Shown here piece after piece: positions 1 through 33,254 of a stretch of 33,254 bases of DNA. Made by a program: the position numbers and the translations under genes. The stretch is from a virus. Positions within the stretch are counted from its first letter, which is position 1. The number at the start of each line of letters is the position of its first letter. The notes below the pieces were generated by a model, which was not told the origin of the DNA, ran no database searches, and saw only the letters and a list, made by a program, of their open reading frames with translations. The stretch covers positions 1-33,254 of IMG/VR virus record IMGVR_UViG_3300032322_000760, one strand, 5' to 3'.

Positions 1-1
1 T

Positions 2-163
2 ATAAACCATTACGAAAGCAACGGATGGAAGGTTGGTAAAAACAAAATGCAAAACTGGAAAGCCGCCGCCGCCGGCTGGATTTCACGAATGAAACAATAC
101 GACAATGGAAAACAAAAACTTGGTACCTCAGCAGCAAGAATGGAAGCCCTCCGTAACTGGTAA
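2..163 (+). CDS. C-terminal end of a phage replication protein (partial)
   Basis: An open frame enters from the left edge and runs 53 codons to a TAA at 161-163. It carries the motif NGWKVGKNKMQNWKAAA followed by a short tail ending ALRNW. This kind of ending (F.NYYxSNGWKVGKNxMxxWKAA) is common at the C-terminus of Bacteroidota phage replication-initiation or DnaD/DUF4373-like proteins, where it is thought to be involved in helicase loading or DNA contact. The upstream body is outside the window, so the exact family cannot be named. The last 59 bases overlap the next gene in another frame. Its place directly ahead of nuclease and DnaA-like genes fits a replication module. Confidence 0.6.
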   Translation: MNHYESNGWKVGKNKMQNWKAAAAGWISRMKQYDNGKQKLGTSAARMEALRNW

Positions 164-791
164 GTTCGAAAAGGCTTTGCAAGGCTGCAAAATAAAGCAG
201 GAATCGCACGAAAGGGTGAAGGAGTGCTTACGGATGTGTATGCTGAAAGTAGGCTTACGTGCCGCCAATATGCCTACTGATGAGGAAAAGGCTGTATTGA
301 TTAATCATTTAACTTCCAACTATTTCAACCATACCCTGAATGAAATATTTTTAGCTTTTGATATGGCCGTGCTGGGCAAGTTAGAGGTCGATCCTCAGCA
401 CTACGAAAACTTTAGCTGCCTGTATTTTAGCCAAATCATGAACGCTTACCGTGCATGGGCAAAAGAACGGTATAAGGAACTGCCGAAAGAAAAGCCAAAA
501 GAACTGCCTGCTCCTGCCGAAACCGTAACCGATGAAGAATGGATTGAAATCGGACGTTCCACATGGAACATGACCAAAAATGTTTTACTAATTCCGGCTA
601 AGTTGTATCGGATATTAAAACTAAACCCTACCTTAGAGGAGCAAGAGCAGATTAAGAAAGAAGCAAAGATGCGGATTGATAATTTGATTTACGTTGATAA
701 GGATTATTTCCTGAACGACGAAGACAAGACGAACTTTTACAACAAGCTGCTCCGTCAGATAGCGGTAAAGAACTATTTTGAAACCAAATGA
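105..791 (+). CDS. Conserved phage protein of unknown function, replication module
   Basis: 228 residues, mostly helical, with no signal peptide or membrane segment. The first two thirds hold a conserved-looking helical block (about residues 36-120) with a run FSCLYFSQIMNAYRAWA, then a proline/lysine-rich linker (PKEKPKELPAP, about 126-137) and a charged helical C-terminus. I associate this layout with a protein often found beside replication initiators in Bacteroidota phages, but I know of no proven activity; helicase-loader or primosome partner is a guess. It overlaps the preceding gene by 59 bases, and its TGA overlaps an ATG in the typical ATGA arrangement at 788-791, which points to translational coupling. 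Confidence 0.65.
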   Translation: MENKNLVPQQQEWKPSVTGKFEKALQGCKIKQESHERVKECLRMCMLKVGLRAANMPTDEEKAVLINHLTSNYFNHTLNEIFLAFDMAVLGKLEVDPQHYENFSCLYFSQIMNAYRAWAKERYKELPKEKPKELPAPAETVTDEEWIEIGRSTWNMTKNVLLIPAKLYRILKLNPTLEEQEQIKKEAKMRIDNLIYVDKDYFLNDEDKTNFYNKLLRQIAVKNYFETK

Positions 792-794
792 GCA

Positions 795-812
795 TACAAA
801 GCACACAGATAA
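795..812 (+). repeat. 18-bp direct repeat, left copy flanking RNase H gene
   Basis: TACAAAGCACACAGATAA, identical to 1328-1345. The two copies are 533 bp apart and bracket the RNase H gene, whose preferred start (827) lies just inside. Identity stops on both sides (a then c here, t then a at the right copy). Confidence 0.9.
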
Positions 813-826
813 CTAAAAACCAAAAA

Positions 827-1345
827 ATGAAAAACGTAAATTGCATCACAGTAAATACCGATGCGTCATTTCATCCGCAGCATAAAATTGGAGGGTATGC
901 TTTCTATATTGTTTGCGACTTATTTAAAATACAAAAGGGCGGTATGTTTAAGAATAATCCAAAAACGCCAATGGAAGCTGAAATGATGTGCATGGCAAAT
1001 GCTTTATTTACATTACTATCACAAAAAGAATTACCTTCAACAAAGTGGATTGTTATAAACAGCGATTGTCTTTTTTCATTTTCAAGAATAGGCAGAAAAA
1101 GTCAAGATGATATAGGTAAAAAGGTTGCTGAAATGCTAAGAAAAGTAAGGATTCAAACATCTTACAATAATTTAATAATGCCAAAATTTGAATTTCGGCA
1201 CGTTAAAGCGCATAATGGAACTAATGATGCAAGAAGTTTTGTTAACGACTGGTGCGATAAAGAGGCTAAAAAATGGATGAGAAAGGCTGTTAATGAATTG
1301 ATTAATAAAAACGAAAATAATGTCTATTACAAAGCACACAGATAA
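827..1345 (+). CDS. RNase HI-like ribonuclease
   Basis: Predicted to cut the RNA strand of RNA-DNA hybrids. Counting from the ATG at 788, the RNase H acidic residues are visible in order: D25 in NTDASF, E63 or E65 in MEAEMM, D93 in NSDC, and D154 or D157 in VNDWCDKEAKK, with the H-V-K-A-H loop before the last. An in-frame ATG at 788 would add 13 residues, but that stretch is low in homology character and contains the left copy of an 18-bp direct repeat, so the ATG at 827, behind an A-rich leader, is preferred. The right copy of the repeat encodes the last residues and stop. The gene thus looks like a separate insert in a replication operon; a role in primer removal is inferred from context. 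Confidence 0.8.
   Translation: MKNVNCITVNTDASFHPQHKIGGYAFYIVCDLFKIQKGGMFKNNPKTPMEAEMMCMANALFTLLSQKELPSTKWIVINSDCLFSFSRIGRKSQDDIGKKVAEMLRKVRIQTSYNNLIMPKFEFRHVKAHNGTNDARSFVNDWCDKEAKKWMRKAVNELINKNENNVYYKAHR
1328..1345 (+). repeat. 18-bp direct repeat, right copy flanking RNase H gene
   Basis: Identical to 795-812. This copy encodes the last codons and the stop of the RNase H gene, so it is read in a different frame from the left copy. The match is therefore at the DNA level and not a protein repeat. Confidence 0.9.
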
Positions 1346-1636
1346 ATGAGAGCAAAAAGGATTGATGCAAATCAGAATGAAATTGTCAACCAGTTACGAA
1401 AGATAGGCGCATCTGTTTTTATAACTTCGATGGTCGGTAAAGGTTTCCCGGATATTGTTGTAGGCTTCAGGGGAATAAACTTTTTGATTGAATTAAAGGA
1501 CAGCAGTAAACCTAACAGCGCAAAAAAACTAACTCCTGATGAGCAGGCATTTTTTGACACATGGAAAGGAACGGTTTATAAATGCGAAACATTCGATGAT
1601 ATATTGCAAATTATTTCTAAACAATATAAAATCTAA
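1346..1636 (+). CDS. VRR-NUC domain nuclease
   Basis: 96 residues, the usual size of stand-alone phage VRR-NUC proteins, which belong to the PD-(D/E)XK nuclease superfamily. The catalytic core is visible as GFPDIVVG (D36), then FLIELKD (E49 and K51), followed by a glutamine in PDEQAFF (Q67) at the position typical for this family. The start ATG immediately follows the RNase H stop codon. In phages these small nucleases are usually found near helicase or replication genes and are presumed to act on branched DNA; that role is known for the family by association and is inferred here. Confidence 0.85.
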   Translation: MRAKRIDANQNEIVNQLRKIGASVFITSMVGKGFPDIVVGFRGINFLIELKDSSKPNSAKKLTPDEQAFFDTWKGTVYKCETFDDILQIISKQYKI

Positions 1637-1639
1637 AAA

Positions 1640-1789
1640 ATGACAGAACAAGAAAAGGCAATTTGCTACGCCCCATTATTTGATTTGCTTTCTGCAGATC
1701 ACGATGTTATTCTTACTTGTTCAGAAATGGATGAAATTATCAGAACTAGTTTAAAAGTAGTTGAAAATATTGTAAACCTAAAACCTTAA
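1640..1789 (+). CDS. Small protein of unknown function (49 aa)
   Basis: An ATG at 1640, 3 bases after the previous stop and behind an A-rich leader, opens 49 codons ending in TAA at 1787-1789. The product starts MTEQEKAICYAPLFDLL and looks like two short helices, soluble, mildly acidic, with two cysteines. It fills the gap between the VRR-NUC gene and the DnaA-like gene with only a few bases on each side, which supports it being real. I do not recognise the family. Confidence 0.55.
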   Translation: MTEQEKAICYAPLFDLLSADHDVILTCSEMDEIIRTSLKVVENIVNLKP

Positions 1790-1792
1790 AAA

Positions 1793-2113
1793 ATGAAAAT
1801 TTGCCCATGCTGCGGATTTGTTGAAATACCGGCAAAGTCAGCAACAGACGTTTTACAGAAAGTATGCGATTACTTTAGTCTTAAACCTGAAGACATGATT
1901 TCCAAGATAAAAAAAAGGCATTTAGTAAATGCAAGAATGATTTTTGCTAAACTGATGCTTGAAAAAGGGATGAAAGAAAAGCAAATCGGAGAACTCCTTA
2001 AGCGAGATAGAACAACTGTATTTCATTACAAAGACTTATTTTCAGACTTGATGTTTTCAGAACCCGAAACGAAAAAGCATTACATCACTCTTAAAAATAT
2101 GATTTATGGGTAA
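1793..2113 (+). CDS. DnaA domain-IV-like DNA-binding protein
   Basis: 106 residues. About residues 18-85 resemble the C-terminal DNA-binding domain of the initiator DnaA: a helix VCDYFSL, a run HLVNARMIFAKLML, then IGELLKRDRTTVFHY, which mirrors the DnaA signature IG..FGRDHTTVxxA. The N-terminus has C4, C6 and C7 (KICPCCGF), a possible partial zinc knuckle. The ATPase domain of DnaA is absent, so this is a stand-alone DNA-binding protein and not an initiator by itself. It could recognise a phage origin or act as a regulator; the iteron-like repeats at 2353-2396 are a nearby candidate target. It overlaps the next ORF by 8 bases. Confidence 0.75.
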   Translation: MKICPCCGFVEIPAKSATDVLQKVCDYFSLKPEDMISKIKKRHLVNARMIFAKLMLEKGMKEKQIGELLKRDRTTVFHYKDLFSDLMFSEPETKKHYITLKNMIYG

Positions 2114-2342
2114 GATGATATTAGGTTCAAACGCTGTCCGTATCAAGATACGTGAACTCCGGGCCAAAGGTATGAGCATGAACCAAATTGAAAAAGAAAC
2201 AGGATTTGATTACGCCACAGTCAGGGGCGAGTTCTTTAAAAAAAGAGTAGGTAAGGTTTACCGGGCCAGCCGTGAAAGCTACCCTTTAAACTGCTTCAAT
2301 CCAAGTTCTTTAAAATGCTGGATAAGTGGTTTTGGGGATTAG
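2106..2342 (+). CDS. Small helix-turn-helix protein
   Basis: 78 residues. A helix-turn-helix is visible in RIKIRELRAKGMSMNQIEKE followed by TGFDYATVRGEFF (about residues 12-44), of the type seen in resolvase or transposase-like HTH folds. The C-terminus is unlike any domain I know and has two cysteines. An in-frame ATG at 2115 is an alternative start; the one at 2106 overlaps the end of the preceding gene. It ends just before the repeat-rich control region, so a regulatory role there is a fair guess. Confidence 0.6.
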   Translation: MGKMILGSNAVRIKIRELRAKGMSMNQIEKETGFDYATVRGEFFKKRVGKVYRASRESYPLNCFNPSSLKCWISGFGD

Positions 2343-2352
2343 TTGTAAAAAA

Positions 2353-2396
2353 GTAGATTTCGTAAACAAAAAGTAGAACTTTCGTAGATTTCGTAA
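2353..2396 (+). repeat. Iteron-like repeats in the control region
   Basis: GTAGATTTCGTAA occurs at 2353-2365 and 2384-2396, exactly 31 bp apart. Between them a related copy GTAGAACTTTCGTA (2373-2386) overlaps the third by 4 bp. The array lies right after the DnaA-like and HTH genes and upstream of a promoter candidate. It may be an operator or replication iterons; the sequence alone does not decide. Confidence 0.6.
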
Positions 2397-2414
2397 GTTG
2401 TCATTAAAAAAAAA

Positions 2415-2447
2415 TTTGAAATAATTTGCATATTAGGTTTAGTTTTG
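2415..2447 (+). promoter_or_regulatory. Candidate Bacteroidota-type promoter
   Basis: TTTG at 2415-2418, a 21-nt spacer, then TAGTTTTG at 2440-2447. This fits the known Bacteroides vegetative promoter pattern (TTTG, 19-21 nt, TAnnTTTG). It lies in a non-coding stretch (2343-2499) ahead of the ORFs at 2500 and 2576 and downstream of the repeats, so it probably drives the sigma-like gene and the genes after it. Confidence 0.55.
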
Positions 2448-2499
2448 GTTTTCATTTTTTGGGATTTAGCCCCGGCATTTCTATGTAGGGGTTTTCATT

Positions 2500-2685
2500 A
2501 TGGACACAGAACAATTCATAAAAAAAGAACTTAGACTATGTGTAATCATTTCAAACCTGCAATGTAATCTTACGTATGGAGCCATCATTGCCTTACTCAA
2601 GAAATACGATTATTACAGAACTCTGGAAGAACAAATCGGTAAGGTCATGGATGAAGACGAAAGCACCGAAGGGGATGGAGGATGA
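2500..2685 (+). CDS. Doubtful small ORF overlapping the sigma-like gene
   Basis: 61 residues beginning MDTEQFIKKELRLC and ending in an acidic, glycine-rich tail. It is the first ATG after the promoter candidate and is helical in its first half. From 2576 on it shares its DNA with the sigma-like gene in another frame, and there its sequence looks like the shadow of that gene. It could be a real leader-type protein coupled to the next gene or chance. I do not recognise it. Confidence 0.3.
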   Translation: MDTEQFIKKELRLCVIISNLQCNLTYGAIIALLKKYDYYRTLEEQIGKVMDEDESTEGDGG

Positions 2686-3103
2686 TTTTAAGCAGGAAGT
2701 TTTTTTGGTGTTTTGCAGTTTATCGGATGAAAGGTTGTTTGAACTGCACGAAAAAGGCAACTTGATTGGATATGCAATTTCAACGATAAAGAACATCGGA
2801 AACGATTTAAGGATTTTCAATAAACATTACTTTGAAAAAGATACTGAAGAATACGTCAGGCATTTAGAACGGCAGGAAATTGACTTTGATTTCACGCCAG
2901 CGAGTGCAGCGGAAAAGTATTTAGAAGAAAAGTCAAGGAGCAGCAAGGTTGACAAGCATGACTATTTAATTTTTAAAAAGTACATTGAGTTGCGTAGCTG
3001 TAAAGATGTTGCGGATTTTTTCAGGATACCGAAGTATCACGCCATAAACACGGTAAAGAAAATTAAAAAAGAATTGCAAGATGTTATCAAGTCTGCTAAT
3101 TAA
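2576..3103 (+). CDS. Sigma-70-like phage regulatory protein
   Basis: 175 residues. The N-terminal half (IITELWKNKSVRSWM, then MEDDFKQEVFLVFC at about 34-47, then IGYAISTIKNI) resembles region 2 of small sigma-70-family proteins common in Bacteroidota phages. The last 45 residues (KYIELRSCKDVADFFRIPKY then a basic helix) look like a region-4-type HTH. Such proteins are presumed to direct host RNA polymerase to phage promoters; no proof is available here. The start at 2576 lies inside the previous ORF; upstream in this frame a stop at about 2543 leaves no earlier ATG. The final 23 bases overlap the next gene. Confidence 0.6.
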   Translation: MEPSLPYSRNTIITELWKNKSVRSWMKTKAPKGMEDDFKQEVFLVFCSLSDERLFELHEKGNLIGYAISTIKNIGNDLRIFNKHYFEKDTEEYVRHLERQEIDFDFTPASAAEKYLEEKSRSSKVDKHDYLIFKKYIELRSCKDVADFFRIPKYHAINTVKKIKKELQDVIKSAN

Positions 3104-3326
3104 GGTACTGGCTGCCGTTTCGTTTGCTTATTATCTTGTGGAGGTGTATGGCTTAGGATGGAAGATAAAGCGAATGTTAAAGCGAGATGGCAGGGTGAAG
3201 CCGTTTGATTGTCTTTATTGTTTATCTGGGTGGATTGGGCTGATGCTTTACTTTTTACCGATGGTTTGTTCGGAGGTTATAGTAATGCTTTTCGGATGTG
3301 CTTACTTTTCAAAATACGTTAAATGA
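3081..3326 (+). CDS. Small membrane protein, DUF1360-like
   Basis: 81 residues with two hydrophobic stretches: about 5-24 (LIKVLAAVSFAYYLVEVYG) and about 50-75 (a run ending VIVMLFGCAYF). Between them is a basic loop and the motif PFDCLYCLSGW, reminiscent of the CxxCxxxW core of DUF1360-type phage membrane proteins. Likely in the inner membrane. It overlaps the sigma-like gene by 23 bases and the next gene by an ATGA. Function unknown. Confidence 0.6.
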   Translation: MLSSLLIKVLAAVSFAYYLVEVYGLGWKIKRMLKRDGRVKPFDCLYCLSGWIGLMLYFLPMVCSEVIVMLFGCAYFSKYVK

Positions 3327-3335
3327 AAATACTCG
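3322..3335 (+). repeat. 14-bp direct repeat at a start codon, left copy
   Basis: AATGAAAATACTCG, identical to 3582-3595. Each copy contains the start codon of a gene, and the pair brackets the 86-codon gene 3323-3583. Confidence 0.75.
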
Positions 3336-3583
3336 AATTTTTATACGAAGCCGTAATAAAAGAGGGCGGAGATGGTTCTGCCCTATGGGTTTGCAAAGCC
3401 TATAAATTGGAACAGGTATTCGATGAAATATTTTTGTTTAACATAATAAATCATACAGGGTGGAATTTAAAATTAGAAGAAAACTGCCTTGTTTGGGGCG
3501 AAAATCAGGAATCTGTTACTATTTTCTTTTCAGATATTGAATACGCTTGTTCTGAATTTTACGAAATAAAAGTTTTCTACTAA
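3323..3583 (+). CDS. Small acidic protein of unknown function
   Basis: 86 residues, acidic, with several aromatic residues and a mix of short beta and helix; no membrane segment. The ATG overlaps the previous stop (ATGA) and its TAA overlaps the ATG of the glycosyltransferase by one base. Its first 12 bases are the same as those of the next gene (both begin MKIL), part of a 14-bp direct repeat. That pattern suggests it was added between two genes that were once adjacent. I do not recognise the family. Confidence 0.6.
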   Translation: MKILEFLYEAVIKEGGDGSALWVCKAYKLEQVFDEIFLFNIINHTGWNLKLEENCLVWGENQESVTIFFSDIEYACSEFYEIKVFY

Positions 3584-3595
3584 TGAAAATACTCG
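3582..3595 (+). repeat. 14-bp direct repeat at a start codon, right copy
   Basis: Identical to 3322-3335; it spans the start of the glycosyltransferase gene at 3583. Confidence 0.75.
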
Positions 3596-4578
3596 GGCTA
3601 TCAGATAGAGTAAGTGGGTGCGGTTATCATCGTGTTTGGAATCCATTAGCATACATACCCGGAACGAGGTATATTACTAACGACATACAAGAGGGTGTAC
3701 TGGAGCAAGGATGGGATATAATTCTATTCAATCGGATTGCAGGAATAGACCACGACCTTGAAAACGTCAGGAATATTACAGGTGCAAAGATAGTTGTTGA
3801 TTTAGACGATGATTGGGTGCTGCCGCCTGCTCATTTGAATTACGAACTTTATGTTGAACTTCGTGAGCGAATAGAAAACAATATCCGGAATGCTGATTTA
3901 GTAACCGTAACACATGAAAGGTTAGCGGATAGATGCTTTCAGTTTAACAGGAATGTAGAGGTAATCCCAAACGCTATACAGTTTGGCGAAGATCAGTACA
4001 CGGAAGAAAGAATTGAATCGGATAGCTTTAGACTATTCTGGGCAGGCGGTATAAGTCATGTAAACGATATGGAAATACTTAGGTACCCAATGAAACGAAT
4101 ATCAAGCCTGAAAGGGATAAGCACAGTAATTGGAGGCTATGCTTATTCCAATGAAGTAACCAAGCAATGCTGGGATAGGATGGTAAGTTCTTTTACTTGT
4201 TCGCTTAAGATACCCGGATTAGTCCTACCTTCGTTACCGGTAACGGAATACATGAATCACTTCAACCATGCTGATTGCTTACTACTACCGTTGGAAGATA
4301 GTAAGTGGCACACGATGAAGTCGAATTTAAAGTTGTTGGAAGCGGCAGCGAAAAAGATACCTGTAATCTGTTCAAAGGTCAATCCGTATTTAGATTTCGA
4401 TCCGCCTGTTTTTTATGTAAAACGTCAGGGCGATTGGTTCAAGTATGTAAATCTAATATTGAATGATAGAAATGCAGCGACAGAAATGGGCAATAGATTA
4501 TACGAATGGGCACAACAGTTTTCAATGAAAGAAGTAAATGAGTACAGACTTAAATGTTTTCAATCACTTATAAATTAA
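3583..4578 (+). CDS. GT-B fold glycosyltransferase (GT4-like)
   Basis: 331 residues, predicted to move a sugar from a nucleotide sugar to an acceptor. GT-B features in order: N-terminal Rossmann half beginning MKILGLSDRVSGCGYHR, an acidic strand VVDLDDDW (71-78), the usual crossover phrase ADLVTVTHERLADR (104-117), VEVIPNAI (125-132), the start of the second half FWAGGISHVNDMEIL, and the sugar-nucleotide-binding end KLLEAAAKKIPVIC (250-263, E253 at the expected place). No signal peptide or membrane anchor, so cytoplasmic. It opens a set with a GT9-like protein and an FkbM-like methyltransferase. The acceptor cannot be told: virion protein, host glycan or DNA are possible. Confidence 0.8.
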   Translation: MKILGLSDRVSGCGYHRVWNPLAYIPGTRYITNDIQEGVLEQGWDIILFNRIAGIDHDLENVRNITGAKIVVDLDDDWVLPPAHLNYELYVELRERIENNIRNADLVTVTHERLADRCFQFNRNVEVIPNAIQFGEDQYTEERIESDSFRLFWAGGISHVNDMEILRYPMKRISSLKGISTVIGGYAYSNEVTKQCWDRMVSSFTCSLKIPGLVLPSLPVTEYMNHFNHADCLLLPLEDSKWHTMKSNLKLLEAAAKKIPVICSKVNPYLDFDPPVFYVKRQGDWFKYVNLILNDRNAATEMGNRLYEWAQQFSMKEVNEYRLKCFQSLIN

Positions 4579-4583
4579 AAAAA

Positions 4584-4862
4584 ATGAATTACTTATTAAA
4601 ATCAATCGTTGAGCAATACAACGAAAAAGCAGAAAAAGTTAAAGAACTTGAATTAAAATTAAGCAAGTACGAAAAAAAAGAAGTTAAAAAAGTGAATTAT
4701 TCAATTACAGGAATGGCTTTTACGGATAGTTATTCCGTAAAACATTTATCTGAAACCTTAGATAGGCAAATTGAATCAATGAAAGAAAAGTATATTTCCT
4801 TAGCGGAAAAAAGCATTAATCTCATTGATAAATTGTATAATGATAATTGTGATGATTGCTAA
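4584..4862 (+). CDS. Coiled-coil protein of unknown function
   Basis: 92 residues from the ATG at 4584, which follows an A-rich leader; an in-frame ATG at 4554 inside the previous gene is less likely. A long lysine/glutamate-rich helix (about 10-42) is followed by a short break and a second helical stretch (about 55-85). The end is acidic with two cysteines. The stop overlaps the next ATG by one base. No family recognised; the coiled coil suggests an oligomer or scaffold role. Confidence 0.5.
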   Translation: MNYLLKSIVEQYNEKAEKVKELELKLSKYEKKEVKKVNYSITGMAFTDSYSVKHLSETLDRQIESMKEKYISLAEKSINLIDKLYNDNCDDC

Positions 4863-5101
4863 TGACACCAGCCGATATTGAAGTCATAGAAAGATATTAC
4901 CCGGAATGGGAGCTATTCAAGAAGTGCGGGGAGTTGATAAAGATACCACCCCATGCGGCTGATGAACTGTTAAGGGTGTACAGGGAAAAGGTAGACAAGT
5001 ATTATCACTACAACAAACGGTGTGCGGAATGCTTTAAAGATTTTTTTAAATTAGTATACACATGGTACGATTCACACACGGAGGGGCAACAGGCGATATA
5101 A
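4862..5101 (+). CDS. Small cysteine-containing protein of unknown function
   Basis: 79 residues from the ATG at 4862, which overlaps the previous stop; two codons further upstream an alternative ATG (4856) exists. Helical, with the pair CAEC at about 54-57 and aromatic residues after it (FKDFFKLVYTWYD). A second cysteine near residue 23 could help bind metal, but there is no full zinc motif. It overlaps the next gene by 40 bases in another frame. Similar small proteins occur near the sugar genes of Bacteroidota phages as far as I can judge; function unknown. Confidence 0.5.
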   Translation: MTPADIEVIERYYPEWELFKKCGELIKIPPHAADELLRVYREKVDKYYHYNKRCAECFKDFFKLVYTWYDSHTEGQQAI

Positions 5102-5742
5102 TCTTTTCACTACCCACCATCAAAGCGATGGGCGGCGGTGAGTTGTACATCACCAAGTACGATGAGCAGCGAGCCAACTCAATAGCGGAGCTTATCCGTC
5201 TGCAGCCGTACATTACAAAGGTGGAAGTAGTTGACACGCCACCGAAAGACTGCATCAACCTAAACAAATTTCGGGATCACGCCGGGCATCATCACAATTT
5301 GGTAGAGGCGCACTTCAAAGGCCAAGGCATTCCGGTTGAAAGATGGCAGGACGGATGGTTAAAGTCAATGCCTGCACCTGCTTATTTCCAAATTGCTCAA
5401 TATTGCGTTATCAACCGAACAACTAATTACGCTGATCCAAATTTCAACTGGGCAAAAGAAGTCGATTACTTGTTCACCCTTGCACCGGATGTAATCTTTA
5501 TCGGATACGAATCGGAATACAATACATTTCAGGAACTATTTAACCGCCCGATGGTTAGGTTCATTCCCTGTTCATTTTTAGAAGCTGCTTACCTGATACA
5601 CAATGCCAAGATGTTCACAGGGTGTTATTCGGCCATGAGTACGATAGCAATGGGATTGGGAATAAACTACAGGTTAGAGCAAGCACCCGGTCATACCTGT
5701 TCATCATTAAACGAACCAAGAGAAACCATCATCAATGTATAG
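5062..5742 (+). CDS. GT9-like (heptosyltransferase-type) glycosyltransferase
   Basis: 226 residues. It starts with RFTHGGATGDIIFSLPTIKA, the N-terminal nucleotide-fold signature of GT9 and related enzymes (G-x-GD-x-x-x-x-P). Near the end, AAYLIHNAKMFTGCYSAMST then AMGLG recalls the FVGpdSGxxHlA region of this family, with cysteine and tyrosine replacing typical residues. At 226 residues it is shorter than bacterial heptosyltransferases (about 320-350), so either a compact phage version or a divergent relative. Cytoplasmic. It sits between the GT4-like gene and the FkbM-like gene, so joint work on one glycan is likely. Confidence 0.6.
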   Translation: MVRFTHGGATGDIIFSLPTIKAMGGGELYITKYDEQRANSIAELIRLQPYITKVEVVDTPPKDCINLNKFRDHAGHHHNLVEAHFKGQGIPVERWQDGWLKSMPAPAYFQIAQYCVINRTTNYADPNFNWAKEVDYLFTLAPDVIFIGYESEYNTFQELFNRPMVRFIPCSFLEAAYLIHNAKMFTGCYSAMSTIAMGLGINYRLEQAPGHTCSSLNEPRETIINV

Positions 5743-6238
5743 CCAAGCCGGACAAGACGAATGGGTGTTAAGCCACATCAAACAGGGCTACTATGTAGAA
5801 ATCGGAGCGAGCCACCCGATAAACATTTCCAATACATACCTGCTTGAGCAAAACGGATGGGATGGAATAAGCATTGACATAGATAACCAATGCGAAGAAA
5901 TTTGGCATCAAACCAGAAAGAACCGTTTAATCATCGGCAATGCTTTAACTACTTCATTTGATTGGCTACCGAAACGAGTGGAATACTTATCACTTGACAT
6001 TGACCCGGCAAGGAATACATTTGAGATGCTTACCAAGTTGCCACATAAGACAACACGCTTTTCCCTGATTACTTATGAACATGATTACTATCTTTGCAAC
6101 GAATGGGCTGGTCATGACTTCCGGGAGCGGTCAAGGCAAATGCTTACTAACTTAGGCTATCAACTTGTAAAGGCTGATGTATGTTATGACGGTAAGCCTT
6201 ACGAGGATTGGTGGATTGATAAAACAGTACATATTTAA
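5735..6238 (+). CDS. FkbM-like methyltransferase
   Basis: 167 residues. The opening SQAGQDEWVL, then GYYVEIGASHPINISNTYLL and GWDGISIDID, is the FkbM pattern: an SAM-binding glycine strand (VEIGA) followed by an acidic residue at the end of the second strand (D49 or D51). Later, VEYLSLDID and SLITYEHD give the third and fourth strands. FkbM-type enzymes often methylate sugars or small metabolites. It is short for the family (typically 200 or more). It overlaps the previous gene by 8 bases and ends the sugar set just ahead of the packaging genes. Confidence 0.75.
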   Translation: MYSQAGQDEWVLSHIKQGYYVEIGASHPINISNTYLLEQNGWDGISIDIDNQCEEIWHQTRKNRLIIGNALTTSFDWLPKRVEYLSLDIDPARNTFEMLTKLPHKTTRFSLITYEHDYYLCNEWAGHDFRERSRQMLTNLGYQLVKADVCYDGKPYEDWWIDKTVHI

Positions 6239-6240
6239 AC

Positions 6241-6705
6241 GTGGGAATTCATAAATACATACCGACACCTGAAACAATGTGGCAACACTTTACGGCTTAC
6301 CGAGATACCGTAAAGGAAAAGCCAATAAAGGTTAAGGATTGGGTAGGCAAGGATGCAGACCAAGTAATGAGGGAAAAGGAAAGACCTTTGACTATGGAAG
6401 GCTTTGAAAACTACTGCTTTGAGAATAATATAATTGATTCGATTGATCAATACTTTGCTAATTATGAGGGCAGGTACGCCGATTTTGTGGGTATCTGTTC
6501 GCGCATAAGAAAAGTAATCAGACAAGACCAGATCGAAGGCGGCATGGCAGGAATTTACAGCACTTCTATCACCCAACGGCTTAACGGGCTTACTGAAAAC
6601 AGTAATGTAAAGACAGATGGAACACTAAACGTAAACTATGGACGTATACCTCAACGACCTGCATCCGAATCAGGTCAGGATGATACGGGAGCGGAAACGG
6701 TTTAA
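6241..6705 (+). CDS. Terminase small subunit
   Basis: 154 residues starting at a GTG two bases after the previous stop. The order of elements matches Bacteroidota phage small terminases: YIPTPETMWQHFTAYRDTVK, a basic loop, PLTMEGFENYC, then a region with FVGICSRIRKVIRQDQIEGG and a C-terminal disordered tail. The subunit recognises the packaging site and recruits the large subunit. The last 68 bases overlap the large subunit gene in another frame, a tight coupling that supports the pairing. Confidence 0.8.
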   Translation: MGIHKYIPTPETMWQHFTAYRDTVKEKPIKVKDWVGKDADQVMREKERPLTMEGFENYCFENNIIDSIDQYFANYEGRYADFVGICSRIRKVIRQDQIEGGMAGIYSTSITQRLNGLTENSNVKTDGTLNVNYGRIPQRPASESGQDDTGAETV

Positions 6706-7798
6706 CGTTGCGAATTGCGGCAGGAGATTCGGCAAATCGGCAATGGCGGTAAACATACTTTCCGAAACGGCAATAAAGGGCTTCCCTTCCGGTTACTTCG
6801 CGCCAACATACAAACTACTTGAAGGCACTTACAACGAGTGCCTACTGGCTTTAAATGAGGCTGTAGTAAGAAAACACGATAACCAATTCATTGAACTAAT
6901 CACAGGCGGCAAGATTGAATTCTGGTCATTAGACAACCCACAAGCAGGACGTTCACGAAAGTATAAGGAGGTGGTAGTGGATGAAGCTGCATTTGTTAAG
7001 AACTTATGGGAGGCATGGACACAAGCCATCAGGCCTACGCTTACTGATTTAAAGGGTGGCGCATGGTTTCTTTCAACCCCGAAAGGAAAGAATGATTTTT
7101 ACAAGCTGCATCAGCGGGGCGTAACCGGTGAATCCAACTGGCAGTCATGGACAATGAGTACATATGATAACCCATTCATTGACCCGACAGAGGTAGACGA
7201 TGCTAAGCGGGATTTGCCGGAAGTTGCTTTTAATCAGGAGTACTTAGCACAGTTTGCAGATAATACGGCTAATCCGTTTGGGCTGAACTTCATTCAGCAA
7301 TGTACCTATCCGCTGTCTAACTTACCACCTGTTTGCTTTGGGATTGATTTAGCGAAGTCATACGACTGGACTGTAATAATCGGGCTGGACGTAAACGGTT
7401 CTGTTTGTTGGTTTGACAGGTTTCAAAGGGATTGGAAAAGCACTATCACGCACATAAACAATTTACCTGTAGTTCCGATCTCAATAGACACTACAGGCGT
7501 TGGCGACCCTGTAGCGGAAATGGTTGATAGGCGTTACTACTTGGATATGTTTAAGTTTTCAAACACAAGTAAGCAGCAGTTGATGGAGATGTTAGCAATA
7601 GCCATTCAGCAAAGAAAGATAAATTTTCCTGCTGGCATTATTGCCGATGAACTTTCAAACTTTGAATATGAATACACAAAGAACGGCGTGAAGTATTCAG
7701 CACCAACAGGGTTGCACGATGATTCCGTGTGCGCTTTGGCATTGGCTTGGCGCATCTTTAAGTCAGGGGCTGCAAACGGTCATTACACAATTATCTAA
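6638..7798 (+). CDS. terL: Terminase large subunit
   Basis: 386 residues; drives DNA into the prohead and cuts concatemers. ATPase motifs: Walker A GRRFGKS (28-34), Walker B VVVDEA with D115 and E116, and a coupling motif STPKG (146-150). RNase H-like nuclease motifs: D237 in GIDLAKSYDWT, D284 in ISIDTTG, and D361-D362 in GLHDDS. All core residues are present, so the enzyme should be active. It is somewhat shorter than typical (400-550), lacking a long C-terminal tail. The gene starts inside the small subunit gene. Confidence 0.93.
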   Translation: MDVYLNDLHPNQVRMIRERKRFNVANCGRRFGKSAMAVNILSETAIKGFPSGYFAPTYKLLEGTYNECLLALNEAVVRKHDNQFIELITGGKIEFWSLDNPQAGRSRKYKEVVVDEAAFVKNLWEAWTQAIRPTLTDLKGGAWFLSTPKGKNDFYKLHQRGVTGESNWQSWTMSTYDNPFIDPTEVDDAKRDLPEVAFNQEYLAQFADNTANPFGLNFIQQCTYPLSNLPPVCFGIDLAKSYDWTVIIGLDVNGSVCWFDRFQRDWKSTITHINNLPVVPISIDTTGVGDPVAEMVDRRYYLDMFKFSNTSKQQLMEMLAIAIQQRKINFPAGIIADELSNFEYEYTKNGVKYSAPTGLHDDSVCALALAWRIFKSGAANGHYTII

Positions 7799-7815
7799 AA
7801 AAAGTATATTAAAGT

Positions 7816-8436
7816 ATGAACATTGAGCAATTTCAGCAACTGAACATCATTAATGAGTTCGATTTGAACGAAATAGACAAGGCAACCCAGATGGTTATGG
7901 TCCTAACCGGGAAGACGGAGGACGAGGTAGACAAGATGAGCATTAAGAAGTTCAGCAAGTTATGTGAAAGAATAAACAAGTCCTTTGATTTTCAAGGGAA
8001 GAAGATACCTAAGTACTTTGTCTTGGGCTTTAGGCTTTACAAGATTGAACTGAACATTAAGAAAATGAAAGCGGGCAAGTACGTGGAAGGGATTGAATTT
8101 GGCAAGAACCACATTGAGAACCTGCACAAGATGATGGCATCGGCTGTAATTCCTTGTAATTGGTTAGGCAGGGAAAAGCCAATAGACGGAACAGAGCATG
8201 AGGATTTGGCTGAAAAGATGCTGAAATGCAACTTTAAAGTTGCTTTTTCTTGTTGTGTTTTTTTTTGCAAATTATTCACAGCCTCAATGAAAAGTTCCCA
8301 TCACTATTTGAAAATGACCCTGATGAGCAAGGGGATGAGCAAAGAACAAGCAGAGGAGCAGCTGAAAGGTTTGCATCAAGTTTTGGCTGGAATAGTTGCA
8401 GCGAACAGGTGGCAGAATACGAAAGAATTAAATTAG
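7816..8436 (+). CDS. Tail assembly chaperone, short form (G-like)
   Basis: 206 residues, soluble, helical and basic. The order (an early TQMVMVLTGKTEDEVDKM segment, then HKMMASAVIPCNW, then SCCVFFCKLF, then MSKGMSKEQAEEQ) resembles the tail chaperone family of Bacteroidota phages. These proteins coat the tape measure during tail assembly. The gene is followed by an ORF in the -1 frame that lacks an ATG, as for lambda G and GT. At 8259-8265 it contains a slippery heptamer in the right phase. The frame remains open for 171 bases after that site. Confidence 0.7.
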   Translation: MNIEQFQQLNIINEFDLNEIDKATQMVMVLTGKTEDEVDKMSIKKFSKLCERINKSFDFQGKKIPKYFVLGFRLYKIELNIKKMKAGKYVEGIEFGKNHIENLHKMMASAVIPCNWLGREKPIDGTEHEDLAEKMLKCNFKVAFSCCVFFCKLFTASMKSSHHYLKMTLMSKGMSKEQAEEQLKGLHQVLAGIVAANRWQNTKELN

Positions 8437-8525
8437 ACGATGTTTGGGCGTTGCCTGTTATTCAGTTCTTAAACGATTTGGTTTATTTAAAAGAAAAAAA
8501 GAAATACCTCAATGCCAAAAAGTAA
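7816..8525 (+). CDS. Tail assembly chaperone, frameshifted long form (GT-like)
   Basis: A -1 shift on the U9 run at 8258-8266 joins 150 residues of the short form to 86 residues read from 8265 to the TAA at 8523-8525, giving about 236 residues. The downstream part has an acidic linker (FENDPDEQGDEQ), then FASSFGWNSC and DVWALPVIQFLNDLVYLKEK, a T-domain-like ending. No ATG exists in this frame between its upstream stop and its end (the only early alternatives are TTG at 8250 and 8253), so frameshift expression is the simplest reading. In lambda the long form recruits tail tube protein to the tape measure. Confidence 0.65.
8258..8266 (+). promoter_or_regulatory. Slippery site for programmed -1 frameshift
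   Basis: Nine T in a row. In the 7816 frame the codons are GTT TTT TTT TGC, so 8259-8265 forms T TTT TTT, a canonical X XXY YYZ heptamer in the right phase. Both tRNAs can re-pair fully after slipping. I could not pick out a clear downstream stem or pseudoknot by eye. Confidence 0.65.
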
Positions 8526-9144
8526 TCTTGATTTTCTTGACACGAAAGGAGAGGAAAAGAATTTATACGGGCCTGTCAAGTTAAGTGCTACTAAAAAAAA
8601 GGTGGCAGACTATGGGGCGAGGTTTGCATTGGCGTTGCGGAAGAACTTAGAAAAAAGAAATAATGTAAGCGAAAGCAACTTAGCGGACAGCGTTGATCCT
8701 GTAGTAAGTGTTGAGGATGGAAGTATTTATTTAAGAATGTTCATGCTTGACTATTGGGATTACATAAACAAAGGGGTAAGAGGAGTAAAGAGCAGCAGCA
8801 ATGCACCCGGTTCGCCTTATAAGTTTAAGAACTTCGGCGTTCCCGATACAATGAAGAAGTCATTAGCGAAGTACATAAAGAACAATAAAGCAAGGGTAAG
8901 GAATGTAAGGAAAGACGTGGCGTTTGGAATTGGCAATGAAGCGAAGGGCAAGAGATTGACAGAAGAGCAGACACAAGTAAACACGCTGGGCTACATGATA
9001 AAGCGGCAAGGTGTTAAGTCAACGATGTACTTCGACAAAGCATTTAAAGAAACTTTTAAAGGCTTCGAGCAGGAGATACTTGATTCATTCGGTACGGACG
9101 TAACAATTACATTGAGCGGTATTAAATTAGGTAAAAAAAGATGA
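8512..9144 (+). CDS. Tail completion/minor tail protein, HK97 gp10-like
   Basis: 210 residues, basic. The first half has a helix with KVADYGARFALALRKNL, a serine-rich turn, a strand pair around YLRMFMLDYWDYINKGVRG (about 75-93) and a tail end DVTITLSGIKL. The phrase YWxYINxGVRG resembles the loop found in HK97 gp10-type neck or tail-completion proteins of Bacteroidota phages. The start overlaps the GT frame by 14 bases; the stop overlaps the next ATG (ATGA). The assignment rests on pattern and position and could be wrong as to exact place in the virion. Confidence 0.5.
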   Translation: MPKSNLDFLDTKGEEKNLYGPVKLSATKKKVADYGARFALALRKNLEKRNNVSESNLADSVDPVVSVEDGSIYLRMFMLDYWDYINKGVRGVKSSSNAPGSPYKFKNFGVPDTMKKSLAKYIKNNKARVRNVRKDVAFGIGNEAKGKRLTEEQTQVNTLGYMIKRQGVKSTMYFDKAFKETFKGFEQEILDSFGTDVTITLSGIKLGKKR

Positions 9145-10316
9145 TAACGATAATCAACACGCCATCGGATAAACCATCAATACAGGATGATCTATGGCAC
9201 GTAGTTTCAAGCAATAATGTAAGCGGATTGGGTTTCAAGTACGTGTTTGATATTTTCATAGGTGGCGTTCAGAAAGTAAGAGTTAAGCAATTCCCCGACC
9301 CGACAACAAACAGAGGTTACTTAAATGCTTCTGCTATTGTAAAGAACTCCATTACTTACGACTGGGTAACATTTGATAATTCCGTTTCATGTGCAAAGCC
9401 TAACATCAGCGGTGAGGTTGGTTTGGATTATGATGTAAGATACGGTGAAGAGATTAGCGGTATTACTTCTCTAAATTTAATCAGCGGAACGACACGAGCA
9501 TTTAACTGGCGTCCACCGATTTTCAAAAGACGTATCAAGGGAATATCAGATTACAATAACACATGGGTAACATCCCGACCTTTAAGAACGAGCATAGACT
9601 ATCCTGAAATTTCAGGCTCAACTTATATTGGTGAAAAGTTGATGGTAGGCTTTAACAGGGTTTCTTCTCTTAGCCTTGTTGTGAATGTATACAATTACAA
9701 CGGCACGGTAACTACAACAAACTTAGGTTCTATTTCAGCGAGTTCATCAGAGTATCACCAGTTAAATATAAGTCCATCGGCTATCAACAACTATGCAGGC
9801 AGCGCACTTATTGGAACTAATTGTAAGTACTATGAAGTTTACTTAAACGGTTCAGACAATATATTTCGGGTGGATATTATTTGCGACAGGGGATACAAGG
9901 CTATTCCTCTGCATTTTATGAACGCATGGGGGTTGTTTGATACGGCACGGTTTGGATTGGTTTCACGGCTGAATATGGAGGTGGAACGAAAAGGATTTAC
10001 AAAAAGAGATTACAAGTTTGGGCTATCAAGTGTTGATTATTACACAGGCAACAAAGCGGTAGAGAGTAAGATAAACCACGCACAACGTGGCAGCTTTACT
10101 TACAATCTTACAATGGATGCTCCGACCGATGAAGATTACGAATGGCTTTATGAGCTTCTGTTATCGCCACAGGTGTATGCAGAAATAGATGGGTACCTGT
10201 ATCCTGTAACTATCAAGACAAGCAACTATGAGTTCAGCACGATAATAAACAACCGCTTAAGGGTATTTGAAATTGAAATAGAATTAAACCAAACAAGGTA
10301 TGCCCATGCAAGGTAG
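9141..10316 (+). CDS. Structural tail protein, exact role unknown
   Basis: 391 residues, rich in beta strands, with many N, T and Y residues and no signal peptide or membrane segment. The last 150 residues contain a conserved-looking phrase (GLSSVDYYTGNKAVESK, then NLTMDAPTDEDYEWLYELL) and a final strand LRVFEIEIELNQTRYAHAR. I associate this type of protein with the tail tip or distal tail region in Bacteroidota siphophages, but cannot name it. It lies between the gp10-like gene and a 754-residue tail protein and overlaps both by a few bases. Confidence 0.55.
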   Translation: MITIINTPSDKPSIQDDLWHVVSSNNVSGLGFKYVFDIFIGGVQKVRVKQFPDPTTNRGYLNASAIVKNSITYDWVTFDNSVSCAKPNISGEVGLDYDVRYGEEISGITSLNLISGTTRAFNWRPPIFKRRIKGISDYNNTWVTSRPLRTSIDYPEISGSTYIGEKLMVGFNRVSSLSLVVNVYNYNGTVTTTNLGSISASSSEYHQLNISPSAINNYAGSALIGTNCKYYEVYLNGSDNIFRVDIICDRGYKAIPLHFMNAWGLFDTARFGLVSRLNMEVERKGFTKRDYKFGLSSVDYYTGNKAVESKINHAQRGSFTYNLTMDAPTDEDYEWLYELLLSPQVYAEIDGYLYPVTIKTSNYEFSTIINNRLRVFEIEIELNQTRYAHAR

Positions 10317-12564
10317 ATTGATAATGGAAGGTTATGAGTTAGATTTGTCTGAAGGGCTGTCTAATCAGATAACCTATGCCGTTGATGATATTGTAAACCT
10401 TGACAGTAAATCAACAGCATTTAGCAAGACGATTATCATTCCCGGAACAACAAACAATAATAACATCTTTGGGAATATATTCGAGATAAACAATTCTAAT
10501 TTCACGGTAGATGGGCAGCCGAATGTGCTTTACAACTTCAATGCTGCACTATCGGCCAAATGTATCTATGAAGTAAACGGCTTGCAGGTTATTAAAGGAG
10601 TTGTTCGTTTGCTTGAAATTATTATAGATGGAAAGTTTATTGAGTATGAAGTTTCAATTATTGGCGAGTTGGGCGGCTTTATTAATAAACTTGGTAACAA
10701 AAGATTACAGGATATTGATTTCTCAAATTACAATCATGTTTATTCTGTTTCAAATATAGCAGATAGTTGGATAGGTGAATTTCAATACATACCACAAGGA
10801 ACATTGTTTATTGCTTCGGGTGGGTTTAATTACATCATTTTCGATGGAGTTAATTTCAGGCAATTAAAAGCAGGGCAAACTTTCACGGTTTCAGGCACAG
10901 CATCGAACAACGGTGTGTACACAATAATAAGCGTTGAATTTCTAACTTCAGGTTCAACAAGATTTAAAGTGGTTGAGGCGGTTACATTAGAGCAGACGAT
11001 TCCAATAATAAGCTATACCCTTAATCAAGGCGAAGGATATTTCTATCCGCTTACTGATTACGGAAATGTAAGCGAGGATAAAATAAACTTTCAGTATTCA
11101 GCCTTTAGGCCTGCTCTTTATTTAAGGGATTACCTTAACAGGATAATTACAGATGCGGGGTACACATGGGAATCATCTTTTTTCGATACTGCTTTTTTTA
11201 AACGGTTAGCTATTGGGAACAATCAAAAAGGACTGTTTAAGAATAACGTAACGGATTATGTAAATGGAGTAAGCACAACACAACAAAATATAAGCACATT
11301 AGCACCGGTTAATGTTTTATTCGGTAGTACTACATTAAATGATTTTAGTTATTCATCAGGTGTATTTACATACACAGGAACGCCAACGATTACAACAAAA
11401 ACAAAAGTAAAATTAAGAGGCACAGTTACAAGCACAGCACCGGGAGCAGCAACTGTTTATATTGATGATGTTAGTAGAGTACTTGTGCCGGGAGTGTTTG
11501 ATATTGAACTTGAAATAACAAAGACCTTAAACACAGGCGATACGATTGCTGTTAAATTTGCTTCATTTGCTTTTGCATTTCTTTGCATTGTAAGTATTGA
11601 TAGTGCAGAAATAGTAACACAAAAAGACCCTACTGGTTTTGTTGATTTGCCTTTGGGCGAAACGGTAGAGATAAACCCATCATTGCCGCAAGGTATCTTC
11701 CAAAAGGATTTATTTACTTCTGTTTTGAAAATGTTTAATCTAATAGTAAGCGAGGATAAATTCATTGAAAAGCATTTGATGATAGAACCTTACCCGGACT
11801 TTTATCAAACATCTAATTTCTTAGATTGGAGCGATAAATTAAACAGGGGAGAGCCTTACCGGATAAAGCCCATGAGTGAATTAAATGCAAGGTTTTACAA
11901 TCTTAAATTTAAACAGGATAACGATTTTTACAATGAGAACTACAGAAAGAAATACAACGAGGGTTACGGCGATAGGATTTACGATACTGCTTACGAATTT
12001 GCAAAGGAAACGGAAACGGTAGAGGTAATATTTTCATCAAGTGTATTGTTCGGAGCTGAAGGTACTGATAAGGTTTATCCTGCCGTTTATAAGAAGTCTG
12101 GCAATGATTCATTTGAAGAAGCAATCGATCACAACATAAGATTATTGCAGGTAAAAAGAATTACAAATGTTACGACATACAATATCTTAGATGGCACTAA
12201 CATCATTGCAAGCTATGATTATTACGGCTACGGTGGGCATTTAGACGACCCCGATGCACCGGCAAGCGATATAAACTTTGGCGCACCAAAGCAGCTTTAC
12301 TTTACGTTGCTAAGCGGCAACCTAACCAATAATCTATTCAATACATACTACTCGCCTTACTTAGCAGAGATAACAGATAAGGACAGTAAGTTGTTGACTG
12401 GTTCATTTAAGTTGACTGTTCAGGATATTTACGACTTAGATTTCAAAAGATTGATTTACATTGATGGGGCTTTGTTTAGGTTGATGAAAGTTATTGATTT
12501 CAATACCAACGGAGATGAACTAACGAAATGCGAATTATTAAAAGTTATAAATTTAGACTACTGA
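10300..12564 (+). CDS. Large tail-tip/baseplate-type protein
   Basis: 754 residues. The start (GRLIMEGYELDLSEGLS, then STAFSKTIIIPGTTNNN at about 38-52 and IFGNIFEINN) matches a pattern I know from large tail-tip proteins of Bacteroidota phages, which open with a hub-like beta domain. The middle (about 170-440) is beta-rich and probably sugar-binding or trimeric; the last third (RIKPMSELNARFYNL and beyond) returns to the hub pattern. An alternative ATG lies two codons downstream at 10306. It is followed directly by an exported protein and the tape measure, so a role at the tail tip is likely. Confidence 0.55.
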   Translation: MPMQGRLIMEGYELDLSEGLSNQITYAVDDIVNLDSKSTAFSKTIIIPGTTNNNNIFGNIFEINNSNFTVDGQPNVLYNFNAALSAKCIYEVNGLQVIKGVVRLLEIIIDGKFIEYEVSIIGELGGFINKLGNKRLQDIDFSNYNHVYSVSNIADSWIGEFQYIPQGTLFIASGGFNYIIFDGVNFRQLKAGQTFTVSGTASNNGVYTIISVEFLTSGSTRFKVVEAVTLEQTIPIISYTLNQGEGYFYPLTDYGNVSEDKINFQYSAFRPALYLRDYLNRIITDAGYTWESSFFDTAFFKRLAIGNNQKGLFKNNVTDYVNGVSTTQQNISTLAPVNVLFGSTTLNDFSYSSGVFTYTGTPTITTKTKVKLRGTVTSTAPGAATVYIDDVSRVLVPGVFDIELEITKTLNTGDTIAVKFASFAFAFLCIVSIDSAEIVTQKDPTGFVDLPLGETVEINPSLPQGIFQKDLFTSVLKMFNLIVSEDKFIEKHLMIEPYPDFYQTSNFLDWSDKLNRGEPYRIKPMSELNARFYNLKFKQDNDFYNENYRKKYNEGYGDRIYDTAYEFAKETETVEVIFSSSVLFGAEGTDKVYPAVYKKSGNDSFEEAIDHNIRLLQVKRITNVTTYNILDGTNIIASYDYYGYGGHLDDPDAPASDINFGAPKQLYFTLLSGNLTNNLFNTYYSPYLAEITDKDSKLLTGSFKLTVQDIYDLDFKRLIYIDGALFRLMKVIDFNTNGDELTKCELLKVINLDY

Positions 12565-13331
12565 TGAAATACGTGTTTACTTTACTTATGTGTATTGGGG
12601 TTGCTTATGCACAGCCCGGCAGCAGGATAGTATATTCGAGCAAGTATGTTAAAGCACCGGGCTTTATTGCTGATAGTAATTTTAAGCCGCCTTCAGATAC
12701 TACGAATTACAAGACAGGTATTGCCACGATTGGCAGTTCTATCTATGTTGGCAACGGTGTTAAATGGTCAACTCCTTCAGGTGGCGGTTCTACATGGGGA
12801 AGCATTACAGGTGATTTAGACACGCAAACGGATTTATACACGGCCTTAAATTTAAAGCTTCCAATTGCAGACACGGCGGCAATGATGAAAAGAGATACAT
12901 CGTCTGCCTATCTTATCAACAACGCCACCACATCAAGTACAACGGCGGTTGGTACTGGATTGAAATTTCAGATAGGGGCTAATCAGACATTTATTGTAAT
13001 GATTGACGGCACGGCACAAAAAGCGACATCAAATACAGGTTTAAAGTTGGCAATTGGCGCACCATCGGGCTGCACGATAAAAGGATATGCTCAACAAGGC
13101 GCAGCAGCTTTAAGTACAGCAATGACTAACAGTTTGATAACGGCGATCAATACGCTTGGCAATACATTTGCAACTGGTATAGGTGTGGAAGTTCCTTTCA
13201 GGCTTGTGTTCACGGTAACAAATGGGGCGAATGCCGGGGTGATAGAATTGCAATTTGCAACAGTAACGAGTAACACGGCAACGATTTTTGCAGGAACAAA
13301 CATGAGATGGCAACGAACAAAAGGATTATAA
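12564..13331 (+). CDS. Exported fibre-like protein with Sec signal peptide
   Basis: 255 residues from the ATG at 12564, overlapping the previous stop as TGATG; an in-frame ATG 12 codons upstream would bury the signal. Residues 1-16 form a classical signal peptide (K2, hydrophobic core, cleavage at AYA before Q17). After it come ADS (36-38), PSDTT (43-47), KTGIA (50-54) and YVGNGVKW (61-68), then a GGGS linker and a fibre-like part with a repeat-like phrase LKLPIADTAAM. The C-terminus is beta-rich. The first 68 residues align without gaps to the fibre protein at 21668. Cytoplasmic virion proteins rarely carry signal peptides, so it may act at the cell surface. Confidence 0.6.
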   Translation: MKYVFTLLMCIGVAYAQPGSRIVYSSKYVKAPGFIADSNFKPPSDTTNYKTGIATIGSSIYVGNGVKWSTPSGGGSTWGSITGDLDTQTDLYTALNLKLPIADTAAMMKRDTSSAYLINNATTSSTTAVGTGLKFQIGANQTFIVMIDGTAQKATSNTGLKLAIGAPSGCTIKGYAQQGAAALSTAMTNSLITAINTLGNTFATGIGVEVPFRLVFTVTNGANAGVIELQFATVTSNTATIFAGTNMRWQRTKGL

Positions 13332-13332
13332 C

Positions 13333-15069
13333 ATGGAAAAGACAACAGTAGCATTAGAATTTGAAGTAAGCAGTAAGGCAGCGGAATCATCCGTTGGTTC
13401 TTTTAAGAAACAGCTAAGGGATGCCAATCAGGAACTTCTAACGCTTAATGAAAAGTTTGGTGCAACATCAAAGGAAGCGATAGCGGCAGCAAAAAAAGTA
13501 GCAAATTTAAAAGATGCTATTGGCGATGCCAAACAGTTGAGTGAAGCATTTAACCCCGATGCGAAGTTCAACGCTCTTGCAGGTGCGGTAACTGGTGCAG
13601 TAAGTGGATTTCAGGCACTGCAGGGCGCACAGGCATTGTTTGGAACGGAGAGTAAAGAACTTGAAGAAACTTTAGTGAAGTTAAATTCCGTGATGGCTTT
13701 AAGTCAAGGGCTTAACGGAATACTTGCTGCTAAGGATGCGTTTATTGCTTTGGGAGCGCAGATAAAAAACAGCACTGTATTTATCAAGGCAAATGAATTA
13801 GCGACTAAGGCAGCAGCTATTGTGATGAAGTTGTTTGGTCAGGGAGTAGAAACGACATCAACATCATTCAAAGTTTTAAAGGGAGCGATAGCGGCTACAG
13901 GAATTGGTTTACTTGTTGTACTTATCGGGGAGGCCGTGCAAGCATTTCAGGAGTTTACAAGTGCTGCTGATAAGGCAGCGGAATCACAAAAGAAGTTTAA
14001 CGACTTAACTTTAAAAAATGCGGAGGATGAGTTAAAAAGAATCAACACAAGATTAGACAGGGAAGAGAAGTTTGCAATAGCGAGGGCGAAACTTGCAGGA
14101 GCGAGTGAAGAAGAGATATTCCAAATTGAGCAGGAGTACAGAAGAAAGAAACTCGAGGCACAGAATAATTTTATTAGGCAGGCTTATTCATTAGATGAAG
14201 ACAGGGGCGATGAGGCTGTAGCGCAAGCAAAGAAGATAAACGAAGAAGGGCAGTTAGCGGAACTGAATAATCAGTTAAAGCTAAAACAGATTAGAGATAA
14301 AGCTGCTATTGATGCAGCTAATGAAGCGGATAGAGTTGCAAAAGAAAGAGCAAAAAAACAGCAAGAGCAATACGAAAAAGAATTAAAGGCGTTTCAGGAT
14401 TTACAAGAAGCCAAAAAAGCAATATCAAAACAAGCTAACGAAGCAGATGATTTAGCTTTAGAAAATGCACAAAAGCAATTCGATGCAATAGCGGAGCAAG
14501 AAGAAGAAGCTGCAAGAAAATCAGCAGAAAATAAAATATACTGGGAGCAGTTCTATGCTGATTTAAAATTAAAATCCGATGCGGAATTATTAAAGGCTGA
14601 ACAAGATGCAGCAGCGCAAAGAGTTGCCAACCTTCAATCAGTTGCAGATTCGACTAATAAACTTGCAGACGTTGTTGGAAGGCAAACAGCAGCAGGAAAG
14701 GTATTAGCAAGCGCAACAGCACTAATAAATACTTATCAAGGAGCAACCGAAGTGATAAGGGCAAAGAGTACGTTACCTGAACCTTTTGGAACGATAAGCA
14801 AAATAGCTAACGTGGCGGCAATTATTGCCACAGGATTGAGAGCGGTAAAGTCTATAAACTCCGTGCGAGTACCGGGCAGCGGTGGCGGTGGTTCGGTTGC
14901 CGCTCCTTCGCTTGGCAATTTCTCCCCACAAGCCACAACAACAAACTTGAACCAACAATCCATCAACGCCATCGGGAACGTGGCTGCAAGGGCTTATGTA
15001 TTGGAAACAGACGTAAGCGGTAATCAGGAAAGAATCAGACGTTTGAACAGGGCAGCACGTATTAATTAA
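13333..15069 (+). CDS. Tape measure protein
   Basis: 578 residues, rich in A, K, E and Q, almost all helix. It sets tail length and may help DNA cross the inner membrane. A coiled-coil start (about 15-70) leads to a small-residue helical part, one membrane-like segment (about 186-203, GAIAATGIGLLVVLIGE), then a long charged coiled coil (about 205-440). The end holds a glycine run and the phrase YVLETDVSGNQERIRRLNRA, a typical tape-measure C-terminus in Bacteroidota phages. By the usual 0.15 nm per residue rule the tail would be roughly 85-90 nm, an inference only. Confidence 0.85.
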   Translation: MEKTTVALEFEVSSKAAESSVGSFKKQLRDANQELLTLNEKFGATSKEAIAAAKKVANLKDAIGDAKQLSEAFNPDAKFNALAGAVTGAVSGFQALQGAQALFGTESKELEETLVKLNSVMALSQGLNGILAAKDAFIALGAQIKNSTVFIKANELATKAAAIVMKLFGQGVETTSTSFKVLKGAIAATGIGLLVVLIGEAVQAFQEFTSAADKAAESQKKFNDLTLKNAEDELKRINTRLDREEKFAIARAKLAGASEEEIFQIEQEYRRKKLEAQNNFIRQAYSLDEDRGDEAVAQAKKINEEGQLAELNNQLKLKQIRDKAAIDAANEADRVAKERAKKQQEQYEKELKAFQDLQEAKKAISKQANEADDLALENAQKQFDAIAEQEEEAARKSAENKIYWEQFYADLKLKSDAELLKAEQDAAAQRVANLQSVADSTNKLADVVGRQTAAGKVLASATALINTYQGATEVIRAKSTLPEPFGTISKIANVAAIIATGLRAVKSINSVRVPGSGGGGSVAAPSLGNFSPQATTTNLNQQSINAIGNVAARAYVLETDVSGNQERIRRLNRAARIN

Positions 15070-15070
15070 G

Positions 15071-15096
15071 TTACATTTTGGATTTTGAAGTATAAT
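15071..15096 (+). promoter_or_regulatory. Leader motif TTACAT-N14-TATAAT, copy 1
   Basis: TTACAT at 15071-15076 and TATAAT at 15091-15096, 14 nt apart, six bases before the protease ATG. The same pair with the same spacing occurs before the scaffold gene (15680-15705). It may be a translation leader or a special promoter; so close to the ATG it would give a nearly leaderless message. Confidence 0.35.
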
Positions 15097-15102
15097 TAGT
15101 TT

Positions 15103-15675
15103 ATGGATTTTCCTGTCTATAAACTAAAGATAAACCCCAACATTGAGGGGGCGAGCGAGGTTACAGCCGTTGCGCTTGTTGACTTACCGGCTATACAAGA
15201 AGACTTTCAGTTCTTCAATCTTCACAAACAGAAATACAAAATCGAAAACGAGGATCAGAGAATAGTATCCGGGCCCTTGATGATAGCGGACAAGCCTATC
15301 TACAGGGAAAACGATGAGTTTGGAAGCCATTACATTGTATTCGATGCGGACACGATAAAGACAATCGCCATCAAGTACGCAAAGAAAAAGTACCAATCGA
15401 ATGTAAACGAGATGCACGAAACTCCACTACAGGGAATAGTTTTATTTGAAAGTTTTATCAGCGACACAAAGCGAGGCATAAAGCCGATGGTAGGTTATGA
15501 GGATGCGCCTGATGGAAGTTGGTTCGGTTCAATGTACATTGAGAATGACCAGGTTTGGCAAGATGTTAAGGAGGGAAAGTTTAAAGGTTTCAGCGTGGAA
15601 GGTTTGTTTATTTACGATGTTCCGAAAAAAACTGATGAAGAAATTCTGAACAGTTTAAAAAAGTTATTGAGCTAA
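15103..15675 (+). CDS. Prohead protease, XkdF-like
   Basis: 190 residues. It matures the prohead by cutting scaffold and capsid proteins. The sequence has the XkdF-family order: an early strand with VALVDLPAI, then VSGPLMIADKPIYR, H105 in NEMHE, a strand LFESFIS, the phrase GSWFGSMYIENDQVW (about 138-152), and GKFKGFSVEG with S164 as the likely nucleophile. The His and Ser pair matches the herpesvirus-type serine protease fold. Its place before a scaffold and the major capsid gene is as expected. Confidence 0.8.
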   Translation: MDFPVYKLKINPNIEGASEVTAVALVDLPAIQEDFQFFNLHKQKYKIENEDQRIVSGPLMIADKPIYRENDEFGSHYIVFDADTIKTIAIKYAKKKYQSNVNEMHETPLQGIVLFESFISDTKRGIKPMVGYEDAPDGSWFGSMYIENDQVWQDVKEGKFKGFSVEGLFIYDVPKKTDEEILNSLKKLLS

Positions 15676-15679
15676 AAAG

Positions 15680-15705
15680 TTACAATTAAATTATAAATGT
15701 ATAAT
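15680..15705 (+). promoter_or_regulatory. Leader motif TTACAA-N14-TATAAT, copy 2
   Basis: TTACAA at 15680-15685 and TATAAT at 15700-15705, again 14 nt apart and eight bases before the scaffold ATG. Flanking bases AAGTTACA also resemble copy 1 (TAAGTTACA). Confidence 0.35.
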
Positions 15706-15713
15706 TGATAAGT

Positions 15714-16415
15714 ATGGAAAGAAATGCAAGCGAAATATTAAAGCAGGTTAAAGAATTCTTTAACACACTTGTAAACCCTGCACCAGCTGCTCCTGTAGTT
15801 CCTGCTGCTGCACCAGTAGCACCAGTTACAATGAGTACAGATTACACGTTAAACGATGGCGTTACGATGGTAAGCATTGACAAACTTGAAGCAGGTGGAG
15901 TAGTGAAAATTAAGGACGTTAGCGGTGCGGAAGTTGCAGCACCGGCAGGCGAGCATACTTTACAGGACGGAACGGTATTGGTAGTTGCAGAGGGTGGGAT
16001 AATTTCAGAAGTAAAGCCTGTAGCCCCTGTAGCCCCTGCACCAATGAGCATTCAGCAGATGGAGGAGTTTTCTAAGATGCAGTTCGCTGCAACTATTGAA
16101 GACAGGTTGGCAGCTTTGGAAAAGATGAACAAAGCATTGATGCAAAATTGCATGGGTTATGAACTTGCAAAAGCGGCGCAAGCGGATGCAGTAGAAGCAT
16201 ATCGCACAAGCATCGAAGGTGTTCAGGTTGAAATGAAAGCGCACAAAGAAACATCGAACAAAGTATTAGGCGGTGTTATTGAAGTTGTTGAAGCGTTATC
16301 AGCACAACCAACAGCAGCACCTGATCCGACTGTAGAAAAAAAGAATCATTTTAAAGCGGATGTTAAGCAGCCGTCTGAAACAATAAAAAACATTACTAAA
16401 ATCTTGTTTTCCTAA
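15714..16415 (+). CDS. Capsid scaffold-type protein
   Basis: 233 residues from the ATG at 15714 (a TTG three codons upstream is in frame but poor). The N-terminal helix is followed by an alanine/proline-rich linker, then a beta-type domain (about 43-105) with two echoing phrases, YTLNDGVTMV and HTLQDGTVLV, another Pro/Ala linker with a PVAPVAPAP run, and a long helical C-terminus (about 112-190). Scaffold proteins of Bacteroidota phages located between protease and capsid have this helical, linker-rich layout. The coil suggests dimers. Function is inferred from place and build. Confidence 0.6.
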   Translation: MERNASEILKQVKEFFNTLVNPAPAAPVVPAAAPVAPVTMSTDYTLNDGVTMVSIDKLEAGGVVKIKDVSGAEVAAPAGEHTLQDGTVLVVAEGGIISEVKPVAPVAPAPMSIQQMEEFSKMQFAATIEDRLAALEKMNKALMQNCMGYELAKAAQADAVEAYRTSIEGVQVEMKAHKETSNKVLGGVIEVVEALSAQPTAAPDPTVEKKNHFKADVKQPSETIKNITKILFS

Positions 16416-16427
16416 AATAAACTAACT

Positions 16428-17390
16428 ATGGCATTTACATTATCAGGCATCGGAGCGTACACACGGCAATCGGTAGAACCTTTATTGACAGCGGCTATCT
16501 TCGGTGCAAAGACACAGGAACTTATCGCTAAGAGCGGTATCGTTTTAACAAAGGTAAAGAGTGCGGAAGCAATTCCTCTTATGGATACCGATGCACCTTT
16601 TCAGACAGATGCTTGCGGATGGAACCCATCAGGTACAACTACCTATTCACAGCGTACCGTTACCGTTGGTAAAATCAAAGTAGAGGAAGCCCTTTGTTAT
16701 AAGACATTGGAAACTTCATTCATTCAGGAAGCAATGAGGGCAGGTTCTACCTATGAATCATTTGAGCCAGCAGCATGGGAAGCAGCATGGACTAACCGTA
16801 AGAACGAGCGCATTGCAAACCAACTGGAAACAGCATTATGGCAGGGCGATACGGCCTCCGGAAATATGAACCTTAACAAGTTCGATGGACTTATCAAATT
16901 GATTGATGCAGGTTCACCGGTTGATGGAAACGTAAACTCTTATACAGGCGTTGGCGTAATCACAGGACTTACATCATCTAACATTATCGCTGCTGTACGT
17001 GCCGTAAAGAACGCTATCCCAGCGCCTTTGAAAGGAAGAACAGATACTGTTATCTTCTGTGGATATGATGCTTATGACTTGTATGTAGATGCAGGCGTAA
17101 CGGCAAATCTTTTCTCTTACAACTTCAACGACAAATCTAACTACGGTGGGCTTACTGTACCGGGTACAGGCATCCGTATAGAAGCTGTACACGGCTTGAA
17201 CGGAACAGGCGATATGTATGCGATGAGGTTATCTAACGTTGCAATTGCGGTTGATGCCGAAGGTGAAGAAGCTAATTACAAGCTGTGGTATTCCGAAGAC
17301 AACAACGAAGGTCGTTTCCGTGCAGCCTTTAAAATGGGTGTAAACGTAGCGTTTACAACCGAAGTAGTGAAGTTTAAATCAACAATCTAA
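16428..17390 (+). CDS. Major capsid protein (HK97-fold type)
   Basis: 320 residues, of even composition, with a helical N-terminal arm followed by alternating strands and helices. Features typical for Bacteroidota major capsids: a VEEALCYKTLETSFIQEAM spine-like helix region, WTNRKNERIANQLETALWQGD, a loop NLNKFDGLIKLIDAG, and TVIFCGYDAYDLYVDAG near the A-domain. It ends with a strand VAFTTEVVKFKSTI. The gene stands after protease and scaffold and before a terminator, matching a highly expressed virion gene. No delta-domain is obvious at the N-terminus, in keeping with a separate scaffold. Confidence 0.8.
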   Translation: MAFTLSGIGAYTRQSVEPLLTAAIFGAKTQELIAKSGIVLTKVKSAEAIPLMDTDAPFQTDACGWNPSGTTTYSQRTVTVGKIKVEEALCYKTLETSFIQEAMRAGSTYESFEPAAWEAAWTNRKNERIANQLETALWQGDTASGNMNLNKFDGLIKLIDAGSPVDGNVNSYTGVGVITGLTSSNIIAAVRAVKNAIPAPLKGRTDTVIFCGYDAYDLYVDAGVTANLFSYNFNDKSNYGGLTVPGTGIRIEAVHGLNGTGDMYAMRLSNVAIAVDAEGEEANYKLWYSEDNNEGRFRAAFKMGVNVAFTTEVVKFKSTI

Positions 17391-17392
17391 TT

Positions 17393-17914
17393 ATGCCTAA
17401 TTGTTCAATAAGTTCAGGTTATGCCATTGACTGCCGGGATGGGGTAGGCGGTAACAAAGAGGTTTACATTATCGACTTCTACGATGTTACTGCCGTTGCC
17501 GAAGCAAGCGGATTGGTTACCGGCATCACTAAAGCATCTGGAAAAAGATTTTACAAATTTGAGATACCAGAAGCTACAGCCGAAGGAAAAGACACGCCTG
17601 TAGGTAACACACAAAACGGATCACTATTCTTCAACCATGAATTTACAATGGCTTTGAATAAGAGAGATGCTGCAACAAGAAATATAATTCTTGTGCTTGG
17701 TAAAGCGAGGGTTATCATTGTAGCAAGGGAGTTATCAGGCAGGTGGACAATGTACGGCAAGGACAACGGCTTATGGCTAACAACCGGTGAAGGTACATCA
17801 GGAATTGCAGGAGGAGATAGGAATGGCTATAATCTTACATTCGCAGGAGAGCAAAGAGAGCCAGTTCTTGAAGTAACAAATGCGGTGGGATTGGCTTTAC
17901 AGACACCCGGATAA
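17393..17914 (+). CDS. Tail tube-like structural protein
   Basis: 173 residues, beta-rich. The opening has CSISSGYAIDCRDGVGGNKE, then strands around VYIIDFYDV; the second half has FTMALNKRDAATRNIILVL then KARVIIVARELSGRWTMYG and DRNGYNLTFAGEQREP. This order is typical for proteins of Bacteroidota phages that I would match with tail tube or tube-like folds. It starts three bases after the capsid stop, so it is made with the capsid, and a terminator follows. Alternative: a head decoration protein. Confidence 0.5.
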   Translation: MPNCSISSGYAIDCRDGVGGNKEVYIIDFYDVTAVAEASGLVTGITKASGKRFYKFEIPEATAEGKDTPVGNTQNGSLFFNHEFTMALNKRDAATRNIILVLGKARVIIVARELSGRWTMYGKDNGLWLTTGEGTSGIAGGDRNGYNLTFAGEQREPVLEVTNAVGLALQTPG

Positions 17915-17935
17915 TATTTAAAACAAAAACCTAAA

Positions 17936-17966
17936 GAGGGGTGGGGATTTCCCTCACCCTTTTTTT
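17936..17966 (+). terminator. Rho-independent terminator after the capsid genes
   Basis: A G-rich arm (GGGGTGGGG, 17938-17946), a short ATTT turn and a C-rich arm (CCCTCACCC, 17951-17959) pair with one wobble, followed by seven T (17960-17966). The next gene starts at the very next base, so it needs either read-through or its own start of transcription. Confidence 0.8.
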
Positions 17967-18320
17967 ATGCTACAAATAAATAAACATATTACCAATACGT
18001 TACTATTCACAGCAACGGAAAGTTGTGTTCTTACAAATCCGTATTTTCTTTTTAAATTTACAAACAGAACAACAAATGAAATAATTTATTATGTTGCTAC
18101 TGATACAAGCCTCTACAATTACAGATTCAACAAAGCCACAATATCGGGTTCATTATTCTCACAATACGGATATTATAATTACGAAATTTACGAGCAGTTA
18201 AGTTCAACGAATATAGACCCTGCAGGATTAAATTTAGTGGAGAGCGGTTTCATGGTTGTTGTTGGCGATTCATTCACGCCTGATGAATACGATGGTCAGG
18301 ATAATACATTTGTAGTATGA
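17967..18320 (+). CDS. Small structural protein of unknown function
   Basis: 117 residues, beta-rich and tyrosine-rich, no signal peptide. It begins right after the U-run of the terminator and its stop overlaps the portal start (ATGA at 18317-18320). The run NPYFLFKFTNRTTNEIIYYV is typical for a small protein I have seen beside portal genes of Bacteroidota phages, but no role is known to me. Place suggests head or neck. Confidence 0.55.
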   Translation: MLQINKHITNTLLFTATESCVLTNPYFLFKFTNRTTNEIIYYVATDTSLYNYRFNKATISGSLFSQYGYYNYEIYEQLSSTNIDPAGLNLVESGFMVVVGDSFTPDEYDGQDNTFVV

Positions 18321-20413
18321 TAGATTACAATCTTATACAGGTATCATTTGCGAGGGCTGAACAGCCTGTGTTTACTGAACGTAAAGGCAGCGGCATTGTA
18401 AACTTTGGTGAAAAGAATACCTTCCCTACTTACTTAAACGATTTGTATAATGAAAGCCCTAAACACGGGGCTATTGTGCAAAGCAAAGCGACTTACATAT
18501 TCGGAAATGGATTTGCAAAAATAAAAGATTATAAAAATCCAAATGATTCAGAAACGTGGAACGACTTGTTAAGAAAATGCGTTTTGGATTATGAGAAGTT
18601 TTACGGTTATTACTTACAAATAATTTGGAACAAGGGCGGAACGATAGCAAGCATCTATCATTTGAAGTATCATAAGGTTAGAACAAATTATGACAATTCT
18701 ACTTTCTGGGTGAAAGATGAGTGGGATATTTACAAGCAGATTTCTGCTAAGGATAAATTAAAGGAAAGAGATTATCCTGCATTTGATGTGAACGATAGGA
18801 AAGGTTCACAGGTTCTTTTTGTTAAGAGTATCGGCGATCAGTCAGACGTTTATCCTTTGCCGTCTTATTATCAGGCTTTGAATTATATTGATGCTGATAG
18901 GCTAATGGGCAGGCACGTGCTGGGTATGGCTAAGGATGGGTTTGTAGCCAGTAAGCTAATAAACTTTAATGAAGGCGAGCCATCTTTAGAGCAGAAAAGA
19001 GAAATTGAGAAAGCGTTAGAAAAGAAATTTACAGGCAGCGAGGGAAAGAAGTTCATGGTTGCATTTAACAAGAACCCGGCAAATGCAGTAACGGTAACGG
19101 ATTTAGGTACTTCGCAGCTTACAAAAGAAGATTTTACTAATATCAATTTATTAATTCAACAAGAGATTTTTGCAAGTCATAAGATAACAAGCCCATCACT
19201 TTTTGGAATTAAAACAGAGGGGCAGTTAGGTGGAAGAAGTGAACTTAGAGATGCTTATGAGATATTTAAGAACACGTATGTAAACGAAAGGCAGCAGATA
19301 CACGAAGAAGTATTTAGCGGATTATTTTTGCTTTCAGGCATCCCAGTAGAAGCAAAGATAATTCCTACAGAACCGATAGGGATTGAATTAACTTCTGAAA
19401 TAATCACAGGGCTTGGGCTTCCAAAAAAATACTTCCTCGATAAATTAGGCGTGAATATAGAAGACTATCCTGCAACGGTAGATGATAGTGTTATCATAAA
19501 TGCGATAAATTCCTTAAGTCCGTTAGTGGCTAACAAGGTTCTGGAAAGCATGGATCCAAACGAGATAAGAGGGCTTGTAAAGTTACCTGCTAAATTGGGA
19601 GGAACTACAGGTGCTGCTCCGCTTGATGCAAACGGCAATGTGGTAACTGAAATGGTGAACGATAATCTTAAAAATTTAACAGGTAGGCAGTTTCAAAACA
19701 TAACCAGGATAGTGCGCCAGTACGGTTCAGGCAAGATAACAAGGCAAATGGCGGTGGCTTCTTTGCGTTCAGGATTTGGATTAAGCGAGCAGGATATTAC
19801 AGACTTTTTAGGCGAGGAATTACAATTTAGCGAAGATGTATTACATCACTTTGCCGAACATGGCGAGGATAGGAGTAACTTTATTTTACTTCGCCAGTAC
19901 GACTTGGATTCAGAAGCAATATTACCGTCAGCTTTTGCCGAAGTGAATAAATTAGGATTGGACGTGTTGGGGGTTATTTCAAAAAACAAAAACGCAACAC
20001 CGGAAGAAATTGCAAAGACGGTAGGCAAAGATGTTGATGTTATTAATTCCGTTCTTTCTGATTTATTGACAAAGGAACTGATAACGGAATCCAACGGAGT
20101 TAGAAAACTTACAAAGCCGTTGAGTGAAATTGCGGATACTAAAATACAAGTTTTAATAAGGTATTCGTACGAATGGAAAAGCGAAGTACCTTTTGGCCAA
20201 AGAGATACAGCGGCACATCCTTCAAGAGAATTTTGTAAGAAGTTGATGAAGCTGAATAGATTTTACAGCAGGAAAGACATTCAGGATATTTCATTAAGGC
20301 TTGGTTATTCTGTATTCGATAGAGCAGGTGGATGGTGGACAATGCCTAACGGTGAACATTCAGTTTCCTGCAGACATGAGTGGAAGCCTAACGTAGTTCT
20401 AAAAAAATTATAA
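18317..20413 (+). CDS. Portal protein with long C-terminal extension
   Basis: 698 residues, longer than most portals (400-550). The first 380 residues show portal features: FTERKGSGIVNFGEKNTFPTYL at the start, a run HGAIVQSKATYIFGNGF, the wing with YYLQIIWNKGG, the stem-like FVASKLINF, and the clip with ITSPSLFGIKTEGQLGG. After about 440 comes an extension: a helical part, a winged-helix-like stretch (about 555-605, ATPEEIAKTVGKDVDVINSV), and a final 60 residues with HPSREFCKKLMKL and WWTMPNGEHSVSCRHEWKP, reminiscent of MuF-like head morphogenesis domains. The portal forms the ring through which DNA enters. Confidence 0.8.
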   Translation: MIDYNLIQVSFARAEQPVFTERKGSGIVNFGEKNTFPTYLNDLYNESPKHGAIVQSKATYIFGNGFAKIKDYKNPNDSETWNDLLRKCVLDYEKFYGYYLQIIWNKGGTIASIYHLKYHKVRTNYDNSTFWVKDEWDIYKQISAKDKLKERDYPAFDVNDRKGSQVLFVKSIGDQSDVYPLPSYYQALNYIDADRLMGRHVLGMAKDGFVASKLINFNEGEPSLEQKREIEKALEKKFTGSEGKKFMVAFNKNPANAVTVTDLGTSQLTKEDFTNINLLIQQEIFASHKITSPSLFGIKTEGQLGGRSELRDAYEIFKNTYVNERQQIHEEVFSGLFLLSGIPVEAKIIPTEPIGIELTSEIITGLGLPKKYFLDKLGVNIEDYPATVDDSVIINAINSLSPLVANKVLESMDPNEIRGLVKLPAKLGGTTGAAPLDANGNVVTEMVNDNLKNLTGRQFQNITRIVRQYGSGKITRQMAVASLRSGFGLSEQDITDFLGEELQFSEDVLHHFAEHGEDRSNFILLRQYDLDSEAILPSAFAEVNKLGLDVLGVISKNKNATPEEIAKTVGKDVDVINSVLSDLLTKELITESNGVRKLTKPLSEIADTKIQVLIRYSYEWKSEVPFGQRDTAAHPSREFCKKLMKLNRFYSRKDIQDISLRLGYSVFDRAGGWWTMPNGEHSVSCRHEWKPNVVLKKL

Positions 20414-21195
20414 TGAACGTATTATTCATAGACGAAAGTACTATTAAGCTAAGGACAGGGATAAGTGTAGCTATTGATGGCGGTAAGCAATTACGGCCAA
20501 TGATAAAGGTTGCACAAGATATTTTTCTTATGCCTGCTCTTGGATCTACTTTGTACAAAAGATTACAGCAGGGAAAGAAAGACGGTAATCTAAATTCGAG
20601 CGAAGTAAATTTAATTGATAATTACATTACGGACTGCTTGATATGGGCTACAATAAGCTATCTGCCTGTGTCTATGGGGTATCAGTTTTACGCTAAAGGA
20701 GCATTACAAAAAACATCCGAAGAAAGCAATGCACCATCTAAGCAGGAACTGGACTACATCGGAACTTATTATCAGGACATTGCTGAAAGTTACAAGCAGA
20801 CTTTAATAAATTACTTAAGGCAAAACTATACGCTATTTGCTGAATACAGCAGCCCAGGTACTGGATGGGATGTTGTTGAACCAATTACGTTAGGTTATGA
20901 GTGTCCTATATTCTTGGAAGGTGATAAGGAATGTAAGAGTACATCACCTGCTCCGGTTGTTAGTGTGCAAAGAATTGGTAAGAGTGTTTACACGGCTATT
21001 GGCGATGAAGTTGCTTTCAATCCAACACCATCGCTCGAAGGTAGAGTTATCTTAATAGCTACAAGAGCAGGATGGGTAAGAGAGGTCGTTGAAACAGTAA
21101 ACACGGACACGATGAAATTGCAGATCGTAGGTAATACCGTAACGCTTCCGGACATGGCATCACCGGGAGAGAGGTTTGAATTTGTTTATACTTAA
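20413..21195 (+). CDS. Head-tail connector-like protein
   Basis: 260 residues. The N-terminal 170 are mainly helical with phrases LRPMIKVAQDIFLMPALGS and DNYITDCLIWATISYLP, matching connector proteins that follow the portal in Bacteroidota phages (DUF6712-like by my judgement). The last 70 residues are beta (SVYTAIGDEVAFNPTPSLEG to the end), an add-on domain. The ATG overlaps the portal stop by one base. Expected at the neck between portal and tail. Confidence 0.6.
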   Translation: MNVLFIDESTIKLRTGISVAIDGGKQLRPMIKVAQDIFLMPALGSTLYKRLQQGKKDGNLNSSEVNLIDNYITDCLIWATISYLPVSMGYQFYAKGALQKTSEESNAPSKQELDYIGTYYQDIAESYKQTLINYLRQNYTLFAEYSSPGTGWDVVEPITLGYECPIFLEGDKECKSTSPAPVVSVQRIGKSVYTAIGDEVAFNPTPSLEGRVILIATRAGWVREVVETVNTDTMKLQIVGNTVTLPDMASPGERFEFVYT

Positions 21196-21197
21196 TT

Positions 21198-21377
21198 ATG
21201 AAGAAATATCAAAAGTTCGGGAACAAGAAAATCTTTATTGATTTAGTTTTAAAAAAAGCAAATGACGTACAAGCAAGTAAAGCAGAGCATTCAGGCAATA
21301 CTGGAAAGCCATCCGATGATAAGAAAGGTGTTGTTCAACACGCCAACGGAGTGGATTTATCAGGAAGGAAGTCCTGA
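21198..21377 (+). CDS. Doubtful small ORF after the connector gene
   Basis: 59 codons from an ATG two bases after the connector stop. The first 20 residues (MKKYQKFGNKKIFIDLVLKK) look natural and basic; from 21262 onward it shares DNA with the next gene and looks like its shadow. It may be a short leader peptide or chance. Confidence 0.25.
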   Translation: MKKYQKFGNKKIFIDLVLKKANDVQASKAEHSGNTGKPSDDKKGVVQHANGVDLSGRKS

Positions 21378-21696
21378 TTTTCCAATTGCTTTGTTTTCTA
21401 TTGACGGTGGAGTTTTAGAACCGGGTTACAAAACATTTAATCTTTCATTTTGGTTTCTTGACAGGTCGGGAGTAGACGGTGAATTTGAGGTGGACATAGT
21501 AAGCGATCAGGTGGAAATAGCTAACGACATTGTGGCTAAGTTAAAACAAAGCTGGGTTAATAACTGGCTGATAGATGAAAATATTAGCTTTGATGTTATC
21601 ATGGAAAAATATGAAGATTATTTGAGTGGGCTAAAATTTACAACAACTTTAAAAACTGCAAACGATTATGACACGTGCGCTATTCCTGCTGTTTAG
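21262..21696 (+). CDS. Tail terminator-like protein
   Basis: 144 residues, alpha/beta. A first helix (KQVKQSIQAILESHPMI), a strand pair (FPIALFSIDGGVLEP), then FNLSFWFLDR, a helix DQVEIANDIVAKLKQSW and final strands. This order fits the small alpha/beta proteins that cap the tail tube at the head side. It follows the connector gene, as a terminator should. Its final 29 bases overlap the next, exported, protein gene. Confidence 0.5.
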   Translation: MTYKQVKQSIQAILESHPMIRKVLFNTPTEWIYQEGSPDFPIALFSIDGGVLEPGYKTFNLSFWFLDRSGVDGEFEVDIVSDQVEIANDIVAKLKQSWVNNWLIDENISFDVIMEKYEDYLSGLKFTTTLKTANDYDTCAIPAV

Positions 21697-23728
21697 TTTA
21701 ATTTCTTTTAAAGCTTTTTCGCAAACGCCTGTCGTTTATCAGGGCGTTGGTATTAGGATGAAACAAATGTGGGCTGATAGTGTTGCCCGGATTCCTTCTG
21801 ATACGACTGTAAACAAAACTGGTATTGCTGTAAAGGGAACGACTTTGTATATTGGCAATGGTGTTTTTTGGACTGCAGTAACCGGGTCTGGTGGTTCGTT
21901 TACTGGGGTAGATTCTGTTGTTGTAAAGTCAAGCGGTTGCGTTGATACGTTCTATCAATGGAAGCAGGGAGTAAGAACATTGATAACTACAGTAGACGAG
22001 CAGAACGGTTTAAATTCAGGCGGTGCAGTTACGGTAGGCGCAAATGATACTACCTTCAACGTGGCTTCAGCGGTGTATAAGTTGGGTTGTGTTCGGTTTA
22101 GTTCATCGGCTGGCACGGTTGTACTCAATGGAAATTCAGACAGCGCACGGGGCAGATATGACGTTATTGGCGTGAATAATTCAGGGGCTATATTTGCAAT
22201 ACAGGGAACGAGAGCTACAAATCCGGCTGTTCCTTCTGTTAACCCTGCAACGCAAATAGGATTAGCAAGTGTTTACTTCCCTCCGCTTAAAGATTCAGGG
22301 ATAGTGAATATCTACAACACAACGAATGTAAACGGTGTCGATTCCAACGCTATTTATCAGGTCGATGTAACGGCTGATTCGCTTTGCTTTATTTTTATTT
22401 CTTTAAGAGATAGAGATACAGTTTGCACAACACAGGGCAGCGGTGGAGGCTCACAGAATTTAGATCAGGTTTTAGCAATAGGCAACAACACAGACACTAC
22501 TATAAATTTTGTTGATACACTTTCAACTTCTGATACTAAAAACTTTGTAACTATCTATCCAAGGGGGTACGGTCAAACAGGCTACCCGAATGGCAGACCT
22601 TCAATGTTTAATGCTTTTGGTTATGGTCGATATCCCGGAGTGAATGCAGATGGAAGGCCTAACGTTGTTGGTTTGTTGTGGGGGTATAACGGAGGTTTTA
22701 ATAATCCAATTTTAGCAGATGAAGCTACATGGGGAGTAAGAACGGAAACGTGGTATCAGATAGCAGGTGCAGGTGTAAGTGAGTTTCACGGTGTACTGCC
22801 TGAATTTAAAGCAATAGACGGTACTTCCAGACGGCTTGGTAGTGCTTACGTTAACAATTCAAACGGGTACACAAATTACAATTTGCAGATTGATAACTTG
22901 AATATTTTAAGAGGTGCAGGCGATACGGTGCAGCTTGCATCAAGTATTAACAGGCTGTTGGTTGGATTTAAGGGAGTGGGTGATATTTCTCTAAAGAATC
23001 AAGATTCAACAACAAGCAGCACACAAATTTCTCTTGCATTAAACGGCACATTGTTTTCTAACAACGTTTCGACAGGTGCGCAGCCGAACAACAACTTTAC
23101 ATTTAATTCGGTTGTAAACGTTACGCCCGGCACAAGCTACGGCAGTAGCTCAACGTATGCAGGAATTGTAAATAGTAATGTCGCTGTTTCAGGGAAATAC
23201 GGTTATGTAATTGCTCAAACAGGTTTGGCTTCTTCTGGGTTTGGCGGACTTGGCGCACCAAGCATAAACACATCAGGGCAGTTTGATTTGATTTACGGTA
23301 GAAATTCAGGAACAGGAACAATAAGGGCGCATTTGCAAACAAATACAAGCGGCACGGCTTCTTATGTGTTATCAGATCAAAGTAGCGGTCAGGGATGGTT
23401 GGTAAGTTTCAGGGGAGGAACAACAGAGCGTTCTTTGAGTTTCAATTCATCTTCTTACGATAGTGCCTTTTCTATTAGGGGGCAAGACGGTAAAGCGAAG
23501 TTTAGGAACAGTTTAAATGTGGGTGATGGTACTTATCCAGTTACATCGGCAGCACTACAAGTAACAAGCACAACACAAGGATTTCTTTTACCACGAATGA
23601 CAAAAGCGCAAAGAGATTTAATCGCTTCACCAGTTGCAGGATTAGCCATTTATCAAACAGATAATACTCCGGGGCTAAGGGTTTACAACGGTACAAACTG
23701 GATGCGATTCACTGAAAACACCGATTAA
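21668..23728 (+). CDS. Exported tail-fibre-like protein with Sec signal peptide
   Basis: 686 residues, rich in G, N, S and T. Residues 1-18 form a signal peptide (R3, hydrophobic core, cleavage at AFS before Q19). Residues 36-68 repeat the module of the protein at 12564: ADS at 36-38, PSDTT at 43-47, KTGIA at 50-54, YIGNGVFW at 61-68, same numbers in both. The middle is beta-rich. The C-terminus has ALQVTSTTQGFLLPRMTKAQ then LAIYQTDNTPGLRVYNGTNW, the well-known ending of Bacteroidota phage fibres and surface proteins. It probably binds the host surface; a signal peptide on a fibre is odd and suggests export in infected cells. Confidence 0.65.
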   Translation: MTRALFLLFSLISFKAFSQTPVVYQGVGIRMKQMWADSVARIPSDTTVNKTGIAVKGTTLYIGNGVFWTAVTGSGGSFTGVDSVVVKSSGCVDTFYQWKQGVRTLITTVDEQNGLNSGGAVTVGANDTTFNVASAVYKLGCVRFSSSAGTVVLNGNSDSARGRYDVIGVNNSGAIFAIQGTRATNPAVPSVNPATQIGLASVYFPPLKDSGIVNIYNTTNVNGVDSNAIYQVDVTADSLCFIFISLRDRDTVCTTQGSGGGSQNLDQVLAIGNNTDTTINFVDTLSTSDTKNFVTIYPRGYGQTGYPNGRPSMFNAFGYGRYPGVNADGRPNVVGLLWGYNGGFNNPILADEATWGVRTETWYQIAGAGVSEFHGVLPEFKAIDGTSRRLGSAYVNNSNGYTNYNLQIDNLNILRGAGDTVQLASSINRLLVGFKGVGDISLKNQDSTTSSTQISLALNGTLFSNNVSTGAQPNNNFTFNSVVNVTPGTSYGSSSTYAGIVNSNVAVSGKYGYVIAQTGLASSGFGGLGAPSINTSGQFDLIYGRNSGTGTIRAHLQTNTSGTASYVLSDQSSGQGWLVSFRGGTTERSLSFNSSSYDSAFSIRGQDGKAKFRNSLNVGDGTYPVTSAALQVTSTTQGFLLPRMTKAQRDLIASPVAGLAIYQTDNTPGLRVYNGTNWMRFTENTD

Positions 23729-23737
23729 AATAATAAT

Positions 23738-24112
23738 ATGAAAAAAATACTTTTTTTAACCATGTTGGTAATATCAACGAAATGCTTTTGTCAGGACACT
23801 CTTGAACTGCCAAAACAGCATTACGAAAAGCGGAACAACGGCAATAGTGCATTCGTAATTAACCCTGTAAAATCGGTAACAGGAAACTATACACTTACTG
23901 AAGACGATAACGGTTTAACCATCCACATCACATCGGGGAATATAACCATTCCCATCTTTGAAAATTCATTTAAGTGCTGGGTGGTAAGGATAGGAAATAC
24001 ACGCCCGACATTCACGGGTGGAATACGGCGGTCAAGTTTTACGCCACTAACAGCGATTTATCAGGCAGTAACAATATCTGCTTTACCAAAGCAAACAGCA
24101 ATAATTTATTAA
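23738..24112 (+). CDS. Small exported protein of unknown function
   Basis: 124 residues. K2 and K3 followed by a hydrophobic core (ILFLTMLVIS) and a likely cut before Q19 give a clear signal peptide. The mature part has a strand-rich stretch, NYTLTEDDNGLTIHITSG, similar to the ends of some fibre or coat proteins that carry a TLTxxDNGxTI phrase. Two short cysteine pairs sit near the cleavage site. It starts ten bases after the large fibre gene and ends one base before the next exported protein, so the three are made together. Confidence 0.5.
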   Translation: MKKILFLTMLVISTKCFCQDTLELPKQHYEKRNNGNSAFVINPVKSVTGNYTLTEDDNGLTIHITSGNITIPIFENSFKCWVVRIGNTRPTFTGGIRRSSFTPLTAIYQAVTISALPKQTAIIY

Positions 24113-24113
24113 G

Positions 24114-26282
24114 ATGGAATTTTATCAAAAACACATTATGAAATTTCAAAAAAGCATAAAGAGATGGGCTGATTCTTCACTATTTAGAAAGATATTGAGG
24201 CGCAATAAAATGACGGTTGAATACAAATCTTACTTTTTGTTAAGTTTATTTGTAATGTCATTTTGGACAAATTTTGTCCACGCTGCCGATTGGTACGTTT
24301 CAGCATCTGGAACGGCTGCTAATCCCGGAACTATTACCTCACCAAAGAACTGGGCAGGAATGGTTACAATCGTAAACAACGGAACTGTACAGGCAGGTGA
24401 TAAGATTCTATTTAAAAGAGGCGATGCCTTTACAGGCGTTCTAAATTCAGGCGATTATTACGGAGGCGTAGCAAAGAACAACATTACATTTGCATCTTAC
24501 GGAACAGGCGCAAAACCACGCCTAACAGCAACTACACGGACAGGTGTATTTCACATAATGAAAAAGTCGGGTTGGGTTTGGGATGGCCTGAACTTTCAAG
24601 ACGTTACTTTTTCCGTTTCTGATAAGTTGAGTATTGCTCCATGCGCCACAGGGATAAGGTTGGGTAACTTCGGCAGCACATCAGCATCAGACAAGATGAA
24701 TGGCAACACAATAAAAAACTGTGATTTTAATAACATAGGTTTAGGTATTGTGATTTTAGGCGATAATAATTTGGTGGATTCCTGCACGTTTGTAAACCTG
24801 AAGAACGTTGTAAACACAATAGGCAGCAATGAAGATTATGGCGCAAACGGTATAACATTAGCAGGTAGTAATAATTCATTTCTCCATGGATATTATGAAT
24901 CTAACTGGTGTGAATCTTACGACTTCGGTTTTTCAGGTGGTGCTAATGAAATGTTCGGTGCTTGTGTAGATAATCTATTCGCTTATAACACATACGTTGA
25001 TTGCGGTGGTATTGCTGAATATGGCAGTCAGGGAACAGGAGATACATCACGAAGAAATAAGATACTCTACAATAAGATTATAAATTGCGGATCCCTTACT
25101 TACATAAACTTTTCATCAACGTTTGTATGTGTAGCTTTAAATAATCTTTACTACAATAACGTATTTGTTGAAAATTCCGATAGTAGATTTTCAGGAGTGA
25201 ATGCAGGAGCAGGGATCACAACATCACAAGCAAGGGAGAACTTTACAGCTGATGTCGCTTGCCTTGCTTTTAGTTCGGGAAGTCCTGCCGTTTCTGATAT
25301 TTTCACGTTAAAAAATAATATCTTTTGGATTGCCAATGCAAATTATAAAGTAGCTAATACTTCAACGGTGGCTTCTAAAACAGTTCACACGAATAATGTT
25401 TACAGGCTATTAGGGGCAGGCTCTACTGCTAATTACACTTTAGATGCAACGGAATTTTTAACTACTGATAATATGTTTGTGGCTCAACTTGGAGCAGCAA
25501 CAGGATGGAACTATCAACTTCTTACGCCATCGGTAGCAAGGGATGCGGGTGCAAACGTTGGCGGCACGGTTGACTTCGCAGGTCTTACGGTTACTAATCC
25601 TCCAAACATCGGGATTTACGAAGATGTTATTCCTTCTTTGGTAGCTTCAAATTCGTTCACATCAATTACCTGTAATGGTGGAACATCAACTGTAACGGTT
25701 ACGGCATCGGGTGGCGTTCCTCCTTATTACGGCACAGGTATCTTCACAAGGACCGCAGGGGTTAATTCATTCACGGTTACAGATGGGGCAGGCGTTACAG
25801 CAACAACAACAGCTAACATCAGCCAACCGTCTGCAATAACGCCACAGGTTACTTATTCCGCTATCCTTTGCAACGGTGGTACGTCAACGGTAACAGTTAC
25901 AGCCACAGGCGGAACAGGGGCTTTGTCAGGAACAGGAACGTTCACACGTTCTGCAGGTGCTTATTCTTACACGATAACAGATGCAATCGGATGTTCAGTT
26001 ACAACCACAGGAACAATAACACAGCCAACTCTTCTAATTGCTTCTAATAGTTTTTCTAATATCGTATTCCCTAATTTAACAACAAATGTGCTGGTTACGG
26101 CCACAGGTGGTACACTGCCTTATACCGCAACAGGAACATACGGAAGAACGGCAGGGGCTTTCAGTTACACGGTAACGGACGGCAACGGCTGCACATCGGT
26201 TACATCGGGGACGGTTTTACCTGTTGTCCAGCCAGTACAAACTTTCATCATCAAAGGGCTTGCGCCACTAATTAAACAGTAA
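24114..26282 (+). CDS. Exported beta-helix protein with SprB-like repeats
   Basis: 722 residues from the ATG at 24114; an ATG at 24210 (residue 33) begins just before the hydrophobic core and would give a normal signal peptide cut near HAA before D59. The mature start DWYVSASGTAANPGT is typical of secreted parallel beta-helix proteins (polysaccharide lyase or tailspike type). The helix extends to about residue 490 with many N-N and G-x-N turns. From about 510 three SprB-like repeats follow (near 510, 580 and 643), each with CNGGTSTVTVTASGG-like and YTITDxxGC phrases, the last less exact. SprB repeats are known from gliding adhesins of Bacteroidota. Confidence 0.7.
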   Translation: MEFYQKHIMKFQKSIKRWADSSLFRKILRRNKMTVEYKSYFLLSLFVMSFWTNFVHAADWYVSASGTAANPGTITSPKNWAGMVTIVNNGTVQAGDKILFKRGDAFTGVLNSGDYYGGVAKNNITFASYGTGAKPRLTATTRTGVFHIMKKSGWVWDGLNFQDVTFSVSDKLSIAPCATGIRLGNFGSTSASDKMNGNTIKNCDFNNIGLGIVILGDNNLVDSCTFVNLKNVVNTIGSNEDYGANGITLAGSNNSFLHGYYESNWCESYDFGFSGGANEMFGACVDNLFAYNTYVDCGGIAEYGSQGTGDTSRRNKILYNKIINCGSLTYINFSSTFVCVALNNLYYNNVFVENSDSRFSGVNAGAGITTSQARENFTADVACLAFSSGSPAVSDIFTLKNNIFWIANANYKVANTSTVASKTVHTNNVYRLLGAGSTANYTLDATEFLTTDNMFVAQLGAATGWNYQLLTPSVARDAGANVGGTVDFAGLTVTNPPNIGIYEDVIPSLVASNSFTSITCNGGTSTVTVTASGGVPPYYGTGIFTRTAGVNSFTVTDGAGVTATTTANISQPSAITPQVTYSAILCNGGTSTVTVTATGGTGALSGTGTFTRSAGAYSYTITDAIGCSVTTTGTITQPTLLIASNSFSNIVFPNLTTNVLVTATGGTLPYTATGTYGRTAGAFSYTVTDGNGCTSVTSGTVLPVVQPVQTFIIKGLAPLIKQ
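25641..26230 (+). repeat. Three SprB-like repeats within the beta-helix protein
   Basis: Units begin near 25641, 25851 and 26040, about 190-210 bp each. The first two share CNGGTSTVTVTA and a following FTRxAG phrase; the third keeps TATGGTLPY and YTVTDGNGC. The repeat is clear in protein and diverged in DNA. Confidence 0.75.
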
Positions 26283-26497
26283 TGGAAACAGGTTTAAACA
26301 GCGTATTACTTAGCGTAATCATTTTGCTTCTAACAACTATTGGCGGTATGCTTTACAAAAAGTTGGAGGAGTTCTCAAAGACTATTCAGGATATTCTTTT
26401 GAACGATATGAAAGACAAGAAAGATATTGAACGGATAGATTATACCTTGGAGGAGCACCATGAACGAATTGGTAAACTTGAAGATAAAAGAGCATGA
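26282..26497 (+). CDS. Holin-like single-span membrane protein with coiled coil
   Basis: 71 residues. A hydrophobic N-terminal segment (about 6-25, NSVLLSVIILLLTTIGGMLY) is followed by a charged helix with heptad look, ending HHERIGKLEDKRA. Similar small proteins precede lysis genes in Bacteroidota phages. It may be a holin, an antiholin or a helper. The ATG overlaps the previous stop by one base. Confidence 0.5.
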   Translation: METGLNSVLLSVIILLLTTIGGMLYKKLEEFSKTIQDILLNDMKDKKDIERIDYTLEEHHERIGKLEDKRA

Positions 26498-26562
26498 GCA
26501 GGTTCAACGATATTGACTATGATATCTTCTACTACAAAAAGCGTAAACAAAAACAACACAAT

Positions 26563-26727
26563 ATGAAGAATTGGAAAACAACCGTAGCAGGTATCTTAAC
26601 TGCCGTTGGTATGTATCTTCAGAACAATGAATCAGGAACATTAAAAGTTATCGGTCAAGTATTAACCTTTGCCGGTAGCATCTTGTTAGGTTTCATGGCG
26701 AAGGACTACAATGTATCTGGTAAGTAA
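26563..26727 (+). CDS. Small holin-like membrane protein
   Basis: 54 residues from the ATG at 26563; an in-frame ATG at 26494 overlaps the previous stop as ATGA and would add 23 polar residues. The start MKNWKTTVAGILTAVGMYLQ and a second hydrophobic stretch (VIGQVLTFAGSILLGFMAKD) match small holin-like proteins seen often in Bacteroidota phages, with two short spans and a polar turn. It would open the inner membrane for the endolysin at 29496. A terminator follows within 10 bases. Confidence 0.55.
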   Translation: MKNWKTTVAGILTAVGMYLQNNESGTLKVIGQVLTFAGSILLGFMAKDYNVSGK

Positions 26728-26731
26728 TAAG

Positions 26732-26757
26732 AGGGGGCTTTGCCCCTTTCTTTTTTT
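26732..26757 (+). terminator. Rho-independent terminator after the holin genes
   Basis: GGGGC (26734-26738), loop TTT, GCCCC (26742-26746), with A-G/T-T extension at the base, then a T-rich tract including seven T (26751-26757). Confidence 0.85.
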
Positions 26758-26773
26758 AACTGCAAACAAATTT

Positions 26774-26810
26774 GAAACGGTTTTATTCGATATGATACGG
26801 TTTTATCCGA
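26774..26810 (+). repeat. Tandem repeat, 20-bp period, upstream of phosphoesterase
   Basis: Two 17-bp copies, GAAACGGTTTTATTCGA (26774-26790) and GATACGGTTTTATCCGA (26794-26810), differ at two positions and start exactly 20 bp apart, which would put two protein sites on the same face of DNA. They lie between a terminator and the next gene, in the place of a promoter or operator. Confidence 0.6.
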
Positions 26811-26834
26811 AAATTTCATCATCAAAAAAAGTTT

Positions 26835-27815
26835 ATGACTAAATCTCAAATTGCAAGACAGTACAGGGATAATCACGGAATGGAAATGGCTACATTAAAA
26901 CTCGCACGAATAATGCACTCTGAAAATAAATTAATGTTTAACAATGTAGAGGACGCAAGGCTTATTTTGAGGAAGATTGAAGGTAAAGCAGGCAAAGGAG
27001 ATGGAACAATAGTAAGCCATCCTGCACCGGAAAGGTCGAGAAACCCTTACTCGCTACCTGCATCAGATGAAAAAGAATATCTGCCTTTTGAAATAAAAGG
27101 GCATAAAAGAGTAGCTATTTTTTCAGATATTCATGTGCCTTACCATTCTATTGATTGTATCACATCGGCTATTGATTTTTGTAAAAAAGAAAAGCCTGAT
27201 GCACTACTACTGAATGGAGATACTATTGATTTTTTCAGGTTAAGCCGATTTATTAAGGATCCACGTAAAAGAAGTTTTAAGGACGAGTTAGACACATTCA
27301 AGGCTTTGATTGATGTTTTTAAAAAGGAACTTAATTGTAAAATTATTTTCAAGTTGGGCAATCACGAGGAGCGTTACGAACACTTTTTATTTGAAAAAGC
27401 AAAAGAGCTCGTAGGCGTTGAGGAGTTTGAATTTGAGAATATTATTAAGGCAAGGGCAAATGGTATTGATGTTGTTTCAGATAAGAGGGTTATTAAGCTA
27501 AACGATTTATTCGACATTCATGGACACGAATACGTTGGTGGAATTTCTGCACCTGTAAATCCGGCAAGAGGCTTATTTTTGCGTGGAAAAGTAAGTTGTA
27601 TTCAGGGGCATAACCACCAAACAAGCGAACATACAGAGCCGACAATGAGTGGCAAGATGATTACAACCTGGAGTTTAGGATGTATGTGTGAACTGCATCC
27701 TCCTTACATGCCATTGAATAAATGGAATCACGGGTTTGCGATGGTTGATTTGGATGATAACGGAACAGATTTTGAAGTTAGAAACAAAAGAATATTGAAA
27801 GGGAAAGTTTTATGA
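26835..27815 (+). CDS. Calcineurin-like metallophosphoesterase with HTH-like N-terminus
   Basis: 326 residues. All metal-binding motifs of the family are present: SDIH (97-100), NGDT (127-130), GNHE (175-178), IHGHEY (228-233) and QGHNH (257-261). The first 50 residues (KSQIARQYRDNHG, then TLKLARIMHSEN and a helix with ARLILRKIEG) look like a small HTH-type region, which may bind nucleic acid. Such enzymes cleave phosphodiesters; substrate here is unknown (nucleic acid ends or cyclic nucleotides are options). It heads a gene set after a terminator and repeat, so it likely has its own promoter. Confidence 0.85.
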   Translation: MTKSQIARQYRDNHGMEMATLKLARIMHSENKLMFNNVEDARLILRKIEGKAGKGDGTIVSHPAPERSRNPYSLPASDEKEYLPFEIKGHKRVAIFSDIHVPYHSIDCITSAIDFCKKEKPDALLLNGDTIDFFRLSRFIKDPRKRSFKDELDTFKALIDVFKKELNCKIIFKLGNHEERYEHFLFEKAKELVGVEEFEFENIIKARANGIDVVSDKRVIKLNDLFDIHGHEYVGGISAPVNPARGLFLRGKVSCIQGHNHQTSEHTEPTMSGKMITTWSLGCMCELHPPYMPLNKWNHGFAMVDLDDNGTDFEVRNKRILKGKVL

Positions 27816-28000
27816 TCGAAAAACAAATAAGGGCTATTTTAAAGCCTTTGCCGCCTGCTGAAGCACTTGATGTACTTAGTAAGATTTACGATGATTTAAA
27901 GCGAAAGAACAGCATAAGAATAAGCAAGGGAAGCCTTAAAAACGTATTTGATGCTGAACGTCCTGATTTGGTAATATTGCAAAAAAAGAAAGATGAGTGA
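27812..28000 (+). CDS. Small basic protein of unknown function
   Basis: 62 residues, helical and basic. It starts with an ATGA overlap with the phosphoesterase gene and overlaps the next gene by 8 bases. A first part (EKQIRAILKPLPPAEALDVL) is a helical hairpin split by PLPP; the end is lysine-rich. Close coupling to the phosphoesterase suggests the two work together. Not recognised. Confidence 0.5.
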   Translation: MIEKQIRAILKPLPPAEALDVLSKIYDDLKRKNSIRISKGSLKNVFDAERPDLVILQKKKDE

Positions 28001-28241
28001 AGAAAAGCCCATAGATGATTTGCCAGAAGGTTTTGAATTTGAAAGCACTTCACGTTCTGAGTATGTGATGTGTGCGGCTAATGCTTTACAGGCCATTGAT
28101 GGGATTGATGAAATGATACAAACCAACGCCGGCAGGGATAGAATAAAACGGATCAGGTTTAAGAGTTTGAAAATTATTGATAACATTATAAACGAATTGT
28201 ATGATGAATTATTTGAAGATACTGATGCTGATTTGCCTTAG
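27993..28241 (+). CDS. Small acidic protein of unknown function
   Basis: 82 residues, acidic, soluble. Mostly two helices: one around SEYVMCAANALQAIDGIDEM, another around RIRFKSLKIIDNIINELYDEL, with an acidic end. The helical-hairpin build is shared with small phage proteins such as regulators or inhibitors, but no match can be claimed. It overlaps the previous gene by 8 bases and the spanin gene by 41. Confidence 0.5.
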   Translation: MSEEKPIDDLPEGFEFESTSRSEYVMCAANALQAIDGIDEMIQTNAGRDRIKRIRFKSLKIIDNIINELYDELFEDTDADLP

Positions 28242-28683
28242 TTGCGGCGTTTACGGATGCTATTCGCCGCAAAAGTCCATCCAAAAACTTGAACGCAAAG
28301 CACCGGAAAAGTTAGCGGAGTATTGCGGTAAGGAGTTCCCGGTAAAGGAAACAATCAAGTATGATACTGCTTATGAATTTTTGGATTTGGAATGTCCTGA
28401 TGTACTGGTGAAAACCGATACGATAATCGGCAAGGACACAATTAAGTTGACAAAACTTGTCAAGGGTGGAATCGTGAGGACAAAAACTGTCCAAACAATA
28501 ACCTACACAATCACCGTAAAAGATACGGCTTCATTAAGGATAGCGGCTATTGAGGTTCAGAAACAAAAAGATAATGCATACAGGTTGGCGAATAAACTAA
28601 CTTCGGCACGGAATTGGCTTTTATGGCTTGTTGTGGCTTTGGCAATTAGTATGGTGCTGAATGTGATATTGATTAGAAGATAA
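28201..28683 (+). CDS. Candidate unimolecular spanin (u-spanin) lipoprotein
   Basis: 160 residues. The N-terminus has a hydrophobic core and a lipobox-like VYGC with C20, predicting an outer-membrane lipoprotein. The centre (about 24-115) is periplasmic and beta-rich (DTIIGKDTIKLTKLVKGG and TITYTITVKDT), followed by a short coil. The last 22 residues (NWLLWLVVALAISMVLNVIL) form a transmembrane helix ending with RR in the cytoplasm. A lipoprotein start plus C-terminal inner-membrane helix in a single protein is the layout of u-spanins such as T1 gp11, which fuse the two membranes in the last step of lysis. It sits between holin-like genes and the endolysin, as expected. Confidence 0.7.
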   Translation: MMNYLKILMLICLSCGVYGCYSPQKSIQKLERKAPEKLAEYCGKEFPVKETIKYDTAYEFLDLECPDVLVKTDTIIGKDTIKLTKLVKGGIVRTKTVQTITYTITVKDTASLRIAAIEVQKQKDNAYRLANKLTSARNWLLWLVVALAISMVLNVILIRR

Positions 28684-28751
28684 AATGTAACAGGGATGAG
28701 TGCTACTCTTTCGAGCCTTCTTTCAGACGTACTAAACGTGCTGTTACTGCA

Positions 28752-28781
28752 CAAATATACTAAAAAAAATAACATGACAAT
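28752..28781 (-). promoter_or_regulatory. Weak antisense promoter candidate
   Basis: On the minus strand, ATTG (28778-28781), an 18-nt spacer and TATATTTG (28752-28759) come close to the Bacteroidota promoter pattern. It would fire leftwards, against the spanin gene. The spacing is one short of ideal. Confidence 0.25.
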
Positions 28782-29118
28782 AACTATCAACCACAATAAC
28801 AAATTCGATTACAAGCCGTATTTTGAAAAGATAGATACAAGGCTCTACGGTATTGAATCAAATCAGACTCGTATTCTTTCACTTTTAAATAAAATCAGAA
28901 TGACACAAGAACAATTAGCATCGGAGTTGCAATCGGTAAAGGCGCAAGCTGAAAAGGCCCAGGCTGAAATCGTTTCTGCTGTTGCTGCTTTGGAAGCCGC
29001 TATCTTAGCTGCTGGCAACACTACTACTGCCGTTGATGATGCTTTGGCTGCATTGAAAACAACCGTGCAAGCTATTGACGATCTGAACGCTGATGTGGTT
29101 ACCGAACCACAGCCGTAA
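28774..29118 (+). CDS. Coiled-coil protein of unknown function
   Basis: 114 residues from the ATG at 28774, after an A-rich leader; an ATG at 28696 would add 26 residues that look non-coding. The N-terminus (TITINHNNKFDYKPYF) is short and polar, then a coiled coil (about 20-65, QEQLASELQSVKAQAEKAQA), and an alanine-rich region with TTTAVDDALAALKTTVQAIDDL. Similar A-rich coiled-coil proteins are common near the lysis genes of Bacteroidota phages. Possibly virion-associated; role unknown. Confidence 0.5.
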   Translation: MTITINHNNKFDYKPYFEKIDTRLYGIESNQTRILSLLNKIRMTQEQLASELQSVKAQAEKAQAEIVSAVAALEAAILAAGNTTTAVDDALAALKTTVQAIDDLNADVVTEPQP

Positions 29119-29125
29119 ACGAATT

Positions 29126-29157
29126 GGGGAGGCGTTCATGCGATGTTCTGCCTCCCC
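29126..29157 (+). terminator. Hairpin, possible terminator
   Basis: GGGGAGGC (29126-29133) and GCCTCCCC (29150-29157) are perfect complements with a 16-nt loop. The following TATTTAAAATTG is only weakly U-rich, so it may be a weak terminator or an RNA-stabilising stem between the coiled-coil gene and the next. Confidence 0.55.
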
Positions 29158-29175
29158 TATTTAAAATTGAAAATT

Positions 29176-29505
29176 ATGGATACAATAGAATTAACAGGAT
29201 GGGATAAAGATTTTAGAACGCAGTCCAATCAGATGGATTTAGTTGAGAAAATGTACTGTGAAAATGGATTTGAAATAAAATTGACCTGCAATGCCTGCCC
29301 AGAGCAGTATGATGTTTTTAAAGATGGTAAGCAAGTAGCCTATTATAGATTGAGGCATGGTGGTTTTACAGTAGAATCTCCTGATTGCGGAGGAGAAATG
29401 ATTTACGAAGCCGAACCTGATGGGGATGGTATTTTTGAAGAGTACGAAAGACTTATTTATTTAGAAAAGGCAATGCAGAAACTAATTTTATATTTATGCA
29501 ACTAA
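29176..29505 (+). CDS. Small acidic protein of unknown function
   Basis: 109 residues from the ATG at 29176 (an ATG at 29143 is inside the hairpin and unlikely). Beta-rich with cysteines in LTCNACPEQYDVF and a phrase QVAYYRLRHGGFTVESPDCGG. A repeated pattern of a short strand pair is seen in many small phage proteins, but I cannot name it. The end overlaps the endolysin start by 10 bases, tying it to lysis timing. Confidence 0.5.
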   Translation: MDTIELTGWDKDFRTQSNQMDLVEKMYCENGFEIKLTCNACPEQYDVFKDGKQVAYYRLRHGGFTVESPDCGGEMIYEAEPDGDGIFEEYERLIYLEKAMQKLILYLCN

Positions 29506-29867
29506 CAACTAATTTCAGTTTAAACGAATTTGCCTGTAAAGACGGTACGCAAGTACCCGATGAATTAAAATCAAAGGTACAGGCATTAGCGGAGCAATTA
29601 CAGATACTTCGGGATTATCTCAATGAACCCATCCACATCAATTCAGCATACCGTACACCGGCCTATAATAAGAAAATCGGAGGTAAGCCAAACAGTTACC
29701 ACATGAAGGCAATGGCGGCTGATATTACCGTAAAAAGCAAAACACCGAAACAATTAGCTTCGGTGGTTGAAAAGTTAATTAGCAACGGTACTTTAAAGAT
29801 TGGAGGCATCGGTGTTTATCCGGGCTTTGTTCACATCGACACAAGGAAAATAAAAGCGAGGTGGTAA
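29496..29867 (+). CDS. M15 family peptidase, endolysin
   Basis: 123 residues, one peptidase M15 (D-Ala-D-Ala carboxypeptidase/L-Ala-D-Glu type) domain. Zinc-binding residues are visible: H69 in NSYHMKAMAAD with D76 seven residues on, and H113 in FVHIDTR. The preceding SAYRTPAYNKKIGG and the start FSLNEFACKDG are family hallmarks. No signal peptide, so it needs a holin to reach the periplasm. At 123 residues it is a minimal domain. Its stop abuts the stop of the minus-strand gene after it, with no terminator between. Confidence 0.85.
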   Translation: MQLTTNFSLNEFACKDGTQVPDELKSKVQALAEQLQILRDYLNEPIHINSAYRTPAYNKKIGGKPNSYHMKAMAADITVKSKTPKQLASVVEKLISNGTLKIGGIGVYPGFVHIDTRKIKARW

Positions 29868-30116
29868 TTAATAAGTAGCCGCTTTTACAGCCCACATTGC
29901 TGATTCCTCCGCAGACGTCATGGCTAACGCTTTCAATCTTGACCATTCTTTCAGGTCGTTATCACTCCATGATGGTTTACCTGCTGATCCATCAATCAGG
30001 TCAATTAAGTTAGCCGCAGCGACTTTGATGTCATTTACATAATCGCTTTCAGATGGGTTGAAGTTTACCCTTACACGGCGTTCTCCTAACGTTACCATTT
30101 TTTCAATCTGTGCCAT
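29868..30116 (-). CDS. Acb2/Tad1-like small protein, candidate anti-CBASS sponge
   Basis: 82 residues. A basic N-terminus (GERRVRVNFNPS, 11-22) leads into one helix (about 24-43, VNDIKVAAANLIDLIDG) and, after a loop, a second helix (about 53-80) ending SAEESAMWAVKAATY. The helical hairpin and the E-x-x-MWA phrase are typical for proteins now grouped as Acb2/Tad1 (DUF7681-like). Acb2 binds cyclic oligonucleotide signals and blocks CBASS; whether this protein does so is inference. The N-terminal RVRVNFNPS is typical of the Bacteroidota branch as I know it. It is the last gene of the minus-strand set, next to the endolysin. Confidence 0.6.
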   Translation of the reverse strand: MAQIEKMVTLGERRVRVNFNPSESDYVNDIKVAAANLIDLIDGSAGKPSWSDNDLKEWSRLKALAMTSAEESAMWAVKAATY

Positions 30117-30174
30117 AATTTTTATGTGGGTTTTACAAAGCCGCCCAAGGCTGTTATTTTAATAAAGGTGGTGA

Positions 30175-30360
30175 TTACTGGCTTTCACCTTGTAAAATAG
30201 CTGTCAATTTCTCAACCATAAAAGCAGCTTCGTTACGCTTGCCATCCCAATAATTAAATAAGTCATCTTTTTTAGTGTAAAAATCTCGATGACATTTAAA
30301 AGAAACTACCCTTAGTTCCATTTCTTCAATTAAATCCTTCAATGTTTTTTCATCCATCAT
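30175..30360 (-). CDS. Small acidic protein of unknown function
   Basis: 61 residues (one less if the second ATG is used). Two helices (KTLKDLIEEMELRVV and NEAAFMVEKLTAILQ) with an aromatic, lysine-rich middle (HRDFYTKKDDLFNYWDG). No membrane segment. It is one of a string of small minus-strand genes, each with an AT-rich leader. Not recognised. Confidence 0.5.
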   Translation of the reverse strand: MMDEKTLKDLIEEMELRVVSFKCHRDFYTKKDDLFNYWDGKRNEAAFMVEKLTAILQGESQ

Positions 30361-30414
30361 TCAATTTTTAAAAGTTAATAATCGGTTGCGTAAAGCAGCG
30401 TGTTATGTGCAAGG

Positions 30415-30660
30415 CTACTTTAACGCTTCCAATTCAGCCTTCACTTCATTCCAAAAGTTTATTCGAGCAATAGAATAACCGTCCATTGTATCAAACTCTT
30501 TTAGTTCCTCAATTATTTCTGCAACCAAAATCAAAGAACATTCTTTAGCTTGTCTGTGAGAATAAGCTGGATAGTTGCTATTATAATCATTAACATCTAC
30601 TTCCATTTTATCGTAAATGTCCTTTGCTTTTTGATTTGGTGTAATAAACTTTTGTGGCAT
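30415..30660 (-). CDS. Small protein of unknown function
   Basis: 81 residues, mostly helical, with a polar start (PQKFITPNQKAKDIYDKM), a tyrosine-rich middle and an acidic helical end (LVAEIIEELKEF). The layout of a short helix with ATPxxKAxxLxxxM then an LxxxEIIxxL helix is widespread in Bacteroidota phages, with no known job. A 10-bp inverted repeat (TGTTATGTGC at 30401-30410, GCACATAACA at 30700-30709) brackets the gene, and the right arm belongs to a long palindrome. Confidence 0.5.
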   Translation of the reverse strand: MPQKFITPNQKAKDIYDKMEVDVNDYNSNYPAYSHRQAKECSLILVAEIIEELKEFDTMDGYSIARINFWNEVKAELEALK

Positions 30661-30698
30661 TTCGTTTTTAAATTAAATTTAGTGCTGATAACCCGCCC

Positions 30699-30803
30699 AG
30701 CACATAACAGCGGTTTGGCAAAAGCTGCCAGAAAGTTTTGTGCGAATATTGAGCATCAGTTAGGCAGCCTTCACCAAGCCGCAAACCGTTAGCTGCATGT
30801 GCT
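30699..30803 (+). repeat. Long imperfect palindrome, attC-like
   Basis: Nested complementary arms: AGCACAT (30699-30705) with ATGTGCT (30797-30803), CGGTTTG (30711-30717) with CAAACCG (30782-30788), and GCTGCC (30724-30729) with GGCAGC (30763-30768). The whole forms an imperfect stem of about 105 bases with unpaired bulges, in the size range of integron attC sites (and of dispersed palindromes in Bacteroidota genomes). The end ACATAAC and GTTAGCT come close to, but do not match, the attC R-box rule. The right end overlaps the last codons of the gene 30789-31040. Confidence 0.5.
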
Positions 30804-31040
30804 AACCCTGCTTTGCAATTCAGCTTTGTAGTCATAAAAATTAAGTTGGATTTTAGCTTCCTCTCCATAATACGTTTCTTCATCATACCACATATCTTCG
30901 CCAGTTGAGCCACCACCCATCCTTACAGTTAATCCTTCTTTTGCTTTGCGTTCAATCCACTTTAATATGTTTTCTAAGTGGCTCAATTTTAAATCAGCCA
31001 ACTTAATTTTTTTACCATCTTTTGTCTTATGAAATTTCAT
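30789..31040 (-). CDS. Small protein of unknown function
   Basis: 83 residues. Basic start (KFHKTKDGKKIKLADL) and a helix KLSHLENILKWIERKAKEG, then a glycine-rich loop GGGSTGEDMWYDEE and a mixed end. The phrase DGxxIxLxxLxxxHLxNxIxxIExxA is one I associate with a small family of unknown function found in many phages. Its last codons (RVSTCS) lie in the right arm of the long palindrome, so the natural end may have been shifted by that element. Confidence 0.5.
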   Translation of the reverse strand: MKFHKTKDGKKIKLADLKLSHLENILKWIERKAKEGLTVRMGGGSTGEDMWYDEETYYGEEAKIQLNFYDYKAELQSRVSTCS

Positions 31041-31112
31041 TTTAATTAATTTTTTTAAAGGTTTACTTTAACCAATCGGAACTTCTGAACAGGTGGAATC
31101 ATAGTACAGCAG

Positions 31113-31127
31113 TCAGGTTCAACCTGA
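31113..31127 (+). repeat. Palindrome next to the HTH gene
   Basis: TCAGGTT, a central C, and AACCTGA, a perfect 7-bp inverted repeat just past the 3-prime end of the HTH_39-like gene. Without a strong U-run it may be an operator for the gene 30789-31040 or a weak terminator. Confidence 0.45.
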
Positions 31128-31135
31128 TAAATTTA

Positions 31136-31381
31136 CTACAAAAAATAATTCTTTACAACCGTTCCCGATGATAGTTTAATAAACTTATCTTTTATTCCAA
31201 TACCTGCTTTATTCCTTAAGTCGCTTATACGGCTATTTAAAGCGGTTATGCCAATCGTTTGGGCTTCAAAGCAGTTGATAGTTCGCCCTGATAAAAGCCA
31301 GTCGTAAACGGCTTTGTTCTGCCCAGTAAGTTGAGGCTGATTTATCGGGCTGCCTGTTTCAAAATTTAATTGGATTTGCAT
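31136..31381 (-). CDS. HTH_39-like DNA-binding protein
   Basis: 81 residues. After a short polar start comes LTGQNKAVYDWLLSGRTI, then NCFEAQTIGITALNSRISDL and RNKAGIGIKDKF, the order of an HTH_39-type winged helix (quit signal to wing: A-x-x-x-G-I-x-x-L-x-x-R-I-x-D-L-R). Small proteins of this kind are frequent in Bacteroidota phages and may be regulators. A perfect 24-bp palindrome lies 15 bp upstream of its start and is a candidate site for it or a partner. Confidence 0.7.
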   Translation of the reverse strand: MQIQLNFETGSPINQPQLTGQNKAVYDWLLSGRTINCFEAQTIGITALNSRISDLRNKAGIGIKDKFIKLSSGTVVKNYFL

Positions 31382-31395
31382 GAGTTGTAAATTTT

Positions 31396-31419
31396 AAAAT
31401 GCTGTCATGACAGCATTTT
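31396..31419 (+). promoter_or_regulatory. Perfect 24-bp palindrome, candidate operator or terminator
   Basis: Core GCTGTCATGACAGC (31401-31414) flanked by AAAAT and ATTTT, perfectly symmetric about 31407/31408. It lies between the HTH_39-like gene and the Ala/Trp-repeat gene and overlaps the stop of the latter. A stem with no loop and AT ends suits a dimeric repressor; flanking T on both sides would also allow a two-way terminator. Confidence 0.65.
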
Positions 31420-31941
31420 TATAAGTTGTTTAATTTGCGCATCCCATGCAGCCCATGCAGCCCTTGCAGCCCATGCAGCCCATGCAGCCCATGCAGCACT
31501 TGCAGCAGCCCATGCAGCACTTGCAGCAGCCCATGCAGCACTTGCAGCAGCCCATGCAGCCCCTGCAGCCCATGCATCCCCTGCAGCCCCTGCAGCCCCT
31601 GCAGCCCTTGCAGCCCATGCAGCATCCCTTGCATCAGCAAGTTCTTCATCTGTTGCTTCACCGTTAGCGTATCTTTCCGCAACATTGCAAGCATCTATAC
31701 TTCTTGAATCAGGTTTTTTAATCAGCTTCAATGCCTCCCTTGCACACCATACAGCAAACAAACGTAACGTCCTTGCATCAATAAACTGTTCTCTAAGCAC
31801 TACCCACAACCTATCTTCAGCCGGGCATTTCTCCACGTTTAAAATATCCAATACCGTGCCTGTCCAGTCTTCTGGTAAGAACTTCGCAGGGTCGTAACAG
31901 GGTTCTAAATCCCTGATTTCTTGGAGTGTGATTTTTTTCAT
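31405..31941 (-). CDS. Ala/Trp-repeat phage protein
   Basis: 178 residues. The first 100 are a normal domain ([17 protein letters not shown], then [20 protein letters not shown] and [14 protein letters not shown]), which I recognise as a recurrent phage protein with varied alanine-rich tails. Residues 106-167 consist of A and W with a few G, S, R and D, with three exact copies of AAWAAAS (128-148), probably a long amphipathic helix. The end ([12 protein letters not shown]) is ordinary. Function unknown. In DNA the repeat is a 9-bp and 21-bp array, likely to vary in length. Five more ORFs on both strands across it are by-products of the repeat. Confidence 0.7.
31438..31629 (+). repeat. 9-bp/21-bp DNA tandem array
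   Basis: Units of CCATGCAGC (and CCTTGCAGC or CCCTGCAGC variants) in register over 190 bp, with three 21-bp units CCATGCAGCACTTGCAGC plus CAG at about 31498-31560. Most units keep the reading frame of the minus-strand gene (AAW per 9 bp, AAWAAAS per 21 bp). Confidence 0.85.
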
Positions 31942-31968
31942 TTTAATGGTTTTAAATTATTTAAATAT

Positions 31969-31984
31969 GCCGGTCTTTCCCGGC
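31969..31984 (+). repeat. Small hairpin in the leader of the Ala/Trp-repeat gene
   Basis: GCCGG (31969-31973) and CCGGC (31980-31984) with a 6-nt loop, in the 92-bp gap upstream of the minus-strand gene at 31941. No U-run follows on either strand. It might be an RNA control element or a weak terminator for the genes to its right. Confidence 0.4.
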
Positions 31985-32033
31985 TGTCATCCTGTTCAGA
32001 GTTACTGCCATAATACAGGCAAGGCGGCTTTAT

Positions 32034-32198
32034 TTACCGAAAGTTGTCGTAAGGGTACGGTTCATCAGCAGGGAAATCAATACCCGAAACTTCTCTTTCT
32101 TTTTCTCTCTTGAGTTCATTTTTGATTGGTTTGTAGTAAAAAAAATAGTACACGATTGCCATCACTAAGGCGAAGGTTGAAAGGATGAATAGTATCAT
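32034..32198 (-). CDS. Small membrane protein (54 aa)
   Basis: 54 residues, too short for common ORF cut-offs. It starts with a hydrophobic helix (MILFILSTFALVMAIVYYFF) followed by YKPIKNELKREKEREV, a basic then acidic tail and a proline-rich end (FPADEPYPYD). The start overlaps the stop of the gene at 32195 by an ATGA, a good sign of a real, coupled gene. Probably a single-span inner-membrane protein with a cytoplasmic tail; role unknown. Confidence 0.6.
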   Translation of the reverse strand: MILFILSTFALVMAIVYYFFYYKPIKNELKREKEREVSGIDFPADEPYPYDNFR

Positions 32199-32536
32199 AA
32201 ATCTACTTTTATTTCTTTGATTAATTGGTTATGCCCTTGCCATAATCCTGATGTATTACTTGTCCTTGCATATCTAACCCCATCCGTATCTCTAAACAAA
32301 CTCACATACACAACCTCACAATCCACTTCGAGCATGAGGTCATTAGGGCTAATTCCAAGACTGCTCGCACTTCCATCATTTAGCCAATTACGAATTTTAC
32401 CATCAACAACTCCACCGTAACGAAGTCCATGTGTTTCAAAATCAATAAACTTTTTTACTTCACTCCCGTCTGCCGTCTTTACTGTGCAGTTACCTTGTTG
32501 CCATCTTTCTAAAGTGAAAGGAATAAGTTTTTTCAT
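32195..32536 (-). CDS. Small protein of unknown function
   Basis: 113 residues, beta-rich and without membrane segment. Basic start (KKLIPFTLERWQQG) and a phrase TADGSEVKKFIDFETHGLRY, then strands with VDCEVVYVSLFRDTDGVRYA. It has the look of a small all-beta fold such as those of phage-encoded inhibitors or DNA mimics, but no match is claimed. First 13 bases are the same as those of the gene at 33103 (ATGAAAAAACTTA). Confidence 0.5.
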   Translation of the reverse strand: MKKLIPFTLERWQQGNCTVKTADGSEVKKFIDFETHGLRYGGVVDGKIRNWLNDGSASSLGISPNDLMLEVDCEVVYVSLFRDTDGVRYARTSNTSGLWQGHNQLIKEIKVDL

Positions 32537-32559
32537 GTTAAATGATTTAATGTTTAAAA

Positions 32560-32736
32560 TTATTTTTTTACTCTTAACCTCCTGTTTTGTGCAGCTAACT
32601 TTCTTCTTTGCCTTTGGTTTGGAAGGCGAGCCGGAATGTGCGAAGAGTAGTTAGGAATGTATAAACCCGGATATGTTAGCATAGCTAAATCATACGGAGT
32701 GTATGGGTATGTGTCTTGAACATCTTTTTCTTTCAT
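32560..32736 (-). CDS. Small basic protein (58 aa)
   Basis: 58 residues in the gap between 32537 and 32770, too short for common cut-offs. An acidic-polar start, a tyrosine/proline-rich middle (YPYTPYDLAMLTYPGLYI), and a strongly basic end (NQRQRRKLAAQNRRLRVKK). Its start lies behind a leader nearly the same as that of the gene at 33103. The basic tail might bind nucleic acid; not recognised. Confidence 0.5.
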   Translation of the reverse strand: MKEKDVQDTYPYTPYDLAMLTYPGLYIPNYSSHIPARLPNQRQRRKLAAQNRRLRVKK

Positions 32737-32770
32737 GTTAATAGTTTTTTTTATTTTTCAATTACTTTTT

Positions 32771-33103
32771 TCATCTTGATATATTGCTTATATCCTTTAG
32801 CCTTAAATCGTATTTTGTTTTTTGCCCAATCATATAATCTCCGTCTATGGTGAAGTAATCTGTATCTCCTGGTATAAACTGCATTTCCCCATTTTCTTCG
32901 TATTGTACTCCGTCCCATTTTAAACCCAATGGGTATTCAGGATAAGAGCCGTTAAAAAAAAGCTTTTTAAATAGTTTTCCGTTGCATTCAATTCGATATG
33001 GGTCAGGCAAGATAAACTCAACTCTTGGATTTTGCGAATTTTTTCTCTTATAAAATTCGTTTAAAGCTAATTGAAATTCGATTAACTCTTTAAGTTTTTT
33101 CAT
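32771..33103 (-). CDS. Small protein of unknown function
   Basis: 110 residues. A basic helical start (KKLKELIEFQLALNEFYKRK) followed by a beta-rich part (VEFILPDPYRIECNGKLF, then YPLGLKWDGVQYEENGEMQF). No signal peptide. It overlaps the previous gene (33100-33254) by an ATGA. The gene is bounded by a 20-bp near-repeat that includes start codons: 32731-32750 and 33098-33117. Not recognised. Confidence 0.5.
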   Translation of the reverse strand: MKKLKELIEFQLALNEFYKRKNSQNPRVEFILPDPYRIECNGKLFKKLFFNGSYPEYPLGLKWDGVQYEENGEMQFIPGDTDYFTIDGDYMIGQKTKYDLRLKDISNISR

Positions 33104-33254
33104 TTTAATAGTTTTTTAATTTGAATAATAGCTTCTTTAAAATCGTTTTCATAGGGTATTGGATTGATTCTAAAGTAAGCAAGGCCTGTCTTAAACATCC
33201 ATGAAACCTTTTGCGGTGGATGCTCTATTGGCTTTTCAACGGGTTTCTTTTTCA
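33100..33254 (-). CDS. Small protein, cut by the window edge (partial)
   Basis: 51 codons including stop read from the right edge; the two bases at the edge (TG) complete an ATG if the next base outside is A. The product has a lysine/proline-rich start (KKKPVEKPIEHPP), then a phrase WMFKTGLAYFRINPIPYE and a short basic helix. It ends with an ATGA overlap to the gene at 33103. Not recognised. Confidence 0.5.
   Translation of the reverse strand, partial: KKKPVEKPIEHPPQKVSWMFKTGLAYFRINPIPYENDFKEAIIQIKKLLK

Follow-up and report, generated by a model that had tools for sequence, protein, structure and literature searches.

The recoded locus and its slip site

The window, by which we mean the entire 33,254-nucleotide stretch of viral DNA that was analysed, has a G+C content of 39% and carries, between the terminase and position 8512, a gene that is read in two overlapping frames (Table 1). 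The 0-frame ORF is made up of an N-terminal domain of 150 codons, common to both predicted products and running to the end of TTT TTT, and a C-terminal tail of 56 codons. Around the T run the codons of the 7816 frame read GTT (8257) TTT TTT TGC, that is G TT TTT TTT T, and the X_XXY_YYZ heptamer T_TTT_TTT is found in phase with the 0 frame, confirming what the initial annotation had read from the same bases. It had also stated that the downstream −1 frame is without an ATG and that no stop interrupts either frame for 171 nt past the heptamer. Both statements hold on translation of the window, where the −1 frame contains zero Met codons and ends at a stop at 8523-8525.

Read across the slip site, the window gene would give a fused product of 236 aa (...CVFF-LQIIHSLNEK...) with the predicted junction peptide ...VFFLQIIHSLNEK, and VFFCK and MTLMSK would be peptides of the 0-frame product. 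The tape-measure-like gene is ~4.9 kb and four ORFs downstream of the recoded gene and is therefore not adjacent to it. The portal (18317) and capsid-like (16428) genes come after the tail-like genes (13333-20413), an order unlike that of lambda, and the portal ORF extends into a long C-terminal part whose winged-helix matches are weak. Elsewhere in the window, ORFs at 3583-6238, directly before the packaging genes, give the impression from their translations of glycosyltransferases and a methyltransferase, and an ORF at 31405-31941 on the minus strand has an Ala/Trp-rich repeat in its C-terminal half, with open frames overlapping on both strands.

Table 1. Features of the recoded locus, its surroundings in the window and the relatives fused in a single frame.
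Feature	Position	Strand	Basis or remark
Terminase genes	starts 6241 and 6638		upstream of the recoded gene
Terminase large subunit	6638..7798	+	phrog_2, E 1.2e-41; directly upstream; anchor for the search for relatives
0-frame ORF, 206 aa	7816..8436	+	ORF list; homologues in 45 non-redundant loci
T9 slip run	8258..8266	+	window sequence; heptamer T_TTT_TTT at 8259-8265
−1-frame extension, 86 aa (LQIIHSLNEK...YLNAKK)	8265..8525	+	ORF translation; single-frame fused relatives
Dual-frame coding stretch	8266..8433	+	synonymous constraint in 65 pairs, ending at the 0-frame stop
0-frame stop TAG	8434..8436	+	window sequence; 171 nt past the heptamer
Tape-measure-like gene	13333..15069	+	phrog_3336, E 1.5e-5; context
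In-frame fused group 1			L041/L045/L049/L066
In-frame fused group 2			L114/L116/L117/L118/L144
In-frame fused group 3			L251

A run of exactly nine Ts among relatives

Close relatives alone offered too few differences, so the terminase was taken as anchor. Scanning IMG/VR with this anchor yielded 79 loci, most of which contain the same two overlapping ORFs and the in-phase heptamer, with both frames open for 111-189 nt beyond it. The set was widened by genome searches and by further scans, which took the best 80 of 250, the best 80 of 261 and the best 80 of 567 relatives. We found that the run is exactly nine Ts long, and in the same codon phase, in 276/276 frameshift-type loci examined, the first part of which was chosen by requiring T9 or longer (L053 and L055 dropped out by this choice) and the remainder by requiring T7 or longer. 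Among the loci chosen by the T7-or-longer criterion, where such lengths were detectable, there are no T7, T8 or T10 runs. Many of the 276 loci are one contig fetched repeatedly; hence we also quote distinct windows, of which there are 174, and protein clusters, of which there are 28 at 70% identity and 14 at 50%.

The T9 set includes a Chitinophaga cymbidii chromosome, where the gene is in a prophage, two further genomes from a search of its family, and the cultured Nonlabens phage P12024S. The latter was reached via a fold search, a search of named phages by sequence having given no usable match to the chaperone-like protein. Phocaeicola BV57P2 and Parabacteroides PM93P1 have a different gene after the terminase and no in-phase site, and no convincing slip site was found in Flavobacterium phage 6H. 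In an alignment of 41 representatives, 34 nucleotide columns are invariant; ten of these codon positions belong to the T run, one T being read twice in the fused frame. The only invariant third codon positions among these representatives are those of the T run and of one Trp codon.

Relatives without the T9 run

In three groups of relatives (Table 1) a T run is missing from the site and a single reading frame covers the complete fusion, and on the strength of this comparison we take the fused product to be real. Moreover, the junction is continuous in the fused alignment, FFL being matched by YFL, HFL, QCL and KFI in relatives. The tree places in-frame groups 1 and 2 within T9 lineages (supports 99/94 and 89/80), and on the simplest reading recoding has been lost at least twice. 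In this tree the L055 row is without the second part and its placement is not used; the group counts cover labelled rows, and it is the topology and the supports that are relied on. The in-frame relatives are without the 0-frame tail, an indication that the 0-frame product is not universally needed.

The initial annotation had named, as evidence against recoding, a relative with no slippery site and an ATG for the second ORF. No such relative appeared in this set: those lacking the site are fused in frame, and L055 and L174, a distant sister pair with an ATG in the second frame (upstream of the site in L055), retain an in-phase slippery heptamer at the corresponding position, A_AAT_TTT. One contig (L053, L101 and L219; L053 1502-2180), a relative of L021, is without the T9 stretch, and its first part continues into the 0-frame tail; the missing stretch may reflect deletion or misassembly. 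L235 is too short to judge.

Selection on both tails

Third codon positions of the −1 frame coincide with second positions of the 0 frame, and hence nearly every synonymous change in the −1 frame alters the 0-frame protein. Across 17 pairs, the upstream part shows third-position differences of 0.30; the figure falls to 0.14 in the overlap and returns to 0.26 beyond it, and the −1 first positions, which are 0-frame third positions, go up from 0.08 to 0.135. Classing each change by its effect in both frames gave a result that agrees with the position-based one; one of the pair comparisons covered pairs of equal length only.

The larger comparison used 65 independent pairs, drawn from the 276 loci by way of the 174 distinct windows and 168 usable ones. 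Synonymous change was observed at 1333/5697 (23.4%) upstream of the overlap, 235/3166 (7.4%) in the −1 frame within the overlap and 378/1817 (20.8%) after the overlap, and the overlap differs from its two flanks with Wilcoxon p values of 3e-11 and 5e-9. Its rate is lower than that of the upstream part in 63/65 pairs and lower than that of the downstream part in 56/65, the drop being absent in two and nine pairs, respectively. These rates back the suggestion of the initial annotation that one stretch codes for two useful C-termini.

We then placed the rates relative to the 0-frame stop in the 57/65 pairs that were kept once those with tails differing by more than 3 codons had been dropped. The rate is 3-8% until six codons before the stop, 15% over the final six codons and 27% over the six that follow. 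At codons 52-57 after the site, 41/116 are changed where the 0-frame stop is at or before codon 51, compared with 9/115 where it is at codons 62-68 (short versus long tails, p 3.5e-7). The boundary of the constraint thus shifts along with the 0-frame stop. A signal at the RNA level is not expected to track this stop, and the moving constraint therefore counts against one.

If the −1 codons are replaced at random by synonyms, 6% of draws for the window leave the 0 frame open over this length by chance; for the loci of a 45-locus set (composed without L053 and L055, which have no T9) the figure is 0.8-53%. One locus by itself does not lie far outside chance expectation. The comparative evidence for dual coding goes well beyond chance, and from these substitution patterns we conclude that both C-termini are under selection and that 8266-8433 is truly dual coding. 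In L103 and others the 0-frame tails extend to 82-84 codons, and almost the entire second domain would be dual coded.

Predicted structure and identity of the products

An AlphaFold model of the window's 0-frame product, built with 28 aligned sequences, has a mean pLDDT of 79.8. Its tail is modelled as helices at 140-171 and 176-199, with block means of 71, 79, 86 and 70, then 50 and 35 at the end. The model of the L049 in-frame fusion (pLDDT 88.3) has a disordered linker at 174-184 followed by a helical C-terminal domain. Matches in BFVD are mostly to uncharacterised phage proteins, including I6R9M9 of P12024S (E 6.1e-7), with a match to the chaperone of Arthrobacter phage Kitkat at E 0.03. 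A fold search of the PDB gave no convincing match (best Foldseek E 0.43 for the 0-frame model; none above Z 5.3 with VIA), a result that leaves room for kinship.

Profile searches returned a weak match to PF10109 Phage_TAC_7 in 1/50 members (E 0.0088), a weak match to phrog_166 'tail protein' in 6/28 (best 6.7e-4) and nothing relevant to the recoded gene among NCBIfam profiles. The initial annotation had spoken of tail chaperones; the layout and the −1 recoding fit that name, but the profile matches are weak and the tape measure is not adjacent, so that identity as a tail chaperone is weakly supported. By analogy, the gene may work like the lambda G/GT pair. We do not claim membership of that family because of the weak profile matches and the 4.9 kb that separate the gene from the tape-measure-like gene.

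A model of one gene with two products

With high confidence, and judging from sequence comparison, we read 7816-8525 as one recoded gene with two products, both tails of which are selected. Standard decoding of T9 would yield the 206-aa protein, its last 56 residues forming the helical 0-frame tail. A −1 displacement within T9, in the smaller share of events, would yield the 236-aa protein, which begins with the same 150 residues and continues through a flexible linker into a small helical domain (FGW...VAE.ERI.LD...LP..QFLNDL.YLK). As with lambda gpG/gpGT, the pair may serve as tail-assembly factors whose ratio has to be fixed.

Three other readings were weighed against this model of one recoded gene. 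If the −1 fusion alone were functional, the open 0-frame tail would be passive and the constraint would reflect an RNA-level signal. The in-frame relatives without a 0-frame tail are in keeping with this, as is the chance of an open 0 frame, often 5-30% per locus. However, the synonymous constraint runs only as far as the 0-frame stop and shifts when that stop does, no conserved RNA structure was found, and the 0-frame tail is modelled as helices with block pLDDT values mostly of 70-86; we consider this reading very improbable. That the second ORF is an independent gene, starting within the first ORF, is marginally less probable still. This is suggested by P12024S gp39, annotated from an ATG within the −1 frame, and by the L055 ATG upstream of the site, yet the −1 frame of the window has zero ATG codons and the continuous fusion of relatives aligns through the junction. 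Finally, a homopolymer error in sequencing or assembly could have hidden a single ORF with T10, since T10 would yield the fused ORF and some relatives are indeed single ORFs. Against such an error, to which we assign a negligible probability, T9 recurs in every frameshift-type locus examined, from many assemblies, bacterial chromosomes and the isolated phage P12024S, and in the single-ORF relatives no T run as long as this is present at the site.

Polymerase or ribosome

The initial annotation had proposed a programmed −1 frameshift. Recoding at the T run stands, and a ribosomal slip is one of two candidate mechanisms; nine Ts are also the length at which RNA polymerases classically slip, and no stimulatory structure was found. 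A downstream stimulatory structure is usual for ribosomal −1 frameshifting, though not obligatory. Among 35 representatives, in a test run without L101 and the in-frame L114, L116, L117, L118 and L144, a downstream structure was not detected (mean z +0.33; 1/35 below −2), nor was one upstream of the site (mean z +0.47 over representatives). The window itself has a hairpin at 8228-8243, 14 nt upstream of T9, that is not general among representatives. There is no enrichment (mean 6.3 codons versus 5.5) of early stops in the +1 frame, a possible mark of deletion slippage.

Nine A or T residues are a usual slippage-prone length in bacteria, as described in the available text of PMC5009743 and PMC1088944, and in a reporter the E. 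coli polymerase was found to insert at 5% on T7 and 10% on T8, with none detectable under seven Ts (available text of PMC6260861). In the ORFs of these phages (551 ORFs) one A9 run is observed versus 20.9 expected; the A-run comparison is used alone because the shuffled expectation for T runs is inflated by the ORFs of the site itself. The only other nine-base A or T run in the window, at 2406, is between the ORFs listed at 2342 and 2500, outside ORFs, which fits an avoidance of such runs in genes. The base preceding the T run is G or C in 28/28 clusters, yet A starts 78/149 of the non-T NTT codons upstream. Seven of the nine Ts would be needed under either mechanism. Of the other two, the first may be held by a requirement for V/L and the ninth by a conserved Leu, and we therefore treat the excess of T9 over T7 as suggestive only.

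The invariance of T9, the absence of RNA stimulators and the scarcity of other nine-base runs lead us to favour slightly RNA-polymerase slippage on T9, giving mRNA with U10, to which we give about an even chance. Classical ribosomal −1 frameshifting on U_UUU_UUU, which would leave the dual-coding outcome unchanged, we put a little short of even. It would explain the in-phase X_XXY_YYZ heptamer, would follow the custom of other tail genes (the available text of a review, PMC5009743, describes GT frameshifting as ribosomal) and could alone use the in-phase A_AAT_TTT of L055/L174. It would not account for the missing stimulatory structure, nor for two Ts beyond the heptamer and a preceding G or C that never vary. 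Returning to slippage by the polymerase, we tentatively propose, at odds somewhat lower again, that in a large set of Bacteroidota phages it is the RNA polymerase, slipping on an invariant T9, rather than ribosomal frameshifting that determines the ratio between two tail-assembly proteins, with an obligate dual-coding stretch evolved downstream. If this is true, slipped and unslipped messages would each give a working C-terminus.

Significance and comparison with known systems

Overlaps past recoding sites are commonly regarded as leftovers; here, hundreds of related sequences show that selection has retained two C-termini over the whole overlap. The phages that carry the T9 gene are abundant in metagenomes, and in the cultured phage P12024S the gene is called 'hypothetical'. 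It offers a clean natural system in which to ask what might lead some tail genes to recode through the polymerase and others through the ribosome, why T8 and T10 never arise, and what role is played by the unslipped tail, which three groups have discarded. No description of the T9 gene or of a selected dual-coding tail was found in the titles and opening abstract lines of the open-licence literature on tail-assembly frameshifting or slippage or on P12024S, and the available portions of PMC3711429, PMC8008677 and PMC10885494 do not mention the gene.

In P12024S (Inhavirus), gp38/gp39 resemble the window gene in following the terminase, in reading L-F-F-Y over T9 and in continuing in the −1 frame. 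The pair differs in being annotated as two hypothetical proteins and in having a 0-frame tail of 25 codons. Systems with transcriptional slippage on 9A/9T, such as Shigella mxiE/spa13, Thermus dnaX and IS elements, share with the present gene the run of nine, the alternative C-termini and the scarcity of other long runs, with slippage here only a candidate mechanism. No case of slippage in a gene of a phage structural module was found in the open-licence literature on tail assembly with slippage.

The closest parallel in layout is with lambda gpG/gpGT and P2 E/E', which, according to the available text of PMC5009743, likewise recode by −1 close to the end of the first of two overlapping ORFs and join a shared N-terminal part to an alternative, small C-terminal domain; in lambda, a G/GT ratio of 30:1 is needed in tail assembly (PMC5009743, same text). 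Unlike those pairs, the gene described here follows the terminase and is apart from the tape measure, sequence similarity is weak, the run is exactly T9, and a long 0-frame tail is, from its substitution pattern, under demonstrable selection.

Follow-up and report, generated by a model that had tools for sequence, protein, structure and literature searches.

A hairpin-only Acb2/Tad1 family protein as a probable cyclic oligonucleotide sponge in a virus record, and a putative pseudoknot leader preceding its gene

The 33,254-base IMG/VR virus record IMGVR_UViG_3300032322_000760, analysed here over its whole length and referred to as the window, encodes a small helical-hairpin protein, P0001, which probably acts as a sponge that sequesters cyclic oligonucleotides used in defence, and whose mRNA probably has a small pseudoknot-type leader before the start codon that may control translation. 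We assign this reading a probability of about 0.77; it draws on analogy with the Acb2/Tad1 family, i.e., small phage proteins that sequester alarm molecules of bacterial immunity and whose targets also include Thoeris and cA3 signals. By analogy with Acb2 and Tad1, P0001 would be expected to assemble into a hexamer, and this predicted hexamer would sequester host-made cyclic oligonucleotides of the CBASS type, possibly also cA3 of type III CRISPR systems, such that the defence effector would stay off. P0001 adds a member to an already known sponge family; the novelty lies in the pattern of variation among its relatives and above all in the shared leader.

The gene encoding P0001 (29,868 to 30,116, minus strand; 82 amino acids, MAQIEKMVTLGERRVRVNFNPSESDYVNDIKVAAANLIDLIDGSAGKPSWSDNDLKEWSRLKALAMTSAEESAMWAVKAATY) has an ATG start and is the last gene in a leftward-running set of small genes (minus strand, 29,868 to 33,252). 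Both the reading frame and the gene set had been described in a first-pass annotation made from the sequence alone, and both were recovered here. The stop codon of P0001 abuts that of a convergent endolysin/peptidase gene (29,496 to 29,867, plus strand; phrog_894 endolysin, E = 1.9e-37). Within the latter, about 100 nt past the P0001 stop, lies a terminator-like stem-loop of nine pairs with a T-rich tail (29,743 to 29,765, minus strand), which is a consensus match only. The upstream neighbour (30,175 to 30,360, minus strand; 61 amino acids) matches no family and is directly upstream in the related contig L001 as well. Relatives of P0001 with 78–82% identity are found in five other viral contigs, and because of this similarity and a dN/dS of 0.2–0.3 relative to the window copy, we regard P0001 as a real coding gene. 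PADLOC found no soundly scored defence-type neighbour in its neighbourhood. A 178-aa protein encoded at 31,405 to 31,941 (minus strand) has a long Ala/Trp-rich repeat tail, whose counterpart in L001 is of another length and order. The window also encodes terminase and portal genes besides the endolysin; a terminase search did not yield a host assignment for the virus. In a 722-aa protein (24,114 to 26,282, plus strand) we noted by eye a right-handed-helix-like region as well as C-terminal SprB-like repeats, which are typical of Bacteroidota and support the guess of a Bacteroidota host.

P0001 matched the Pfam family PF24729 (Acb2_Tad1_hairpin) over residues 20–81 (29,874 to 30,059, minus strand) with 47.6 bits and E = 1.9e-12, far above the curated cut-off of 27 bits. 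The profile search, which had been proposed as a possible refutation of the Acb2/Tad1-like identity, thus corroborated it. There is one PF24729 copy in the window record, and no match was obtained among 14 control genomes. A phmmer search with the single protein against the PDB gave no match, and NCBIfam contains no model for P0001 or T4 Vs.4.

An alignment-based scan of IMG/VR identified at least 542 confirmed viral relatives of P0001, and relatives were located at 56 loci on bacterial genome contigs. All 104 sequences of a non-redundant set of this branch match PF24729 and give the consensus GExRVxxxFNPSxxDxVxxIKxxAAxLID ... RLKALAxTxxExAAMWAVKAAT. Residues A65, M74, W75, V77, K78, and A79 are invariant (100%, n = 104); since the set was retrieved with an MWxVKA-type pattern, the invariance of this stretch is partly by construction. 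At least 94% conservation was observed for G11, V15, F19, N20, P21, V27, K31, A35, and I38, and in the C-terminal part for R60, T67, A76, and T81; the conservation of the N-terminal residues is not a by-product of the retrieval. With P0001, this large branch (GExRVxxxFNPS...IK...R-x6-T...MWAVKA), on which we found no experimental study in the literature, joins a proven class of phage counter-defence proteins. Separately, seven contigs from a single uncultured Rhodobacteraceae genome carry hairpin-family matches (loci L119–L127), each 49% identical, which suggests a multi-copy element.

The N-terminal conservation bears on the first-pass annotation, which had singled out the stretch RRVRVNFNPS as a basic patch that is missing from the shortest forms and could widen ligand choice. 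The stretch is indeed present, and GERRVR is missing only from branch members of 62–66 amino acids, in which FNPS is retained. However, it is the common form of the family rather than a special extension: it falls in the N-terminal hallmark GERRVRVNFNPS (residues 11–22; 30,051 to 30,086, minus strand), in which G11, V15, F19, N20, and P21 are each 94–99% conserved among the 104 sequences. Its basic charge is not conserved, with one basic residue in the nine positions before NPS in most members and three in the window copy, and a special basic patch that widens ligand choice is therefore not supported. As a whole, the earlier interpretation is partly supported.

The AlphaFold2 monomer model of P0001 (mean pLDDT 93) contains helices at residues 10–14, 25–42, and 52–81, the latter two forming the long antiparallel pair expected of PF24729, in agreement with the helical hairpin proposed before. 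Foldseek returned no E value below 3.5 for this model against the PDB. The top row in VIA-align, a low-discrimination comparison, was 7uq2 (T4 Acb2-cGAMP; Z 6.4, 63 residues, rmsd 2.6, 25% identity). In a control comparison, modelled T4 Acb2 reached no more than 10.8 on the crystal structure of this very protein, and unrelated hairpins reached 8–9; because such scores are common for hairpins, we take the fold comparison as consistent with the assignment and not as proof. That helical hairpins are structurally common also leaves some room for P0001 being a generic phage helical adaptor, i.e., a packaging or virion protein rather than a nucleotide sponge, and some family members are indeed located among virion genes (Providencia phage PS3). 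We nevertheless consider this improbable, in view of a profile that groups P0001 with proteins of proven sponge function, its location in a small-gene set adjoining a lysis gene, its retention of a conserved ligand-site-like residue set, and a leader element that links it to Tad2-like genes.

We compared the branch with 17 canonical Acb2 proteins (T4 Vs.4, PaP2 p26, and relatives) and seven Tad1 proteins. With hhalign, the branch aligned to Acb2 over residues 23–82 (probability 97.6%, E = 4.3e-12) and to Tad1 in the C-terminal helix (E = 1e-4, 41% identity over 22 columns), where RLKALAMTSAEESAMWAVKA aligned with RENAMAITKLEEALMWLNKR. Acb2 and Tad1 compared with each other gave a weaker score (E = 0.0019), which places the branch in between the two in sequence. 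The C-terminal helix motif R60-x6-T67-xx-E70-xxx-M74-W75-xx-K78 (29,883 to 29,939, minus strand) is common to Tad1 and in part to Acb2; the EExxMWA phrase pointed out in the first-pass annotation corresponds to E70-E71-S72-A73-M74-W75-A76 within it.

The residues aligned with ligand-site positions of Acb2/Tad1, namely K31, R60, T67, and K78, are conserved, and together with F19 they are all present in 97/104 non-redundant members including the window copy. K31, a lysine in 103 of the 104 branch members, aligns with T4 K23 and PaP2 K26, and R60 and T67 align with PaP2 R67 and T74. We take Y11, K26, R67, and T74 of PaP2 Acb2 to be ligand contacts. As the R60/T67 pair is kept, binding of cyclic trinucleotides is expected; the protein may thus be a hexameric sponge for cyclic trinucleotides, perhaps dinucleotides, through which the virus would escape CBASS. 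T67 additionally aligns with T68 of T4 Acb2, for which a T68M substitution reduced affinity, and T4 Acb2 Y8A was binding-deficient and no longer activated Panoptes (PMC12657230).

The N-terminal Gly-Tyr of Acb2 (T4 Y8, PaP2 Y11) is invariant in 17/17 Acb2 sequences. Alignment of P0001 with these 17 proteins showed no clear counterpart, its place being occupied by NFNPS. F19, which adjoins the aligned core, is a candidate for T4 Y8 by position only, and it may replace the Acb2 tyrosine in a dinucleotide pocket. The missing Gly-Tyr, and a motif (R-xxx-A-x-A/I-T-xx-E-E-A-x-M-W-xx-K) that is nearer to Tad1 than to Acb2, would also be compatible with a Tad1-like sponge reduced to the hairpin, which would retain Tad1's site for cyclic trinucleotides and would not bind dinucleotides in the manner of Acb2. 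We hold this possibility only tentatively: over the whole hairpin the profile similarity is far stronger to Acb2 (E 4e-12) than to Tad1, and F19 and the hallmark around it are 94–99% conserved, so the N-terminus has a role of its own.

Besides the window, the clade of its closest relatives comprises L001, L002, L003, L004, and L023. This six-member clade departs from the branch at exactly three of 19 near-invariant positions, namely F19, R60, and T67. Position 19 is F, F, H, E, F, and L in the six members; at position 60 the window has R, with K or T in its five sisters, and at position 67 it has T, with I in all five sisters. L004, for instance, combines E19, T60, and I67. At codon 19, TTC, CAC, GAA, or TTA is found between almost identical flanks. 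Between contigs L209 and L210, we counted two differences in 12,924 aligned bases, one of which changes codon 19 from F to L; with two random changes, the probability of at least one hitting this codon is 0.0005, the site having been chosen beforehand from the other sisters. A sequencing error is a possible explanation for this single change, though not for the H and E codons, which differ at several bases. We rejected a diversity-generating retroelement as the cause, given that only one codon is hypervariable and its flanks are near-identical.

Such single-site variation agrees with an arms-race protein, and the changes at F19, R60, and T67 would fit a retuning or loss of ligand binding. The driver may be a change of CBASS types or the presence of systems that sense sponges, such as Panoptes, and the variants may record escape from the latter. 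They provide ready natural tests of the residues that set ligand choice.

The leader element, AGCCTTGGGCGGCTTTGTAAAACCCA (30,127 to 30,152, minus strand), ends 10 nt before the ATG of P0001 and is predicted to form an H-type pseudoknot, in which GCC/GGC (stem 1) interleaves with TGGG/CCCA (stem 2; TGNN/NNCA in general). Its exact 23-mer was found in 13 viral contigs, eight of which are unrelated to the window clade. A scan in which the two inner bases of each stem 2 half were left free resulted in 22 distinct copies. Stem 2 was complementary in 22/22 of these with four pair combinations (TGAG/CTCA, 11; TGGG/CCCA, 9; TGGT/ACCA, 1; TGGA/TCCA, 1), and every copy was situated 7–14 nt before an ATG. 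When both stems were left free in a looser scan, its loci and those found before together made up at least 90 contexts. Among the contexts listed, 22 of the 23 with a paired stem 1 also paired in stem 2, compared to 6/67 of those with an unpaired stem 1, which is near the chance expectation of 1/16. Since stem 1 hardly varies, covariation supports stem 2 only. Nearest-neighbour folding without pseudoknots showed stem 1 alone and was no better than for shuffled sequences, so the case for a pseudoknot is built on covariation.

We did not find a description of the leader in a literature search, Rfam covariance models gave no match to it at the gathering threshold or at E 10, and it was absent from the 296 Bacteroidota genomes scanned. 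Flavobacterium phage FL-1 and Bacteroides phage BS162P1 contain partial matches. We rejected the explanation that the leader encodes an upstream peptide because only some copies have an ATG frame. Taken together, we see an even chance that the leader is an undescribed cis-acting RNA pseudoknot (GCC-T-TGNN-C-GGC-TTTGTAAAA-NNCA), probably of Bacteroidota phages, which would lie where ribosomes enter the mRNAs of sponge-type anti-defence genes, Acb2/Tad1-like, Tad2-like, and others, and would co-ordinate their translation. Complementary TGNN/NNCA halves would also result from a dyad recognised by a dimeric protein, and the leader could then be a DNA operator with two interleaved pairs of half-sites for a repressor. 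We find an operator rather unlikely, because the two dyads are interleaved around different centres, every copy is placed in the ribosome-binding stretch, and stem 1 of one further copy (L278) carries a G.U-type change.

In addition to the window, the leader is present at loci L214–L237 and L278. Apart from the window clade, the leader precedes another Acb2/Tad1 hairpin gene (L231, E = 1.4e-9) and Tad2-like genes (L222, E = 1.5e-26; L232, E = 2.1e-23; L219, E = 2.2e-12); the others are two crAss001_48 groups, an endonuclease, and small genes without an assigned family. Outside the window clade, the distinct gene groups behind the leader number about 15, of which 4 are sponge families, compared to 0/118 random control genes from the same contigs (hypergeometric p of about 1e-4). 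On L218 (2,874 to 3,502) there are two tandem leader copies 347 bp apart, one before a hairpin gene and one before a 73-aa gene, and on account of this tandem copy the latter is a candidate anti-defence gene. A leader common to unrelated sponge genes would suggest a common RNA signal that controls phage counter-defence genes. If the pseudoknot reading is true, the leader could be used to search for further anti-defence genes, including the unassigned small genes behind it.

Among the known systems close to P0001 is Acb2 (T4 Vs.4, PaP2 p26), which has been described as relatively rare (PMC11722364). The two share the homologous hairpin over P0001 residues 23–82, one short N-terminal helix followed by two long helices, the lysine of the IK motif, the threonine at T4 T68, and a basic residue at T4 R79. 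In contrast, the Acb2 N-terminus is IKGY with the invariant Y8/Y11, whereas that of P0001 is GExRVxxxFNPS with a spacing between N-terminal motif and lysine that is about three residues shorter. With Tad1 (SBSphiJ7, cbTad1), P0001 shares the C-terminal helix motif R-ENA-x-A-x-T-xxEEAxMW-xx-K. However, Tad1 proteins have about 120–143 amino acids and an N-terminal antiparallel beta-sheet domain (PMC12043709), which is absent from P0001 with its 82 residues and a model without any strand; a Tad1-type gcADPR pocket is therefore not expected. As P0001 has neither the Gly-Tyr of Acb2 nor the beta-domain of Tad1, we file it as a hairpin-only member of PF24729. 'Acb2 homolog 43' (PDB 9ptq, an entry with six chains; 76 amino acids) is likewise a short hairpin-only member and has the motif REKSV-x-KTKLEEA-...-KA, although its sequence is weakly similar (E 0.76 to the family profile). 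Finally, Tad2-like genes (PF11195) encode a protein family unrelated to P0001, yet have the same 25-nt leader before their ATG.
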